A DNA stretch of 64,000 nucleotides from contig NZ_JSWG01000012.1 of the NCBI RefSeq assembly GCF_000797465.1, forward strand, positions 124,001 through 188,000. The letters are read 5' to 3'. The notes below the pieces were generated by a model. It saw only the letters and a list, made by a program, of their open reading frames with translations, had not been told where the DNA came from and ran no database searches. Positions 1-64,000 of this stretch are shown in pieces (the first letter of the stretch is position 1; the number at the start of each line of letters is the position of its first letter). Both the position numbers and the translations under genes were made by a program. The stretch is from Psychroserpens jangbogonensis (GTDB lineage Bacteria; Bacteroidota; Bacteroidia; Flavobacteriales; Flavobacteriaceae).

Positions 1-1047
1 TGCCATACTTTAGGAAAATCAGAATCTTTCTTTCAAGGCACACAAGACATCGAAAAGAATCTAATTGAAATCTGTGCTGTTGATATTTTGAATGGGGAAT
101 CTGGAAAACAAGATGGATACATCGCTTCTGGAGGAACAGAAGCCAATATTCAAGCGATTTGGATTTACCGAAATTACTTTATCAATGAACATGCAGCAAA
201 TAGAGAAGATATCTGTATTATTTGTAGTGAAGACAGCCATTATTCTATGGATAAAGCGGCAAACTTATTAGTTTTAGATATTTATAAAGTCCCTGTTGAT
301 AATGATACTCGTGAAATAAAAGAAGAAACCATAAGAGAGGTTATTCAAGAATGTCAAAATCAGAATAAAAAGTACTTCATTGTTATCTGCAACATGATGA
401 CCACCATGTTTGGTTCTGTAGATAAAGTTGAAGCTTACACAAACCAACTCACAGATTTATCTTGTGAATTCAAACTACATGTTGATGGCGCATACGGAGG
501 ATTTTATTATCCGTTTATAAAAGAAGATAGCCAACTAACATTTAAAAATCAACATATTTCGTCATTCACTCTTGATGCTCACAAAATGGCTCAAGCTCCA
601 TATGGAACAGGTGTTTTCTTGATTCGTAAAGGATACATGCAAAATGTAAACACCCAACAAGCCAGTTATGTAGAAGGAGAAGATTATACGCTTATTGGCA
701 GTAGATCTGGAGCCAATGCAATTGCAGTTTGGATGATATTAGTGAAGAATGGACCTTTTGGATGGCAAGAGAAAGTGTTTATTTTACAGAAAAGAACGGA
801 GTGGATGTGTAATCAACTTAATCTATTGAATATTGAATACTTTAGACATCCAATGTCAAATATTATTACCATAAGAAGTAAATATCTAAACCAAGAAACA
901 ACATCTAAATTTGGTTTAGTTCCTGATAACCATGCAGCTCCAAATTGGTTCAAAATTGTAATTATGGACCATGTGACAATCGAAAAACTTGTTTTACTAA
1001 TTGAAGACATTAAAAGTAGTACGCCTTCAGATAACATGACTAATTAA
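1..1047 (+). CDS. PLP-dependent (group II / histidine-type) decarboxylase, 5' end cut by window
   Basis: The frame is open from base 1, so the start lies left of the window; 348 residues are visible. The protein is a fold-type I pyridoxal-phosphate decarboxylase. Visible marks are SGGTEAN (phosphate/cofactor contact), HVDGAYGGF (the Asp that pairs with the pyridine nitrogen) and DAHKMAQAPYGTG, whose Lys should form the internal aldimine. The family releases CO2 from an amino acid; the closest described type is bacterial histidine or aromatic amino-acid decarboxylase, but the substrate cannot be read from sequence. A TTG at 88 also begins an open frame, but conserved sequence continues upstream of it, so it is not the true start. 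Cytosolic, no signal peptide visible. Confidence 0.85.
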   Translation, partial: CHTLGKSESFFQGTQDIEKNLIEICAVDILNGESGKQDGYIASGGTEANIQAIWIYRNYFINEHAANREDICIICSEDSHYSMDKAANLLVLDIYKVPVDNDTREIKEETIREVIQECQNQNKKYFIVICNMMTTMFGSVDKVEAYTNQLTDLSCEFKLHVDGAYGGFYYPFIKEDSQLTFKNQHISSFTLDAHKMAQAPYGTGVFLIRKGYMQNVNTQQASYVEGEDYTLIGSRSGANAIAVWMILVKNGPFGWQEKVFILQKRTEWMCNQLNLLNIEYFRHPMSNIITIRSKYLNQETTSKFGLVPDNHAAPNWFKIVIMDHVTIEKLVLLIEDIKSSTPSDNMTN

Positions 1048-1208
1048 CTATGAAATTAATATAATTTTTACGGTTAATAGTTCGCATTGTTTTTGATATT
1101 TCACAAATAATGCTAGGTTTTGAAGAAATAGTACATGTCATGTTTTCTAATATTCACTATATTGTACTATATTCAAAAACAATCAATTGACTATTTAAAC
1201 TTTATATT

Positions 1209-1691
1209 ATGAAATCAAAATTAACATTAGCCAGTATTATTTTTTTAGTATTTTTTGCATTTACTTGTAATGCGCAAGTAGATCTTATTAATGATGAATT
1301 TCCTGAAGCAGAAAAAGAAGTCATGGAAACTTTTGGAGCGATTGCTCAAAGTATAAAGGATGGCGATCTAGATAAACTCATTGCATTTCATGCTTACGGA
1401 CCAAAATTTACAGAATTCAAAAATGGTGAGCCACGTAATGGTGATGTAGCTAATGAAGAACACGAACGAAATGTATTTGGTTCTGTAACTGAAGTTATAA
1501 AATTCGATGCAAAAGACTTAAAAATTGCTGTTTATGGCGATGTTGCTAACCTCACTTTTCATTCTGATTTCCATTTGATGTTCGGAGAAGACCTTGTTGT
1601 CGTAAACGATCAAATTACATTGCTTTTCGTTAAAACAAAAGATGGATGGAAGATGGTTCACGAACATCATTCTCCATTAAAAAAAGAATAG
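1209..1691 (+). CDS. Secreted NTF2-like / SnoaL-like protein
   Basis: 160 residues. An N-terminal signal peptide (basic MKSK, then a hydrophobic stretch ending near FTCNA-Q) predicts export to the periplasm. The mature part has the length and pattern of the NTF2-like cone fold: an opening helix (EAEKEVMETFGAIAQSIKDGD), then beta-strands ending in LLFVKTKDGWKMVHEHHSPL, the usual last strand with a conserved Trp and His. Such proteins act as small ligand-binding domains or enzymes; no specific reaction can be assigned. It stands alone, 161 bp after the decarboxylase, and is followed by a clear terminator. Confidence 0.8.
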   Translation: MKSKLTLASIIFLVFFAFTCNAQVDLINDEFPEAEKEVMETFGAIAQSIKDGDLDKLIAFHAYGPKFTEFKNGEPRNGDVANEEHERNVFGSVTEVIKFDAKDLKIAVYGDVANLTFHSDFHLMFGEDLVVVNDQITLLFVKTKDGWKMVHEHHSPLKKE

Positions 1692-1730
1692 ACAGTATTA
1701 CATTCATACTTCTACAACGTAGAACTTTAG

Positions 1731-1763
1731 GCTAGAATTTCTAATTGTAAATTCTAGCTTTTC
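1731..1763 (+). terminator. Rho-independent terminator after the NTF2-like gene
   Basis: A perfect 10-bp stem (GCTAGAATTT pairing with AAATTCTAGC) with an 8-nt loop is followed by TTTTC. It lies 39 bp past the stop codon of the plus-strand gene. Confidence 0.75.
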
Positions 1764-1790
1764 TATTTAACCAATTCTAAGGCAGACCAA

Positions 1791-2060
1791 TTAAATCAAA
1801 TTATGGTGCAAATCATTAATCGCTTCTGCCATAGAGTTGCCATAACCTCTTATAATTTTAAAGCCTTCGGCATCTACTAAAGTGACGACATGCTCATCAT
1901 TTTGATTTTCAAATTTTAAATGCTGAAATTCTATCACGCTAATAAGTTTAGTGTTGTTATTCTGTATCGAATTATTCATTGCTATATTTTTTGAGTGTAA
2001 AGGGAAAATCCAACCCTTGAAATTCCAACCTAAGTAATCATCAATCATTTTGGTCTTCAT
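1791..2060 (-). CDS. Small hypothetical protein
   Basis: 89 residues from the first ATG, or 62 from an internal ATG at 1979 (MNNSIQNNN). Not recognised as a named family. The C-terminal half (EHVVTLVDAEGFKIIRGYG, then a helix ending NDLHHNLI) reads as genuine protein, with a strand-turn-strand followed by an amphipathic helix, while the first 27 residues are less protein-like, so the shorter start is a real alternative. It lies 34 bp downstream of the DUF4249 lipoprotein on the same strand and could be the last gene of that operon. A short GTTGG/CCAAC hairpin sits in the gap. No signal peptide; probably cytosolic. Confidence 0.55.
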   Translation of the reverse strand: MKTKMIDDYLGWNFKGWIFPLHSKNIAMNNSIQNNNTKLISVIEFQHLKFENQNDEHVVTLVDAEGFKIIRGYGNSMAEAINDLHHNLI

Positions 2061-2094
2061 TTAAAAGGGTTGGCTAACCAACTAACCACTTAAA

Positions 2095-2940
2095 TTACTG
2101 AAATATGTAGGTTGACTTAACTACTTCTGTTAATCTGAAATAGCCAAAAGCATCCTTGTTTCGATTTGATTCGTTAATACAATTACCTTTTAAAGGGACA
2201 GGTATAGTTCCGAATGGATTGTCTGTGGCTTCAAATTGTATTATAAGCAGACTTATGTATTCAAAATATTGTTCTGATATACCATGAAATTCAATATCTA
2301 CGCTATCGCCTGGTTGATATTCTTCTTGGTTGATGTCTTCATCTTCATCTCTTTCGTTAAAGATGTTAATTAGATTGCCATCTACAAATTCATCTTTAAT
2401 GTCAAAAAGTGTTGGTAAAGCATCTGCCTGCTCCTGAATCTTAAAGAAGTAAAAATTCTCTTCATTTGCAGGATCTTGAAAGTCTACATTTATTTCCAAA
2501 ACATCACTTATTCCTTTATCCATTGATTGGTAAATATCTTCAATATCAACTACTGGAGTTAATGTCTCAGTTGCCGTATAAGTTTCACCAATGTAAATGA
2601 TTTCTAAAGTATAAGACTGATTTAATTCCGGAATAAAACTATTAGTTGTGTACGCTCCATTATTTTGGTCATCAAATATGAAAAACGTGCCATCGTTAGC
2701 ATTAGTAACTTTAACTGATGCTCCAGTTGCAGGAACAGACTGCTGTTCAAAATATGGCGTTGATTTACTCAGCTTTATTGTTTGATCACTTCCTGATGTT
2801 CCTTTTTCCCAATCTATTGAAGCTTCAATCACTAATCTAGATTCGGCTTCTGGGACATCTACATCTATAACATCTGTACATGATGTAAATATAATACTCG
2901 CTAGTATTACTACTATTATTATTCTTGAAATGGTTGTCAT
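2095..2940 (-). CDS. DUF4249-type lipoprotein, partner of TonB receptor
   Basis: 281 residues starting at MTTISRIII. This start is chosen because it gives a lipoprotein signal peptide with the lipobox IIFTSC; the open frame extends 64 residues further upstream, but that part overlaps the receptor gene and lacks export features. After the Cys comes TDVIDVDVPEAESRLVIEA, typical of DUF4249 proteins, then an Ig-like beta-rich domain. In Bacteroidetes such lipoproteins are encoded directly after a TonB-dependent receptor, as here (4-bp gap), and are thought to form an outer-membrane uptake complex by analogy with SusCD. The substrate is unknown. Confidence 0.85.
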   Translation of the reverse strand: MTTISRIIIVVILASIIFTSCTDVIDVDVPEAESRLVIEASIDWEKGTSGSDQTIKLSKSTPYFEQQSVPATGASVKVTNANDGTFFIFDDQNNGAYTTNSFIPELNQSYTLEIIYIGETYTATETLTPVVDIEDIYQSMDKGISDVLEINVDFQDPANEENFYFFKIQEQADALPTLFDIKDEFVDGNLINIFNERDEDEDINQEEYQPGDSVDIEFHGISEQYFEYISLLIIQFEATDNPFGTIPVPLKGNCINESNRNKDAFGYFRLTEVVKSTYIFQ

Positions 2941-2944
2941 TTTA

Positions 2945-5326
2945 TTAAAATTTAAAGTTATAAGATACTGATGGTACGATACCAAAAATAGAAGTTCTAG
3001 TTGCTTCGTTAGCTCCAGTTTCTCTGTTCTGACCAAATGAAACAGAAGCTGCATTTTTTTGATTATAAACATTGTAGATTCCAAACACCCATTCACCTTT
3101 CCATCTGTTATTTGGTTTTCTATTTGGAACATAAGTTGCAGATAAGTCTAATCTGTGATACGAAGACAATCGGTTAGAATTTCTATCGGAATAGTTTGCA
3201 ATAGAAACACCTTCATACTCGTATTGACCATTAGGATATGTTACAGGTCTTCCTGTTTGAAATACTAAATTTGATCCAAAGGTCCATTTCTCATTTAATT
3301 TATAACTTCCTGTAAGTGAAAAGTCATGGGTTCTATCTTGAGCTGTATTGTACCAATTACCATTATTAATTCCAGGGCCTCCTGCATTTCCTCCTAAAGT
3401 ACGTTGTTCAGATTTTGAAATTGTATACCCGAAAAGACCTGTGAATCTGCCTTTAGATTTTCTAAGTAATAACTCTAAACCATAACCTCTAGATTCTCCA
3501 TTTAAGATTTCAGTTTCTATTGTATTGTTCCCAATCAAATCAGATCCATCTATATAATCGATTCTATTATCTACAGTTTTATAATACACTTCAGCTTCAA
3601 ACGAATAGGCTTTATCTTTAAAGTTTCTGAAGTATCCTAAAGCAAATTGATCAGACAATTGTGGTTTAATAAACTTTCCGCTAGGTGTCCAAACATCTAA
3701 TGGTGTAACCGCTGAAGTATTAGATAATAAATGAATGTATTGCGCAGTTCTCGAATATCCAGCTTTTACTGATGATGATTCATTTAATTGATAAGACAAA
3801 CCTAATCTAGGTTCGAGATTACTAAATGTTTCTATCTCATCTCCTTTGCTGTAATCTGTTTCTCCGACGGCTGTTCCTGACTGGTAGATTCCTAAGTTTT
3901 TATTGTAAACAACAGGTTGGTTGTTTTCGTAATTCATCAAAGACTGACCTCCTAGTCTTGAAAAACTACTATATCGTAAACCATATTGGGCCGTTAATCT
4001 ATCTGTCAACTTATGCTCAGCATTAATATAAAGTCCACTTTCAAAAGCCTTCTTCTTATCTAACTGCAAAGCGTTTATAGGAGATGACTCTGAAGTAGGT
4101 TTTATTGCACCTGGATCAAAATCATAATAAATAGCATTTACTCCAAAGTCTAATTTAACCTTATCACTAGCATAATACTTTAAATCATATTTTATATTAT
4201 AATTTTTAATTGACGATACCCAATCAAACTCGAAAGCATCTAAATCTAAATCGTAATCATACTTACTATAAATCAACGATGCATTTGAAAACAACTTATC
4301 GTTAAAGATGTGATTCCATCGTAAATTTCCTGAAAGGTTTCCATAACCACTTTTAAAACCTCCTTCAAAATTAAAATTATCTCTACCAAAATAACCTGAT
4401 AAATACAGTTTGTTATTGTCATTAATTTTATAGTGAGTCTTTAAGTTTAAGTCATAGAAATTTGCACTATTTTCTTCATCTGCGGCTTTCATAAATAAAT
4501 GGGCATAAGATCCTCGACCAGCAATTAAAAATGAACCTTTATCTTTAAATAATGGGCCTTCAGCAGCTAAACGACTAGAAATTGCACCAATGCCACCAGT
4601 AAGCATAAACTTGTTAGCATTACCATCTTTTTGACGCACATCTAATACCGAAGAAACACGTCCTCCAAAGCGAGCTGGAATGGCACCTTTGTAGAGTTTA
4701 ACATCTTTAATAGCATCGGCATTAAACACTGAGAAAAAGCCTAATAGGTGTGATGTATTATAAATAATTGCCTCATCTAAAAGCACAAGATTTTGATCTA
4801 CTGCACCTCCACGAACATTAAAACCGCCTGAAGCTTCACCAGTATTCGTAACTCCAGGTAATATCTGTATAGCTTTCACTATATCTACTTCTCCAAGCAC
4901 GACAGGCATTTTTTTAATTGTAGCTACTTTAACTTTAGTAACACTCATTTGTGGACTTCTGAGACTCACACGTTCTGGCTCTTCAGAAGAGATAACAATT
5001 TCATCTAACTGTGTAGTGTCTTCTTTAATTTCAAAATCGATTTTAAAATTCTGGTCAAGTGAAATCTCCTGGGTTACATCTGCAAAACCAATGTAAGATA
5101 CTACAAGGGTGTAATTCCCTTTAGGTGCTGTAATAGAATAAAATCCATATTCGTTACTAACGGCTCCAATTGTTGTCCCTTTTAAAAACACTGAGGCTCC
5201 AAAGGTGGTCTCTCCATTTTCTGCTTCTTTTACTATACCGCTTATCGTATAATTTTCTTGAGCGAATAATGAGACAGTAAATAGTATAAATAACACTAAT
5301 AACTGATTCGTTTTTTGATTGTTCAT
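2945..5326 (-). CDS. TonB-dependent outer-membrane receptor with carboxypeptidase-like N-domain
   Basis: 793 residues. A signal peptide (residues 1-22, ending LFAQ) is followed by a carboxypeptidase-regulatory-like beta-sandwich (about 25-110; SGIVKEAENGETTFGASVFL), the plug domain (about 120-230; ILPGVTNTGEASGGFNVRGG and VLLDEAIIYN) and a 22-strand-type beta-barrel ending in the outer-membrane insertion signal (SYNFKF). It imports a ligand across the outer membrane using TonB-ExbBD energy. The partner lipoprotein follows immediately. The ligand is not evident; pairing with DUF4249 is common and not diagnostic. No clear -33/-7 promoter was found in the 170 bp upstream, which is partly occupied by a possible small gene. 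Confidence 0.93.
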   Translation of the reverse strand: MNNQKTNQLLVLFILFTVSLFAQENYTISGIVKEAENGETTFGASVFLKGTTIGAVSNEYGFYSITAPKGNYTLVVSYIGFADVTQEISLDQNFKIDFEIKEDTTQLDEIVISSEEPERVSLRSPQMSVTKVKVATIKKMPVVLGEVDIVKAIQILPGVTNTGEASGGFNVRGGAVDQNLVLLDEAIIYNTSHLLGFFSVFNADAIKDVKLYKGAIPARFGGRVSSVLDVRQKDGNANKFMLTGGIGAISSRLAAEGPLFKDKGSFLIAGRGSYAHLFMKAADEENSANFYDLNLKTHYKINDNNKLYLSGYFGRDNFNFEGGFKSGYGNLSGNLRWNHIFNDKLFSNASLIYSKYDYDLDLDAFEFDWVSSIKNYNIKYDLKYYASDKVKLDFGVNAIYYDFDPGAIKPTSESSPINALQLDKKKAFESGLYINAEHKLTDRLTAQYGLRYSSFSRLGGQSLMNYENNQPVVYNKNLGIYQSGTAVGETDYSKGDEIETFSNLEPRLGLSYQLNESSSVKAGYSRTAQYIHLLSNTSAVTPLDVWTPSGKFIKPQLSDQFALGYFRNFKDKAYSFEAEVYYKTVDNRIDYIDGSDLIGNNTIETEILNGESRGYGLELLLRKSKGRFTGLFGYTISKSEQRTLGGNAGGPGINNGNWYNTAQDRTHDFSLTGSYKLNEKWTFGSNLVFQTGRPVTYPNGQYEYEGVSIANYSDRNSNRLSSYHRLDLSATYVPNRKPNNRWKGEWVFGIYNVYNQKNAASVSFGQNRETGANEATRTSIFGIVPSVSYNFKF

Positions 5327-5372
5327 TGTTTTGATTGTTCGTTTTTAATTGATTATTGTTTTCTTTTTTAAT

Positions 5373-5501
5373 TTATCTTAAGTAATTGATTATCTGTTTG
5401 TTGTTGAAATTTTTTTCAGTTTTGTTAGACCCAGTAAACCAGCCTCTTCCTAATGGAAAATCCATACTATAATTCAATTTTTTAGGTTCTATTTTATTCA
5501 T
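5373..5501 (-). CDS. Possible 42-residue protein translationally coupled to the amidase
   Basis: An ATG overlaps the amidase stop codon in the coupled form ATGA and opens a 42-codon frame ending in TAA (begins MNKIEPKKLNYSMDFPLGRG). It is basic, with a central Gly/aromatic motif PLGRGWFTG and no membrane segment. The 4-bp overlap is the arrangement expected of an operon partner, and it fills most of the gap before the TonB receptor. No family is recognised, and short frames arise by chance in AT-rich DNA, so this remains a candidate. Confidence 0.4.
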   Translation of the reverse strand: MNKIEPKKLNYSMDFPLGRGWFTGSNKTEKNFNNKQIINYLR

Positions 5502-6958
5502 AACTCTTGATTAAACATATTTGGAATTTGGAAGCCATCTGCAAATTGTTCTAACTCCTTTGCTATTTGAAGAACTTTATAATCATGCCATTTCTGACCA
5601 TGAATTTGTATGCCTACTGGTAATCCTTTTTTTGTCATTCCAATTGGAATAACGACAATAGGATGGCCAGGAATTGTTGACGGAAAATTAAATGGGATAA
5701 ATGCTTTTGTATAAGGAACTTTTCTTCTATTTACTTCAAACGACGCTCCTGTTTTTTGATGTTGAAAAGCTGGTGCTATTGACACAGGTGTAATCCATAC
5801 ATCATGCTTTTTGAAAAATTCAGTAAATGTATCTGAAACATCTTCCTTGAGCTGTAATGCCTGAGCGTATTGATTTTTAGAGCTTTTTGCTCCTTGGCTC
5901 ATTCCTTTTGCCCATTGTCTGTCTTTATATTTTGATTTTATAAACACATAAGAAATCAATCCTTTAAATGGCATTTTTTTCAAAGCTGCACCAAAATCGT
6001 AACCTGCTATTTTTCCCCAAAGGTTAATTAAAGTGCTAGAACTATAGCTAGGTTTAGATTGAACTAGTTCGTGATTTGATTGGTGAATCTTGGTCAAAAA
6101 CTTCTGATAGACTTCTGTATAGTCTTCGTCAAGATATAGACCATCTAGAGTCTCTGAATAAGCGACTTTTAATTTCTCTCCTTTGTATTGAAACTGTTTT
6201 AAGGCTACAGGAGGATTTTCTGAAAACTGTTGTTCATTATTCCAAAGGACTTCCATAGCCAGTATTAAATCGTCCACGTTTCTGGCCATAGGACCATTAC
6301 TTACTAAATATCTGCCCAGCCTTGGTAAACCAGGCGTTACCATATTCCCTCTATTTGGTAATGCTGATTCTGTAGTACGAATTCCGCAAACACCACAAAA
6401 ATGGGCAGGCACTCTAATAGAACCTCCAGCATCTGTCCCCAATTCTAAAGCTGTAAATCCTGAAGCTAAAGCTGCTGCAGATCCACCTGAACTTCCTCCA
6501 ACAACGTGATTAAGGTTATATGGATTATTAGTTTGCCCAAACCAAGGGTTTGTTGTTTGCCAATCTAAAGCATATAGTGCTAAATTGGTTTTACCTATTA
6601 TGATGGCTCCAGCCTTTTTAAATCGCTTAACTAATTCAGCATCTGTAAGAACAATATTTGATTTTAATTTAGGATTGCCGTTGGAAGAAATTAATCCCTC
6701 AACATTAAAACTATCTTTTACAGTTATTGGCAAACCATGCAATGGTCCTAATACAATACCATCCTGTAAAAGCAGATCTTTTGCTCTTGCTTCAGAGATA
6801 ATATCATCATAATCCCTAATGTCTGATATAGCATTTATAGTTGGATTATGAATTTTAATATGATTTAAGAATTCAATCGCAACAGCTTCACAAGAGATTT
6901 TTTTATCTCTTATTAGTTTTGTTATTACTGTTGCGCTTTGAAATAATATTGGTTTCAT
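5498..6958 (-). CDS. Amidase (amidase-signature family)
   Basis: 486 residues, full length for the family. The Ser-cisSer-Lys triad is readable: Lys81 in GLPITVKDSF, Ser156 in GGSSGGSAA and Ser180 in GTDAGGSIRVP, spaced 75 and 24 residues as in fatty-acid amide hydrolase. The enzyme hydrolyses an amide bond; GatA is unlikely because gatB/gatC are absent nearby and the C-terminal half is more like stand-alone amidases. No signal peptide, so cytosolic or peripheral. Its stop codon overlaps a possible small ORF by 4 bp. Substrate unknown. Confidence 0.9.
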   Translation of the reverse strand: MKPILFQSATVITKLIRDKKISCEAVAIEFLNHIKIHNPTINAISDIRDYDDIISEARAKDLLLQDGIVLGPLHGLPITVKDSFNVEGLISSNGNPKLKSNIVLTDAELVKRFKKAGAIIIGKTNLALYALDWQTTNPWFGQTNNPYNLNHVVGGSSGGSAAALASGFTALELGTDAGGSIRVPAHFCGVCGIRTTESALPNRGNMVTPGLPRLGRYLVSNGPMARNVDDLILAMEVLWNNEQQFSENPPVALKQFQYKGEKLKVAYSETLDGLYLDEDYTEVYQKFLTKIHQSNHELVQSKPSYSSSTLINLWGKIAGYDFGAALKKMPFKGLISYVFIKSKYKDRQWAKGMSQGAKSSKNQYAQALQLKEDVSDTFTEFFKKHDVWITPVSIAPAFQHQKTGASFEVNRRKVPYTKAFIPFNFPSTIPGHPIVVIPIGMTKKGLPVGIQIHGQKWHDYKVLQIAKELEQFADGFQIPNMFNQEL

Positions 6959-7052
6959 CGTATTGAATTTATGTTTGTCAAATGTATACTTAGGTTCAGT
7001 CTTGAGTGTTCCATTTTATAAAACGGAACACCCTTTAATTGACATCAATGAT

Positions 7053-8018
7053 TTACAAGTGTTTTGCTTCTGTATATTTAAAATACTGACCATTAGTTGA
7101 GGCTTTTTTAATTGAGCCTCCTTTTGCTACCTTAAACACAGCTACTCCTTTTGAAGTGTCTTTTTTGATGTTACTGTTTTTAAAACCCTCAAAAGCATCT
7201 TTGTTTTCAAAGAAGATAATCTCACTAAACCTCCTATTCATCGTTTTAGTCATCTTTGAATTCTGTTTTAATTTTGAATAACCTATAGCTTGTCCGTTTT
7301 TAAACACAACACCTTCACCAAGAACAATAATACTCGATCCTACTTTTTTGATTTTTGGAAAGACAGCATAAGCATAAGCGCTGTTTTTTAAGGATTTTAG
7401 CTCTTGATTGTTTTCAATAACTTGTCCAATTGTTTTTTTAGAGTCCTTAATAAGTTGTTCATTCACTACACCTTTTGGTATGTATTTAAAATGCTGACCT
7501 CCTATTGAAGCCTCATACATTAAACCACCTTTTGTCATTGTAAATACTGCTACTCCATTTTGATAAGCCATATCAATTGATGCTCCTTTTTTCAAAGCTA
7601 CCGCTGACGCTTGTGCATCAAACTTTAATTTTCCATTGGTGAATTTTTCAAAAGAATCCTTATTTTCAAAAAAGATGACTTCGCTGTATTGTTGTCCACC
7701 AAATTGTAAGCCAAATGATGCTTGTTTTAATTTAGACACTCCTACGACTTGATGCATTTCAAAAAGAATCCCTTTACCCATTGCTCCACCAATACCGATA
7801 CCAGCTTTTGTTATTTTTGGAAAAACAACATAGCCATAAGACTTATTGTAAAATGATTCTAGTTTTGGAGTTTTTTCAAGCATTGTTTTTAAGGCCTCGT
7901 TTGAATCATTTGTTAATTCTGGATTCCAACCACCTACTTGTGCATTCATTGTAATTGAAATAATAAGTGCTAATACAGCTGTTATTATTTTCCCTTGTGT
8001 TAATTGTACTGTTTTCAT
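7053..8018 (-). CDS. Secreted tandem SYLF-domain (Ysc84-like) protein
   Basis: 321 residues with a signal peptide (ending ITMNAQ). Two copies of the SYLF/Ysc84 lipid-binding module follow each other: the first about 40-185 (SYGYVVFPKITKAGIGIGGA and VIFFENKDSFEKF, closing GGQHFKYIP), the second about 195-318 (AYAYAVFPKIKKVGSSIIV and IIFFENKDAFEGF, closing NGQYFKYTE). SYLF proteins bind phospholipids, and bacterial ones are exported. Most have one domain, so the duplication is notable. Monocistronic; a -7-like CATCTTTG with TTG 16 bp upstream at 8076-8102 may be its promoter. An imperfect inverted repeat lies 122 bp upstream. Confidence 0.85.
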   Translation of the reverse strand: MKTVQLTQGKIITAVLALIISITMNAQVGGWNPELTNDSNEALKTMLEKTPKLESFYNKSYGYVVFPKITKAGIGIGGAMGKGILFEMHQVVGVSKLKQASFGLQFGGQQYSEVIFFENKDSFEKFTNGKLKFDAQASAVALKKGASIDMAYQNGVAVFTMTKGGLMYEASIGGQHFKYIPKGVVNEQLIKDSKKTIGQVIENNQELKSLKNSAYAYAVFPKIKKVGSSIIVLGEGVVFKNGQAIGYSKLKQNSKMTKTMNRRFSEIIFFENKDAFEGFKNSNIKKDTSKGVAVFKVAKGGSIKKASTNGQYFKYTEAKHL

Positions 8019-8139
8019 TTTTATAAATTTTAATTATTAACGAATGAACTATTTCATATCGTTTTAATTCTTGTACAAAGATGTGGCAGTTTTGAATCTC
8101 AAAAGGTCAAGTATACAAGCCGGATAAAAACAGAGGTAC

Positions 8140-8180
8140 GCGCTTATAGGTAAGCACTCAAAAAAGGAGTGTTTATAAGC
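8140..8180. repeat. Imperfect inverted repeat between SYLF gene and AraC regulator
   Basis: CGCTTATA pairs with TATAAGCG, and inside these AGCACTC pairs with GAGTGTT (one G-T) around a short A-rich loop; four bases (GGTA) bulge on the left arm. Only TTTT follows on the plus strand and no T-run on the minus strand, so it is a weak terminator at best. It could be an operator in the upstream region of the SYLF gene, or a hairpin in the 3' end of the AraC transcript. Confidence 0.5.
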
Positions 8181-8255
8181 GTTTTAAGAGAATTATAAAT
8201 ACTAATAAAAGAGGTGTGTATTTACAAGCAAAATGAATTATTGGTAAAAAAAAGC

Positions 8256-9380
8256 TTAAGATTTGAAAAAATCAGTAGGAGTTTTTCCTGTTTGTAATTT
8301 AAAATGCTTGTTAAATGTAGATTTTGTACTAAACCCACAATCATAAGCTAAAGAAATCATGGTGTATTTTTTGCTTTCTGGTAATTGAGCTAATTTAATA
8401 AACTCATTTATTCGAAGAGAATTGATGTAGTTGTAAAAATTCTTTCCTTCCATTTCATTAATCACTTGCGATAAATGATTTGGGTGTACTTCAAGACGTT
8501 TGGATAACTCAATCAATGTGAGCTCTTCGTCTTTATAGTACGAGCTGTCTTCCATTAAAACTTTTAGGCTCGTATAGATTTCTGAAGCCATCTCTTCACT
8601 CAATCCCGATTTGGCATATTTCTCTGACTTTATATCTTCTTTAGAAGGTGTTTTAGTACTTGGTTTTCCAGTTCCGTTTGTTGGTTGATTGTCTATAATG
8701 TCTTCAAGTTCTGCATTCGAATTAAATATACTTAACTGATTGATTCCAAAAATTGCAATACACAATACAAAAACTGAGACGGCAGAATATATTACAACCT
8801 CATCAAAAAATGCAGCTAAAACCCATATTACAGCAAAACCAATTGATAACAATCGAAGCCATTGCAACTCCTTTTTATCTGTATTAGAAAATTTGTCTTT
8901 AATACTTTTTTGATGTCTATTTATAATAACTAAAGACCATATAGAATATGTTAGACCAGATAAGGCAACTACAGTATTTTGAATCATTGAATACCATTCG
9001 AAACCTTCTCCATCGTTTTCAAAAACATAAATCTTTTCGGCACCTGTTATCATATAAAAAGGAATAGCTAATAACACAAGTAGTATCGTTGGCACAAAGT
9101 GCAGTAGTGTTATCCAATTATTATCTAATCTATTCCCTGTGATTTCCCTTACATACAAATACAAGAACACACCAAGCATCACTGGCATCGAAAGAGTGAT
9201 TCCTAAAAAATCAGGGTATTGATAAATGGCTTTTGTAACCAGAAAATAATTTAATAGCTGATTTATTAAAATTAGAACTAACCAAAGAACCAAAATCTGA
9301 TCTGCACGGGATTTGTTCTTTTTTATAAGTAAAAGAAGGCAAAGAAAAACGGTAATGAAAATTCCAATTATAAAAAACAT
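8256..9380 (-). CDS. Membrane-anchored AraC-family transcriptional regulator
   Basis: 374 residues. The first ~225 hold about seven hydrophobic segments (7TM-like sensory part, starting MFFIIGIFITVFLCLLLLI), a hydrophilic linker (about 230-265) follows, and the last ~100 form the AraC double helix-turn-helix with the family signature SLAYDCGFSTKSTFNKHFK and TGKTPTDFF near the end. A sensor membrane domain directly fused to an AraC DNA-binding domain is common in Flavobacteriaceae. Target genes are unknown; the divergent cyclase gene (70 bp away) and the SYLF gene downstream are the obvious candidates. Confidence 0.88.
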   Translation of the reverse strand: MFFIIGIFITVFLCLLLLIKKNKSRADQILVLWLVLILINQLLNYFLVTKAIYQYPDFLGITLSMPVMLGVFLYLYVREITGNRLDNNWITLLHFVPTILLVLLAIPFYMITGAEKIYVFENDGEGFEWYSMIQNTVVALSGLTYSIWSLVIINRHQKSIKDKFSNTDKKELQWLRLLSIGFAVIWVLAAFFDEVVIYSAVSVFVLCIAIFGINQLSIFNSNAELEDIIDNQPTNGTGKPSTKTPSKEDIKSEKYAKSGLSEEMASEIYTSLKVLMEDSSYYKDEELTLIELSKRLEVHPNHLSQVINEMEGKNFYNYINSLRINEFIKLAQLPESKKYTMISLAYDCGFSTKSTFNKHFKLQTGKTPTDFFKS

Positions 9381-9450
9381 GTAGCTAAATAATTCTATGA
9401 GTACAAAATAACGGAATAATTCTTAAGGATGATTTATTTATATTTACTAA

Positions 9451-10545
9451 ATGGTTATACATTCAAGACATAAACGTCAAATAAGGCAAATTTTCATGTT
9501 TGGTGCCATCTGGCTCTTATTTGGATTGATCTATATTTTACTAGAAGCTGGCCTAATAGGAGCACTAGATCAATACCCAACAACTGGAAATCTATACAGT
9601 TTTAAAGGATCATTACTTGTTGTAAGCATTGGTAGCTTCTGTATGGGATTGTTTCAAGGCTGTGTTGAAGTGTTATGGATGAAAGCATACTTTAGTAAAC
9701 TTGAGTTATGGAAAAAGTTTGTATTTAAGAGCATCTTCTACCTCATCTTGATCATTCTATTTCTATCAATCATAACTTTAGTAACTAATGCTATTCTCTT
9801 AAACAGTAATGTATTTAGTCAGGAAGTATTTGATAGGTTATTAAATTTTATGTCCGAATTTTCGTTTTGGACTATTATTATCTATACAGGTATAATTCTT
9901 GACATTGCACTGTTTTATTCTGTAATTGAAACGTATTTAGGTAATAACGTTGTGCTGAATTACCTCGGAAAATATCATAAACCTATTCAAGAAAAGCGAA
10001 TATTCATGTTTTTAGATATGAAATCATCCACTACCATTGCTGAGCAAATTGGTCATGAACGTTATTTTAAATTATTAAAAACGTATTATGCCGATATGAC
10101 TAATGCTATATTAGAAACTTCTGGTGAAGTATATCAATACGTAGGCGATGAAATTGTTGTGACTTGGAAAGAAAAAAGAGGTGTTCATAATAATAATTGT
10201 ATTCATTGTTTTATTAAAATTTCAAACGCCATCACTAAAAACAAAGACACATATATCACGGAATTTGGTTTGATCCCAGAATTTAAAGCGGGTTTTCATG
10301 TTGGTGAAGTTACAGCTGGAGAAATAGGCATCATTAAAAAGGACTTAATCTATACTGGAGATATATTAAATACAACGGCACGAATTCAAGCCGAATGTAA
10401 TAGTTATAATTCTAAAACACTTATTTCTGAATCATTGTTTGATCAATTAACCGAAGAACCTGGCTATTCATTCATTAAAATTGACGAATTACTACTTGAA
10501 GGAAAAAAAGAACACATCCAATTATATGATGTGGTTTATGATTAG
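9451..10545 (+). CDS. Membrane-bound class III adenylate/guanylate cyclase
   Basis: 364 residues: four hydrophobic segments (about 14-35, 55-75, 92-115 and 138-158) and then a cyclase homology domain (about 183-345). Metal-binding Asp189 (FLDM) and Asp233 (YVGDE) are present, as are Asp304, Asn307 and Arg311 in GDILNTTARIQ, so the site looks catalytically competent. The purine-selecting Lys found four residues before the second metal Asp in typical adenylate cyclases is Gln229 here (VYQYVGDE), so ATP versus GTP preference is open. It is transcribed divergently from the membrane AraC gene; no cAMP or cGMP effector gene is adjacent. Confidence 0.88.
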   Translation: MVIHSRHKRQIRQIFMFGAIWLLFGLIYILLEAGLIGALDQYPTTGNLYSFKGSLLVVSIGSFCMGLFQGCVEVLWMKAYFSKLELWKKFVFKSIFYLILIILFLSIITLVTNAILLNSNVFSQEVFDRLLNFMSEFSFWTIIIYTGIILDIALFYSVIETYLGNNVVLNYLGKYHKPIQEKRIFMFLDMKSSTTIAEQIGHERYFKLLKTYYADMTNAILETSGEVYQYVGDEIVVTWKEKRGVHNNNCIHCFIKISNAITKNKDTYITEFGLIPEFKAGFHVGEVTAGEIGIIKKDLIYTGDILNTTARIQAECNSYNSKTLISESLFDQLTEEPGYSFIKIDELLLEGKKEHIQLYDVVYD

Positions 10546-10607
10546 ATTTTTTTTATAACAGATTAAATCCAAAGTGTCCATTATATATTCGCATAAATTC
10601 TAAAAAC

Positions 10608-10638
10608 ACAAAACCTCCAACCAAAAAGGCTGAAGGTT
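10608..10638 (-). terminator. Terminator of the tRNA-fMet transcript
   Basis: On the minus strand an 11-bp stem with two G-T pairs (AACCTTCAGCC with GGTTGGAGGTT, loop TTTTT) is followed by TTG. It begins 8 nt after the mature tRNA 3' end. Confidence 0.65.
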
Positions 10639-10645
10639 CTATTAG

Positions 10646-10718
<73 letters not shown>

Positions 10719-10790
10719 ATTTAATATCTAAAATGATTTTCTTAGCTTTTAACTTTCGGTTCATAATGCCGACTCAATCATTTAGGAGTG

Positions 10791-10820
10791 CAAATATACA
10801 ATGCTTTTTGATTTTAGCAA
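10791..10820 (-). promoter_or_regulatory. Bacteroidetes-type promoter for tRNA-fMet
   Basis: On the minus strand TTG, 19 bp, then TATATTTG matches the -33/-7 consensus (TTG and TAnnTTTG) exactly. Predicted transcription start is near 10784, leaving a leader of about 66 nt before the tRNA. It directly follows the terminator of the LRR gene. Confidence 0.75.
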
Positions 10821-10831
10821 CAATAAAATAC

Positions 10832-10868
10832 AAAAAAATAACTCCCAACTTTAAACGTTGAGAGTTAT
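10832..10868 (-). terminator. Terminator of the LRR protein gene
   Basis: Reading the minus strand, ATAACTC and GAGTTAT pair with an inner CAAC/GTTG, a one-base mismatch between and a loop of about 6 nt, followed by seven T residues. It lies 28 bp past the stop of the LRR gene. Confidence 0.75.
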
Positions 10869-10895
10869 CTAAAAAATTAAAACTATAAAAAATAA

Positions 10896-11801
10896 TTAAT
10901 CTTCTATGTCTAAAGTTGCTAATACTCCTGTATCATTGTTATTTACAAAATCAAATTGTTCCATATTTGGAAACTGTCCATGTAACTTAGCGAACTCGCC
11001 TTTAAAATCATTATTACCTATCATTAATACCTTAAGGTTTGATAAGTTTGCCAAGTCTGTTGGAAGATTGCCAAAAAACGCATTATTAGCTAAAACTAAT
11101 TCTTCTAAATTTACAAGACTTGAAATCGCATTAGGTACTATTCCTAATAAACTATTATCAAATACACTTAATATTTTTAAGTCAGTTAAATTACCAATAC
11201 TTTGAGGTAATTTACCAGTTAGGTTATTACTACTAATCAATAACTCGTTTAGGTTACCTAAATTACCTAATGAATTAGGCAACACTCCTGAAAGTCTATT
11301 ATTGTATAATTCTAAAGTTTGTAATTGTGATAACTGACCAATAGATTCAGGAATTGATCCTTCAATATTGTTCATGAATAATTGCAATGATTGTAATGAA
11401 GATAAGTCACCAATCCTATTTGGCAATTCTCCATCCAAATTATTAAAAGCTATATTTAATACTTTAAGAGCTTTTAGGTTTCCAATTGAATTTGGAATAA
11501 CTCCTGTGATATTATTTCTAAATAAATTTAGTTCTGTAAGGTTAACTAGATCTCCAATTGTTTCAGGAAGTTGACCTTCAAGATTATTGAATTCTAAATT
11601 AAGAGCAACTACTTTTTCATCTTCAACAGTAACACCATACCAAGTTGAAACAGGACTGTTTATATCCCAAGTGGTATTCCAAGATGTTCCTTTTGTAGAA
11701 TTGTGTAAAGCAAGAAGTGCTTCTTTTTCTTGTGTAGTAACATTAGCAAACGAAAATATCGTTACTAAGCATAACAACAATGTAATTTTAACGGTTTTCA
11801 T
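10896..11801 (-). CDS. Secreted leucine-rich-repeat protein (plant-type repeats)
   Basis: 301 residues. Signal peptide (ending FSFAN), an N-terminal cap (about 24-65; EALLALHNSTKGTSWN and a Trp-rich segment, as in the LRRNT-like caps of these proteins), then about nine 24-residue repeats of the form LxxLxLxxNxLxGxLPxxIGNL, the plant-specific/bacterial LxGxIP class. The horseshoe fold is a binding scaffold; the ligand is unknown. No type IX C-terminal sorting domain is seen, so it may remain in the periplasm. Monocistronic with its own terminator, and an 11-bp inverted repeat lies about 70 bp upstream of the start. Confidence 0.88.
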   Translation of the reverse strand: MKTVKITLLLCLVTIFSFANVTTQEKEALLALHNSTKGTSWNTTWDINSPVSTWYGVTVEDEKVVALNLEFNNLEGQLPETIGDLVNLTELNLFRNNITGVIPNSIGNLKALKVLNIAFNNLDGELPNRIGDLSSLQSLQLFMNNIEGSIPESIGQLSQLQTLELYNNRLSGVLPNSLGNLGNLNELLISSNNLTGKLPQSIGNLTDLKILSVFDNSLLGIVPNAISSLVNLEELVLANNAFFGNLPTDLANLSNLKVLMIGNNDFKGEFAKLHGQFPNMEQFDFVNNNDTGVLATLDIED

Positions 11802-11871
11802 AATAGTAGATTTTTGTGAGGGTGCACATTTACTATAACGAAAATAACAGAATATCGACGATCTACCAACT

Positions 11872-11906
11872 TTTTTCGATGAAATGCATGGTCGTTCATC
11901 GAAAAA
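11872..11906. repeat. Perfect 11-bp inverted repeat upstream of the LRR gene
   Basis: TTTTTCGATGA and TCATCGAAAAA are separated by 13 bp whose centre holds ATGCAT. Neither strand continues into a T-run after the second arm, so an operator or structured leader is likelier than a terminator. It sits in the 142-bp gap between the CPXCG gene and the LRR gene. Confidence 0.55.
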
Positions 11907-11943
11907 TATATAACCATTTGATTTTTAGGTGTTTAAAAAATGA

Positions 11944-12132
11944 CTATTGTTCAATATTTTGAGCTTCAAAGCTTGAAATTTCGCTATTTTCAGTACTAAT
12001 ATTCAATTGAATAGGATTACAGCACACCTCACAATCTTCAATATATGACTGTTTTTCTTGTGAAATATCAATGAGCATTGATATGTTTTCCCAACAATAT
12101 GGACATTGAAAAAAGTGTTCTTCCATGTTCAA
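11944..12132 (-). CDS. CPXCG-motif cysteine-rich small protein
   Basis: 62 residues. Two cysteine pairs, CPYC near residue 9 and CEVCC near residue 35, fit a small zinc ribbon; the family is known as CPXCG motif-containing cysteine-rich proteins, common in Bacteroidetes and Proteobacteria and of unknown function. Here the first motif reads CPYCWEN, with Trp in place of the usual Gly. It lies 12 bp downstream of the ABC-F gene on the same strand and is probably co-transcribed with it. Confidence 0.8.
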   Translation of the reverse strand: MNMEEHFFQCPYCWENISMLIDISQEKQSYIEDCEVCCNPIQLNISTENSEISSFEAQNIEQ

Positions 12133-12144
12133 TAATCGTATAAA

Positions 12145-14052
12145 TTATGTAAGTTCTTCTAAATTCAAATGGACTTTTTCCCAATCTGTCATTAAATGTT
12201 TTAACTTATCTTTCTTTGTTTGATATCGATCAAAAAAAGTTTCATCTGCAACTGTGGCATCATAATTTGTTGCCAGCTCAACATCATCAGTTTTAATCTC
12301 CTTTTCTAACTGATTTATTTTAGATTCGATATTGCTTAACTTATTGTTAAGCGATTTAAGCTTCTTCTGATCTTCGTAAGATTGCTTATTTGTAGTCTTA
12401 GGAGTTACTTTTACAACTGTTCGTTTTTCAACTTCACGTAAATTCTCAACATTACGTTGTTCTAAATAGAAATCAATATCACCTAAGTATTCTTTAATTT
12501 TTTCGTCTTTAAATTCGTAAACCTTATTGGTTAAACCTTGAAGGAAGTCCCTATCGTGAGATACCAATACTAAAGTCCCTTCATACTTTTTTAAAGCTTC
12601 TTTTAATACATTTTTAGATTTGATATCCAAGTGATTTGTAGGCTCATCCATGATTAAAACATTAATTGGCTGCAGCATAAGTTTTGCTAGAGCTAATCGG
12701 TTTCTTTCTCCTCCAGAGAGGACTCTTACATACTTTTCTGCTTCGTCACCACGAAACAAAAAGGATCCTAAAATATCACGTACTTTACTTCTATTAGTTT
12801 CGTTGGCAGCATCAATCATTGTGTCTAAAACCGTTTTGCTACCATCTAGATACTCTGCTTGATTTTGAGCAAAATATCCTATCTGTACATTATGACCTAG
12901 TTTTAGATGTCCTTCATATTTAATTTCACCGACAATAATTTTTGCTAGTGTAGATTTACCCTGACCATTTTGACCAACAAATGCGGTTTTACTATTGCGC
13001 TCTATCATCAAATTAACATCCGATAATACTTGATTATCGTCATAACGTTTAGAGATGTTTTCCGCTTCAACCACAACCTTCCCAGGAATAACAGATACTG
13101 GAAAATTTAAAGTCATTACACTATTATCATCTTCATCTACTTCAATACGATCAATTCTGTCTAATTTCTTTATTAGAGACTGAGCCATAGTAGCTTTACT
13201 CGCTTTAGCCCTGAATTTTTCAATCAGTTTTTCAGTCTGTTCAATCTGTTTTTGTTGATTTTTCTGTGATGCAAGTTGCTGTGTTTTTATTTCTTGACGA
13301 AGTACTAAAAATTTAGAATATGGTTTCGGATAATCATAAATTCTACCTAATGAAATCTCAATTGTACGATTGGTAACATTGTCTAAAAACATTTTATCGT
13401 GAGATACAATTACTACTGCTCCTGAATAATTCTTCAAAAAACTCTCTAACCATATAATCGATTCGATATCTAAGTGGTTTGTTGGCTCATCTAAAAGCAA
13501 AACATCATTGTTTTGTAATAACAACTTAGCTAACTCTATACGCATTCTCCAACCTCCAGAAAAGGTGTCTGTGAGTTTATTAAAATCCTCTCGCCTAAAT
13601 CCTAGACCTTGTAATATTTTTTCAGTTTCACCTTGATAATTATAACCTCCTATAATTTCATAGGTGTGTTGAATCTCATTAAGGTCTACCATTAACTGAT
13701 GATAACTTTCACTTTCATAATCAGTACGTTCAGCCAATTGAGTATTAACATCCTCCATTTTGGCTTCAAGCTCTTTAATCTCTTTAAAAGCTTCATAAGA
13801 CTCATCAAGAACTGTTCTTCCTAAAACAAAATCTATATCCTGCTTTAAGAAACCAATACTCAAATTTTTATCTGCAGCAATTTGCCCTGAATCTGGCTCT
13901 AATTCTTTTGACAGAATTTTAAGCATTGTAGATTTACCTGCGCCATTTTTACCTATTAAACCAATACGATCTCCAGGACTGAGTTTAAACGTGATATCCT
14001 CAAAAAGAAATTCGCCTTGAAAAGAAATAGAAAGATTATGGATATTAAGCAT
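12145..14052 (-). CDS. ABC-F family ATPase (Uup/EttA-like)
   Basis: 635 residues, two ATP-binding cassettes in one chain and no membrane segments, as in ribosome-associated ABC-F proteins. Cassette 1: Walker A GKNGAGKST (about 35-43), signature FSGGWRMR, Walker B VLLLDEPTNHLD. Cassette 2: GQNGQGKST, signature LSGGERNR, Walker B VLIMDEPTNHLD. The linker between them is charged and helical (the P-site tRNA interaction motif region), and the C terminus is a predicted coiled coil (about 560-630) resembling the Uup C-terminal domain. ABC-F proteins act on ribosomes or, for Uup, on nucleic-acid structures. Cytosolic. Confidence 0.93.
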   Translation of the reverse strand: MLNIHNLSISFQGEFLFEDITFKLSPGDRIGLIGKNGAGKSTMLKILSKELEPDSGQIAADKNLSIGFLKQDIDFVLGRTVLDESYEAFKEIKELEAKMEDVNTQLAERTDYESESYHQLMVDLNEIQHTYEIIGGYNYQGETEKILQGLGFRREDFNKLTDTFSGGWRMRIELAKLLLQNNDVLLLDEPTNHLDIESIIWLESFLKNYSGAVVIVSHDKMFLDNVTNRTIEISLGRIYDYPKPYSKFLVLRQEIKTQQLASQKNQQKQIEQTEKLIEKFRAKASKATMAQSLIKKLDRIDRIEVDEDDNSVMTLNFPVSVIPGKVVVEAENISKRYDDNQVLSDVNLMIERNSKTAFVGQNGQGKSTLAKIIVGEIKYEGHLKLGHNVQIGYFAQNQAEYLDGSKTVLDTMIDAANETNRSKVRDILGSFLFRGDEAEKYVRVLSGGERNRLALAKLMLQPINVLIMDEPTNHLDIKSKNVLKEALKKYEGTLVLVSHDRDFLQGLTNKVYEFKDEKIKEYLGDIDFYLEQRNVENLREVEKRTVVKVTPKTTNKQSYEDQKKLKSLNNKLSNIESKINQLEKEIKTDDVELATNYDATVADETFFDRYQTKKDKLKHLMTDWEKVHLNLEELT

Positions 14053-14136
14053 TTGTTACTTTTGTTACAATGAAATTATTAATTAACCGTAAATTTGTAC
14101 CTAAATACAAAGCGCAAAAGTAATCAAATTTAAATC

Positions 14137-14517
14137 ATGTTAAAAGGCACAAAAGTATACAGTATTTTCACAGGAGCTTGTCCGAAATGTCATCAAGAAT
14201 CTATGTATAAAAATAGAAACCCATATGTGCTTCGTGATGTTTTTAAAATCAACGAAAAGTGTTCGCATTGTAATACACGTTATCTCATAGAACCTTCTTT
14301 TTTCTATGGCTCAATGTATGTAAGTTATGGTGTTGGCATTGCATTTGCAGTAGCTGCTTTTATAATTAGCTATTTATTTTTGCACTCATCTTTATTGACT
14401 GCATTTATTGCCATTGTTGTAACCATGATTGCTTTCGGACCAATAATACTTAGACTTTCCAGAAATATTTGGATTAATCTGTTTATGAGTTACGATAAAA
14501 ACTTAGTGAAGAAATAG
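14137..14517 (+). CDS. DUF983 family membrane protein
   Basis: 126 residues. An N-terminal zinc-ribbon-like part carries two CxxC pairs (CPKC at about 15-18 and CSHC at about 42-45), followed by two transmembrane helices (about 65-85 and 90-112). This is the DUF983 architecture; molecular function unknown. Divergent from the ABC-F gene with an 84-bp shared region that contains TAAATTTG (14090-14097), a -7-like element for this gene, although the nearest TTG lies 25 bp upstream, longer than usual. Convergent with the oxidoreductase, only 8 bp between stops. Confidence 0.85.
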   Translation: MLKGTKVYSIFTGACPKCHQESMYKNRNPYVLRDVFKINEKCSHCNTRYLIEPSFFYGSMYVSYGVGIAFAVAAFIISYLFLHSSLLTAFIAIVVTMIAFGPIILRLSRNIWINLFMSYDKNLVKK

Positions 14518-14525
14518 CAATTGAT

Positions 14526-15569
14526 TTAATAAAACCTTGTAATATCGATTTGTGGATCTAAACTGTTTCCATTCTCGATATGTTGAAAAAGCTGTTCAGC
14601 CGCAAATGGAGACATCATCACACCTCTGGTTCCTAAACCATTAAGCACAAATAAATTTTGATAATCAGGATGTGAGCCAACAAAAGGTCTACGATCTCTT
14701 GTTGTAGGACGTATTCCTGCGATTTGCTTTACGACTTCAAAATCACAGTTAATTATTTTTTTAAGTTTGTCTACTAGCTCATCCTTTGCATCAGCAGTAA
14801 TTCCATGTGTTTTGTCTTCCCTTTCATAAGTTGATCCAATCCAATATAAATCGTCTCCTAGTGGAACAACAAATACTGATGACTTTAAAATGAAATCCAT
14901 TTTCAAATCTGGTGCCTTGATAGTAAGCATTTCTCCTTTAGTTCCAATTATGGGAAGGTTCTTAAAAAAAGGATTGCTATTTAATCCAAATCCTTCAGCA
15001 AATACAATATTCTTTGACACTACATTTTTATACTGAACAGAATGCTGTTGGATTTCTAATTGATTATGGTGAAACTCTTCTTTATATAATTTATTCTCCG
15101 AAATCAAAAAATCCCTATATGATGTAATTAATTGACTTGTATTGATTCTACCAGAATGCAACACTTCTCCAAAACCGAATTCAGCGTGTATTGCAGAGTT
15201 TTCGTTCTTAATTAAATTCGTAGATAAAAAATCTTCCAAAATAGGTTTATCTGAAGCTGTAAACCAATCATTTTGTTCTTCAACAGATGTAAACTTTCTA
15301 TATACTGGTAGTTTATAATTTAGTTTTACATTCAGCAGCTCTTCAAGTATTTTATACTTTGGAATTGATATCTCTAGTTGAACTTTAGCATTCCACACAT
15401 GAGTAAATCGTTTTAAGACTACAGGATTATAAAGACCTGCTGCAACTTTAGAAGATTGTTGGGATTGGTTATCAAAGACTATAAAGTCTTTATTATGCTT
15501 TCTAAGTTGCTCACAAAAAGCAATACCAGCTAATCCATTACCTACTATTATATAATCTACGTGTTTCAT
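14526..15569 (-). CDS. FAD-dependent oxidoreductase (DAO family)
   Basis: 347 residues from MKHVDYIIVGNG; this ATG is chosen because the dinucleotide-binding motif VGNGLAGIAF must be near the N terminus, and the 13 extra upstream codons add nothing conserved. Other DAO marks are SSKVAAGLYNPVVLKRFT (FAD contact), IGTKGEMLTI in the substrate domain, and the C-terminal GIRPTTRDRRPFVG with NGLGTRGVMMSP, which resemble glycine oxidase and MnmC C-terminal domains. It presumably oxidises an amine, but no MnmC methyltransferase domain is attached and the substrate is unknown. Cytosolic. Confidence 0.85.
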   Translation of the reverse strand: MKHVDYIIVGNGLAGIAFCEQLRKHNKDFIVFDNQSQQSSKVAAGLYNPVVLKRFTHVWNAKVQLEISIPKYKILEELLNVKLNYKLPVYRKFTSVEEQNDWFTASDKPILEDFLSTNLIKNENSAIHAEFGFGEVLHSGRINTSQLITSYRDFLISENKLYKEEFHHNQLEIQQHSVQYKNVVSKNIVFAEGFGLNSNPFFKNLPIIGTKGEMLTIKAPDLKMDFILKSSVFVVPLGDDLYWIGSTYEREDKTHGITADAKDELVDKLKKIINCDFEVVKQIAGIRPTTRDRRPFVGSHPDYQNLFVLNGLGTRGVMMSPFAAEQLFQHIENGNSLDPQIDITRFY

Positions 15570-15648
15570 TGAGACAAAAATAAAGAAGATATCATAAGAA
15601 TAATTCAACTTTACATAAAAAGATTCTCATTTCGGAAGGAGTGAAATA

Positions 15649-15680
15649 AAAAACGCTCACTAATGAAGTGAGCGTTTTTT
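15649..15680 (-). terminator. Terminator of the gldKLMN operon
   Basis: AAACGCTCAC and GTGAGCGTTT form a perfect 10-bp stem around TAATGAA, flanked by A and T runs so it can function on both strands. It lies 25 bp past the gldN stop on the minus strand. Confidence 0.85.
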
Positions 15681-15704
15681 AATAATATAATTATTTGTTC
15701 TTAC

Positions 15705-16604
15705 TTAGTAAGACCACATATCTTGTTCGAAATCACGAATCTTATCTTTAATTCGATCAGATTCTAATAATTGCATTAAAGCATTATCTGCTATATATTC
15801 TTTTACTTCACGATCTCCATATACATTTTCTTCTTTGTACATGTAAGCGTTAAAGCGTCTAGAGTTTAGCAAGTGATCAAAAGTTAAAGGCATAGCACTA
15901 TTCTTGTTATTGAAAGCTTTAGATTCGTGTAATACTTGTCTAGCTTCAGGGAAAAACACCCAAAACAATGCATTTGGCATTCTATTCGTTTCGTCATTAG
16001 AATCAATAAAGTTAATATCTGGTGCTGCAGGTGCAAGACCTAAAATTCTATACTTTAATTCTCCATGACGCTTATCAAAATACCAAAGACCTTTAATTAA
16101 ATAAGCACTGATATCAAAAGCTTCAATATTTCTTGTTGTGATATACTCAGGATCTACATAACCATCAGCATTTAATTGGTCGTAACCAATATCTAAAGTA
16201 TCAATTTTAGTTGTGATGTCACCAAGTTCCTTTATGGTTCTTTTTTCAGTAAAATAAGAATCATTATAAACATTCTGAATTACTCCATCTTTAACGGCTT
16301 TAATCAGAGTATGATATAAAGAACGTCTTTCTTTCCCAATATTATTAGTATCTACAGGAAAGTATAACGGAAAGTTAACTCGTTCGTCTAAAACCACTTT
16401 TTCCCAAGTCATTTTAGAGAACAATATATCTCTATCATCAAGATAACCGTATTCTAATGGTTTGTCATTATCTAGTGCTAACTGAGCTTCAGTTTTAACA
16501 CCAATTGCTTCTGGTGTTCTAGCATTTAGAATATTTGCCTGAGAAAACATACTTGAAGTAAGTCCTACAGTAACAAAAATTGATAATACGAATTTATAAT
16601 TCAT
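15705..16604 (-). CDS. gldN: Type IX secretion / gliding motility protein GldN
   Basis: 299 residues with a signal peptide ending SSMFSQ. The mature protein contains the GldN/PorN features ARTPEAIGV, YGYLDDRDILFSKMTWEKV and LFWVFFPEARQVLHE. GldN is a periplasmic protein that forms the PorKN/GldKN ring with the lipoprotein GldK beneath the outer membrane and is required for T9SS secretion and gliding. It is the last gene of gldK-gldL-gldM-gldN (42-bp gap after gldM) and is followed by a strong terminator. Assignment rests on sequence and invariant gene order. Confidence 0.96.
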   Translation of the reverse strand: MNYKFVLSIFVTVGLTSSMFSQANILNARTPEAIGVKTEAQLALDNDKPLEYGYLDDRDILFSKMTWEKVVLDERVNFPLYFPVDTNNIGKERRSLYHTLIKAVKDGVIQNVYNDSYFTEKRTIKELGDITTKIDTLDIGYDQLNADGYVDPEYITTRNIEAFDISAYLIKGLWYFDKRHGELKYRILGLAPAAPDINFIDSNDETNRMPNALFWVFFPEARQVLHESKAFNNKNSAMPLTFDHLLNSRRFNAYMYKEENVYGDREVKEYIADNALMQLLESDRIKDKIRDFEQDMWSY

Positions 16605-16646
16605 CTCTTTTAATTTTAAATTTGGGTTAATCTACTATAACGTAGG

Positions 16647-18209
16647 TTAATTAGATAACTCTATAACTATTGGAGTTGCAGGTTTAATAATTGGTCCATT
16701 ACTTCTAGACTTAATATCAAAAATTTGAATTGCAGCACCACGTTTAGCTTTACGTAAAGCACCTTTAGCTGCTCCATTTAATCTGTTTCCAGCACATGTT
16801 ACAGATGGTTGACCTGGTATTTTAATTTTAAATCCTGTAACCGTTAAAGGTAAATCAAAATCAAAATCTAATAATACAGCATCAACTTTACCAATCTCTA
16901 CATTGTTTCTAGGCAATTTAGCAAAACTTTTACCTGCCATTTGACCTGCTGGTTTAGGAATATCCTTAATTCTAAAAATAGCTTTATCACTTACTTTAGA
17001 ACCATCATCCAATGTAGCAGTTACGTTAATCGCAACTTCTCTACCTGAAGTAGGAACCATTGAGTATTTACCCATACCAGTACCTTTTTTCAATCCAGCA
17101 CCTGAAGCAGATACTTTATTATCTGGCACACCAGCGAATGAAATAGTCATTGGATTTACAACACCACGATATACAACATTCATTTTATCTGCTGAAATTG
17201 TAGCAGAATTTGGTCTTGGTACAACAACATAGTTTCCTTTAATTGGAATTTCTAATGGTTTACCATCTTCTAAGAAGGTGAATTTCCCATCAATTTCATG
17301 CTCTCCAACTCCACCAACGTTAAAATCTAAACGTGCAGCACCAGTTGAATCTATTGCTTCTGCTAAGTCGATAGATTGACCACCAATACTTAATCCTGTA
17401 GGAGGTACTTTAGCGTATTTACCAATAACAACTCTACCTTGGAATTTTTCACCAGCAAAGAATGCTGATTTATCAGATAAAACTATAGCTTGATATTTGT
17501 TAAGCGATACAGCGTCTGTTAATACATTACCCAAGAAAAGGTTCATCATACCAGCCTCAGTAACTTTTACGTCATTCTGCATTGCAGTTAACTTAGTATA
17601 AGAAGCAATTGCAGGAAAACCTTGGAAATGGTAATTTAACCACTCAATTTTCTTCCCATCTTTATTAGGCTCTTTCTCAGTTTTAAACAAATCTTCAAAA
17701 CTTTCTAAAGCCTTACTGTATTTAATATCCTCTCCTAAGATTTTTCTAACCTCAGATTTATAAGACATAATATTAGCCATGACTTCATCACCCTTTTTAG
17801 TAAATCTATCACCTGTAAACCAAGCCTCATCTAGGATATCAGTCTTATCCATCGCTTCAAATGGTAATTTACCAGTTTCAGGATCGATAGCGTATTCTCC
17901 TTTTTTTAATAAATCGTTCTTTAAAGTTTCGATATAGTTATAAAACTTCTCAGATGCGATACTAACTTCTTTCGCTTTTGAAGCTGGAATCATAAATTCT
18001 TCTGGCTTCTCTTCCGATTTTAGTTCTAAATCAGCCAACAACGTTTCATTTCTTTCAGTTGTTGCCTCGTTTGAACTTGCAAATTTTGCTTCCATTAATC
18101 CGAAAGCGGATAGTACTTCTTTTGACATATTCATCGCCATCATAGCAATAAATACTAAGTACATCAAGTTAATCATTTTCTGCCTTGCAGATAATTTTCC
18201 TCCTGCCAT
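16647..18209 (-). CDS. gldM: Gliding motility / T9SS motor protein GldM
   Basis: 520 residues, the usual length. A short cytoplasmic N terminus (MAGGKLSARQKMINLMYLV) leads into a single transmembrane helix (about 12-35), then a long periplasmic part made of the helical D1 domain (about 40-220) and beta-rich D2-D4 domains, with YRGVVNPMTISFAGVP marking D3. GldM with GldL forms the proton-driven inner-membrane motor that powers T9SS and gliding; its periplasmic tip contacts the GldKN ring. Directly downstream of gldL. Confidence 0.97.
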   Translation of the reverse strand: MAGGKLSARQKMINLMYLVFIAMMAMNMSKEVLSAFGLMEAKFASSNEATTERNETLLADLELKSEEKPEEFMIPASKAKEVSIASEKFYNYIETLKNDLLKKGEYAIDPETGKLPFEAMDKTDILDEAWFTGDRFTKKGDEVMANIMSYKSEVRKILGEDIKYSKALESFEDLFKTEKEPNKDGKKIEWLNYHFQGFPAIASYTKLTAMQNDVKVTEAGMMNLFLGNVLTDAVSLNKYQAIVLSDKSAFFAGEKFQGRVVIGKYAKVPPTGLSIGGQSIDLAEAIDSTGAARLDFNVGGVGEHEIDGKFTFLEDGKPLEIPIKGNYVVVPRPNSATISADKMNVVYRGVVNPMTISFAGVPDNKVSASGAGLKKGTGMGKYSMVPTSGREVAINVTATLDDGSKVSDKAIFRIKDIPKPAGQMAGKSFAKLPRNNVEIGKVDAVLLDFDFDLPLTVTGFKIKIPGQPSVTCAGNRLNGAAKGALRKAKRGAAIQIFDIKSRSNGPIIKPATPIVIELSN

Positions 18210-18266
18210 TTTAAATTAGTTTTTTAGTTTGTTAATAGTTGTTATTAAATCTAGTTTAAAAACTAA

Positions 18267-18899
18267 TTAGCTTTTATTCATTGCAGAAAGCATTCCACCA
18301 TACACACCGTTTAAAGATGATAGGTTAGATGCTAATGATTGCATTTGTTCTTTTAATTTAGTTGCGTTTTCAACAGCTTCTTCATTAATAGCAGCTTGAC
18401 GATTAGCACTTTCCATTTGTACTTTATAAAGACTATTTAAAGACTCCATTTGAGCAGCAGCTAAAGACATTTCTTCGCTGTATTTCTTTTGAGCATTCAT
18501 TGAATCTACAGTTGGACTAATTGCAGTTGCAGCTCCTTCAAAGTTTTTGATACTTGAACCTAAACTTGCCATTAATTCACCGTCAATTTTAGCTTCTTTT
18601 AAAAGGTTGTCTAATTTTTTAGATAATAAACCTTCAGCATCTTTAGGTTCTTCTTTATTCTTTTTATTTGACAACATTCCTCCAGAAAGTTCTGGATATA
18701 CTAAAGACCAATCTAATTCTGATTGTTGTCTTTCAAAAGCTGAATATGTAAATACTAATGCTTCAACAATCATACCTATGGTAAGGATTTCAGATCCGAA
18801 AGGCCAGTGTTGGATTTTAAATAAAGCTCCAACAATTACAATTGCTGCTCCTAATCCGTAGATCATATTAGTTACGGTTACTTTTCCTTTTTGTGCCAT
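18267..18899 (-). CDS. gldL: Gliding motility / T9SS motor protein GldL
   Basis: 210 residues. Two N-terminal transmembrane helices (about 12-30 and 36-54) are followed by a long cytoplasmic helical domain. Charged residues in or beside the helices (Lys28, His31, Glu46, Glu56, in FKIQHWPFGSE and GMIVEALVF) correspond in kind to those shown in Flavobacterium johnsoniae GldL to be needed for proton-driven rotation; exact alignment was not run. It forms the stator-like ring around the GldM helices. Second gene of the operon, 72 bp after gldK. Confidence 0.96.
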   Translation of the reverse strand: MAQKGKVTVTNMIYGLGAAIVIVGALFKIQHWPFGSEILTIGMIVEALVFTYSAFERQQSELDWSLVYPELSGGMLSNKKNKEEPKDAEGLLSKKLDNLLKEAKIDGELMASLGSSIKNFEGAATAISPTVDSMNAQKKYSEEMSLAAAQMESLNSLYKVQMESANRQAAINEEAVENATKLKEQMQSLASNLSSLNGVYGGMLSAMNKS

Positions 18900-18971
18900 A
18901 ATTTGTTTTTAGTTTTTAGTTTAAGTGAATCACTTAAAGTAGATTAGATATTTAGTTTAGTTAATTATTAA

Positions 18972-20342
18972 TTAGTTGGTTGCTGCATTTAGTGTTACTT
19001 CAGTTCCCATGTAATCCTGAACTGTTCTAAACCCAATGTAGCTTCTTGCCGAATCTGCATATTCATAGTCTCTAGAACTTACTTGTAAGAAGTAAGCAAC
19101 ATCTTTCCAAGATCCTCCACGAACTACTTTACGTTCGTTATCTGGATCATTTACGTTTGGATTAAATGATGCAGAGTACTCATATGATGCTGCATCATAA
19201 GATCCTTGTACCCATTCTGAAACATTTCCTGCCATATTATAAAGATCGAAATCGTTTGGTTCGTATGCATCAGCCTCAACAGTATATAATGCCTGATCTG
19301 CCGCATAATCCCCTCTTAATGGTTTAAAGTTTGCCATAAAACAACCTCTATCATTTTTCGCATAAGGTCCACCCCAAGGATAAGTTGCCCCTTGTAGACC
19401 ACCTCTTGCAGCGTATTCCCATTCTGCTTCAGAAGGTAATCTGAATTTATTTACATATGGTTTTCCTTTACTTTTCTGGTATGTATTCTTCTTTAGTGTT
19501 CTCCATTGACAGAAGGCCTTTGCTTGTTTCCAAGACACACCTACCACAGGGTAATCACCATAAGCGTCATGCCAGAAGTAATCATTATGCATTGGTTCGT
19601 TATAAGAATATGAGAAATCACGTATCCAAGCTGTTGTGTCTGGATAGACAGCAACTTCTTCTGTAATTATTACATCTTTACGTCTTAAACTACGATCTTT
19701 TGCAGCTTTTTGAATATCCATATATTTATACTGGAACTTAAATTTCGTTACATCCCAAGTACGTTGACCATTGTATGATTCTTCAATTGGTAAATACATT
19801 GTATCCATGACCTCAGCATAATACTCATCTGGATAGTCATTGGTATCAAAAATCAACTCAGCCTCACGGTTAAGCTTTCGACCTTCATAACCTGTAGGAC
19901 CTAATCCACTATAGTTATCATACATATACTTCTCGTATACAGACATGTTTTCTGGATCAGCATCGTTAAATGCAAATTCTCCAATTCCTCCATTACCAGG
20001 AGTTTCACCAATTTCATCAGCTAAAATTGCAAGTTTAGTTTTTAATATTGAATCTCTAACCCAATATACAAACTCACGATACTCACTATTAGTAATTTCG
20101 GTTTCGTCCATATAGAACGCTCTAACAGTAACAGTTCGTGTTGGTGCATCTTGTACACCAGCAAGGTCATCATCCGATTTTCCCATTATAAATGCTCCAC
20201 CTGGAACAAGTGCCATTCCATAAGGTTTTTCAGGATGCCATTTCTTTCCTTTAACTCCAATCAGTTCTCCTTTGTCACCAGAGCCACAACCGACTAATAG
20301 AGCTAAAACAGCAGTTAATAAAACAAACTTCTTAATATTCAT
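18972..20342 (-). CDS. gldK: Gliding motility / T9SS ring lipoprotein GldK
   Basis: 456 residues. Lipoprotein signal with lipobox LLVGC (Cys19), then a formylglycine-generating-enzyme-like (FGE-sulfatase) fold: FIMGKSDDD near the start, RLPSEAEWEYAARGG centrally, YNMAGNVSEWV and KVVRGGSWKD toward the end, finishing SYIGFRTVQD. GldK anchors the periplasmic ring of T9SS to the outer membrane together with GldN and is not thought to act as an enzyme. First gene of gldKLMN, with a candidate promoter about 65 nt upstream. Confidence 0.97.
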   Translation of the reverse strand: MNIKKFVLLTAVLALLVGCGSGDKGELIGVKGKKWHPEKPYGMALVPGGAFIMGKSDDDLAGVQDAPTRTVTVRAFYMDETEITNSEYREFVYWVRDSILKTKLAILADEIGETPGNGGIGEFAFNDADPENMSVYEKYMYDNYSGLGPTGYEGRKLNREAELIFDTNDYPDEYYAEVMDTMYLPIEESYNGQRTWDVTKFKFQYKYMDIQKAAKDRSLRRKDVIITEEVAVYPDTTAWIRDFSYSYNEPMHNDYFWHDAYGDYPVVGVSWKQAKAFCQWRTLKKNTYQKSKGKPYVNKFRLPSEAEWEYAARGGLQGATYPWGGPYAKNDRGCFMANFKPLRGDYAADQALYTVEADAYEPNDFDLYNMAGNVSEWVQGSYDAASYEYSASFNPNVNDPDNERKVVRGGSWKDVAYFLQVSSRDYEYADSARSYIGFRTVQDYMGTEVTLNAATN

Positions 20343-20413
20343 AGAAACTCGAGGTTAAATTATTTAGTTGTAATTATTATGTCTTAAAAACGTGTTTATT
20401 ATTTTTAAGGCAG

Positions 20414-20444
20414 TAAACATATTTATATATTTTGTAAAAACCAA
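20414..20444 (-). promoter_or_regulatory. Candidate promoter of gldKLMN
   Basis: On the minus strand TTG, 20 bp, TATGTTTA; the last base departs from the TAnnTTTG consensus. Predicted start near 20407 would give a ~65-nt leader to gldK. The 189-bp gap holds no other gene. Confidence 0.5.
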
Positions 20445-20531
20445 TTTTTTTTATAGTTTTTTTGCATTTCATCCTATAAAATTAACATTTCATCGATTAA
20501 AAAAGTGCTAAATTTTAAAAAGCTAAATATA

Positions 20532-21698
20532 CTAAAAACTGTTCTTTTTATACGCTTTATACCATCTTTCTGGTATTTTACCTTGACTAGCTTCCAAATA
20601 GTCTTCGTGTGTGCATGGTAATAACGTATGCTTTTTTAATTTATTATTAACATTTGGTAAAAAAGGAATTTCTATCCACCATCGTCCAGTTTTTATACTT
20701 TTATAAAATATAAGCTCTTCATCTTCAATAAGTACGTTGAACTTTTGATAATTATTTTCATCATCAAAATCATCATCATTTATTCTACAGTTAACGCCTT
20801 CAATGAAATACCATATCATCTGTGAGATCAGCATTGGAGTCGCATCTAACTCAGTAGTGGTTTTATATTCATATATTCCAAATGAAGATACTTTATTGCT
20901 AATTCCTGCATAACGGGAAATAGCACAGATTTCTTTTCCGTTAAATCCATTAGGTGAATATTTTTGCTTTGAACCAACTTCAGCAGCACGTACAGATTTT
21001 AAATCCATTGTTACAATGTGCGCATCACGCATAACAGGTTCTACCATATTAATATTATGGGTCACCTCTCCTAATCTGTAAGCTTCAAAATAAAGCTTAT
21101 CCATTAAATCTATTTCTTCTTGTGAATTGAAATAGGTTTGATACCCAATAACTGAGTAATTAAATAAATTATAAGGTTGTTCTAAAATGATTTTCCCAAA
21201 GAAAGTATTGTTTTTCATTTCAACAGATGCATCTCCTAAATCAAAATTGCTATCTACATTAACAATGTTAACCATAGGAGCCATTGTATCATAAGCACGA
21301 TAATTGGCATAAGTTAAATCTTGGCTTCCGCCTATTATAATAGGTATGATCTTTTTTTCAATTAAAACAGAAATAATTGTGCGCACTGCATAATACGTAT
21401 CTTCAATAGTTGCTCCTGCAGGAATATCTCCTAAATCAGCAACAGCAGTATGCCAGTTTCCAGGGAAAAGAGAATATAACGATGTACGAATGGTATCAAA
21501 GTTTAATTCTTCTCCCATATAATTAACATCGTTTCGGTTTTCTTTAACACCAACGATTGCTAATTTAACGCCTTCTAAATCTGGAATGCCTTTTTGTGAG
21601 GAATGTATTTTAATTTTTTTGCCCAGCGCTTGTTCAGATAAAAGTTCGTTATGAGCTAATACTGCATCTGCAACAGGTGACAAGAAATTAAAATTCAT
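20532..21698 (-). CDS. Ureohydrolase-fold protein (arginase/formimidoylglutamase-like), metal site degenerate
   Basis: 388 residues with the alpha/beta ureohydrolase core at about 115-300. The manganese ligands are only half conserved: the GGDHS motif reads GGSQD (His to Gln126), DAHxD reads DSNFD (Asp149 and Asp153 kept, His to Asn151), and the DxD of the last motif reads DLK (Asp232 kept, Asp to Lys234). Such a site is unlikely to hold a binuclear metal centre, so it is probably not an active arginase, agmatinase or formimidoylglutamase despite how such genes are usually labelled. It lies between topA (5-bp gap) and gldK, on the same strand, suggesting a structural or motility-related role, which is inference. 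Confidence 0.85.
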   Translation of the reverse strand: MNFNFLSPVADAVLAHNELLSEQALGKKIKIHSSQKGIPDLEGVKLAIVGVKENRNDVNYMGEELNFDTIRTSLYSLFPGNWHTAVADLGDIPAGATIEDTYYAVRTIISVLIEKKIIPIIIGGSQDLTYANYRAYDTMAPMVNIVNVDSNFDLGDASVEMKNNTFFGKIILEQPYNLFNYSVIGYQTYFNSQEEIDLMDKLYFEAYRLGEVTHNINMVEPVMRDAHIVTMDLKSVRAAEVGSKQKYSPNGFNGKEICAISRYAGISNKVSSFGIYEYKTTTELDATPMLISQMIWYFIEGVNCRINDDDFDDENNYQKFNVLIEDEELIFYKSIKTGRWWIEIPFLPNVNNKLKKHTLLPCTHEDYLEASQGKIPERWYKAYKKNSF

Positions 21699-21703
21699 TT
21701 AAA

Positions 21704-24208
21704 TTACTTTTTAGTAGTGGCTTTCTTTTTTGTGGTTTTTTTCTTTGCAGCAGCTTTTTTCTTTGGCGTCTTCTTTTCAATTTCAGCTTTAGCTTGTTCT
21801 AAAGTCATTTCTGAAACATCAACAGTTTTTGGAAGCTCTACTTTTATTTTTCCTTTAAGAATATTGTGTCTTCCCCAACGTGCTTTTTCAACACGTATTC
21901 CTTCATCTTCCCAATTGTGGATGACTTTATCAATTTCTTTCTGAATCTTTTCTTCAATCAAGGTAACAATATCACTATCAGATAAATTATCCCAATCGTA
22001 TTTTTTATTCACGTTAATGAACATATTGTTCCACTTAATAAATGGCCCAAAACGCCCTTTACCTTTTTGTACTGGTAAATCTTGAAACATATATATAGGA
22101 GCATCTGCTTCTTGTTTCTCTTTGATCAACTCAATAGCTATATCCATTTCAACATCCATAGGATTAGTTCCTTTTGGAAGCGAAACAAATTTCTTACCAA
22201 ACTTTACGTAAGGTCCAAAACGACCATTATTAACTTCGATCTCTTCACCTTCATAAGTTCCTAATTGTTTTGGTAACTTAAAAAGCTCCATAGCTTCTTC
22301 ATATGTAATGGTAGTTAATTGTTGATCTGGAGATAAACTTGCAAATTGAGGCTTATCTTCATCATCGACAGTGCCTATCTGAACCATTGGTCCAAATTTA
22401 CCTAAACGAACACTTACTTGTTTACCTGTTTTTGGATCTTTTCCAAGAACACGTTCACCTGATTCACGATCGGCATTTGCTGCTACATCTTCTACTTTTG
22501 GATGAAAGTCCTTATAGAAAGCTTTCATCATTTTCTTCCAATCTTCTTTTCCTTCAGCAATTTCATCGAAATCTGCTTCAACTTTAGCTGTAAAATTGTA
22601 ATCTAAAATTCCACCAAAATGAGTCACTAGAAAATCGGTAACAATCATCCCAATATCTGTTGGAACTAGTTTACCTTTATCACTATTTACTTTTTCAGTT
22701 AATGAATTATCTTTTATGCTTCCACTTTGAAGTACTAATTGTGTATAGCCTCTTTCAACCCCTTCATTAGCTCCTTTATCAACATAATTTCTATTTTGGA
22801 TTGTAGAAATTGTTGGTGCATATGTAGACGGACGACCGATACCTAACTCTTCTAATTTCTTAACTAAAGCAGCTTCAGTATATCTGTAAGGCGGACGAGA
22901 AAAACGTTCGGTAGCTGTAATATAACTACTCAACAATCTCTCATTCACTTTCATTGCTGGCAACATGCCTTCTTGTTCTGTATCTTCGTCATCAGTACCT
23001 TCTAAATACACTTTTAAAAAGCCTTCAAAAGTAATAACCTCTCCATTAGCTGTAAATGTATTGTTATGTGTTGAGGCACTAATCTTCACATTAGTTCTTT
23101 CAAGTAATGCATCACTCATTTGAGATGAAATTGCACGTTTCCATATCAAATCGTATAAACGTGCTTGATCTCTTTCTACATCAACTGTATGTTTTGAAAA
23201 ATCTGTAGGACGAATTGCCTCATGCGCTTCTTGAGCACCTTTAGATTTTCCTTTATAATTTCTTGGTTTACTAAATTGAGAACCATAAGCCGTTTCAATT
23301 TCTGCTTGCGCACCTTTTCGAGCATCATCAGATAAATTTACACTATCAGTTCTCATATAGGTAATCAAACCAGCTTCATATAAACGCTGTGCGTTTTGCA
23401 TTGTTCTACTTACTGAGAATCCTAACTTTCTTGAAGCTTCCTGTTGTAATGTAGAAGTAGTAAATGGCGCAGTTGGTGATTTTTTAGCTGGCTTTTTTTG
23501 TAAATCTGAGACTTTAAAATCAGCGTTTGCATTAGATTCTAAAAATGAATAAGCATCTTCTTTAGATGAAAAATTCTTAGGAAGTTTCGCTTTAAATGTC
23601 TGTCCATCTTCATTTGAAAACTCAGCATCTATACGATAAGAAGCTTCTGCATTAAACTTATTAATTTCACGTTCACGTTCAACAATTAAACGTACTGAAA
23701 CTGATTGTACACGACCTGCAGACAAACCTCCTTTCACTTTTCTCCATAATATAGGAGATAACTCATAACCAACAATACGATCTAAAACACGTCTTGCTTG
23801 TTGTGCATCTACCAAATCGTAATCTATACCTCTTGGGTTTTCAATAGCTTTTTGAATTGCCGTTTTAGTAATTTCATGAAATACGATACGTTTAGTCTTA
23901 GATTTATCTAAACCTAAAGTCTCAGCTAAGTGCCAAGCAATAGCTTCTCCCTCTCGATCCTCATCACTTGCTAACCAAACCATTTCAGCTTTTTTAGCAA
24001 GAGCTTTAAGTTTTTTAACAATATCTTTCTTATCGCTTGAAACTTGATATTTAGGGTCAAAATCACCTTCTACATCTACTCCTAATTCTTTAGAAGGTAA
24101 GTCTGCAATATGCCCAAAACTAGATTCTACTTTAAAATCTTTTCCAAGAAATTTCTCTATAGTTTTGGCTTTTGCTGGTGACTCTACAATGACTAAATTC
24201 TTCGACAT
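21704..24208 (-). CDS. topA: DNA topoisomerase I
   Basis: 834 residues from MSKNLVIVESPAKAKTI; this start is chosen because the TOPRIM strand begins at once and the seven codons upstream are not conserved in type. TOPRIM acidic residues are seen in SDEDREGEAIAWH; the catalytic Tyr is in AGLITYMRTDS; AHEAIRPT and GRPSTYAPTI complete the type IA core. After the core come glycine-rich C-terminal repeats (LGKFGPMVQIG, NGRFGPYVKFG, KGRFGPFIKW) instead of cysteine zinc ribbons, then a Lys/Ala/Thr-rich basic tail of about 25 residues. It relaxes negative supercoils. A -7-like TACATTTG lies 19 bp upstream of the start. Confidence 0.97.
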   Translation of the reverse strand: MSKNLVIVESPAKAKTIEKFLGKDFKVESSFGHIADLPSKELGVDVEGDFDPKYQVSSDKKDIVKKLKALAKKAEMVWLASDEDREGEAIAWHLAETLGLDKSKTKRIVFHEITKTAIQKAIENPRGIDYDLVDAQQARRVLDRIVGYELSPILWRKVKGGLSAGRVQSVSVRLIVEREREINKFNAEASYRIDAEFSNEDGQTFKAKLPKNFSSKEDAYSFLESNANADFKVSDLQKKPAKKSPTAPFTTSTLQQEASRKLGFSVSRTMQNAQRLYEAGLITYMRTDSVNLSDDARKGAQAEIETAYGSQFSKPRNYKGKSKGAQEAHEAIRPTDFSKHTVDVERDQARLYDLIWKRAISSQMSDALLERTNVKISASTHNNTFTANGEVITFEGFLKVYLEGTDDEDTEQEGMLPAMKVNERLLSSYITATERFSRPPYRYTEAALVKKLEELGIGRPSTYAPTISTIQNRNYVDKGANEGVERGYTQLVLQSGSIKDNSLTEKVNSDKGKLVPTDIGMIVTDFLVTHFGGILDYNFTAKVEADFDEIAEGKEDWKKMMKAFYKDFHPKVEDVAANADRESGERVLGKDPKTGKQVSVRLGKFGPMVQIGTVDDEDKPQFASLSPDQQLTTITYEEAMELFKLPKQLGTYEGEEIEVNNGRFGPYVKFGKKFVSLPKGTNPMDVEMDIAIELIKEKQEADAPIYMFQDLPVQKGKGRFGPFIKWNNMFINVNKKYDWDNLSDSDIVTLIEEKIQKEIDKVIHNWEDEGIRVEKARWGRHNILKGKIKVELPKTVDVSEMTLEQAKAEIEKKTPKKKAAAKKKTTKKKATTKK

Positions 24209-24372
24209 ATTTGATTTTTTCAGGCACAAATGTATGTGAAAAAAAATTTATCATCCTAATTTTTAAAAATTTCGATGACATTTTATCTTAAAAAAGTGTG
24301 TGTTTATCTATATAAAACCACATAAAAAAAAGCTTAAAAATCTAAGACACATATATATGACTTGATTTTTAT

Positions 24373-24816
24373 TTAAGGATACATATAATTAATGACTTCT
24401 GGAAAACCTTCAATATTTAAAACAACTTCATTGCTACCATCCACTCGTAATCCTGAAAGATTAAATATTCTGCTTTGATTAAACACAGCTAAACATGCTT
24501 CCTCATTTGTAAAAACAAACTTCAAATAACGTTGCTCAGGTGAGGATTCGGCAACTTCTCCAGAATCAACCAACACCATACTCCATGTTTCTCCGTCACA
24601 TCCACTAGCTGAGACTTCAATAGTTAGACAATCTTCATTAATATCAAAGCTAACTAATTGGTAATCGCCAGAAACTGCAGATTCAAAAAACACATTATCA
24701 ATAATTACAGATTGACCGCAATTACTTTCTTGGATATCATCATCTTCATCGCATTGAGTATTCATTAATAATAACGGAAAACAAATACAGGCAATAATAG
24801 TTTTAGATAATTTCAT
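24373..24816 (-). CDS. Hypothetical lipoprotein
   Basis: 147 residues. Signal peptide MKLSKTIIACICFPLLL followed by lipobox-like LMNTQC (Cys23) and an acidic spacer (DEDDD), a form typical of Bacteroidetes surface lipoproteins. Beyond that a compact beta-rich domain of about 110 residues contains four more cysteines (NCGQ, EDC, GCDGE, EACLAVF) that could form disulfides. No family recognised. 45 bp downstream of the membrane protein gene on the same strand, so possibly co-transcribed. Confidence 0.7.
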   Translation of the reverse strand: MKLSKTIIACICFPLLLMNTQCDEDDDIQESNCGQSVIIDNVFFESAVSGDYQLVSFDINEDCLTIEVSASGCDGETWSMVLVDSGEVAESSPEQRYLKFVFTNEEACLAVFNQSRIFNLSGLRVDGSNEVVLNIEGFPEVINYMYP

Positions 24817-24860
24817 AAGGTCTATTTCTAATTAGATACCTAAACTCATAAAAGGTTGCG

Positions 24861-25625
24861 TTATATATTCGAATTACCTTCAATTTTCGTGAATTCAGGT
24901 TCTTCAAACCCTATTACTTTTTTATAAATAAAATATAGAGGTATACTTACAAAGGATGCTGTAAAGAAAATACCAACAAAACACAATAACATACCAACAA
25001 TCTCAGCAAGTAATCCAGCAACTATTATTAAACCAAAGGTTATGAACCACTTTTTATTACCCAATTCAAAACTCACCTTAAGTAAATTAGAAGCTGTTAA
25101 GTCTGGATTAAAAGCATAAATCACAATCAATAAACTCATTGGAACCATGACATAAATCAATGGAATAACGCATAATAATGTAGCGAGGATGGTAATTCCT
25201 AAATAAGCAAAGGCAATTGAAATGGTTTTACCAAGATATGGTCGTTTCAAAAAATAAAAATAATCTTCTTTACCAGATACATTCATATCATGCTGAAACA
25301 TAATTCTAAAAAAAGCTGCTTTTAGACCAACAGTTATAACAGACAGTACAGCTACAACAATCAAATATGTTAAACCAAATACAAGAAGCATTAAAGGAGC
25401 TGCATCATCAATCATACTAGGATTAGCTTCTCCAGCTATACTAAAACCAATTAAAGGTATATAAATCAAAAATATTAATGGTATTGCAAATGCCATGGTT
25501 AACAACATTATTATTAATCCTTGTACCCAAACTTTCTTGAACAACTCTATGCTTTCATTAAAGATTTGGCCAAAATCAAGTTGTATTGCATTTTGAATTT
25601 TATGTTGAATTTCTGCTAATAACAT
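24861..25625 (-). CDS. Integral membrane protein, unknown function
   Basis: 254 residues with a short amphipathic N terminus (FGQIFNESIELFKKVW) and about six transmembrane helices: ~35-58, 75-105, 130-160, 165-180, 195-220 and 225-240. The pattern resembles the membrane domain family related to YciC and the glycerophosphodiester phosphodiesterase membrane domain, which is a fold-level guess only. Divergent from miaB, about 170 bp of intergenic DNA between them. Confidence 0.75.
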   Translation of the reverse strand: MLLAEIQHKIQNAIQLDFGQIFNESIELFKKVWVQGLIIMLLTMAFAIPLIFLIYIPLIGFSIAGEANPSMIDDAAPLMLLVFGLTYLIVVAVLSVITVGLKAAFFRIMFQHDMNVSGKEDYFYFLKRPYLGKTISIAFAYLGITILATLLCVIPLIYVMVPMSLLIVIYAFNPDLTASNLLKVSFELGNKKWFITFGLIIVAGLLAEIVGMLLCFVGIFFTASFVSIPLYFIYKKVIGFEEPEFTKIEGNSNI

Positions 25626-25694
25626 GTATTTATATGTATTGGTTGAGATACCAAAGAAAACGAATTAATAACTAGTTTCAAAAGAAATTCCGCT

Positions 25695-25734
25695 CTGACA
25701 CTTTGTCATATTTTTTAAATTTATCGTATCTTTG
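25695..25734 (+). promoter_or_regulatory. miaB promoter with palindrome over the -33 element
   Basis: TTG at 25703-25705, 21 bp, then TATCTTTG (25727-25734) matches the Bacteroidetes consensus. The -33 element is embedded in TGACA-CTT-TGTCA (25696-25708), a perfect 5-bp-arm palindrome. A protein binding the palindrome would compete with or guide RNA polymerase. A leader of about 50 nt precedes the miaB ATG. Confidence 0.65.
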
Positions 25735-25794
25735 CATGCTTATTGAGTCTGGAACCCTTATATAATTGGATGTTCGCAGAAGCTGAAGACACCT

Positions 25795-27240
25795 ATGGAA
25801 AAAACAATAGACGAAAGCAAACAAGGAGAATCTCTTATCCTCGAAGCTAAACAAGGAAATAATCGTAAACTTTTTATTGAAAGCTATGGCTGTGCAATGA
25901 ATTTTAGTGATAGTGAAATTGTAGCTTCTATTTTGACAGAACAAGGATACAATACAACACAAAACCTTGAAGATGCAGATCTGGTTCTTGTGAACACTTG
26001 CTCAATTAGAGACAAAGCCGAACAAACCGTTAGAAAGCGATTAGAAAAATACAATGCCGTTAAACGTATTAACCCGAAAATGAAGGTTGGTGTTTTGGGC
26101 TGTATGGCTGAACGGTTAAAAACTAAGTTTTTAGAAGAAGAAAAGATTGTCGACTTAGTTGTTGGTCCAGATGCGTATAAAGACTTACCAAACCTTTTAG
26201 CTGAAGTTGATGAAGGTCGAGATGCCATTAACGTTATACTTTCAAAAGAAGAAACCTATGGCGACATTTCTCCAGTTCGATTAAATAGCAATGGCGTTTC
26301 CGCTTTTGTATCTATAACTCGTGGTTGTGATAATATGTGTACGTTTTGCGTTGTCCCTTTTACTAGAGGACGTGAACGTAGTCGTGATCCACAAAGTATT
26401 ATTGAAGAAGTTAATGATTTATGGAATAAAGGTTTTAAAGAAATAACGCTTTTAGGTCAAAATGTAGACAGCTATTTATGGTATGGTGGTGGACTCAAAA
26501 AAGATTTCTCAAAAGCGAGTGACTTGCAAAAAGCAACTGCAGTTAATTTTACGGAATTATTAGAATTATGTGCCAAAGCACAACCAAAAATGCGAATTCG
26601 TTTTTCAACTAGTAACCCGCAAGATCTGACTTTGGATGTGATTGAAACCATGGCGAAATTCGATAATATTTGTAAACACATTCATTTACCTGTTCAAAGC
26701 GGAAGCAATCGTATTTTGAAAGAGATGAATCGTTTGCATACGAGAGAAGAATATTTTGAACTCATTGATCATATAAGACGTATTCTTCCTGAATGTTCTA
26801 TTAGCCAAGATTTAATTGCTGGTTTCCCAACAGAAACGGACCAAGACCATAAAGACACGTTAAGTTTAATGGAGTATGTGAAGTATAACTTTGGATTTAT
26901 GTATATGTATTCTGAACGACCAGGAACTATGGCAGAACGTAAATTGGAAGATGATGTTCCTCATGATGTTAAAAAGCGACGCCTTGCAGAAATTGTACAG
27001 TTACAGCGTGAGCTTGGAGAATTTCAAATCAAGAAATATTTAAATACCGAAGTTGAAGTCCTTATTGAACGTGAATCAAAAAAATCAAACGATCAATGGT
27101 CTGGAAAAACCTCACAGAATATTGTCGCTGTTTTTCCAAAGGAGAATTATAAGGTTGGAGAATTAGTTAACGTCACAATAAAAGATTGCACTACTGCAAC
27201 ACTTATTGGTGAAGCTACAGGGTATTCAAAAAATAATTAA
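25795..27240 (+). CDS. miaB: tRNA-2-methylthio-N6-dimethylallyladenosine synthase MiaB
   Basis: 481 residues, full length. The N-terminal UPF0004/MTTase domain supplies three cysteines for the auxiliary iron-sulfur cluster ([28 protein letters not shown]); the radical SAM cluster motif is [10 protein letters not shown] near residue 180; a TRAM domain (about 415-475; [12 protein letters not shown]) ends the protein. It methylthiolates i6A37 in tRNAs reading UNN codons. First gene of a plus-strand series, 8 bp before the sigma54 activator gene. Confidence 0.97.
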
Positions 27241-27248
27241 GATAACAA

Positions 27249-28517
27249 ATGGAATCAATACAAGCCATAAAACAACGTTTCGGAATTATAGGAAACAACC
27301 AAAAACTTAATCGTGCTATTGAAAAAGCGATTCAAGTATCACCTACTGATATTTCGGTATTGGTCACTGGAGAAAGTGGTGTTGGAAAAGAAAGTATTCC
27401 GAAAATCATACATCAATTATCACATCGTAAACACGGTAAATACATTGCGGTTAACTGTGGAGCAATTCCTGAAGGAACTATTGACAGTGAACTTTTTGGT
27501 CACGAAAAAGGAGCTTTTACAGGAGCAACTTCAACACGATCTGGTTATTTTGAAGTAGCAGATGGTGGAACTATATTTTTAGATGAAGTTGGCGAATTAC
27601 CGTTAACTACACAAGTCCGTTTATTACGTGTATTAGAAAATGGTGAATTTTTAAAAGTTGGATCAAGTAAAGTTCAAAAAACAGACGTTCGTATTGTAGC
27701 TGCAACCAACGTGAATATGTTTGAAGCTATAAAAAAAGAAAAGTTTCGTGAAGATTTGTATTACAGGCTAAGTACTGTAGAAATTGCCATTCCACCTCTT
27801 AGGGAACGTCAAGAAGATATTCACTTACTATTTAGAAAATTTGCAAGCGACTTTGCACTTAAATATAAAATGCCAACCATTAAACTTAACGATGATGCCG
27901 TTGCTGTTTTATTAAAGTTTCGTTGGAATGGTAACATTAGGCAATTACGTAATGTTGCCGAACAAATTTCGGTACTAGAACAAAATCGAATCATAAGCGC
28001 AGCTTCACTTCGAAGTTACTTACCAAATGCGTCAACCAATCTACCTGCCGTAATAAATAATTCTAAAGCTGAAAGTGATTTTAGTAATGAACGTGAGATT
28101 TTATATAAGGTTCTTTTTGATATGAAAAGTGATCTTTCAGATCTTAAAAAACTCACAATGGAGTTAATGAAAAGTGGCAATGCAAATGAAGTTCAAAAAG
28201 ACAACGAACACTTAATTGAGAAAATATATGGAGGCAATGAAAAAGAATCTTACGAAAATGATTTTCAAAATTTAGAAGTATTACCGCTTCCAGAAAATCA
28301 AGATACTTTTACAGAAACAATTGAAGAAAATTCACAAGACAAATATCATTTTGCCGAAGAGATTCAAGAAGAAGAAACGTTATCTCTACATGATAAAGAA
28401 TTGGAACTTATCAAAAAATCATTAGAACGTCATAACGGAAAACGGAAGTTAGCTGCTGCCGAATTAGGTATTAGCGAGCGCACGCTCTATAGAAAAATAA
28501 AGCAATACGATTTGTAG
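27249..28517 (+). CDS. Sigma54-dependent transcriptional activator without receiver domain
   Basis: 422 residues. The AAA+ domain starts almost at the N terminus: Walker A GESGVGKE (41-48), the sigma54-contact loop GAFTGA (88-93), Walker B GGTIFLDEVGELP, and the arginine region FREDLYYRLS. A Fis-type helix-turn-helix ends the protein (KLAAAELGISERTLYRKIKQ). Between them lies an acidic variable linker (about 260-390). There is no phosphorylatable receiver, so activity is probably controlled by another protein, by its linker or by expression, as for PspF-like activators. Co-directional with miaB (8-bp gap). The groES sigma54-like promoter 4.2 kb downstream is a candidate target. Confidence 0.93.
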   Translation: MESIQAIKQRFGIIGNNQKLNRAIEKAIQVSPTDISVLVTGESGVGKESIPKIIHQLSHRKHGKYIAVNCGAIPEGTIDSELFGHEKGAFTGATSTRSGYFEVADGGTIFLDEVGELPLTTQVRLLRVLENGEFLKVGSSKVQKTDVRIVAATNVNMFEAIKKEKFREDLYYRLSTVEIAIPPLRERQEDIHLLFRKFASDFALKYKMPTIKLNDDAVAVLLKFRWNGNIRQLRNVAEQISVLEQNRIISAASLRSYLPNASTNLPAVINNSKAESDFSNEREILYKVLFDMKSDLSDLKKLTMELMKSGNANEVQKDNEHLIEKIYGGNEKESYENDFQNLEVLPLPENQDTFTETIEENSQDKYHFAEEIQEEETLSLHDKELELIKKSLERHNGKRKLAAAELGISERTLYRKIKQYDL

Positions 28518-28545
28518 AGTCAGATTATTTTTTTAATTTGACATT

Positions 28546-30528
28546 ATGATTCTAAAACGCTTTATTTTTTTCACCCTGCTTATGTTTCTATTGTCATGTA
28601 ATAGTGACCAGGAGGAGAATAATAGTATTCCTGAAGACACCACTCCGCCTGAAATCACCTTAATTGGTGATGCAACAATTAATCTTACTTTTGGAACAGC
28701 ATATGCGGAACTAAACGCTACCGCCACAGATGATGTTGATGGTGACATTTCCTCAAATATTGTTATTGGCGGTGCAACTGTAAATTCGGATATACCAAAC
28801 ACCTATATCATTACCTATGATGTGTCTGATGCGGCAGGAAATGCTGCAGATCAAGTGTTACGAACTGTGAATGTCTTACCGGACTCAAATCAACCAGTTA
28901 TAATGATCATTGGTGAAGCAACAATCGAACTGGCTTTTAGTGAAGCCTATGAAGAACTTGGAGCAGCAGCTGTTGATGATATCGATGGTGACATCTCTTC
29001 AGAAATAGTAATTGGTGGTGCAACTGTAGATTCGACTATACCTAACACCTATATCATTACCTATGATGTGTCTGATGCGGCAGGAAATGCTGCAGATCAA
29101 GTGTTACGAACTGTGAATGTATTACCAAACACAAGTCCTCCAGTTATAACACTCATTGGTGAAGCAACGATCGAATTGGCTTTTGGTGAAGCCTATGAAG
29201 AACTTGGAGCAACAGCTGTTGATGATATCGATGGTGATATCTCTTCAGAAATAGTAATTGGCGGAGATGTAGTAGACCCAAACGTTTCGGGCTCCTACGA
29301 AATTACATATAATGTTTCCGACTCATCAGAAAATGCTGCAGAACAAGTCATTAGAACTGTGAATGTAATTCCAGATACTAGTCCTCCAGTTATAACGCTC
29401 ATTGGAGAAGCAACTATCGAACATACTTTTGGTGAAACCTATGAAGAATCTGGTGCCACAGCTGTCGATGATAGCGATGGTGATATCTCTTCAGAAATAG
29501 TAATTGGCGGAGATGTAGTAAATCCAAATATTTCGGGTTCCTACGAAATTACATATAATGTTTCCGATCAGTCTGGAAATATGGCTGAAGAAGTTGTTAG
29601 AATGGTCAATGTGGCTGAAGGATCGTCAAGTACCATAATAGCTGAATGTCATTTGTTCTCCTATAATTCCGGAGTCACATCACTTCGAGCTAAATTAAGA
29701 TTTGATATTAATGGAAGAATTTCTTCTGTCGAAGAAGTCATTACAGGCACTGAATACTTTTATAATTTTGATAGTAATGGCAAACTAACTTCTATAATTG
29801 CCAATGGAACACCATTTATTGAGGTTTTTTATGATGCAAATGACAGAATCACTCAGATAAATGACAGAACTTTTGTATTCAATCCTATCATGTCTGATTA
29901 CATAAACGACTTTAATTTTAATCTATCAAACGCTTACTCAAATGGTTATGATAATCATTATCTTGAGGACTCCAGCATTAGCAGTACAACACAAGGACTG
30001 AATATAGATTATACATTTAATGTTTTAACTGTCGAAGACACTGGCTATATACGTTATTTTAAGAAAGATCTTATCTTTAGAGTATCTAATGACGGAAGCA
30101 CTTCCCTAATAACAAATCCAGACTTTGGTGTTTTAAATGTTTATAATATTAGATATGATGAAAATGATCTTTTACGCCAAATAGGAGTTGATTATAGCTA
30201 TGAAGGTCTAGTTTATTGGAATTCGACGATTAACCCTTTACATCAAAGTCAAACCAATCTATTACAAATTTTCTCTTTTTTACAACCATATCGAGAATTG
30301 TACAAAACAAACATCTTGTTTAATATTCACTTGTTCTCTAATTTAAATATAAATCAGCATTATCTTGATGAAGGCCCTTACACTATGTATGGATTTGGAT
30401 ACTCCCTCAATAATTTAGGAATGCCTGCGTCTTCCACGCGTGCATATTTAGTAAATTCTGGAACTTGGTTGGTTTATAGTCACATTGAAGCCAATTATTA
30501 TTATCAAGGCGATGAAATTCCCGATTAA
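28546..30528 (+). CDS. Lipoprotein with four Ig-like DUF5011 repeats
   Basis: 660 residues. Lipobox FLLSC (Cys18) and an acidic spacer, then four tandem 82-residue Ig-like repeats (about 35-362) with the pattern PVITLIGEATI, DDIDGDISSEIVIGG and YEITYNVSDxxGNAA, the DUF5011/HYR-type surface module. The remaining ~300 residues form a separate domain with RHS/YD-like short strands (FDSNGKLTSIIANG, FYDANDRITQIND). It is probably exposed on the cell surface; function unknown, adhesion being one possibility. It stands between the activator gene and lptE. Confidence 0.85.
   Translation: MILKRFIFFTLLMFLLSCNSDQEENNSIPEDTTPPEITLIGDATINLTFGTAYAELNATATDDVDGDISSNIVIGGATVNSDIPNTYIITYDVSDAAGNAADQVLRTVNVLPDSNQPVIMIIGEATIELAFSEAYEELGAAAVDDIDGDISSEIVIGGATVDSTIPNTYIITYDVSDAAGNAADQVLRTVNVLPNTSPPVITLIGEATIELAFGEAYEELGATAVDDIDGDISSEIVIGGDVVDPNVSGSYEITYNVSDSSENAAEQVIRTVNVIPDTSPPVITLIGEATIEHTFGETYEESGATAVDDSDGDISSEIVIGGDVVNPNISGSYEITYNVSDQSGNMAEEVVRMVNVAEGSSSTIIAECHLFSYNSGVTSLRAKLRFDINGRISSVEEVITGTEYFYNFDSNGKLTSIIANGTPFIEVFYDANDRITQINDRTFVFNPIMSDYINDFNFNLSNAYSNGYDNHYLEDSSISSTTQGLNIDYTFNVLTVEDTGYIRYFKKDLIFRVSNDGSTSLITNPDFGVLNVYNIRYDENDLLRQIGVDYSYEGLVYWNSTINPLHQSQTNLLQIFSFLQPYRELYKTNILFNIHLFSNLNINQHYLDEGPYTMYGFGYSLNNLGMPASSTRAYLVNSGTWLVYSHIEANYYYQGDEIPD
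28648..29631 (+). repeat. Four tandem 246-bp coding repeats
   Basis: Units at 28648-28893, 28894-29139, 29140-29385 and 29386-29631, each exactly 82 codons. Units 1 and 2 share an essentially identical ~75-bp block (28798-28872 and 29044-29118), while units 3 and 4 share a different version of the same part, so duplication or homogenisation occurred in pairs. Confidence 0.9.
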
Positions 30529-30605
30529 ATATTTTTTGAAAATTTTATGACAAACAGATTTTTAATAAGTTATTTTTGAAATTGCAAAATCATCTAAAAA
30601 AACAC

Positions 30606-30797
30606 ATGAAAGCAGTTGAAATATTCAGATTAAGAATGTCGTTTTCGCCTAACAGCTCTGAAACAATTAGAAAAGAAGCTGAAGATTTAATTAACGATAA
30701 ACACTATAAAGGCTATCGATTAATAACCACTTCTTTTACGATTGAAGGTGGTTACATTTATGCTTTTATCACCATGAAACGTCCTAATACTTATTAA
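30606..30797 (+). CDS. Small conserved-looking hypothetical protein
   Basis: 63 residues from ATG 30606 (MKAVEIFRLRMSFSPNSSET). A TTG 30 bp upstream also opens the frame, but a -7-like TATTTTTG at 30571-30578 places transcription start near 30585, leaving ATG 30606 as the natural start. Predicted strand-helix-strand-strand (VEIFRLRM, ETIRKEAEDLIND, YRLITTSFTIE, GGYIYAFITMKR), like a small ferredoxin-like or DUF4177-type domain. Function unknown. It ends 3 bp before lptE and is likely co-transcribed with it. Confidence 0.65.
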   Translation: MKAVEIFRLRMSFSPNSSETIRKEAEDLINDKHYKGYRLITTSFTIEGGYIYAFITMKRPNTY

Positions 30798-30800
30798 TTA

Positions 30801-31307
30801 ATGAAACAAATTAACTACATCATACTTCTTTTTTCATCAATCATTCTATTAGGATGTGGACCATATTCGTTTACAGGAACTTCAATTGCAGATAATATTG
30901 AAACGTTCCAAGTTAATTATTTTCAAAATTCTTCAAACCTAGTAGAACCAGGATTAGATAGAGATTTTACTTTAGCATTACAAGATTTAATCCTTAATCA
31001 AACCAATTTAAGTATTGTGAATTCTGGTGGTGACTTAGTTTATGAAGGTGAAATTACAGAATATCGCATTTCTCCTACAACTGCGCAAGCAAATAGTACT
31101 GCGGCACAGAACAGACTAACCATTGGTGTAAATGTTCGGTTTTATGACAAAAATGAACCTGAAGAAGAGTTTGAACAACGCTTCTCTTTCTTTTTCGATT
31201 ATGAAGGTAGCGCACAATTAATAGGATCTCAAAAAGACACAGCAATAGAAGAAATTTTTGAACGTATCACTCAAGACATATTTAATGCTACCTTAGCTAA
31301 ATGGTAA
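30801..31307 (+). CDS. lptE: LptE-family LPS-assembly lipoprotein
   Basis: 168 residues with lipobox ILLGC (Cys19) followed by GPYSFTGTSI. The body has the LptE pattern: an early beta-strand with IETFQVNYFQNSS, a helix LDRDFTLALQDLILNQTNLSIV, strands GDLVYEGEITEYRISP and RLTIGVNVRFYDKN, and a terminal helix ending FNATLAKW. LptE forms the plug of the LptD outer-membrane translocon that delivers LPS to the cell surface. Followed by the TPR gene after 7 bp; the order lptE-TPR-secG-groESL is usual in Flavobacteriaceae. Confidence 0.88.
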   Translation: MKQINYIILLFSSIILLGCGPYSFTGTSIADNIETFQVNYFQNSSNLVEPGLDRDFTLALQDLILNQTNLSIVNSGGDLVYEGEITEYRISPTTAQANSTAAQNRLTIGVNVRFYDKNEPEEEFEQRFSFFFDYEGSAQLIGSQKDTAIEEIFERITQDIFNATLAKW

Positions 31308-31314
31308 TACTATT

Positions 31315-32271
31315 TTGAATACAACTGATTTCACATACATACTCCAAAACCCTCAGAATATTACTTCTGAGCAAACACAGCAATTGAAAGAATTAATTGT
31401 AGAGTTCCCGTACACACAATCAGCTAGAGCATTATATCTTAAAGGTCTTAAAAACAAAGACAGCTATAAATACAATCAAGAATTAAAAACGACAGCTGCT
31501 CACACAACAGATCGCAGTATTTTGTTTGATTACATAACTTCTGAAGCTTTTAATCAGAATGAGATTTCTCAGATTATCAAGCAAAACTCCGAACATCTCA
31601 AAGGCATGCTTGTCAATGAAGCCGATGACATTTCTGTAGACAAAAGTGTAACTATTGACGATGCTTTAAAAGAACATATAAAAAATACCGAAGGCGTTCT
31701 TGATCCTAACTTGTTTGAGGAAAAGTTAAAAAGAGAAGACGTCGCTAACTTTTTATCACTTAGAAATTCAACTCCAGAACAAGTCATTCTAGATATTGAC
31801 GCAAAAAATATCGAAGAAACTCCTGAAGAAGCGTTACAAATAGGAAAACCATTAGACTTTGATAAATCTGAAACACATTCATTCTCAGAATGGCTTAAAA
31901 TCACAAGTTTCAAACCGATTAACCGAGATGAAGAAAGTAGCGTTTTAGAAGAAAAAAGTGATACTAATTCTCAAAAAACTAAAAGTTCGGTAAGCAAAAA
32001 ATTTGAACTTATTGACAAGTTCTTACAAAGCAACCCGAAAATAGTACCTTCTAAAGACACGCCTAAAATAGAGATTAAATCTGAAGACACAGTTAAGCAT
32101 GATGGCTTAATGACAGAGACTTTAGCTAGAATTTATCTCGAACAAAAAAATTATGAAAAGGCAATTCAATCTTATAAAATTTTAAGTTTGAAATATCCAG
32201 AAAAAAGTGGTTTCTTTGCAGACCAAATTAAAGCAGTCAAACAATTACAAGAAAATAATACACAGAACTAA
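31315..32271 (+). CDS. TPR-containing protein with TTG start
   Basis: 318 residues. The frame has a stop at 31294 and no ATG before conserved sequence begins, so TTG 31315 is the likely start (ATT 31312 the only other option). The N-terminal ~90 residues are helical (ITSEQTQQLKELIVEFPYTQ and ARALYLKGLKN, as in many flavobacterial proteins at this locus), the middle is acidic and low in complexity, and residues about 270-310 form one clear TPR unit (LARIYLEQKNYEKAIQSYKI). No signal peptide; cytosolic. Role unknown; its fixed place between lptE and secG suggests an envelope or secretion link. Its stop overlaps the secG ATG by one base. Confidence 0.85.
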   Translation: MNTTDFTYILQNPQNITSEQTQQLKELIVEFPYTQSARALYLKGLKNKDSYKYNQELKTTAAHTTDRSILFDYITSEAFNQNEISQIIKQNSEHLKGMLVNEADDISVDKSVTIDDALKEHIKNTEGVLDPNLFEEKLKREDVANFLSLRNSTPEQVILDIDAKNIEETPEEALQIGKPLDFDKSETHSFSEWLKITSFKPINRDEESSVLEEKSDTNSQKTKSSVSKKFELIDKFLQSNPKIVPSKDTPKIEIKSEDTVKHDGLMTETLARIYLEQKNYEKAIQSYKILSLKYPEKSGFFADQIKAVKQLQENNTQN

Positions 32272-32624
32272 TGAATACGTTTACTATATTTTTAATCCTT
32301 ATCGTGCTTGTAGCATTTTTATTAATCGTTGTTGTTATGGTACAAAACCCAAAAGGTGGCGGATTATCATCTTCTTTTGGAGGTGGCGGAACACAACAAT
32401 TAGGTGGTGTTAAAAAGACAACAGATTTCTTAGATAAAAGTACTTGGGCATTAGCAACCTTATTGTTAGCATTAATTTTAGCTTCAAACTTTGCTATTCC
32501 TGGTGCAGGAGGCGCTCAAGATTCTAAAATAATTAATGGCGATGACACAGAAATTTCAATTCCTGTAACAACACCAGATACTCCAGCGGAAGACACTGCA
32601 ACTCCTGAAGGAGCTACAGAATAA
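32271..32624 (+). CDS. secG: Preprotein translocase subunit SecG
   Basis: 117 residues. Two transmembrane helices (about 3-24 and 57-76) with the SecG loop between them carrying VVMVQNPKGGGLSSSFGG and FLDKSTWALA. A flavobacterial acidic/Thr/Pro-rich tail follows. It assists SecYE in protein export. The ATG overlaps the TAA of the TPR gene (TAATG). A terminator follows, separating it from groES. Confidence 0.94.
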   Translation: MNTFTIFLILIVLVAFLLIVVVMVQNPKGGGLSSSFGGGGTQQLGGVKKTTDFLDKSTWALATLLLALILASNFAIPGAGGAQDSKIINGDDTEISIPVTTPDTPAEDTATPEGATE

Positions 32625-32645
32625 AACGCACAAAACATATAATAT

Positions 32646-32678
32646 AAAAAATGCCAACTTAATAGTTGGCATTTTTTA
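32646..32678 (+). terminator. Terminator after secG
   Basis: ATGCCAACT and AGTTGGCAT pair around TAAT, extended by A/T runs, with a T6 tail. It ends the miaB-to-secG series and leaves groESL with its own promoter. Confidence 0.85.
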
Positions 32679-32681
32679 TTT

Positions 32682-32696
32682 CTGCAAGTTTGTCAG
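32682..32696 (+). promoter_or_regulatory. Imperfect palindrome upstream of the groES promoter
   Basis: CTGCAAGTTTGTCAG is an imperfect palindrome; the right half TTTGTCA is identical to the right half of the perfect palindrome over the miaB promoter (25695-25709), and 11 of 15 positions agree. It lies just upstream of the -24 element and could bind a shared activator or repressor. Confidence 0.4.
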
Positions 32697-32707
32697 TAAA
32701 AAAATAG

Positions 32708-32724
32708 CTGGCACATTTTTAGCA
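32708..32724 (+). promoter_or_regulatory. Sigma54-type -24/-12 promoter candidate for groESL
   Basis: CTGGCACATTTTTAGCA fits the sigma54 consensus YTGGCACGrNNNTTGCW with the invariant GG (32710-32711) and GC (32722-32723) separated by exactly 10 bp; mismatches fall only at weaker positions. Predicted start near 32735, giving a ~39-nt leader; a perfect palindrome CGCTTAAGCG (32728-32737) covers that start. No TAnnTTTG promoter is evident in the same gap. Confidence 0.6.
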
Positions 32725-32773
32725 TATCGCTTAAGCGTTAACAATAAACATTTAATTAAAAACTTATATAACA

Positions 32774-33049
32774 ATGAGCTTAAATATTAAACCATTAGCA
32801 GACAGAGTTCTTATTGAACCTGTTCAAGCTGAAACAAAAACAGCTTCGGGAATTATTATTCCAGACAACGCTAAAGAAAAACCACAACAAGGAAAAGTTG
32901 TTGCTGTTGGTAAAGGCACAACAGATGAACCTATGACTGTTAAAACTGGTGACACTGTTCTTTACGGAAAGTATGCAGGAACAGAATTAAAGTTAGAAGG
33001 TAAGGATTACCTCATCATGCGTGAAAGTGACATATTAGCAATTGTTTAA
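32774..33049 (+). CDS. groES: Co-chaperonin GroES
   Basis: 91 residues, full length. Core motif [16 protein letters not shown] at the start, the mobile loop around [19 protein letters not shown], and the closing [19 protein letters not shown]. The heptamer caps GroEL and closes the folding chamber. Followed by groEL after 22 bp. The leader shows a sigma54-like promoter rather than a CIRCE operator. Confidence 0.98.
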
Positions 33050-33065
33050 TCAACTTAAAAACTAG

Positions 33066-34706
<1,641 letters not shown>

Positions 34707-34747
34707 TAACATTCTTTTATTATTACTGTTAATATAAAATTAAAATG

Positions 34748-34779
34748 GAGTCTTTAAGTTATTTAAAGGCTCTTTTTTA
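34748..34779 (+). terminator. Terminator of groESL
   Basis: GAGTCTTTAA pairs with TTAAAGGCTC (one G-T) around a 5-nt loop, followed by six T residues. Confidence 0.8.
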
Positions 34780-34857
34780 TTTATCTTTATAAGAAAAGTT
34801 GCATCTATTTACGAGATTTTTTGAATCCGTAAGTCATCATTAATAACACCATCTTCT

Positions 34858-37278
34858 ATGAAGCATTTCTTCACCATTATGTTATTGTTACTATGTTTTA
34901 CTGCAAGTGTTTTCTCTCAAAATGAAAAAGAGATATTTGAAGATAATTACGCTTCATATTTTAATACAGAACGAGAAACTATTTACTTACACTTTAATAA
35001 AAACATCTTTTTATTAAATGAGTCTATATGGTTTAAAGGATACATTTATGACAAAAAAGGGAGCATTCCATTTATTACAACCTCTAACATCTATGTCAGC
35101 TTGTATGACAAAGATGGAAAAGTATTAAAAACAAACTTGTATTATGCCGAAAACGGAACGTTTTCTGGCCATTTTAAAGTCACTGAAAACCTAGCTTCTG
35201 GTCATTACTTTATTAAAGCACATACCAATTGGATGAAGAATTTTCATGAGGACGAGTCTTTTACTTCTGAGTCTATTGAAATTATAAATCCCAATTCTGA
35301 ACCTAATAATGTTTCAGAAAACAAAACGTCTTCTTTTGATTTACAATTTTTACCTGAAGGAGGCCATTGCACATCTGATGTTACAAATAGCATAGCTTAT
35401 AAAATTATAAATTGTGAAGGAATTGGATTAATGATCAGAGGAGAGATTGTAAATTCTAAAAATGAAATTATAAACACCTTTAAAAGCAATCAATTTGGTA
35501 TTGGCAAGTTTGAATTGCTCATGAAAACAGGAGAAAACTATACTGCAAGATATACTCTAAATGGCAAAGATTTTGAAACCGATTTACCAATAAGCAGTCC
35601 ACTAGGTTTTGCAATATCTTTAAACAATTACACGACTAAACTCATCACTTATTTAACTCTCAAAACCAATAAACATACACTTACAAAAGAGGCAGGCAAA
35701 ACTTATTATATAGTGATTCATCAAAATAATAAAAGTTCAATTATTAATCTTGAAATCGACAAATTAGACCTAAATCATGTCATCCCAATCGATAATAGGA
35801 GGCTTCCTATTGGTGTGAATACAATTACAGTATTTAATGACAAATTACAGCCAATGTTAGAGCGTTTAGTATTTAACTATAGAGAAGGTGATTATATTAA
35901 AATCAATCTCACTTCAAAAACAATTCGTAACGATTCTATACCAATTCATATTAATTTAAAAGACAAATCTAAAGCCGCATTTTCATCTAACATAAGTGTT
36001 TCTATTCTTCCAGGAGAAACAGAATCTTTAAGTACAAATAGAAACATTATAAGTGCTATGTATATTGATCCATACATAAATGGCGAACTAGAAAACGCAA
36101 ATTATTATTTTGAAGATGTTGATAGGATTAAATCCTTTCATCTTGATCTTACCTTACTCACTCAAGGCTGGAGTAAGTACAAATGGGATCATATTAAAAA
36201 AGGCGCTCAAAATCTCATCATTCCATTTGACAAAGGCGTCACTATCAATGGAACTATAAATGAAGATTTAGATCCAAGATCTAAGTATAAGATTCAAATG
36301 TTTTCACTTGTCAATAATATCAACGAAACGAGATCTATAGGAGAAGACAAAGGTTTTAATTTTGAAAATTATTTTATTCAAGATTCTACAAAAGTTCATT
36401 TTAGTGTTTTTAAAAATGGAGAAAAAATAACACAACCAAAGCTTTACGCAAGGGTTCTAAATAAAGATAGGAGTTCACTAAACCAAATTTTCGAATTAGC
36501 AAAATCATGTAGTATAATAGAATACAATAAAGTTAATGAGATAGTTACATATGCAGATATAGATTTTAACGGAGAAGTTCTAGACACAATAAATCTGTTT
36601 TCAAAAAAAGGTGTGAAACAAAAAAAGCGAGAAAACGTTTTAAAAGATATAGGTAATGCATACAGTAGAGGCATTAAAGTTGGTCCAGATCAAGAGAGAA
36701 CATATCCATATATTATAGATATCATTAATGCTAATGGATTTACTGCTAGAAATGACGTTGGCCGTATTACTATTTTTAACAGGCAACCTGTTTCTATACT
36801 TGCAAGTAATTCGCCATTACTCATAGTTGATGGTATTAATTTTGGTAGAGATTATCAGGTTTTAACCAGTATGCGAACCAATGAAATTGATGAAATCTAC
36901 TTTAATAAATTAGGTTTAGGTTATGGCTCAAGAGGAGCTGCTGGTGTAATAAGAATATACCTTAAAAAAAATTTAGGAGTGTTATCCGATAATAGTCTAG
37001 CTAGATATGCAAATTCTCTTTTGGTTAGTGGCGGTTTTGCTAATCAAAAAGAATTTTACTCACCTCTTTTCTATAATAAATCAAGCAATTTATTTAATGC
37101 TTACGGAGCAATTGATTGGCAACCTAAATTGATATCTGATAAAAATGGTGACATTCAATTCAAAATAAAAAATCCTAATGTAGACAAGCTATTATTTGTC
37201 ATCGAAGGATTTTCAGTAAATGGTAAATTAATTTCTGAAATTAAGGAAATATCGATTAGTAAAAGCACTAATAATTAA
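34858..37278 (+). CDS. Secreted macroglobulin-like / TonB-plug-domain protein, copy 1
   Basis: 806 residues with a signal peptide ending ASVFSQ. The N-terminal region carries a macroglobulin-like beta-sandwich (about 35-145; ETIYLHFNKNIFLLNESIWF and GHYFIKAHTNWMKNF); further beta domains follow; at about 640-705 there is a plug-like module (NSPLLIVDGINFGRDYQVL, IDEIYFNKLGLGYGSRGAAG, IRIYLKK) as in TonB-dependent receptors. There is no beta-barrel. A beta-sandwich ends the protein (IKNPNVDKLLFVIEGFS). Described homologues in Bacteroidetes are annotated only by the plug domain; their function is unknown. Tandem paralogue downstream after 54 bp. Confidence 0.85.
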   Translation: MKHFFTIMLLLLCFTASVFSQNEKEIFEDNYASYFNTERETIYLHFNKNIFLLNESIWFKGYIYDKKGSIPFITTSNIYVSLYDKDGKVLKTNLYYAENGTFSGHFKVTENLASGHYFIKAHTNWMKNFHEDESFTSESIEIINPNSEPNNVSENKTSSFDLQFLPEGGHCTSDVTNSIAYKIINCEGIGLMIRGEIVNSKNEIINTFKSNQFGIGKFELLMKTGENYTARYTLNGKDFETDLPISSPLGFAISLNNYTTKLITYLTLKTNKHTLTKEAGKTYYIVIHQNNKSSIINLEIDKLDLNHVIPIDNRRLPIGVNTITVFNDKLQPMLERLVFNYREGDYIKINLTSKTIRNDSIPIHINLKDKSKAAFSSNISVSILPGETESLSTNRNIISAMYIDPYINGELENANYYFEDVDRIKSFHLDLTLLTQGWSKYKWDHIKKGAQNLIIPFDKGVTINGTINEDLDPRSKYKIQMFSLVNNINETRSIGEDKGFNFENYFIQDSTKVHFSVFKNGEKITQPKLYARVLNKDRSSLNQIFELAKSCSIIEYNKVNEIVTYADIDFNGEVLDTINLFSKKGVKQKKRENVLKDIGNAYSRGIKVGPDQERTYPYIIDIINANGFTARNDVGRITIFNRQPVSILASNSPLLIVDGINFGRDYQVLTSMRTNEIDEIYFNKLGLGYGSRGAAGVIRIYLKKNLGVLSDNSLARYANSLLVSGGFANQKEFYSPLFYNKSSNLFNAYGAIDWQPKLISDKNGDIQFKIKNPNVDKLLFVIEGFSVNGKLISEIKEISISKSTNN

Positions 37279-37332
37279 TCTTAAGGTCAATTATTATCAT
37301 TAAATTGAACTCTTATTATATCATTTTCAAAT

Positions 37333-39759
37333 ATGAAAGGACAACATTTAGTTTTATTCGTTTTACTATGCCTAATAGCAAACGTTACTAATGCTCAAGT
37401 AGAGAAAAAAAGTCAACTACAAAACACGTATGCATCCTATTATAGCTTAGAACGAGAAAACATACACCTACACCTAAACAAGAATGTTTTTATCCTTGAA
37501 GAACCTGTTTGGTTTAAAGCCTATATATACAATAAGGATACTAACAAGCCAGCAATAAATTCTACCAATATTTTTGTGGCATTATATGATGCAAATGGAA
37601 AAGAAATTGATAAGAAACTTTTTTTTGCACAGAATGGTGTCGTAAGTGGAACAATGGATTTAGGTACCAATGTAACACCAGGAAGCTATTACTTAAGAGC
37701 CTATACCAACTGGATGAATAATTTTCCAGAAGATGAATCTTTTGCATCTGTTCCATTTAATGTTGTTAATCCTTATAAAGGTGAAATAGAAGTATCAACA
37801 GAAGCAGTTACAACTGCACCACACGATATTCAATTTTTACCTGAAGGTGGTTATGCTATTGTAAATACAAATAATACTATTGGTGTAAAAACTACAAATC
37901 ACGAAGGAAAAGGAGCAAAAATAAATGGATCCATTTTTGACAATGATGATACAGAGGTCACAACCTTTAAAACGAATTTATTTGGTCTTGGCAAATTCAA
38001 TTTAACCTTTGAAGCGAATAAAATATACTATGCGATTTACACCATTGATGGCAAAGAGGAAAAAACATATTTACCTAAAGCAAAACCCACAGGGTTTACG
38101 ATATCAATAGATAATTATTCTAATGAGAAATACACATATATAAACCTTAAAACCAATATTAATACATTAGAACCTAATAAGAGTAAGACCTATTATCTTG
38201 TTATCAATCAGAATTCAAAAATATCGGTTGTCAATCTAGATTTAATTAATTTTAAAACTGAAAACACTATTCCTGTAGAATCTGCAAACTTAGTTCCAGG
38301 AGTGAATACTATTGCTCTGTTTGATGATAATATGAATCCAATTTTAGAACGCCTTATTTTCAATTACAACAATTTAAATTTAGCTTCAGTAAATACAAAT
38401 CTTAAAAAAGATAAAGATTCCATTACAATCAATTTAAAGGTCAATACTAAAAATAATCAAAATCAATTATCACATTTAAGTGTTAGTACTTTACCTAATC
38501 CTAATATTACCAATGCTTCAAAAGCAGATATCCTTTCTGCCTTTTTAATTCAACCATATATTAGAGGTCAGGTTCAAAATACGGGTCATTATTTTAAAAA
38601 TGTTGACCGATTAAAAAAATACGATTTAGATTTATTGCTACTCACTCAAGGATGGAGTAAATATGAATGGAAGAATATTAAAAAAGGGCAAATCCAAGCC
38701 ACATATAGTTTTGATGTAGGTCTTAAAGTTGAGGGCACTTTTAATAGAGTTGCTAAAAAGCATAATGAGAATAGAACTCAAATGTTTTCAATGACAAACG
38801 ACGTTAATGAATATACTGTTATTGATAAAAACACAAATAAATTTATTTTTGACAACTATTTTTTAAAAGATGGAGCTGTTATCAATTTTACATTGATAGA
38901 AAACGAAAGAGAAGTTCCCAAAGTTAGTCCTGTTATACAAACCACAAACGGTAAAAGAGTTTTAGTTCACCCCTTTCAAATTAAAAACTCCATCACCTCA
39001 GGCAAATCTAAAGAATCAGTTTTAAAAACAGCTTTTAAAGCTTATGGTATTGAAAGATTAGACACAGTAAACCTGTCGTATACTAAACAAAAGACTGTAG
39101 AGAAATCCATGAAACATGAAAAATCTCATATCGCAAATAAATATAGTAATGGGATAAAAATAGACTCTATTATAAAAAGAACTTATTTTAATATTGCGGA
39201 TCTAATTAATTCGAATGGTTTTGTCGTTGAAGATTTAGCAGGAAGTGGTTTCACGAGAATTAAAAGCAGAAGACCAGTTTCATTTTTAGCAAGTAATGAA
39301 CCCATTCTTATTATTGACGATGTAAATCTTGGCAATAACCATGATATTTTATTTAATATGACGTTTGAAGATATAGACGAAATATTCATTAGTACTAGTG
39401 GATTAGGTTATGGTGCAACTGGTGGAGCTGGAGTAATTAGAGTGTACAGAAAAGATGGCAGTCAATCTCTTGAACAAATGAAACTTAAAAATTATGGAGA
39501 TGTAGTAATTAAAGATGGTTTTTCAATTGAAAAGAAATTTTACGTACCAGCCTATTATTTTAAGTCTGATGATATATTAAACGAATTCACCTGCTTGGAT
39601 TGGAAGTCTGATATCACCACTAATGATTTAGGAATGTATAGCTATAAAATTAAAAATTTAGGACTTAATGAACTTGTTATAGTTATTCAAGGTTTTACTA
39701 GTACTGGTGAGCTAGTCTCAGAAATAAAGTCGATAAAAACCAGTAATCTCTCTGAATAA
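37333..39759 (+). CDS. Secreted macroglobulin-like / TonB-plug-domain protein, copy 2
   Basis: 808 residues, collinear with its neighbour from signal peptide (ending NVTNAQ) to C terminus: ENIHLHLNKNVFILEEPVWF, LRAYTNWMNNFPEDESFA, HDIQFLPEGGYA, DLDLLLLTQGWSKYEW, the plug-like NEPILIIDDVNLGNNHDIL with FISTSGLGYGATGGAGVIR, and KNLGLNELVIVIQGFT. The two are clearly a duplication, diverged enough that selection has probably kept both. Export to periplasm or surface is expected. It ends at a terminator shared with the convergent metal operon. Confidence 0.85.
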   Translation: MKGQHLVLFVLLCLIANVTNAQVEKKSQLQNTYASYYSLERENIHLHLNKNVFILEEPVWFKAYIYNKDTNKPAINSTNIFVALYDANGKEIDKKLFFAQNGVVSGTMDLGTNVTPGSYYLRAYTNWMNNFPEDESFASVPFNVVNPYKGEIEVSTEAVTTAPHDIQFLPEGGYAIVNTNNTIGVKTTNHEGKGAKINGSIFDNDDTEVTTFKTNLFGLGKFNLTFEANKIYYAIYTIDGKEEKTYLPKAKPTGFTISIDNYSNEKYTYINLKTNINTLEPNKSKTYYLVINQNSKISVVNLDLINFKTENTIPVESANLVPGVNTIALFDDNMNPILERLIFNYNNLNLASVNTNLKKDKDSITINLKVNTKNNQNQLSHLSVSTLPNPNITNASKADILSAFLIQPYIRGQVQNTGHYFKNVDRLKKYDLDLLLLTQGWSKYEWKNIKKGQIQATYSFDVGLKVEGTFNRVAKKHNENRTQMFSMTNDVNEYTVIDKNTNKFIFDNYFLKDGAVINFTLIENEREVPKVSPVIQTTNGKRVLVHPFQIKNSITSGKSKESVLKTAFKAYGIERLDTVNLSYTKQKTVEKSMKHEKSHIANKYSNGIKIDSIIKRTYFNIADLINSNGFVVEDLAGSGFTRIKSRRPVSFLASNEPILIIDDVNLGNNHDILFNMTFEDIDEIFISTSGLGYGATGGAGVIRVYRKDGSQSLEQMKLKNYGDVVIKDGFSIEKKFYVPAYYFKSDDILNEFTCLDWKSDITTNDLGMYSYKIKNLGLNELVIVIQGFTSTGELVSEIKSIKTSNLSE

Positions 39760-39777
39760 AAAGACTTGTAATTGCAA

Positions 39778-39810
39778 AAAAAAGCCACAGATTCTGTGGC
39801 TTTTTTTTAT
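39778..39810. terminator. Bidirectional terminator between plug-protein pair and metal operon
   Basis: AAAGCCACAG and CTGTGGCTTT pair perfectly around ATT, with A-run before and T-run after, so it serves both convergent transcripts. Confidence 0.85.
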
Positions 39811-39824
39811 TTATATAGTTCTAA

Positions 39825-40181
39825 TTAGTTCTTATGATCTTCTTGTACTTCATCATCACGATACTTACAACATGGATGAACCGTATTATAAGCTTCATCT
39901 GTTGCTTTTAATTCTTTAGTGTCATGTCCAACTGCAACAATTTTTTTTGTTATCGTATCTAAGCTAGTTTTACGTTCATCATAAATGAGTTTCAATTCAT
40001 GAGTCTCAACATTCCAAACTGCAGACTTAACGCCTTTTGTCCTTATTGCTGCTTTTTCAATACGCTCTTTACACATTAAACACACACCATCAACTTCTAG
40101 AGATGCTTTGGCATTTTTGTCCTGAGCAAATGATGCAAATGAAACTAACATCACAAACGTCATTATAAGTACTTTTTTCAT
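39825..40181 (-). CDS. Secreted heavy-metal-associated (HMA) domain protein
   Basis: 118 residues with a signal peptide ending ASFAQ. One HMA domain (about 25-95) carries the metal motif GVCLMCKERIEKA and the usual continuation TKGVKSAVWNVETHELKLIY. A short tail adds HPCC, which could give a second thiolate site. Being exported, it would act as a periplasmic or surface metallochaperone, most likely for Cu(I), though zinc or another soft metal cannot be excluded. Last gene of the four-gene operon, 20 bp after the TonB receptor. Confidence 0.85.
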   Translation of the reverse strand: MKKVLIMTFVMLVSFASFAQDKNAKASLEVDGVCLMCKERIEKAAIRTKGVKSAVWNVETHELKLIYDERKTSLDTITKKIVAVGHDTKELKATDEAYNTVHPCCKYRDDEVQEDHKN

Positions 40182-40201
40182 AATCTATATTTTACTTTTA
40201 T

Positions 40202-42442
40202 TTATTTAATTTTAAAACGCAAACCTGCGTAATACATGCTTCCAAAAATTGGGCCATATACAAATGTAGTATCAAAATTTGAACCAAACGGATCATTTGC
40301 TCCTAAAATTGGATTATTCTGTCTTACATTCGTGACGTTCTCACCTCCAACATACACTTCAAACTTAGGAGAAAAGACTTTAGTCACTTGAGCATTCAAG
40401 GTTCCAACCGTTGGTGATTCTTCTGGCAATCTATATTCTAAAGGATTTGAACTTGTTGAAGCAAAACGCTGTTCGCTTAACCAGTTATAAGTGACATCAA
40501 ATTTCCAATTGGATGTTTCTCCTTCTTCTAAATTAGTTTCATATGAAACATTCGCAAAAAAACGATGCTCAGGTATTAGTGGCTTTGACAGTTTTCCGGT
40601 TAAATATTCAGTTTTTACATCATAATATTTATAAGCTGTTCTAAAATCGAAATGTTCAAAAACATTATAATTTAATTCCACTTGAAAACTATTCGCGTAA
40701 CTATCACCTTCTAAATTGTAGAAATTAACCTCCTGCGGATTCTCCCAATCGACAACCACTTGATTTTGAAAATCAGTTCTATAGAAATCAAAAGCAATAT
40801 CACCTTTTCTTTCAAATAGATTAAAACCTTGCAAATAAGACACACCATAATTCCAGGCAATTTCTGGATCTAAACCATAGATATCACCTTTAGTATTAAG
40901 AACATTTATGGATCTAGATGTTGCAAACATATTTTGGTTTTCAGCAAAAATATTCGCACTTCGCTTTCCTCTACCTACTGAAAATCTTAAAGCCGATTTT
41001 TCCCAAGGCGTATATCTCATGTGCAATCGAGGTGTAATAAACTCTCCTAACAAATTATGCGTATCAAATCGCAGTCCAGCAGTTAAGGTAAGTTTGTCTA
41101 AATTATCGTAAGCATACTCAAAAAAGCCTCCAAACGAACGTTCACTGCGCTCAAAATTGGCATTAATGGCAAACTCATCATAATGGTCATAAGTAAAACT
41201 TAATCCTGTTTTTATTTTATGCCTCGAATCACTAATTATAGAATTATAAATAACATTAGAATACACACTATTGTGGTTAATATCATAGGCATTTAAACCA
41301 TAATAAGATTCTTGATTATGTGTACTAAAAGCTAACTGTACTCCTAAACTTTGCCAAGGAACTTCAGGGTTTACGTAACCAAACTTAGTTGTGATTTCAA
41401 ATCGTTCTGTATCTATTTCGCTTCCCCAAGAATTAGTGGTAAACTTATCTCGACTAGGATCAAAATCCACTTGTCCAGCTTGCTTAGAGTCATTTAAGTA
41501 TCGTACATTAATAAAACTCACTAATCCTTTTTCTAGGTTAGTATACTGCCAACGATTCATTACATTGACTTGATTATACAAAGGCATGTCTAAAAATCCA
41601 TCATCATTTACATCATGCTTTCTTTGAAGTGTATTCCCGTGAATATAAAAGCCTGTGCTCCATTTGTCGTTCACTTTAGTATTAATATGCGTATTCAACT
41701 CCATACGCTCACTACTTGCCATATAGAGATTAGCAAAAAAGCGATCATCTGTTGAAGGTTTTTGAAGCTCGGCATTAATTTGTCCTGCAATACTTTCAAA
41801 ACCGTTAGTAACACTTCCTGCGCCTTTAGTAATTTGAATACTCTCTACCCAAGTTCCAGGAATGAAACTTAATCCAAAAGCCTGCGAAGCACCACGTATT
41901 GATGGAACATTCTCTGTCGTAATTAAAATATACTTACTGGTTAGTCCTAACATTTTAATTTGTCGCGTACCAGTAAGAGCATCAGAAAAGTTAACATCTA
42001 TTGACGGGTTAGTTTCAAAGCTTTCAGATAAATTACAGCAAGCGGCTTTAAGTAACTCGTCACTACTCACAGTAATTATATTAGCAGCTTTATAATAAGA
42101 TTTAGCAGTGGATTGTTTTCGTGAGGTAACAACAATTTCATCTAATTCACTTGTAGACCTAAGAAAGTGCTTAATGTATTTTGGTTCATTAACAGTTAAA
42201 GTATCTGTTTTATAACCAACATAGCTAATTACTAATTTCTTATAACTCGCTTCAAAAGGTATTGTAAATTTCCCATCTATATCTGTAACTGCACCTACTG
42301 AAGTGTTAAGCCAAAACACATTGGCACCAATTAATGGAATGTCTTTATTCTCTGCAGTGACTTCCATAATTTCACCAGACAATTCATCTTGTGAAAAATT
42401 AATTAAAGGAAGTAGAAATATGATATATAGTATGTGTTTCAT
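40202..42442 (-). CDS. TonB-dependent receptor, probable metal uptake
   Basis: 746 residues. Signal peptide, a carboxypeptidase-regulatory-like domain (about 22-105; NVFWLNTSVGAVTDIDGKF), a plug (about 115-225; CCNLSESFETNPSIDVNF, IKMLGLTSKYILITTENVP) and a barrel ending FGSMYYAGLRFKIK. The plug contains an unusual adjacent Cys pair (AACCNLSE). Flanked on both sides by HMA-domain genes, so transport of a soft metal or a metal chelate across the outer membrane is the likely role; this is inference from context. Its start directly abuts the stop of the HMA-MauE gene. Confidence 0.88.
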   Translation of the reverse strand: MKHILYIIFLLPLINFSQDELSGEIMEVTAENKDIPLIGANVFWLNTSVGAVTDIDGKFTIPFEASYKKLVISYVGYKTDTLTVNEPKYIKHFLRSTSELDEIVVTSRKQSTAKSYYKAANIITVSSDELLKAACCNLSESFETNPSIDVNFSDALTGTRQIKMLGLTSKYILITTENVPSIRGASQAFGLSFIPGTWVESIQITKGAGSVTNGFESIAGQINAELQKPSTDDRFFANLYMASSERMELNTHINTKVNDKWSTGFYIHGNTLQRKHDVNDDGFLDMPLYNQVNVMNRWQYTNLEKGLVSFINVRYLNDSKQAGQVDFDPSRDKFTTNSWGSEIDTERFEITTKFGYVNPEVPWQSLGVQLAFSTHNQESYYGLNAYDINHNSVYSNVIYNSIISDSRHKIKTGLSFTYDHYDEFAINANFERSERSFGGFFEYAYDNLDKLTLTAGLRFDTHNLLGEFITPRLHMRYTPWEKSALRFSVGRGKRSANIFAENQNMFATSRSINVLNTKGDIYGLDPEIAWNYGVSYLQGFNLFERKGDIAFDFYRTDFQNQVVVDWENPQEVNFYNLEGDSYANSFQVELNYNVFEHFDFRTAYKYYDVKTEYLTGKLSKPLIPEHRFFANVSYETNLEEGETSNWKFDVTYNWLSEQRFASTSSNPLEYRLPEESPTVGTLNAQVTKVFSPKFEVYVGGENVTNVRQNNPILGANDPFGSNFDTTFVYGPIFGSMYYAGLRFKIK

Positions 42443-43174
42443 CTAATTGTAGGTTTTTAATAACATGACAACTGCCATAATAATCATAATACTGTTTTCA
42501 ATGAAAGTCGCTTTAGTCATTGGAAGTTTCAGAGCAGTTCCTAGACAAGCACACTGAATTGATTTTTTACTCAATAAAGTTCTAGTAACTCCAAAAGTAG
42601 TTATTCCAAGAATAATTAAAGTGATGATGAGTGCTAACGTGATTTCAATGCGCATTAAGAACAGTAATCCTAAGGTTAACTCAATAAAAGGGTAAATCCA
42701 TCCATAAGCCGGAATTGATTTCGCTAAAGGATCATACATTTTAAACGATTGAGGAAACCCCTTTAAATCCAACAATTTAAAAAAGCTAAATACGATATAG
42801 AACAAACCCATAAAATCGAGCATAAAGCTCTCAATACTCCAAGGGTTTCTATTTAATAAAATGGATGCTCCAATGATATATCCGAAGATTAAGAACAACG
42901 GAAATAATTGTTTAAGATCACTTTCTTCAACTTTTGTTTCAGTCGAACCTGAGTTAAAGGCATTGGATTCTTTTAATTCTGAAATTGAATATTTAGATGA
43001 TAATACGTTTTGAAATGTTTTGATTGAGATATGCTTAGACATGCTAATTGTTGCCTTAGAAGTTTCTAAATCTATCGATACATTTTTGACATCATCTAAT
43101 GCTTGCAAAGCCGCTTCGACAGAAGCTTTACAATTATTACAGGTCATACCTGTTATAGTATATGTGTGTGTCAT
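42443..43174 (-). CDS. HMA domain fused to MauE/DoxX-like membrane domain
   Basis: 243 residues. Residues 1-68 form an HMA domain with the CxxC site GMTCNNCKAS. After a hydrophilic linker come about four to five transmembrane helices (about 88-105, 115-132, 155-175, 176-198 and 220-240) with the MauE/DoxX-like pattern FFKLLDLKGFPQSFKMYDPLA and a Cys pair QCACLG. MauE-type proteins are linked to maturation or redox of periplasmic partners. In this operon it may receive metal or electrons at the inner membrane. Followed without gap by the TonB receptor. Confidence 0.85.
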   Translation of the reverse strand: MTHTYTITGMTCNNCKASVEAALQALDDVKNVSIDLETSKATISMSKHISIKTFQNVLSSKYSISELKESNAFNSGSTETKVEESDLKQLFPLFLIFGYIIGASILLNRNPWSIESFMLDFMGLFYIVFSFFKLLDLKGFPQSFKMYDPLAKSIPAYGWIYPFIELTLGLLFLMRIEITLALIITLIILGITTFGVTRTLLSKKSIQCACLGTALKLPMTKATFIENSIMIIMAVVMLLKTYN

Positions 43175-43253
43175 GATTTTAAATTTTTAGTAAATAATTA
43201 ATATCCCATAAGCTTAATGAAACCTATATGAGAACACTTTAAAAACTAAAAAA

Positions 43254-43667
43254 CTAAATTAAGAATACTTGATCGAGGAGTAAAATATCTTCTGTGAGAT
43301 TGGGAGGAGAATAATCTTTATGAGGAATAATACGTTTAGGTAAACTTTCAAAGATATTTATGTAACTGTAAACAAAAGACGCAACAAAAAGCAATTGATC
43401 AAAAGACAAATCTTCAAACTTTGACTGGTTTAAATGGTCTTGACCTTTTACAACTTCTAGTTCATCCTTACAACAGCTTTTCTTCGTCATTTTAGATTGA
43501 CTAATCTCTGATGCTGCCATGTTACATTTTTGAACTTCCGTAAAGACAGCTGAATCAACTAAAACATCTCCACAATAATGTTTTTTCACAGTAAAAGACA
43601 CTGTAGAGAACAATACCAGCAAGGCTAATGTTGTTGAAAATAGTTTATGTAAAACTTGTTTTAACAT
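43254..43667 (-). CDS. HYC_CC_PP family protein
   Basis: 137 residues. An N-terminal hydrophobic segment (about 8-27, signal peptide or anchor) is followed by the three motifs that name the family: KKHYCGD (HYC), KKSCCKDE (CC) and YSPPNL (PP). The family is found in Bacteroidetes next to metal-related TonB receptors and HMA proteins, as here; a metal-binding role is likely but unproven. First gene of the operon that continues with the HMA-MauE fusion after 79 bp. Confidence 0.85.
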   Translation of the reverse strand: MLKQVLHKLFSTTLALLVLFSTVSFTVKKHYCGDVLVDSAVFTEVQKCNMAASEISQSKMTKKSCCKDELEVVKGQDHLNQSKFEDLSFDQLLFVASFVYSYINIFESLPKRIIPHKDYSPPNLTEDILLLDQVFLI

Positions 43668-43736
43668 TCAAAAATTTGAAATACAAAGTTACAAAAAAGT
43701 TAATTACGTAGCTTTTTTTAAGTTAGACTTAACGTT

Positions 43737-44165
43737 TCATTGTTTCAACTTGTAATAATAAAACGCTGGCATCAAAAGTAACAAAAGTATCGGCTGAATT
43801 AAAAAACGTCTGAAATTAAAAAACAAATAGTAATCTTCTTGACGTGGATGAATGACAAAATATAAAAATAAAGCAATCAAAATAACATAAGCTAAACCGA
43901 AAATTGCAGCAGAGAATTTCAGAATGGACTTATCTTTAAAAAATAGATAAATTATACCTAAAGAAATCGCCGAATTAAGGGCATACCGTAAAGTTGTGTA
44001 CATAGTTAATTTAAAAATCTCATGTCTAGGCGAATCAATATGCAAGTAGTCATTTTTGAAAAACAAAAGGTATGGATCGTAAAAAAGTTCATACTCAAAA
44101 ACACGAATAAGCACTAACATCAAGAATAAAACAAAAAGTAATATATAAATAATTGGCTTACGCAT
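43737..44165 (-). CDS. Exosortase F system-associated membrane protein
   Basis: 142 residues with four predicted transmembrane helices (about 5-22, 48-70, 78-102 and 115-137). Its features NDYLHIDSPRHEIFKLTMYTT and FFNFRRFLIQPILLLL match the small proteins that always accompany exosortase XrtF. It overlaps the end of xrtF by 8 bp. Role in the sorting system is unknown. Confidence 0.85.
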   Translation of the reverse strand: MRKPIIYILLFVLFLMLVLIRVFEYELFYDPYLLFFKNDYLHIDSPRHEIFKLTMYTTLRYALNSAISLGIIYLFFKDKSILKFSAAIFGLAYVILIALFLYFVIHPRQEDYYLFFNFRRFLIQPILLLLLMPAFYYYKLKQ

Positions 44166-44709
44166 TGGCTTTATCTAGTTTAGAAAATCGATTGACCCAA
44201 AACATCCAAAGCAGGAAAACCATACCATAAATAATTAACGGAAAAATCACAGTATGCAAAATTTCTTTACGCCAAGGATAATTATACAATCCAATTGATA
44301 AAATTACGATACGAATTAAATTGACTGCATAAATCAATACACTTCCAGAAATTATATACAAAAATGTAGATTTAAATTTCCCTGCAAATGCGACAACAAA
44401 AGAGATAAATAGAATAATAACACTGATAGAATTACAGCCTTCTACTACTCTAGCGACAAATTTATCATTTATAATAAGTTTCATTGAAGGCTCATCAGGA
44501 TGCGGAGTAACTAGAGCATCATAACCAAATGCATCTAAAAGCACATCGCTTTGAATTGCCACCAAATTGGTAAAATAATCAGGATAGTATTTCGATCCAT
44601 CAGATATATCCAAATAAAACTTATAGGTCAAAGTCAATACAAAATAAACCGTTAGAAAGGTTAAAATAAACTTTACGACAGATTTGTATTTAAGAAAAAG
44701 TGCTTTCAA
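44158..44709 (-). CDS. xrtF: Exosortase family protein XrtF
   Basis: 183 residues, inner-membrane protein with about five transmembrane helices. The catalytic residues of exosortases are readable: Cys92 in VVEGCNSISV, Arg133 in NLIRIVIL and His152 in ILHTVIF. Exosortases are transpeptidase-like enzymes that cleave a C-terminal sorting signal and are linked to exopolysaccharide; XrtF is the small Flavobacteriaceae-type enzyme. No protein in this window has an obvious C-terminal sorting signal, so substrates are elsewhere. Upstream gap of 88 bp to the divergent GAF gene. Confidence 0.92.
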   Translation of the reverse strand: MKALFLKYKSVVKFILTFLTVYFVLTLTYKFYLDISDGSKYYPDYFTNLVAIQSDVLLDAFGYDALVTPHPDEPSMKLIINDKFVARVVEGCNSISVIILFISFVVAFAGKFKSTFLYIISGSVLIYAVNLIRIVILSIGLYNYPWRKEILHTVIFPLIIYGMVFLLWMFWVNRFSKLDKANA

Positions 44710-44797
44710 TAGCTATCTATTTTATTCAGTTAAAATTATATAAAATGAATATAGAAATGACACTTTTTAAATACTTTTACCAAAATTTTAATAACAT

Positions 44798-45256
44798 ATG
44801 ACTTTCGATGCCCTAAAACCAAAAGTAGAAGCGTTCTTAAACAGCAATTCTGCAACTATTGACGAACGTCTATTGGATGTCTGTAAACTTCTTGAAGAAC
44901 ACATAACGCATTACAATTGGGTTGGTTTTTATTTCAAAAATGGAGATAAGGATGAGTTAAAACTTGGACCATATGTTGGTGAACCTACAGACCATATCAT
45001 TATTCCTTTTGGAAAAGGGATTTGCGGACAAGCAGCTGTTTCAAATCAAAATTTCGTGGTACCTGATGTATCCGCACAAGATAATTATATTGCTTGCAGT
45101 ATTACTGTAAAAGCCGAGATTGTAATTCCGATTTTTGTAAATGGCGAAAATATTGGTCAGATAGATATTGATTCAAATACGGCAGATCCTTTTACTGATG
45201 AAGACGAACGCTTTTTAGAATTTGTTTGTAAAAAAGTAGCAGGAATTCTTAACTAA
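44798..45256 (+). CDS. GAF-domain free methionine-(R)-sulfoxide reductase
   Basis: 152 residues, a single GAF domain. Cys76 (GKGICGQ) and Cys100 (NYIACSIT) are spaced 24 residues, as for the resolving and catalytic cysteines of E. coli fRMsr; the third, more N-terminal cysteine of that enzyme is absent. NWVGFYFKNGD and AEIVIPIFVNGENIGQIDID are also family-typical. It reduces free methionine-R-sulfoxide using thioredoxin. Cytosolic. Convergent with the permease gene, 3 bp between stops. Confidence 0.88.
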   Translation: MTFDALKPKVEAFLNSNSATIDERLLDVCKLLEEHITHYNWVGFYFKNGDKDELKLGPYVGEPTDHIIIPFGKGICGQAAVSNQNFVVPDVSAQDNYIACSITVKAEIVIPIFVNGENIGQIDIDSNTADPFTDEDERFLEFVCKKVAGILN

Positions 45257-45259
45257 AAA

Positions 45260-46510
45260 TTACATTCCTGTTCTAATAGCTTCAACAGGATCTAGTTTTG
45301 AAGCAGAAATTGCTGGTATAACTCCTGAAATCAATCCAATAAAAGTAGACAAAGCAAAACCTAAGAATACATTATAAAACGACAGTATAAACTCAAAATC
45401 ACCAGCCATTTCTGAGGCAATGAGTGAGACTATCCAGACTAAAACAATTCCTATTACTCCTCCAAGAACAGATAAAATAATCGCTTCAAATAAAAACTGA
45501 AAGAGGATAAAACGATTTTTAGCTCCTAAAGACTTTTGAATTCCTATAAGGTTTGTTCGTTCTTTTACGCTTACAAACATAATATTAGCAATACCAAAAC
45601 CACCTACCAATAGAGAGAATCCACTTATAATCCAACCAATAAGATTCAGTGTTCCAATAATCCCATCAATAGCGTCTGTAAATCCAGACATTTTATTCAC
45701 AAAGAAATTATCTGGCTCTCCAGCTTTTAAACCTCTATACACACGATATTTTTGTTTTAAGACCTGCTCAAAAGCACCAATATCGACATTCTTTTCAGGT
45801 TTAATAATTATCGCTCCTGGAACGCCATTAGGGCCTCCACTTTTAAAACGTCTCACAAAGTTTACAGGCACGTATGCCTTATCATCAGGCGAATCAAATA
45901 TTCCTGACCCAAATTTCTTTAATATACCAATCACAGTAAGTTTTCTTCCGTAAACACGGACTTGCTTTCCAATAGGATTTAAATTTCCGAATAAGTTTTC
46001 GGCTACAGAAAATCCTAAAACGATAACAGGTGCACCAGAATTTGACTCCGATTCCGTGTAAAAACGGCCGTTCTCAACTTTAAAATCCTCAATCTCATAA
46101 ATCCCATTAGACACAGGAGTTACTTCAACACCTGAAACTGATTCTCCTTGATATTTTATCGATTCTGAATTACCAAACATAACATAAGCAATGGCTTCAA
46201 TTTCCGGAACATTCCGTTCTATAAACTCAAAATCATCATGTTCTGTCTGCGGATAATTATCACGTTGCCATCTTGGCACATCTGTAGGTCCAAATGAATA
46301 CTTTGTAAGATATATTGTGTTTTTATCTAAACCAGATAAATCTTCTTTTATGCTTCGGTCTAAAGAATCAACAGCTGCAAGTACAGCAATAATTGAAAAA
46401 ATACCAATGGTAATACCTAATAAAGATAAGAGTGTACGCAGTTTATTATTACGCAACGCATTAAGAGCAAATGAAAAACTTTCTTTAAATAATCTTAGAT
46501 AAACGAGCAT
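45260..46510 (-). CDS. MacB-like ABC transporter permease
   Basis: 416 residues from MLVYLRLFKESFSF; the open frame extends 20 codons upstream without export features, and this Met places the first helix at the usual position (LRTLLSLLGITIGIFSI). MacB periplasmic domain (about 60-270; VEVTPVSNGIYEIED, PVIVLGFSVAENLFGN, VRVYGRKLTVIGIL) and FtsX-type three-helix core (about 290-405; GIANIMFVSVKERTNLIGIQKSLGA) ending GVIPAISASKLDPVEAIR. Export or mechanotransmission family. The ATPase gene is not adjacent. Confidence 0.9.
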   Translation of the reverse strand: MLVYLRLFKESFSFALNALRNNKLRTLLSLLGITIGIFSIIAVLAAVDSLDRSIKEDLSGLDKNTIYLTKYSFGPTDVPRWQRDNYPQTEHDDFEFIERNVPEIEAIAYVMFGNSESIKYQGESVSGVEVTPVSNGIYEIEDFKVENGRFYTESESNSGAPVIVLGFSVAENLFGNLNPIGKQVRVYGRKLTVIGILKKFGSGIFDSPDDKAYVPVNFVRRFKSGGPNGVPGAIIIKPEKNVDIGAFEQVLKQKYRVYRGLKAGEPDNFFVNKMSGFTDAIDGIIGTLNLIGWIISGFSLLVGGFGIANIMFVSVKERTNLIGIQKSLGAKNRFILFQFLFEAIILSVLGGVIGIVLVWIVSLIASEMAGDFEFILSFYNVFLGFALSTFIGLISGVIPAISASKLDPVEAIRTGM

Positions 46511-46699
46511 AAGACTGGTTTTGTTTTCTAGAATTCTACTAGAATTATAAAGGTAGGACGTTTTCAACAATTTTTTGTTACAAAAAACTTAAATAAACTC
46601 TATTTTTCACTTATTAAAACTCTTGATAATGTGTATTTTTGAGCTTTAATTTTTACAACTAAGTTTCTACAGCAGAAACTCAACTACAACAACACAACA

Positions 46700-48232
46700 A
46701 TGAGTAACAACAAAGCAATTAAATCTGCATTAATTTCAGTTTTTAGCAAAGATGGTTTAGAGCCAATTGTAAAACAACTTAACGAACAAAATGTAACCAT
46801 TTATTCTACAGGTGGAACCGAAAAATTCATCAAAAATTTAGGTATTGATGTCGTGCCAGTAGAAGATGTAACATCCTATCCATCTATTCTTGGTGGTCGA
46901 GTAAAAACATTACATCCTAAAGTTTTTGGCGGCATTTTAAATCGCCAAAATAATGAAAGTGATGTTGCAGAATTGGTTGATTTTGGTATTCCTCAGATTG
47001 ATTTAGTAATCGTAGATTTATATCCTTTTGAAAAAACAGTTGCTTCTGGAGCTTCCAATCAAGATATCATTGAAAAAATTGATATTGGAGGAATTTCACT
47101 AATTAGAGCTGCTGCGAAAAATTATTCTGATGTTGTTTGTGTGTCCTCTGTTGAAGATTATTCTGAGTTTTTAGAATTGTTAACCTCTAAAAAAGGTGAC
47201 ACCTCAGAAGCCGATAGAAAACATTTTGCTGCTAAAGCATTCAACGTATCATCACATTACGATTCGGCAATATTCAATTACTTCAATGCAGACCATAGCA
47301 TCCCTTCACTTAAAATTAGTGAAACAAATGGCAAAGTGTTACGTTATGGCGAAAACCCTCACCAACGTGGTTTTTTCTTTGGAAATTTTGATGACATATT
47401 CACTAAGCTCCACGGAAAAGAATTAAGCTACAATAACCTTTTAGATGTTGATGCCGCTGTAAATTTAATGAACGAGTTTAAAGGTGAAATTCCTACGTTC
47501 GCTATACTAAAACACAATAATGCTTGTGGATTTGCACAGCGTGAGACAATCCACCAAGCCTATGTAGACGCCTTAGCTGGTGATCCTGTGTCTGCTTTTG
47601 GTGGTGTATTAATAGCCAATACCGAAATTGATAAAGCAACAGCTGAAAAAATTCATACTCTTTTTTGTGAAGTAGTTATTGCGCCTTCGTTTTCTGATGA
47701 TGCTTTAGAAATTTTAAAAGGAAAAAAGAATCGTATTCTTCTAGTTTTACATGATGTAGATTTTCCTCAAACAAATGTAAGAACATGTCTTAATGGCGTT
47801 TTAGTTCAAGACAGAAATAATAAAACAGATAGCATAGACGATTTAGTTCAGGCTACTAACAATAAGCCAACTCAAAACGAGTTAGAAGATTTAATATTTG
47901 CTTCTAAAATTTGTAAGCATACTAAATCTAACACTATTGTTTTGGTTAAAAACAAACAATTGTGCGCAAGTGGAACAGGACAGACAAGTCGTGTAGATGC
48001 ACTTAACCAAGCTATACATAAAGCTCAGTCATTTAAATTTGACTTAAAAGGAGTCGTTATGGCAAGTGATGCATTCTTTCCATTTCCTGATTGTGTAGAG
48101 ATTGCAGATAATGCAGGAATCACAGCCGTGATACAACCTGGAGGATCAATTAAAGATCAATTAACAATTGATTATTGCAATGAAAATAATTTATCAATGG
48201 TTATGACTGGAACACGTCATTTTAAACACTAA
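46700..48232 (+). CDS. purH: Bifunctional purine biosynthesis protein PurH
   Basis: 510 residues. The N-terminal IMP cyclohydrolase domain (about 1-200; STGGTEKFIKNLGI, GGRVKTLHPKVFGGIL) is followed by AICAR transformylase (about 200-510), with the catalytic Lys-His in AILKHNNACGFA and the terminal VMTGTRHFKH. It carries out the last two steps of IMP synthesis. A -7-like TATTTTTG lies at 46632-46639 about 60 nt upstream, without a good -33 element. Monocistronic. Confidence 0.97.
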   Translation: MSNNKAIKSALISVFSKDGLEPIVKQLNEQNVTIYSTGGTEKFIKNLGIDVVPVEDVTSYPSILGGRVKTLHPKVFGGILNRQNNESDVAELVDFGIPQIDLVIVDLYPFEKTVASGASNQDIIEKIDIGGISLIRAAAKNYSDVVCVSSVEDYSEFLELLTSKKGDTSEADRKHFAAKAFNVSSHYDSAIFNYFNADHSIPSLKISETNGKVLRYGENPHQRGFFFGNFDDIFTKLHGKELSYNNLLDVDAAVNLMNEFKGEIPTFAILKHNNACGFAQRETIHQAYVDALAGDPVSAFGGVLIANTEIDKATAEKIHTLFCEVVIAPSFSDDALEILKGKKNRILLVLHDVDFPQTNVRTCLNGVLVQDRNNKTDSIDDLVQATNNKPTQNELEDLIFASKICKHTKSNTIVLVKNKQLCASGTGQTSRVDALNQAIHKAQSFKFDLKGVVMASDAFFPFPDCVEIADNAGITAVIQPGGSIKDQLTIDYCNENNLSMVMTGTRHFKH

Positions 48233-48448
48233 AAACCGTTTAAAAAAAGAGATCTTAGAAATTGAAAAGAATTACTCAATTTCAAACATCCAAAACCAAA
48301 AACTAAACGTTTAATTATAAAAAGCTAATAAGTTAGCTTTCAAAGTAATTGAAATAGAAATAAACTGTAAATATTTAGTAAGTTTTACTACATTTACAGA
48401 AGACCAAGAACTGAATACAATAACGCCCTCATAATATTAGAATAACAC

Positions 48449-49477
48449 ATGGGATTTTTTGATTTCTTAACCGAAGAAATAGCCATAGATTTAGGAACTG
48501 CGAATACGCTTATTATCCACAACGACAAAGTGGTTGTTGATAGTCCATCAATAGTAGCAAGAGATAGAATTTCCGGAAAAATAATTGCAGTTGGAAAAGA
48601 AGCCAACATGATGCAAGGAAAAACGCATGAAAATATTAAAACAATTAGACCGTTGAAAGATGGTGTAATTGCCGATTTTGATGCTTCTGAGCAAATGATA
48701 AGTATGTTTATTAAAAACATTCCTGCACTCAAAAAGAAATTATTCACACCTGCACTACGAATGGTAGTTTGTATTCCTTCTGGAATTACAGAAGTAGAAA
48801 TGCGAGCTGTAAAAGAATCTTGTGAACGTGTAAACGGTAAAGAAGTTTACTTAATTCACGAACCAATGGCAGCAGCTATTGGTATTGGTATTGACATCAT
48901 GCAACCAAAAGGAAATATGATTGTTGATATTGGAGGTGGTACAACAGAAATTGCTGTTATAGCACTTGGCGGAATCGTTTGTGACAAATCTGTGAAAGTC
49001 GCTGGTGATGTATTCACTAACGATATTATATATTATATGCGAACACAGCATAACCTTTATGTTGGTGATCGCACTGCAGAAAAAATCAAAATTCAAATTG
49101 GTGCTGCGACAGAAGATTTAGATCTTCCACCAGAAGAAATGAGTGTTCAAGGACGTGATTTACTTACTGGGAAACCTAAGCAGGTACAAATCTCTTATCG
49201 TGAAATTGCAAAAGCACTTGATAAATCAATTTTGAGAATTGAAGATTCTGTTATGGAAACATTATCTCAAACGCCTCCAGAACTTGCAGCAGATATTTAC
49301 AATACTGGTATTTATCTAGCAGGTGGTGGATCAATGTTACGCGGATTAGACAAGCGATTATCTCAAAAAACAGACTTACCTGTTTATATTGCAGAAGACC
49401 CTTTAAGAGCCGTTGTTCGTGGTACAGGAATTACACTTAAAAACTTACCTAAATTTAAAAGTGTATTGATTAAATAA
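48449..49477 (+). CDS. mreB: Rod-shape-determining actin homologue MreB
   Basis: 342 residues. Actin-fold nucleotide-binding motifs: phosphate 1 AIDLGTANTLI, phosphate 2 VDIGGGTTEIAVI and adenosine motif IYLAGGGSMLRGLD. It polymerises under the inner membrane and directs the elongasome. First gene of mreB-mreC-mreD-mrdA-rodA. The 216-bp upstream region holds a near -7 element TACATTTA (around 48389) but no convincing full promoter. Confidence 0.98.
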   Translation: MGFFDFLTEEIAIDLGTANTLIIHNDKVVVDSPSIVARDRISGKIIAVGKEANMMQGKTHENIKTIRPLKDGVIADFDASEQMISMFIKNIPALKKKLFTPALRMVVCIPSGITEVEMRAVKESCERVNGKEVYLIHEPMAAAIGIGIDIMQPKGNMIVDIGGGTTEIAVIALGGIVCDKSVKVAGDVFTNDIIYYMRTQHNLYVGDRTAEKIKIQIGAATEDLDLPPEEMSVQGRDLLTGKPKQVQISYREIAKALDKSILRIEDSVMETLSQTPPELAADIYNTGIYLAGGGSMLRGLDKRLSQKTDLPVYIAEDPLRAVVRGTGITLKNLPKFKSVLIK

Positions 49478-49496
49478 CTGAGAACACCTACTTAAC

Positions 49497-50324
49497 ATGC
49501 AACAGATTATAAACTTTGTCCTTAGAAACAAAACTTCTCTTTTGTTTCTATTGTTGTTTTTTGTTTCTATTGCTTTAACAATTCAATCCCATTCGTATCA
49601 TAAGAGTAAGTTCATCAATTCTGCTAACTTTTTTACTGGTGGCATTTATGAAAGTGCAAGTAGTGTTTCTAACTATTTCGATTTAAAAACGCAAAATGAA
49701 ATACTAGTTGAGGAAAACAATAAATTGCGTTCACAATTATTGAACGATTTAGATTCTTCTCTAACTTCAATTTCAAGAATTGATACAACAACATTTAATG
49801 GTCGTTATAAAATTCAGACAGCTAAAATTATCAATAACAATTATTCAGCTTCAAAAAACTACTTAACAATTAATAAAGGTGAGAAACACGGACTCAAAGA
49901 AGATTTAGCTGTTATCACATCAAAAGGAATAGTGGGTATTATTGACAATACCTCAAATGGATACGCAAGAGTGCTTTCGATCTTAAGCACGAAGAGTAAA
50001 ATTAATGCACAATTAAAAGCTAATAATCACATTGGGTCTTTAGAATGGAATGCTAATTCATCATCAATAGTCCAGTTGACAGATATTTCAAAATTTGCTC
50101 CGGTAAAACAAGGAGACACAATTGTAACTGGAGGACAATCTTCAATATTCCCACAAGGAATACCAATTGGTATTGTAGATAATTTTGTTTTAGATATTAG
50201 TGGAGACACCTATACTGTAGACGTCAAATTATTTAATGATATGACAAATTTATCACATGTTTATATCATTGAAAATTTAGATACTGAAGAAATAAAACTA
50301 TTAGAAAACCCTGTTAATGAATAG
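49497..50324 (+). CDS. mreC: Rod-shape-determining protein MreC
   Basis: 275 residues: one N-terminal transmembrane helix (about 12-30), a coiled-coil segment (about 65-90; NEILVEENNKLRSQLL), and a periplasmic beta domain (about 100-260; LTINKGEKHGLKEDLAVIT and ITSKGIVGIIDNT). MreC activates PBP2-RodA in the elongasome. 19 bp after mreB; its end overlaps mreD by 8 bp. Confidence 0.95.
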   Translation: MQQIINFVLRNKTSLLFLLLFFVSIALTIQSHSYHKSKFINSANFFTGGIYESASSVSNYFDLKTQNEILVEENNKLRSQLLNDLDSSLTSISRIDTTTFNGRYKIQTAKIINNNYSASKNYLTINKGEKHGLKEDLAVITSKGIVGIIDNTSNGYARVLSILSTKSKINAQLKANNHIGSLEWNANSSSIVQLTDISKFAPVKQGDTIVTGGQSSIFPQGIPIGIVDNFVLDISGDTYTVDVKLFNDMTNLSHVYIIENLDTEEIKLLENPVNE

Positions 50325-50823
50325 TCTAAATATTAATAACATTATAAGGTTTGTTGTGTTAATATTAGCACAAGCATTGATTTTTAATCATATCAATTTT
50401 ATTGATTCTGTAAATCCGTATCCTTATATTTTATTTATTCTTCTATTTCCAGTAAACAACAATCGTACTTTATTTATTTTCTTAAGTTTCATGTTAGGGC
50501 TATTTGTTGATATATTTTCCGATTCTGGAGGTGTTCATGCCGCAGCATGTGTATCTATTGCATTTGCAAGACCTCCAATTCTAAAATTTGCCTTCGGAAT
50601 GATTTACGAACATCAAACTATTAAATTCAACAATACCGAATTTGGAAATAGAGTGATCTACTTCTTAATATTAATAATTCTTCATCACCTCATTTTATTC
50701 TCGTTAGAAGTATTTAACATATCAAACATACTTTTAGTTCTTAAAAAGACGTTATTTTCAAGTGTTTTCACGCTTATACTTTGTATATTAATTTCGGTAC
50801 TTTTTAGCAAAAAACAACGATGA
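50317..50823 (+). CDS. mreD: Rod-shape-determining protein MreD
   Basis: 168 residues with about five transmembrane helices (9-27, 35-50, 52-72, 105-128 and 138-160). Assigned by the MreD-like topology, the segment FMLGLFVDIFSDSGGVHAAA, and its place between mreC and mrdA with overlaps at both ends (8 bp and 4 bp), which suggest translational coupling. Confidence 0.92.
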   Translation: MNSLNINNIIRFVVLILAQALIFNHINFIDSVNPYPYILFILLFPVNNNRTLFIFLSFMLGLFVDIFSDSGGVHAAACVSIAFARPPILKFAFGMIYEHQTIKFNNTEFGNRVIYFLILIILHHLILFSLEVFNISNILLVLKKTLFSSVFTLILCILISVLFSKKQR

Positions 50824-52763
50824 GAAAACTTCTACTCCTATTAACTGTAATTACAGTGGGACTCTTATTTATTGCACGCCTGTTTTATTTGCAAGTGTAC
50901 AACGAAAAGGCCTATAGTCTTTATGAAGATAATGCTATTAGGAAAGTTTATAATTACCCAAAGCGTGGTTATGTATATGATAGAAGTGGCAAGCTTTTAG
51001 TTGCTAATCAACCATCATATGATGTGATGGTTATTCCCAGGGAAGTAGGAGCTCTTGATACTTTAGAGTTTTGCAGCCTTCTAAAAATAACGAAGGAAGA
51101 TTTCAAAAGAATTTACGAGAAAGCTTATAAATATTCACCTCGTTTACCATCGGTTTTTGTACCACAGTTATCTAAAAATGATTATGCTGTGTTACAAGAA
51201 AAAATGCGAAAATTTGACGGTTTCTATATTCAAAAACGTTCCCTTAGAGATTACCAAACAACCATAGGAGCAAATGTTTTAGGAGATATAGGCGAAGTAA
51301 ATCGACGTATTATAGAAAAATACCCATATTATAAAATGGGTGACCTCATAGGAAAACAAGGGGTTGAATTGTCTTACGAAGATGTTTTACGCGGTGTAAA
51401 AGGAATAAAATTCATTCAAAAAGATAGATTCAATAAAAATATTGGTCCTTATAAAGAAGGAAAATTTGACACCTTACCACAACCTGGAAAAGATATTACT
51501 ATTACTATCGATTCTGAATTACAACAATATGGCGAGTTATTAATGACTAACAAAAGAGGTGGTATTGTTGCTTTAGATCCTAGCAATGGAGAAATTCTAG
51601 CCTTAGTAACTGGCCCTAGTTATAACCCTAATATACTAGTTGGTAGAGGTCGTTCAAAAAACTTTACGAAATTATTTAGAGACAGCATTGCCAAACCCTT
51701 ATTTGACCGAGGATTGCAGGCTCAATATCCTCCTGGCTCTCCATTTAAAGTAATTAATGCACTAATTGCACTTCAAGAAGGTGTTGTAGACACTAACGAA
51801 AAGTTTACGTGTAGAATGGGATATTACTACGGAAGTCGAAAACTCACAGGTTGCCACCATCATAAAAGTCCTGTAAACATGAACAAAGGTATTTCGCAAT
51901 CTTGCAACGCCTATTTCGTAAATGTTTATAGACGAATTGTTGATAAATATGATGATGCAGGAGATGCCATGAATAAATGGTCTGATCATGCAAAAAGTTT
52001 TGGGCTAGGGAATTTTTTAGGATATGATCTACAAGTTGGTCGACCTGGTCGAATTCCGGATGGCAATTACTACGACAGAGCTTATGGTGACAATCGATGG
52101 GGTTCAACCTATACTGTGTCTAATGCTATCGGTCAAGGTGAAGTTGAAGCTACTCCAATTCAGCTAGCAAATATGGCCGCAGCTATTGGCAATCGAGGTT
52201 ATTATTACACACCACATATCATCAAAGAAATTGAAGGAGACACAATTCCAAGTAAATACACCACGCCAAAACACACAACCATCGACAAGCGTCATTTTGA
52301 ACCAGTAGTTCAAGGGATGTTTGATGTTTACAATGAAGGTACTGCGTCAACACTTAGAATCCCAGGAATTGAAATCTGTGGAAAAACTGGTACTGCTGAA
52401 AATTTCATGAAAATAGATGGTGTAAAAACACAGCTTACAGACCATTCTATATTTGTAGCTTTTGCTCCTAAAGACAACCCGAAGATTGCCATAGCTATTT
52501 TTGTAGAGAATGGGTATTGGGGAAGTCGATTTGCTGGTCGAATGGCTAGTTTAATGATAGAAAAATATCTTAAAGGAGATATCACTAGAACAGATATGGA
52601 AAATTGGATTTTGACCCATAGCCTTGAGAATGAATATGCAAAACCATATTCTGGTGAACCTTTTAAAATTAATAAAGAAACAACCTTACAAGTCGTGGAA
52701 AAAGTTCAAGCTCCAAAAAACAATGAATTTAATAACGACTCTTCAATAAATCCAAATCAATAA
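50820..52763 (+). CDS. mrdA: Penicillin-binding protein 2 (elongation transpeptidase)
   Basis: 647 residues: N-terminal membrane anchor (about 5-22), dimerisation/pedestal domain (about 45-215; PKRGYVYDRSGKLLVANQPS), transpeptidase domain (about 245-590) with SxxK in PPGSPFKVIN, SxN in SQSCNAYF and KTGTAEN. It crosslinks peptidoglycan with RodA during lateral growth and is a beta-lactam target. The start overlaps the mreD stop by 4 bp (ATGA); rodA follows after 2 bp. Confidence 0.97.
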   Translation: MRKLLLLLTVITVGLLFIARLFYLQVYNEKAYSLYEDNAIRKVYNYPKRGYVYDRSGKLLVANQPSYDVMVIPREVGALDTLEFCSLLKITKEDFKRIYEKAYKYSPRLPSVFVPQLSKNDYAVLQEKMRKFDGFYIQKRSLRDYQTTIGANVLGDIGEVNRRIIEKYPYYKMGDLIGKQGVELSYEDVLRGVKGIKFIQKDRFNKNIGPYKEGKFDTLPQPGKDITITIDSELQQYGELLMTNKRGGIVALDPSNGEILALVTGPSYNPNILVGRGRSKNFTKLFRDSIAKPLFDRGLQAQYPPGSPFKVINALIALQEGVVDTNEKFTCRMGYYYGSRKLTGCHHHKSPVNMNKGISQSCNAYFVNVYRRIVDKYDDAGDAMNKWSDHAKSFGLGNFLGYDLQVGRPGRIPDGNYYDRAYGDNRWGSTYTVSNAIGQGEVEATPIQLANMAAAIGNRGYYYTPHIIKEIEGDTIPSKYTTPKHTTIDKRHFEPVVQGMFDVYNEGTASTLRIPGIEICGKTGTAENFMKIDGVKTQLTDHSIFVAFAPKDNPKIAIAIFVENGYWGSRFAGRMASLMIEKYLKGDITRTDMENWILTHSLENEYAKPYSGEPFKINKETTLQVVEKVQAPKNNEFNNDSSINPNQ

Positions 52764-52765
52764 TC

Positions 52766-54046
52766 ATGAATAGAGAAAACCACAGAGGTTTTAAATTTGA
52801 TTGGGTAATTATCATTATATTTTTACTTCTAGTAACTTTTGGGTGGCTAAACATTATGTCTGCATCTCATGTTGGCGAGATTGAGAGCTATTTTGATATG
52901 AGTCTACCTTATGGTAAACACCTAGTGTTTCTCGGACTAACATTTGTGCTGATTGTATTAATTCTCTCTATCGAAGCCAAATTTTATGAACGGTTTGCCA
53001 GTATTATTTACATCGTAGCCATGTTAGCTCTTGTTGGATTATTCATCTTCGGAAAGGATGTAAATGGCGCACGATCTTGGTACGGAATTGGAAGTATGAC
53101 TTTACAACCAAGTGAGTTTGCAAAATTTGCGACAGCTTTAGCAGTTGCCAAGTACATGAGTGATTTGCAAACAGATATGAATACGCTGAAGCATCAGTTA
53201 CGTGCAGTTGCAATAATTATACTACCTGCGATTTTGATATTACTACAAAATGATGCTGGTAGTACCTTGGTTTATGCTTCTTTTTTCTTTGTGTTTTATA
53301 GAGAAGGGCTTCAACAAATATATTTAGCCATTGTACTTTCAACCATTGTTTTAGCAGTTCTGGCTCTCAAATTCGGAATTTTACCTACCGCAATTGTAGC
53401 TGCAATAATTGTTTTCGGAATCTATTTTTTTAGACGAAAAAAGCGTGCCTCACTTATTCAATCTGTGGTTATTCTTTTGATTTGTATTTCGTTTTCATCA
53501 GGCGTAAAAGTGTTTTATGAACATGTTCTTAAACCTCATCAGCAAAACAGAATAAGCCTCTGGTTACGACTTGAAAAAGATCCTTTAAAGCTTGAAAAGA
53601 TGAAAAAAGAAGAGGCTTATAACCTCATCCAATCTGAAAAAGCAATAAGCTCTGGTGGCTTCTCTGGAAAAGGTTTCTTAGAAGGTACACGAACCACAGG
53701 GAAGTTTGTTCCTGAGCAGCATACCGATTATATTTTTAGTACTGTAGGTGAAGAATGGGGATTTCTAGGGACTACGTTTGTTGTGATACTTTTTGTAGTA
53801 CTCATTATTCGCATACTATTTTTAGCAGAATCTCAAAAATCTCAATTTAGTCGAGTCTATGGTTATGCGGTCGCCTCAATACTATTTATTCACTTTACAA
53901 TTAATACTGGAATGGTTATGGGATTAATCCCAACGGTTGGAATTCCACTTCCATTTTTTAGCTATGGAGGTTCAGGACTTTGGGGCTTTACTATACTCCT
54001 TTTCATTTTTGTGAAATTAGATAGTAATAAGATTAATGAATGGTAA
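52766..54046 (+). CDS. rodA: SEDS peptidoglycan glycosyltransferase RodA
   Basis: 426 residues, about ten transmembrane helices. SEDS hallmarks include GARSWYGIGSMTLQPSEFAK, the long extracytoplasmic loop with GFLEGTRTTGKFVPEQHTDYIF and GEEWGFLGT, and the terminal GIPLPFFSYGGSG. It polymerises glycan strands with PBP2. Loop 7 is longer than in E. coli RodA (insert around the basic FFRRKKRASLIQ and the helix after it). Last gene of the operon, followed by a bidirectional terminator. Confidence 0.97.
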   Translation: MNRENHRGFKFDWVIIIIFLLLVTFGWLNIMSASHVGEIESYFDMSLPYGKHLVFLGLTFVLIVLILSIEAKFYERFASIIYIVAMLALVGLFIFGKDVNGARSWYGIGSMTLQPSEFAKFATALAVAKYMSDLQTDMNTLKHQLRAVAIIILPAILILLQNDAGSTLVYASFFFVFYREGLQQIYLAIVLSTIVLAVLALKFGILPTAIVAAIIVFGIYFFRRKKRASLIQSVVILLICISFSSGVKVFYEHVLKPHQQNRISLWLRLEKDPLKLEKMKKEEAYNLIQSEKAISSGGFSGKGFLEGTRTTGKFVPEQHTDYIFSTVGEEWGFLGTTFVVILFVVLIIRILFLAESQKSQFSRVYGYAVASILFIHFTINTGMVMGLIPTVGIPLPFFSYGGSGLWGFTILLFIFVKLDSNKINEW

Positions 54047-54049
54047 ACA

Positions 54050-54082
54050 AAAAAAAGGAGCTTATAATAAGCTCCTTTTTTT
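54050..54082. terminator. Bidirectional terminator between rodA and valS
   Basis: GGAGCTTA and TAAGCTCC pair around TAA, extended by six A-T pairs each way, giving a 14-bp hairpin with A-run and T-run flanks. It lies in the 58-bp gap between the convergent genes. Confidence 0.85.
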
Positions 54083-54104
54083 GTTTAAATATTATAATTA
54101 GAAT

Positions 54105-56735
54105 CTATTGTAAACTTGCCAAACTAGCCTTAATCGTTTCAATCTTAGCTAAAGCATCAGCTTCTTTCTTCTTTTCGGAAGCCACTACTTGTTCTGGAGC
54201 ATTATTAACAAAACGTTCATTTTTCAATTTACCTTGAACTGATTTCAAAAATCCCTCAGTATATTTTAACTCTTCAGTTAACTTTACAATTTCTGCTTCA
54301 ACATCAATACTTCCTTCCATTGGAATAAAGTACTCATTAGATAACACTCTAAAAGTCAATGCACCTTCAACAGCTTCAGAAACTGTTTTCATTTCTGATA
54401 CATTCCCCATTTTGGAAATCACTGTATCATATTTAGAATCCACATTTTCGTTGTTCAACACCATTAATTCAATGGTATCCTTAAACGCTATGTTCTTTTC
54501 TTTACGGATAGTTCTAATTCCTGAAACGATCTCTTTAACCGTTTCAAAATCTGAAATTAACTGCGCATCAAATGATTCAACTTTTGGATATTCAGCTATT
54601 ATTAATGCGTCTTCAGGTGTTCGATATGCTATATGTTGCCAAATCTCTTCTGTTAAGAATGGCATAAAAGGATGTAAAATCTTTAAGTTATTTTCAAAAA
54701 TAGAAATCACAGAAGCGTACGTTTGAGAATCTATTGGTTGCTGATAAGCCGGCTTTATCATTTCTAAAAGCCAAGAACAGAAATCATCCCAAATTAATTT
54801 ATACATGCCCATTAAAGCATCAGATAATCTGTATTTACTATAATGATCTTCAATCTCTGCTAATGCACTTTGAAATTTATGCTCATACCATTCTAAAGCA
54901 ATTTTAGACGATTCTGGCTGCTCGATATCTTTTACTTCCCAACCTTGAACAAGTCTAAAGGCATTCCATATTTTATTAATAAATCCTTTACCTTGATTAC
55001 ATAGTTCTTCATCAAACATCAAATCATTACCTGCTGCTGCACTTAGTAACAATCCAACACGAACACCGTCAGCACCATAATCTTCGATTAATTTTAAGGC
55101 ATCTGGTGAGTTACCTAGAGATTTAGACATCTTACGACGTTGCTTATCTCTCACCAATCCTGTTAGGTATACATTTTCAAAAGGTCGTTGATCTTTATAC
55201 TCATATCCTGCAACAATCATACGTGCAACCCAAAAGAATAAAATATCTGGACCTGTTACTAAATCGTTTGTAGGATAATAATATTTGATTTCTTCATTTT
55301 CAGGATTTCTAATTCCATCAAACACACTCATTGGCCATATCCAAGAACTAAACCACGTATCTAATGCATCAGAATCTTGAGTTAAATCTTCAACTTTTAA
55401 ACTAGAATTCCCGGTTTTATCTTTTGCCAAGACTAAGGCATCATTTACGTTCTCAGCAACTACGAAATCCTCTTTTCCGTCACCATAAAAGAATGCAGGT
55501 ATCTGTTGTCCCCATCTCAACTGACGCGAAATATTCCAATCGCGAATATTTTCCATCCAGTGTCTATATGTGTTTTCAAATTTCTTCGGATACAACTTTA
55601 CATCACCATTAACCAAAACAGCATCTATTGCTGGTTTAGCTAGATCTTCCATTTTCAAGAACCACTGATCACTTAGACGAGGTTCTATAACAGCTTTGGT
55701 ACGTTCAGACGTTCCTACTTTATTGATGTGATTTTCAGTTTTCACTAACAAACCAGCCGCTTCTAACTCTTTTGCAATGGCTTTTCTAACAACAAAACGA
55801 TCTTGACCTTCATAATGTAAACCATAGCTATTCAACGAAGCATCTTCATTAAAGATATCTACGACTTCAAGTTTATGCTTATCACCTAGAACTTTATCAT
55901 TTTCATCATGAGCTGGCGTAACTTTTAGACAACCAGTACCAAATTCAATGTCCACGTACTCATCTTCAATTATAGGAATAACCCTTCCGCAGATTGGTAC
56001 AATAGCTTTTTTTCCTTTTAAATGTGAAAAACGTTCATCATTAGGGTTAATACAAATCGCAGTATCACCAAAAATAGTCTCTGGACGAGTAGTTGCAATG
56101 GATAATTTCTCATCACTACCCTCTACTTGATATTCTAAATAGTAAAGTAATCCTTGTTGTTCAACATGTATTACCTCTTCATCAGACAATGTTGTTTTTG
56201 CTTCTGGATCCCAATTAACCATTCGGTACCCTCTATAAATCAAACCTTTGTTATATAAATCAACGAAAACTTTAATTACAGATTCACTCATATCATCATC
56301 CATGGTGAACTTGGTACGATCCCAATCACATGAACAACCTAATTTTTTTAACTGCTCAAGAATAACTCCACCATATTCTTCGGTCCATTCCCAAGCATGC
56401 TCTAAAAACTCTTCTCGAGTTAAGTCATTTTTATCAATCCCTTGCTCTTTAAGCTTAGCAGCTACTTTAGCTTCGGTAGCAATAGATGCATGATCAGTTC
56501 CAGGAACCCAACACGCATTTTTTCCTTGCAATCGTGCTCTACGAATAAGAACATCTTGAATGGTATTATTAAGCATGTGTCCCATATGCAGCACTCCTGT
56601 CACATTTGGTGGAGGAATGACTATGGTATAAGGTTCTCTCTCATCTGGAACAGAATGAAAATAATTATGCTCCATCCAATAGTTATACCACTTACTCTCT
56701 ACATTAGATGCTGAATATTTTGTTGGTATGCTCAT
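54105..56735 (-). CDS. valS: Valyl-tRNA synthetase
   Basis: 876 residues from [16 protein letters not shown]; the eleven codons before this Met are not conserved in type. Class I signatures are [17 protein letters not shown] (HIGH form HMGH) and [13 protein letters not shown] (KMSKS); the editing domain occupies about 190-340; an anticodon-binding domain and a C-terminal coiled coil (about 810-876; [18 protein letters not shown]) follow. It charges tRNA-Val. Monocistronic on the minus strand. Confidence 0.98.
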
Positions 56736-56920
56736 GCTTTGGTATTGTTTTTGCTTTATAACTGACAAAAGTACTTATATTTCTTTTTTTGCGAAATTAA
56801 AGTCAGCATATTATTGACAGATTTAACTTTGACGATGTTAATAATTGTTGCATTACATCTAATTAATTTTGCGGAATGCCAAAAAGTAAGTAGCTTTGAT
56901 AGTATCAATTTAAAATTTGA

Positions 56921-57352
56921 ATGATGAAAAATGTAATGTTAATTTTATTTGTAGGTTTACTAAGCTTGGGTGTTACAGCTCAGGAGAAGGTTGCTAAAAT
57001 AGAATTTAAAACCGATGTAATTGATTATGGAACCATTGAAAAAGGTTCTGATGGTGTTAGAATATTTGAATTCACCAACACAGGAAATGCACCTTTAATC
57101 ATTTCTAAGGTAAAATCTACTTGTGGTTGTACTGTACCAAAAAAACCTGACGGACCAATTATGCCAGGTGAAACTGGAGAAATTTCTGTAAAATATGACA
57201 CAAACAGAGTGAATCCTATTAGAAAGACAATAACTGTTACTTCTAATGCGGACACACCTAGTGTAGCTTTAAAAATTAAAGGTCTTATTATAGACTCTAG
57301 TAAACAAAATCCACTAGAGAAAAAAGACAAAAGCGTAATGGAACAACAATAG
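56921..57352 (+). CDS. Secreted DUF1573 domain protein
   Basis: 143 residues, signal peptide ending GVTAQ, then one Ig-like DUF1573 domain with the family marks YGTIEKGSDGVRIFEFTN, KSTCGCTVPKKP and KYDTNRVNPIRKTITV. DUF1573 proteins are abundant periplasmic or surface proteins in Bacteroidetes with unknown function; the conserved CGC may be redox-active or metal-binding. A -7-like TAATTTTG lies at 56864-56871. It ends at a terminator shared with the convergent protease gene. Confidence 0.88.
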   Translation: MMKNVMLILFVGLLSLGVTAQEKVAKIEFKTDVIDYGTIEKGSDGVRIFEFTNTGNAPLIISKVKSTCGCTVPKKPDGPIMPGETGEISVKYDTNRVNPIRKTITVTSNADTPSVALKIKGLIIDSSKQNPLEKKDKSVMEQQ

Positions 57353-57374
57353 TTCTGTTTAAATAATAAATATT

Positions 57375-57405
57375 AAGAACTCTCTTTTAAGGGAGTTCTT
57401 TTTGT
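57375..57405. terminator. Bidirectional terminator overlapping the protease gene 3' end
   Basis: AAGAACTCTC pairs with GGGAGTTCTT (one G-T) around TTTTAA, with a T-run after it. It serves the DUF1573 gene on the plus strand and covers the last codons and stop of the minus-strand gene. Confidence 0.75.
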
Positions 57406-58727
57406 TTAAATACATCTTCTAATCTAAATCCAAACAACATAACCCTTCCATTTCTATTAATTTTAAGATTAATAAGTTTTCCTGTTTTAGATTTAAAATA
57501 CCCAACCACATTTTGAAGTTCTAATATGTGAGTTTCTTTACCGTTTATTGTTAAAATAATATCTCCTACTAGCAAACCTGCTTTTTCTGCTGGAGAGTCT
57601 TTTCGAATTTCAACTATGGTATATGCAGGCTTTACCGAAAGTTTATAATGCGTAATTGTCTCTACATGAATATTTGCATCGCTTCCTTCTCTAAAACCTA
57701 AACCTGAACGATTTTTTCGTTCTTTAATCATAATAACACCATTTTGCTCAATAATAATTCCACTTTTATTATAAGAAAATGAAGACCTGAAATTTTTATT
57801 TTTCTTGAGAGTTAGTTTTTTGTTTTTATAATCTACGATCATATTGAAACGTTTAAGGACTTCTCCCGAAATACTTCCATTTCGTTGGGTATACTTACGT
57901 GCGAAACTAATTGAGGTAGAATCAGGAAATGCTGTATTTACATTATTTAGTTCAAACTTCTTTAATCTAAATCTTTCAATTTTAGAGCGTTTACCATAGA
58001 TATTACCGCTTAAACCTTTACCTAAAAAATCATCGAAATACATGTTTTCTGTAGGCACAAGACCTTTATCTTCATTTTCAAATATCCATAAAGCATCACT
58101 ACTTCCTGTATCAATTAATAATTTTACTGGTACAAAACTAGAATCGACTTCAATTTCTCCAAAAACATAAGGTTTATTCTTATAAAATGACAAATCGAAA
58201 GTTTCACATTTTTTACACGATTTATAAGTGTAACTATTAGGCTTGTGAAGTACAATATATTTAGATGCGTAATTAATTTCAACTATAAAATCTTTGAATA
58301 AATCATAGCCAATAATGCCGTGTACAGGTCTTCCTAACCTTGCAGTGAAATTTATAGAACTATCAAAAACCAGATATATATCTTGATTAATATTTATGGC
58401 ATTTCCAATACTTAAAAAATTGTGTTTTGACTTAATAGCTTCTACAGGTGCTCCTCCTCCAAGTCCTCTTAACAAAATAGATTCTACTTTATTTATTTGT
58501 AATGAATCAATATTTGCAAGGTTAAATAAGATTGGTTTACTCACTCCAGTATCTAAAACAAACGACAGTTCAACTCCATTAACTTCAACAGGTAGAATAA
58601 TTAAGTTACCTATAAGCTCGAACCGTATTTTATCCTTTTCTAAATTTGGTAAACTAAAATCACTTTGCGAAAAAGATGATGTTATCGCAAATAACAAAAA
58701 CAGCAATAAAGAATTTTTTTTTAGCAT
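57387..58727 (-). CDS. Secreted retropepsin-like aspartic protease with PDZ domain
   Basis: 446 residues with a signal peptide ending SSFSQ. Two aspartyl protease half-sites are present, FVLDTGVSKPILFN (about 57-70) and LLIDTGSSDALWIF (about 205-218), each with the catalytic DTG. A PDZ domain closes the protein (about 365-435; DSPAEKAGLLVGDIILTING). Such single-chain clan AA proteins with PDZ are frequent in Bacteroidetes; the substrate is unknown. Located in the periplasm or at the outer surface. Divergent from the aminotransferase gene. Confidence 0.88.
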   Translation of the reverse strand: MLKKNSLLLFLLFAITSSFSQSDFSLPNLEKDKIRFELIGNLIILPVEVNGVELSFVLDTGVSKPILFNLANIDSLQINKVESILLRGLGGGAPVEAIKSKHNFLSIGNAININQDIYLVFDSSINFTARLGRPVHGIIGYDLFKDFIVEINYASKYIVLHKPNSYTYKSCKKCETFDLSFYKNKPYVFGEIEVDSSFVPVKLLIDTGSSDALWIFENEDKGLVPTENMYFDDFLGKGLSGNIYGKRSKIERFRLKKFELNNVNTAFPDSTSISFARKYTQRNGSISGEVLKRFNMIVDYKNKKLTLKKNKNFRSSFSYNKSGIIIEQNGVIMIKERKNRSGLGFREGSDANIHVETITHYKLSVKPAYTIVEIRKDSPAEKAGLLVGDIILTINGKETHILELQNVVGYFKSKTGKLINLKINRNGRVMLFGFRLEDVFKQKELP

Positions 58728-58845
58728 TCGTTGGATGGTAATTAATTCAATTTACAAATCTTAAAACTAAGTCTATTTATTAGCTGCATTTTTTAAATAA
58801 ACTTTAAGATAATTTTCAGAACTTTACCACATAAACAATATCATC

Positions 58846-60036
58846 ATGCCAAGAATATCAAAAAAAGGGCAACTAATGCCAGAATCTCCTATACGAAAGT
58901 TAGTTCCTTTCGCTGAAAACGCATACAAGCAAGGCAAAACAGTATATCACTTAAACATCGGACAACCTGATATTAAAACGCCTCAAATAGCGTTGGATGC
59001 TGTAAAGGCACATTCCTTAGAAATTTTGGCTTACACAAGATCTGAAGGTTCTGAAGCATTCCGCGAAAAACTGGCCAATTATTACGCAAATAATAACATC
59101 AGTGTAAAAAATGATGATATTATTGTCACAACAGGTGGAAGCGAAGCGTTACTTTTTGCCTTTGGTACCATTACAGATATTGATGATGAAATTATTATTC
59201 CTGAACCTTTTTATGCTAACTATAACGGATTTTCAACAGCATCAGGCGTAAAAGTAGTTCCTGTAATTTCTAAAATTGAAGATAACTTTGCTCTACCTCC
59301 AATTGAAGAGTTTGAAAAATTAATCACTCCGAAAACGAAAGCAATTCTTATTTGCAACCCAGGAAATCCAACTGGATATCTATATTCTAAAGAAGAAATA
59401 AAGAAATTAGCCGAAATCGTAAAAAAACACGATTTGTTTTTAATAGCTGATGAAGTATACCGAGAATTTGCTTACGATGGTGTAAGTCATTATTCTATAT
59501 TACAAGAAGAAGGTCTAGAAAACCACGCCATAGTTATTGATTCTGTATCAAAACGTTATAGCATGTGTGGTGCTCGTATTGGATGTTTAGTTTCGAAAAA
59601 CAAAGACGTCATTAAAACAGCATTAAAGTTTGCACAAGCACGATTAAGCCCACCAACTCTAGCACAAATTGCAAGTGAAGCAGCTTTAGACACTCCACAA
59701 AGTTATTTTGATGATGTTATTAGTGAATATGTAGAACGTAGAAATGTAGTTGTTGAAGAACTCATGAAGATTGAAGGCGTAAAAGTAGGCATGCCTAAGG
59801 GAGCTTTTTATTGCATAGCGCAATTACCAATTAAAGACTCAGATGCTTTTGCACAATGGTTATTAGAATCTTTTGATGTAGATGGAGAAACAGTTATGGT
59901 TGCTCCTGCTGCAGGATTTTACAGCACTCCTGGAGTTGGTTTAAATCAAATTAGAATTGCTTACGTATTAAACAAAGAAAGTTTAATAAAAGCGGTCAAT
60001 ATTTTAAAAGAAGCTTTAAAAGTTTATAAAGAATAG
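58846..60036 (+). CDS. Class I/II aminotransferase (aspartate-type)
   Basis: 396 residues, fold-type I PLP enzyme. Substrate/cofactor motifs are NIGQPDIKTPQ, TTGGSEALLFAFG, CNPGNPTGYLYS, IADEVYREFAYDG and the Schiff-base lysine in SVSKRYSMCGARIGCL, with the carboxylate-binding Arg in NQIRIAYV. Best described as an aspartate-type aminotransferase of subgroup I-gamma; exact amino donor unknown. Cytosolic. Its TAG stop overlaps the GTG start of murB by one base. Confidence 0.93.
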   Translation: MPRISKKGQLMPESPIRKLVPFAENAYKQGKTVYHLNIGQPDIKTPQIALDAVKAHSLEILAYTRSEGSEAFREKLANYYANNNISVKNDDIIVTTGGSEALLFAFGTITDIDDEIIIPEPFYANYNGFSTASGVKVVPVISKIEDNFALPPIEEFEKLITPKTKAILICNPGNPTGYLYSKEEIKKLAEIVKKHDLFLIADEVYREFAYDGVSHYSILQEEGLENHAIVIDSVSKRYSMCGARIGCLVSKNKDVIKTALKFAQARLSPPTLAQIASEAALDTPQSYFDDVISEYVERRNVVVEELMKIEGVKVGMPKGAFYCIAQLPIKDSDAFAQWLLESFDVDGETVMVAPAAGFYSTPGVGLNQIRIAYVLNKESLIKAVNILKEALKVYKE

Positions 60037-61049
60037 TGCAAATTAAACACAACATATCTCTAAAACCTTACAATACCTTTGGTATCGATGTAAAAGCAAA
60101 GCAGTTCATATCTATTACGTCTATTGCTGATTTGATAGCAGTGTATTCTGCTGAAGGCACTACGTCCAAGTTTATTTTAGGAGGCGGAAGCAATATGCTA
60201 CTCACAAGGGATATTGATGCTTTAGTGATGCATTTAAACATTAAAGGCAAACAAATCATTTCTCAAACTGAAGAAAATGTTTTAGTTAAATCTAATACTG
60301 GTGAAAACTGGCATGAATTTGTACTTTGGACTTTAGAAAACAACTTTGGAGGTTTAGAAAACCTATCACTTATACCTGGAAATGTCGGCACTAGTCCAAT
60401 CCAAAATATTGGAGCTTATGGCATTGAGTTAAAAGATACTTTTCATTCTTGTGAAGCATTAAATCTTGAAACTTTAGACATAGAAACCTTTACAAATGGC
60501 GATTGTAAGTTTGACTATCGTAATTCTATTTTCAAACATGAAGCTAAAGGAAAATATATCATTTTAAGTGTCGTTTTTAAACTAACAACTAAAAATCATG
60601 TATTGCACACTAATTATGGAGCCATTACTTCAGAATTAGAGCGAATGGATATTTCAACACCAACCATTCAAGATGTTTCTAATGCAGTTATATCTATTAG
60701 ACAAAGTAAATTGCCAGATCCAAAAGAAATTGGCAACAGCGGAAGTTTTTTCAAGAACCCAATTATAGCCAAAGATGCATTTTTGAAGTTACAAGACAAT
60801 TTCCCAAATGCGCCACACTATGTGATTTCAGATCAGGAAGTAAAAGTACCAGCTGGTTGGTTAATTGAAACTGCAGGATTTAAAGGAAAAACACTAGGCA
60901 ATTATGGCGTGCACAAAAAACAAGCTTTAGTTTTAGTAAATTATGGCGGTGCCTCTGGCAATGACATTCTAAATTTGTCTAAACTTATACAAAAGACTGT
61001 ATTGCGCCTTTTTGATATAACTATTGAAACAGAAGTCAATATCATATAA
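60036..61049 (+). CDS. murB: UDP-N-acetylenolpyruvoylglucosamine reductase
   Basis: 337 residues, type I MurB. The start is GTG overlapping the preceding stop (TAGTG); no ATG is available before conserved sequence (ISLKPYNTFGIDVKA). FAD-binding LGGGSNMLLTRD, SLIPGNVGTSPIQNIGAYG, the proton-donor Ser in IGNSGSFFKNP and the C-terminal AGWLIETAGFKGKTLGNYG are all present. It reduces enolpyruvyl-UDP-GlcNAc to UDP-MurNAc with NADPH. Coupled to the aminotransferase gene. Confidence 0.96.
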   Translation: MQIKHNISLKPYNTFGIDVKAKQFISITSIADLIAVYSAEGTTSKFILGGGSNMLLTRDIDALVMHLNIKGKQIISQTEENVLVKSNTGENWHEFVLWTLENNFGGLENLSLIPGNVGTSPIQNIGAYGIELKDTFHSCEALNLETLDIETFTNGDCKFDYRNSIFKHEAKGKYIILSVVFKLTTKNHVLHTNYGAITSELERMDISTPTIQDVSNAVISIRQSKLPDPKEIGNSGSFFKNPIIAKDAFLKLQDNFPNAPHYVISDQEVKVPAGWLIETAGFKGKTLGNYGVHKKQALVLVNYGGASGNDILNLSKLIQKTVLRLFDITIETEVNII

Positions 61050-61051
61050 AA

Positions 61052-61084
61052 CAAAAAGCCTCAACGAATTGAGACTTTTGTTTT
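61052..61084 (+). terminator. Terminator after murB
   Basis: AAAAGCCTCAA pairs with TTGAGACTTTT around CGAA with one C-A mismatch, followed by GTTTT. Confidence 0.65.
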
Positions 61085-61264
61085 ACTGTAGAATCATGAA
61101 AAAGCTATTAATCAATTTCTTAAGAAAGAAAGTTTAATTTCTACAGATTTAAATTTTAATTTCGTTCCGTTAATTTTTAATTAACTTTACCATCCTCTAT
61201 ATATACGGACACAATTAGATATTTGGATCATTTCAAATTCAATTTTTACAAAATTTAATTTTTT

Positions 61265-61795
61265 TTGAGCACCCCTTTAGAACAACAAATCGTACAATTA
61301 CTTGAAAAAGGTGATAAAAAAGCCATTAATCTTCTCTATGAAAATTATTCGGATAGTTTGTATGGTGTTATCTTAAAAGTGACAATAAACGAAGAAATCG
61401 CTCAAGACGCTCTGCAAGAAACTTTTGTCAAGGTTTGGAAAAATGCCAAAAAGTATGATTCTAAAAAAGCAAAATTATTTACATGGCTCTATCGAATTGC
61501 CAAAAATACAGCTATTGATAAATTAAGGAGTTTTAACAATCGATTTGATAAAGAAGTCCAAATTGATAAATCAAACGTATATATCCTACCAACAGTGAAT
61601 TTAAATCAAGATGTCATAGATTTAAAAGAGCATGTTGCGAGGCTAGATGAAAAGTACCAAATTGTTTTAAAAGCTTTGTTTTTTGAAGGTATGACACAAC
61701 AAGAAGCAAGCGACGAATTAGAAATTCCGTTAGGTACAATTAAGTCTAGATTAAAAATAGGACTTCGTGAACTCAAAAAAGTTTATGATCCTTAA
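61265..61795 (+). CDS. ECF-type RNA polymerase sigma factor (TTG start)
   Basis: 176 residues. A stop at 61256 leaves TTG 61265 as the only reasonable start codon. Region 2 (about 25-90; DALQETFVKVWKNAKKYD and AKLFTWLYRIAKNTAIDKLR) and region 4 (about 118-172; LFFEGMTQQEASDELEIPLG, then TIKSRLKIGLRELKK) are intact; the -10-binding and -35-binding helices are both readable. SigK-like in its pairing with an RskA-type anti-sigma encoded 11 bp downstream. The signal that releases it is unknown. Confidence 0.93.
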   Translation: MSTPLEQQIVQLLEKGDKKAINLLYENYSDSLYGVILKVTINEEIAQDALQETFVKVWKNAKKYDSKKAKLFTWLYRIAKNTAIDKLRSFNNRFDKEVQIDKSNVYILPTVNLNQDVIDLKEHVARLDEKYQIVLKALFFEGMTQQEASDELEIPLGTIKSRLKIGLRELKKVYDP

Positions 61796-61806
61796 ATAAG
61801 TTACAC

Positions 61807-62610
61807 ATGGAAAAAAAATTACATACTTTTTTTCAATCTGGTTTACTTGACAAGTACGTACTAGATGAAACCTCTACTACAGAAAGCCTGAAAGTAGAAC
61901 ATTATATTGATACCTATCCAGAAGTGGAAAGTGAATATATAAGGTTACAAAATAACCTAGAGGTTATCGCTAAAGCTAATGCTGTAGAAGCTCCAAAATT
62001 AATTTTAGATAATATCTTAAATGAAATTGAAGGAGATACGACTCCTGTTATCCAGTTAGAAAAAGGTCAACGCAGTACACCTTGGTATAGTATTGCAGCA
62101 AGTATTATTGCTTTACTTTTTGCTGGCGGATATTATATGAAGACGAAACAAAACCAAGGTTTATTAAAAGAAAATCAAGTTGTTGTTGAAGAAATTTTTG
62201 ATCTAAGGAGTGATATTGAAGAGAACAACAAAAGACTTGATAACTTGATGCTCGAGTTTATGAAGCTCAACAATCCTGAAACCGAAAAATATGTGTTTAG
62301 AGGAAATGATCGCGCTAAAGATTTAAAAACTGTAGCCTATATTAATCCTGTAGACGAAACGTCTATGATTGATGTGGTGTCTTTACCGCAACTACCAGAA
62401 GATCAAACGTATCAACTTTGGGCAGAAATGCAAGATAGAATGGTTAATCTAGGAATTTTAGATGCTTCTCAAAAAAAGCTACAATCTGTACCTTATTTAA
62501 AAGATGCCTTAGCTTTAAGTATTACTATAGAAGCTAAAGATCGCTTAAATACTACTGTAGCTGATAGCGCAGTAGCAGAGATCGACTTAAATAATAAAAG
62601 ATATAATTAA
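61807..62610 (+). CDS. Membrane anti-sigma factor (RskA-type)
   Basis: 267 residues. The cytoplasmic N-terminal part (about 1-90) resembles a zinc-less anti-sigma domain (SGLLDKYVLDETSTTESLKV), one transmembrane helix spans about 95-112 (SIAASIIALLFAGGYYM), a coiled-coil segment follows (about 118-155), and the periplasmic RskA domain (about 160-255) carries LPQLPEDQTYQLWAE and MVNLGILDAS. It holds the sigma factor encoded just upstream and presumably releases it after proteolysis. The pair forms one operon ending at a strong hairpin. Confidence 0.9.
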   Translation: MEKKLHTFFQSGLLDKYVLDETSTTESLKVEHYIDTYPEVESEYIRLQNNLEVIAKANAVEAPKLILDNILNEIEGDTTPVIQLEKGQRSTPWYSIAASIIALLFAGGYYMKTKQNQGLLKENQVVVEEIFDLRSDIEENNKRLDNLMLEFMKLNNPETEKYVFRGNDRAKDLKTVAYINPVDETSMIDVVSLPQLPEDQTYQLWAEMQDRMVNLGILDASQKKLQSVPYLKDALALSITIEAKDRLNTTVADSAVAEIDLNNKRYN

Positions 62611-62628
62611 TAGCAATTGTTTTTTATA

Positions 62629-62668
62629 AGGAAAGCTACTTTTGAATAAATCAAAAGTGGCTTTCTTT
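62629..62668. terminator. Bidirectional terminator between anti-sigma and aquaporin genes
   Basis: GAAAGCTACTTTTGA and TCAAAAGTGGCTTTC form a 15-bp stem (one G-T) around ATAAA, followed by TTTATTG and preceded by AAGG. It lies between convergent genes. Confidence 0.8.
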
Positions 62669-62691
62669 ATTGATAGAGAAACAGGGTTTAC

Positions 62692-63378
62692 CTATTCTTT
62701 ATCAAATAATGCTTTATGAATGAATCCTGCAACAATAGCACCTGCTATTGGAGCTAACCAAAACAACCATAATTGAGATGTGAAATCTGCTCCTGCAAAT
62801 AACGCTTGACTAGTAGATCGTGCTGGATTTACAGACGTATTAGAAATTGGAATACTAATTAAATGTATCAATGTTAACCCAAGTCCAATAGCTATTGGAG
62901 CAAATCCTTTAGGAGCTCTTACATTAGTACTTCCTAAAATGATAAGCAAAAAAAACATTGTTAAAAGAAATTCTGCTATTAATACAGACATCATACTGTA
63001 GCCTCCTGGAGATAATTCACCATACCCATTAGATGCAAATCCTCCTACGTCTACAAAATCAGATTTTCCTGAAACAATAACATACAACATTCCTGCAGCA
63101 GCAATTGCTCCTACAACTTGTGCAATAATGTAACCTAAAAGATCTTTTCCAGAAAACTTACCTCCTGCCCATAAGCCAAGAGATACAGCTGGATTAAAAT
63201 GTCCTCCAGAAATATGTCCAACGGCATAAGCCATTGTCAATACTGTTAAACCAAAAGCTAGTGCAACACCAGCAAAACCGATACCTAATTCTGGAAATGC
63301 AGCTGCAAAAATAGCGCTACCACAACCTCCAAAAACAAGCCAAAATGTTCCGAAGAACTCTGCGAATAATTTTTTCAT
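62692..63378 (-). CDS. aqpZ: Aquaporin Z-type water channel
   Basis: 228 residues, six transmembrane helices with the two half-helix NPA motifs [10 protein letters not shown] (about residue 60) and [12 protein letters not shown] (about residue 182). The Arg after the second NPA and the His in the first half ([12 protein letters not shown]) fit a water-selective aquaporin rather than a glycerol facilitator. In the inner membrane. Monocistronic; no strong promoter seen in the AT-rich gap upstream. Confidence 0.94.
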
Positions 63379-63499
63379 AAGTGATAAAAAATATTAGTTA
63401 GTGATTTTAAATTTATAATAATTATTAATAAGACACTAATAATGTTAAAAAGTCACTATTTATATAATACCCAAATAAGCACTAGACTATCTTTATTTA

Positions 63500-63534
63500 T
63501 TGTTCGGTAAAACATTTGAAAAATTGTATCTTTG
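63500..63534 (+). promoter_or_regulatory. Promoter for the small membrane protein gene
   Basis: TATCTTTG (63527-63534) is an exact -7 element; TTG lies 24 bp upstream, one base longer than the usual range. Start near 63541, giving a ~20-nt leader. Confidence 0.5.
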
Positions 63535-63559
63535 CATAGAATTTTTTAACCTTTCATTT

Positions 63560-63763
63560 ATGAAACTCGTCATCATCACATTAATACTTCTAGGTCTAGG
63601 TGTAGCTGGTATAGCCATTAAAATTTGGGCAAAAAAAGACGGAAAGTTTGCAGGCACTTGTGCAAGTCAAAATCCTATGCTTAATCAAGAAGGTGAAGCT
63701 TGCGGTTTTTGTGGAAAAGCCCCTGAACAATTCGATAATTGCAACGAACCTCAACACTCTTAA
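63560..63763 (+). CDS. Small membrane protein with Cys-rich tail
   Basis: 67 residues from ATG 63560 (MKLVIITLILLGLG); the frame is open upstream but the promoter at 63527 rules out an earlier start. One transmembrane helix (about 2-22) leads into a periplasmic or cytosolic tail of about 45 residues with four cysteines (GTCASQNP, EACGFCGK and DNCNEP), suggesting a small metal or redox centre. The family occurs widely in Flavobacteriaceae as a hypothetical; function unknown. The glycosyltransferase gene begins 6 bp after its stop, so the two are likely co-transcribed. Confidence 0.75.
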   Translation: MKLVIITLILLGLGVAGIAIKIWAKKDGKFAGTCASQNPMLNQEGEACGFCGKAPEQFDNCNEPQHS

Positions 63764-63769
63764 TCATTA

Positions 63770-64000
63770 ATGGTTATTCTTGAAATAACATTCTACGTAT
63801 TTATCGTTGTTGTAGGTATTCAAGTTTTTTTTTACGGAATTATTTTCAATAGCTTAACTAGGCATAAAATAGTTAAACCCAATCAAAAAAATATTTCAGT
63901 TTCAGTTATTGTTTGTGCTAAAAATGAAGCGGAAAATCTAAGAGAATTTTTACCATTGATTTTGGCTCAAGATTATTCTGATTTTGAAGTCATTCTAATT
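63770..64000 (+). CDS. Family 2 glycosyltransferase, 3' end beyond window
   Basis: 77 codons are visible from ATG 63770. A transmembrane helix (about 4-25) is followed by the opening of a GT-A fold: ISVSVIVCAKNEAENLREFL and AQDYSDFEVILI, the typical start of GT2 inverting glycosyltransferases that use nucleotide sugars. With an N-terminal membrane anchor, it would build a cell-surface glycan. The active-site DxD and C-terminal part lie outside. It follows the small Cys-rich gene after 6 bp. Confidence 0.85.
   Translation, partial: MVILEITFYVFIVVVGIQVFFYGIIFNSLTRHKIVKPNQKNISVSVIVCAKNEAENLREFLPLILAQDYSDFEVILI

What the first reader, a model, noticed from the sequence alone, without database searches (positions are those of the whole stretch)
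32682..32737. Sigma54-type promoter and palindrome in front of groESL, with a sigma54 activator in the same cluster
Seen: CTGGCACATTTTTAGCA has GG and GC exactly 10 bp apart and matches the sigma54 consensus at nearly all strong positions; 12 bp upstream is the imperfect palindrome CTGCAAGTTTGTCAG; the perfect 10-bp palindrome CGCTTAAGCG sits over the predicted start. No CIRCE and no TAnnTTTG promoter are present. A receiver-less sigma54 enhancer-binding protein with intact GAFTGA is encoded 4.2 kb upstream. Known: sigma54 promoters need an AAA+ activator; groESL is usually under HrcA or sigma32 in other phyla. Inference: in this lineage chaperonin expression may be under sigma54 and the local activator.
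Basis: partly seen in the sequence, partly recalled or inferred. Interest (0 to 1): 0.72.

Follow-up and report, generated by a model that had tools for sequence, protein, structure and literature searches.

The report
Sigma54 switch for the chaperonin operon
In this flavobacterium-like organism and across its class, the genes for the GroES/GroEL protein-folding machine appear to be switched on by the sigma54 form of RNA polymerase and a dedicated activator encoded nearby, which may also explain why most tiny symbiont genomes of this group keep sigma54.

Summary
Within 150 bp upstream of groES, TGGYA-N8-GH (GG-N10-G) occurs in 117 of 124 distinct sequences of a family-centred set, 38 of 40 from 14 other families of the order, and 23 of 26 from elsewhere in the class (1.7, 0.7, 0.8 expected). 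CIRCE is in none of these; HrcA is in 0 of 54 class members sampled. In other classes, 17 of 18 sampled HrcA genomes have CIRCE. The palindrome is a degenerate copy of a 13-bp operator, TGNCA-N3-TGTCA, which also overlaps the promoter of the operon encoding the activator: 68 of 69 loci, 18 of 20 further genomes. At groES it keeps 10.5-bp helical phase with the -24 box. In one family of reduced genomes, all 55 with RpoN keep one activator locus 0.1-1.6 kb before groES; of 13 without RpoN, the 11 readable groES upstreams have neither element. Sigma54-driven groESL is already published for F. psychrophilum (PMC9723704). I found no paper naming the activator, operator or phasing. Nothing here is experimental.

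The parts
32709..32724 (+). sigma54 -24/-12 promoter of groESL (TGGCACATTTTTAGCA)
   Evidence: pattern in 117 of 124 distinct sequences of the family-centred set
32683..32695 (+). degenerate activator operator TGCAA-GTT-TGTCA, 13 nt before the -24 T
32728..32737 (.). perfect palindrome CGCTTAAGCG over the predicted start (about 32735, inferred); role unknown
   Evidence: related palindrome in 31 of 117 distinct sequences
32652..32677 (+). likely intrinsic terminator of secG (TGCCAACT...AGTTGGCA plus T run)
   Evidence: read directly; no terminator scan was run
25696..25708 (+). activator operator TGACA-CTT-TGTCA in front of the miaB-EBP operon
25702..25734 (+). likely housekeeping promoter of miaB-EBP, TTTG-N21-TATCTTTG, its upstream element inside the operator
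   Evidence: the TTTG upstream element is recalled, TAnnTTTG is in PMC9723704
25795..27240 (+). miaB, head of the presumed operon
   Evidence: TIGR01574 over cut-off
27249..28517 (+). sigma54 enhancer-binding protein, 422 aa, no N-terminal sensor domain, GAFTGA intact: proposed activator of groESL
28546..30528 (+). Ig-like repeat protein between EBP and lptE
30801..31307 (+). lptE
31315..32271 (+). unassigned protein (no Pfam or NCBIfam match)
32271..32624 (+). secG
32774..33049 (+). groES
33072..34706 (+). groEL

Best explanation
groESL is transcribed by RNA polymerase with sigma54 from the -24/-12 site at 32709-32724. The activator is the EBP at 27249-28517, which binds 13-bp operators TGNCA-N3-TGTCA placed at whole helical turns upstream of the promoter and uses its GAFTGA AAA+ domain to open the complex. 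The same protein binds an operator overlapping the upstream element of the housekeeping promoter of its own operon (25696-25708) and probably represses it. Shown here: conservation, a shared operator, phasing, co-occurrence with RpoN, exchange with HrcA/CIRCE. Published for a relative: a mapped groES 5' end at a sigma54 motif. Inferred: binding by this EBP, activation, autorepression, and a stress signal (nature unknown; the EBP has no recognisable sensor domain).
For: Conservation of the site with 0.1 to 1.7 chance matches expected per set. The top half-site spacing is N3 in two sets: 55 of 125 and 11 of 45 against 0.10 and 0.04. In 1.33 Mb of 69 loci there are 115 operator matches: 68 before miaB-EBP, 42 before groES, 5 elsewhere. 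Operator before miaB or EBP in 68 of 69 and 18 of 20. Operator-to-promoter distances cluster near 12, 23, 33, 43, 53, 63, 75 and 95: period 10.5 bp, R 0.87, Rayleigh p 8e-11 for 31 pairs outside the family. Family f16: 55 of 55 RpoN+ genomes have one EBP locus, 107-1602 bp upstream of groES on the same strand; 12 of 13 RpoN- genomes have no EBP match. Promoter pattern in 10 of 12 RpoN+ against 0 of 11 RpoN-. In two single-EBP genomes groES is the top-scoring site, and grpE also carries an operator plus a -24/-12-like site. In F. psychrophilum, groES, lon, dnaK, grpE-dnaJ, htpG and clpB have sigma54-motif 5' ends.
Against: Two RpoN+ reduced genomes with the EBP, G390 and G391, lack a full site at groES. 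In the family-centred set 7 of 124 lack the pattern (two of these, L077 and L196, only because GG stands at -13/-12), among them G045, which has RpoN and the EBP but no operator in the 3 kb before the EBP. Three class members, one family, also lack it. The -12 position is often A rather than C. One operator distance, 7, is out of phase. The window's own groES operator is degenerate (TGCAA, not TGNCA). No binding, 5'-end or mutant data exist for this organism. The scoring matrix was trained on groES sites including 4 from f16, so groES ranking first in G083 and G103 is partly circular.
Confidence: 0.87

Rival explanations
1. groESL is sigma54-dependent, but another regulator (another EBP or a separate DNA-binding protein) binds the operator, and the neighbouring EBP is a bystander kept by synteny.
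For: Most relatives have more than one EBP match, and the F. psychrophilum authors leave the activators open among three.
Against: The operator sits before the EBP's own operon even where EBP and groES are on different contigs or far apart (G072, G085, G114, G080, G076; contig breaks could hide some linkage); in 55 of 55 RpoN+ f16 genomes only one EBP locus was found; where RpoN and the EBP are lost the operator is absent from the groES upstream (0 of 11, against 8 of 12 with RpoN).
Confidence: 0.1
2. The conserved block is a housekeeping promoter or repressor operator unrelated to sigma54, and the GG-N10-GC pattern is coincidental.
For: The -12 base varies, and TTTG and TTGTCA strings near -40 look like upstream promoter elements.
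Against: No TAnnTTTG in the window's secG-groES interval; GG and G at N10 are kept while several other positions vary; absent where RpoN is absent; published sigma54-motif 5' end in a relative.
Confidence: 0.03

Closest known systems
SM4 (sigma54) promoters of Flavobacterium psychrophilum, including groES-groEL (PMC9723704; passages and section 15 part 1 read, supplements not seen)
   Same: Mapped 5' ends at -24/-12 motifs for groESL, dnaK, grpE, lon, htpG, clpB; locus tags suggest the same EBP-lptE-...-groESL order
   Different: The activators were not assigned and, in the part read, no operator, phasing or autoregulation is described; the EBP-lptE unit there is listed under motif SM5 (TAnnTTGY), not TAnnTTTG
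sigma54 regulon prediction across phyla (PMC12316311; passages read)
   Same: Predicts sigma54 control of GroEL, GroES, DnaK, GrpE, enriched in Flavobacteriia and Bacteroidia, and states sigma54 dependence of GroES and GrpE in B. thetaiotaomicron
   Different: In the passages read, no dedicated activator, operator, HrcA exchange or symbiont test
PspF-type EBPs
   Same: AAA+ domain near the N-terminus without a sensor domain, HTH at the C-terminus
   Different: TIGR02974 264.8 bits against a cut-off of 443.55; sits with groESL; PspF autorepression is recalled as an analogy
HrcA/CIRCE control of groESL
   Same: Controls the same operon; found in other classes of the same phylum
   Different: Repressor on a CIRCE operator; HrcA in 0 of 54 class members sampled
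Bradyrhizobium groESL3 under NifA and sigma54 (recalled, not searched)
   Same: A chaperonin operon under sigma54 and an EBP
   Different: One of several copies, tied to nitrogen fixation; here groES is the only copy found in the own genome

Membership tests
sigma54-dependent promoter | GG-N10-GC with TGGCAC-N5-TTGC consensus (consensus recalled) | tested here: met
   one mismatch in the window, pattern conserved through the class
sigma54-dependent promoter | rpoN in the genome | tested here: met
sigma54-dependent promoter | mapped 5' end and RpoN dependence in this organism | not testable with these tools
   published mapped 5' end in F. psychrophilum only
sigma54 enhancer-binding protein | Sigma54_activat AAA+ domain with Walker A and B and GAFTGA loop | tested here: met
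   GxFTGA 74 of 74 (63 GAFTGA, 11 GSFTGA); Walker B 74 of 74; Walker A pattern 73 of 74
sigma54 enhancer-binding protein | operator upstream of the target promoter | tested here: met
   by sequence only; binding itself not tested
PspF | NCBIfam PspF equivalog cut-off | tested here: not met
   264.8 of 443.55 bits
NifA | NCBIfam NifA equivalog cut-off | tested here: not met
   299.4 of 528.85 bits
HrcA/CIRCE regulon | CIRCE before groES and HrcA in the genome | tested here: not met
sigma32 (RpoH) heat-shock regulon | rpoH gene and its promoter | not tested
   no RpoH search was made

The most novel reading that the evidence does not exclude
A dedicated sigma54 chaperone circuit replaced HrcA/CIRCE at the base of the class (Bacteroidia by inference): one sensorless EBP represses its own operon and activates groESL and grpE (and likely lon and dnaK) from phased 13-bp operators. 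This circuit, not nitrogen control, would be the core reason RpoN was found in 54 of 54 class members of the phylum sample and is kept in most 0.3-0.6 Mb symbiont genomes.
Probability: 0.6. Interest if true: 0.82.

Novelty: new variant of a known kind. Interest (0 to 1): 0.72.

Why it matters
It proposes the missing activator of the sigma54 chaperone genes in a major bacterial class in which no HrcA was found, gives a 13-bp operator that can be searched genome by genome, and offers a testable reason why flavobacterial endosymbionts keep RpoN, which one paper tentatively linked to nitrogen (PMC3971599, passages). It also shows an exchange of chaperonin control inside one phylum: repressor and CIRCE on one side, sigma54 and activator on the other.

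Tried and rejected
Single-window statistics: the -24/-12 match alone is at chance level, as is the own-genome pattern. Own-genome pattern TGTCA-N8-20-TGGCA: 69 matches against 26 for the reversed control. Of the 53 loci kept from these two patterns (30 of 69 and 23 of 23), only groES combined an intergenic -24/-12 site with an operator, so other targets in this genome remain unknown. In G083 the dnaK and clpB upstreams, read by eye, showed no strong site; dnaK has a weak one (GGGCA...TTGA); no htpG was found by the short motif used. CTGGCACAGAGTTAGCC in G083 was set aside as 16S rRNA, from recall. ftsH in G083 has a weaker site without operator. Flavobacterium secG hairpins contain TGCCA-N3-TGTCA, so part of the 42 groES operator matches lie in the terminator; kept as a note. 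PMC12596196 (B. thetaiotaomicron networks): one heat-shock passage, no RpoN or groE in the text.

Limits: chance expectations come from mononucleotide shuffles and ignore relatedness. The family-centred set holds 125 sequences: the own locus, 80 named loci chosen by groES similarity, 29 loci of unnamed relatives and 15 further genomes; some named loci are labelled only Bacteroidetes or Cytophagales. One sequence, L159, was dropped for masked bases and one duplicate merged. Of 55 RpoN+ f16 genomes only 12 groES upstreams were read; of 13 RpoN- genomes 11 (two have no groES match). The 11 come from 3 genera, so perhaps 1-3 losses, and the RpoN- assemblies are rated 72-96% complete; they are very AT-rich, so missing half-sites there mean little on their own. 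The N3 operator layout was first noticed in f16 genomes (4 of the 45 distant sequences); the miaB test came afterwards. The phasing test tried five periods and counts several operators per upstream. That the organism is a flavobacterium, that f16 are insect symbionts, and the class name are inferred from named relatives, genome sizes and PMC3971599.

Full report
What was checked. The gene order is miaB, EBP, an Ig-like protein, lptE, an unassigned protein, secG, groES, groEL. Taken alone the promoter match is unremarkable: 34 matches with up to two mismatches in the window against 31 expected, and 23 against 18 control matches in the own genome.

Conservation. Within 150 bp upstream, TGGYA-N8-GH occurs in 117 of 124 distinct sequences of the family-centred set (1.7 expected), 38 of 40 from families f2-f15 of the order (0.7), 10 of 12 RpoN-bearing members of family f16 (0.1), and 23 of 26 other members of the class (0.8). 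The three class misses, G147, G205 and G228, are all in family f18. RpoN's PF04552 is found in 115 of 116 relatives and 218 of 218 phylum genomes; the EBP query matches 115 of 116 relatives at 1e-60 or better, G097 only at 44% identity.

Exchange with HrcA. PF01628 is found in 124 of 218 phylum genomes and in none of the 54 class members; 40 of the 164 others also lack it (the class count was made by hand from the listing, and the 124 listed hits were counted by family). Of 22 groES upstreams from other classes, the 18 from genomes with HrcA have CIRCE in 17 and the sigma54-like pattern in 1 (L343, where it lies about 150 bp upstream and a CIRCE-like repeat is also present). The 4 from genomes without HrcA have no CIRCE and the pattern in 3.

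The operator. In reduced genomes a palindrome TGACA-N3-TGTCA or TGTCA-N3-TGACA stands before the promoter. Tested over spacings 0-29, N3 is the commonest spacing between TGNCA half-sites upstream of groES: 55 of 125 and 11 of 45 sequences, with 0.10 and 0.04 expected; many other spacings are also above chance but lower. The window holds two matches to TGNCA-N3-TGNCA: TGACACTTTGTCA at 25696-25708, before the miaB-EBP operon, and TGCCATCTTGGCA at 46266. Upstream of miaB the operator is present in 68 of 69 readable loci, with no sigma54 pattern in any; 0.12 would be expected in shuffled upstreams. TAnnTTTG follows 16-20 nt after it in 64 of 68, exactly 18 in 48, so the operator overlaps the place of the upstream promoter element. 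In 20 genomes chosen from other families or with an unusual arrangement it lies before miaB or the EBP in 18 (G079 and G045 lack it; in G076 no miaB was found and it stands 72 bp before the EBP match), including genomes where EBP and groES are not neighbours. Over the 69 loci, 1.33 Mb, there are 115 operator matches: 68 at miaB, 42 at groES, 5 elsewhere.

Phasing. The gap between operator and -24 box clusters near 12, 23, 33, 43, 53, 63, 75 and 95, with single values of 7 and 83. The best of five periods tried is 10.5 bp: R 0.86 for 84 pairs, 0.80 for 39 distinct family-distance pairs (0 of 5000 random placements reached this), 0.87 for 31 pairs outside the family (p 8e-11). This is what an activator working from one face of the DNA would leave. 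The window's degenerate operator, 13 nt from the -24 T, fits the first turn.

The natural experiment. Family f16 has 68 held genomes of 0.2-1.3 Mb; 55 have RpoN. All 55 have one EBP locus at 1e-10 (in three of them split into two matches), on the contig and strand of groES and 107-1602 bp upstream of it. Of 13 without RpoN, 12 have no EBP match, and G376 has a 36%-identical one near the end of a 19.6-kb contig. Promoter pattern: 10 of 12 with RpoN, 0 of 11 without; operator: 8 of 12 against 0 of 11. Against the idea, G390 and G391 keep RpoN and EBP without a full groES site. G391's contig length, 309,299 bp, equals that given for Walczuchella in PMC3971599, whose authors call RpoN retention unusual and suggest a nitrogen role (passages read).

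Targets in single-EBP genomes. In G083 (345 kb) the best-scoring site of the genome is groES; several sites inside ORFs also score high. grpE carries an operator plus a weaker -24/-12 site (TTGCA for TGGCA) and lon a site without operator; the operator pattern occurs three times in all, the third inside an ORF (GrpE and Lon confirmed by Pfam). In G103 (624 kb) groES is again best; among the top 40 sites of each strand the only other intergenic one within 250 bp of a following ORF is grpE, also with an operator. The operator pattern occurs six times there: at grpE, miaB and groES, one other intergenic place and two ORFs. The matrix was trained on 99 distinct groES sites, 4 of the source genomes being f16, so the groES ranks are partly circular; grpE and lon were not in the training set.

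Literature. PMC9723704 (passages and section 15 part 1 read) reports mapped 5' ends at sigma54 motifs for groES-groEL, lon, dnaK, grpE-dnaJ, htpG and clpB in F. psychrophilum and leaves the activators open among three EBPs; it lists the EBP-lptE unit under another motif, SM5. PMC12316311 (passages) predicts the same enrichment and states sigma54 dependence of GroES and GrpE in B. thetaiotaomicron. In the listings of searches and the four papers opened I saw no assignment of the activator or description of the operator; the library holds only open-licence papers.

Verdict. The novelty lies in the proposed activator, its operator, the phasing, the likely autorepression, and the explanation for RpoN retention, all comparative and awaiting bench tests.

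Noticed in passing
window 28089-28148 (EBP residues 281-300): A stretch between the AAA+ lid and the HTH, EREILYKVLFDMKSDLSDLK, has mean conservation 0.91 over 74 EBPs though no Pfam match covers it; a candidate site for the missing signal input.
   Followed up: no
groES upstreams of Flavobacterium loci such as L032, L036, L044: The secG terminator hairpin contains TGCCA-GCC-TGTCA, so terminator and activator operator seem fused.
   Followed up: partly
window 32728-32737 and relatives: Palindrome AYGC-N4-GCR over the predicted start in 31 of 117 distinct sequences; the outer pair is C-G in 28 and T-A in 3, never mixed (the window's own copy has T for the A). Role unknown.
   Followed up: partly
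L332, L333 (family f36) and L323 (family f25): groES promoters TGGTACGGATGTTGC, TGGTACGGAACTTGC and TGGCACAGCCTTTGC in HrcA-less members of other classes: sigma54 control of groESL may reach beyond the class.
   Followed up: no
L238 (G376 contig 1): EBP-like stretch, 36% identical to the query, in an RpoN-less assembly, near the end of a short contig; perhaps contamination.
   Followed up: partly
L245 (G000 contig 4, 104482): Intergenic TTGGCACATGTTTTGAA 45 bp before a predicted 299-aa protein with a signal-peptide-like start, without the operator; perhaps a target of another EBP.
   Followed up: no
window 34858-37278 and 37333-39759: Two neighbouring, similar-looking proteins of 806 and 808 aa follow groEL.
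   Followed up: no
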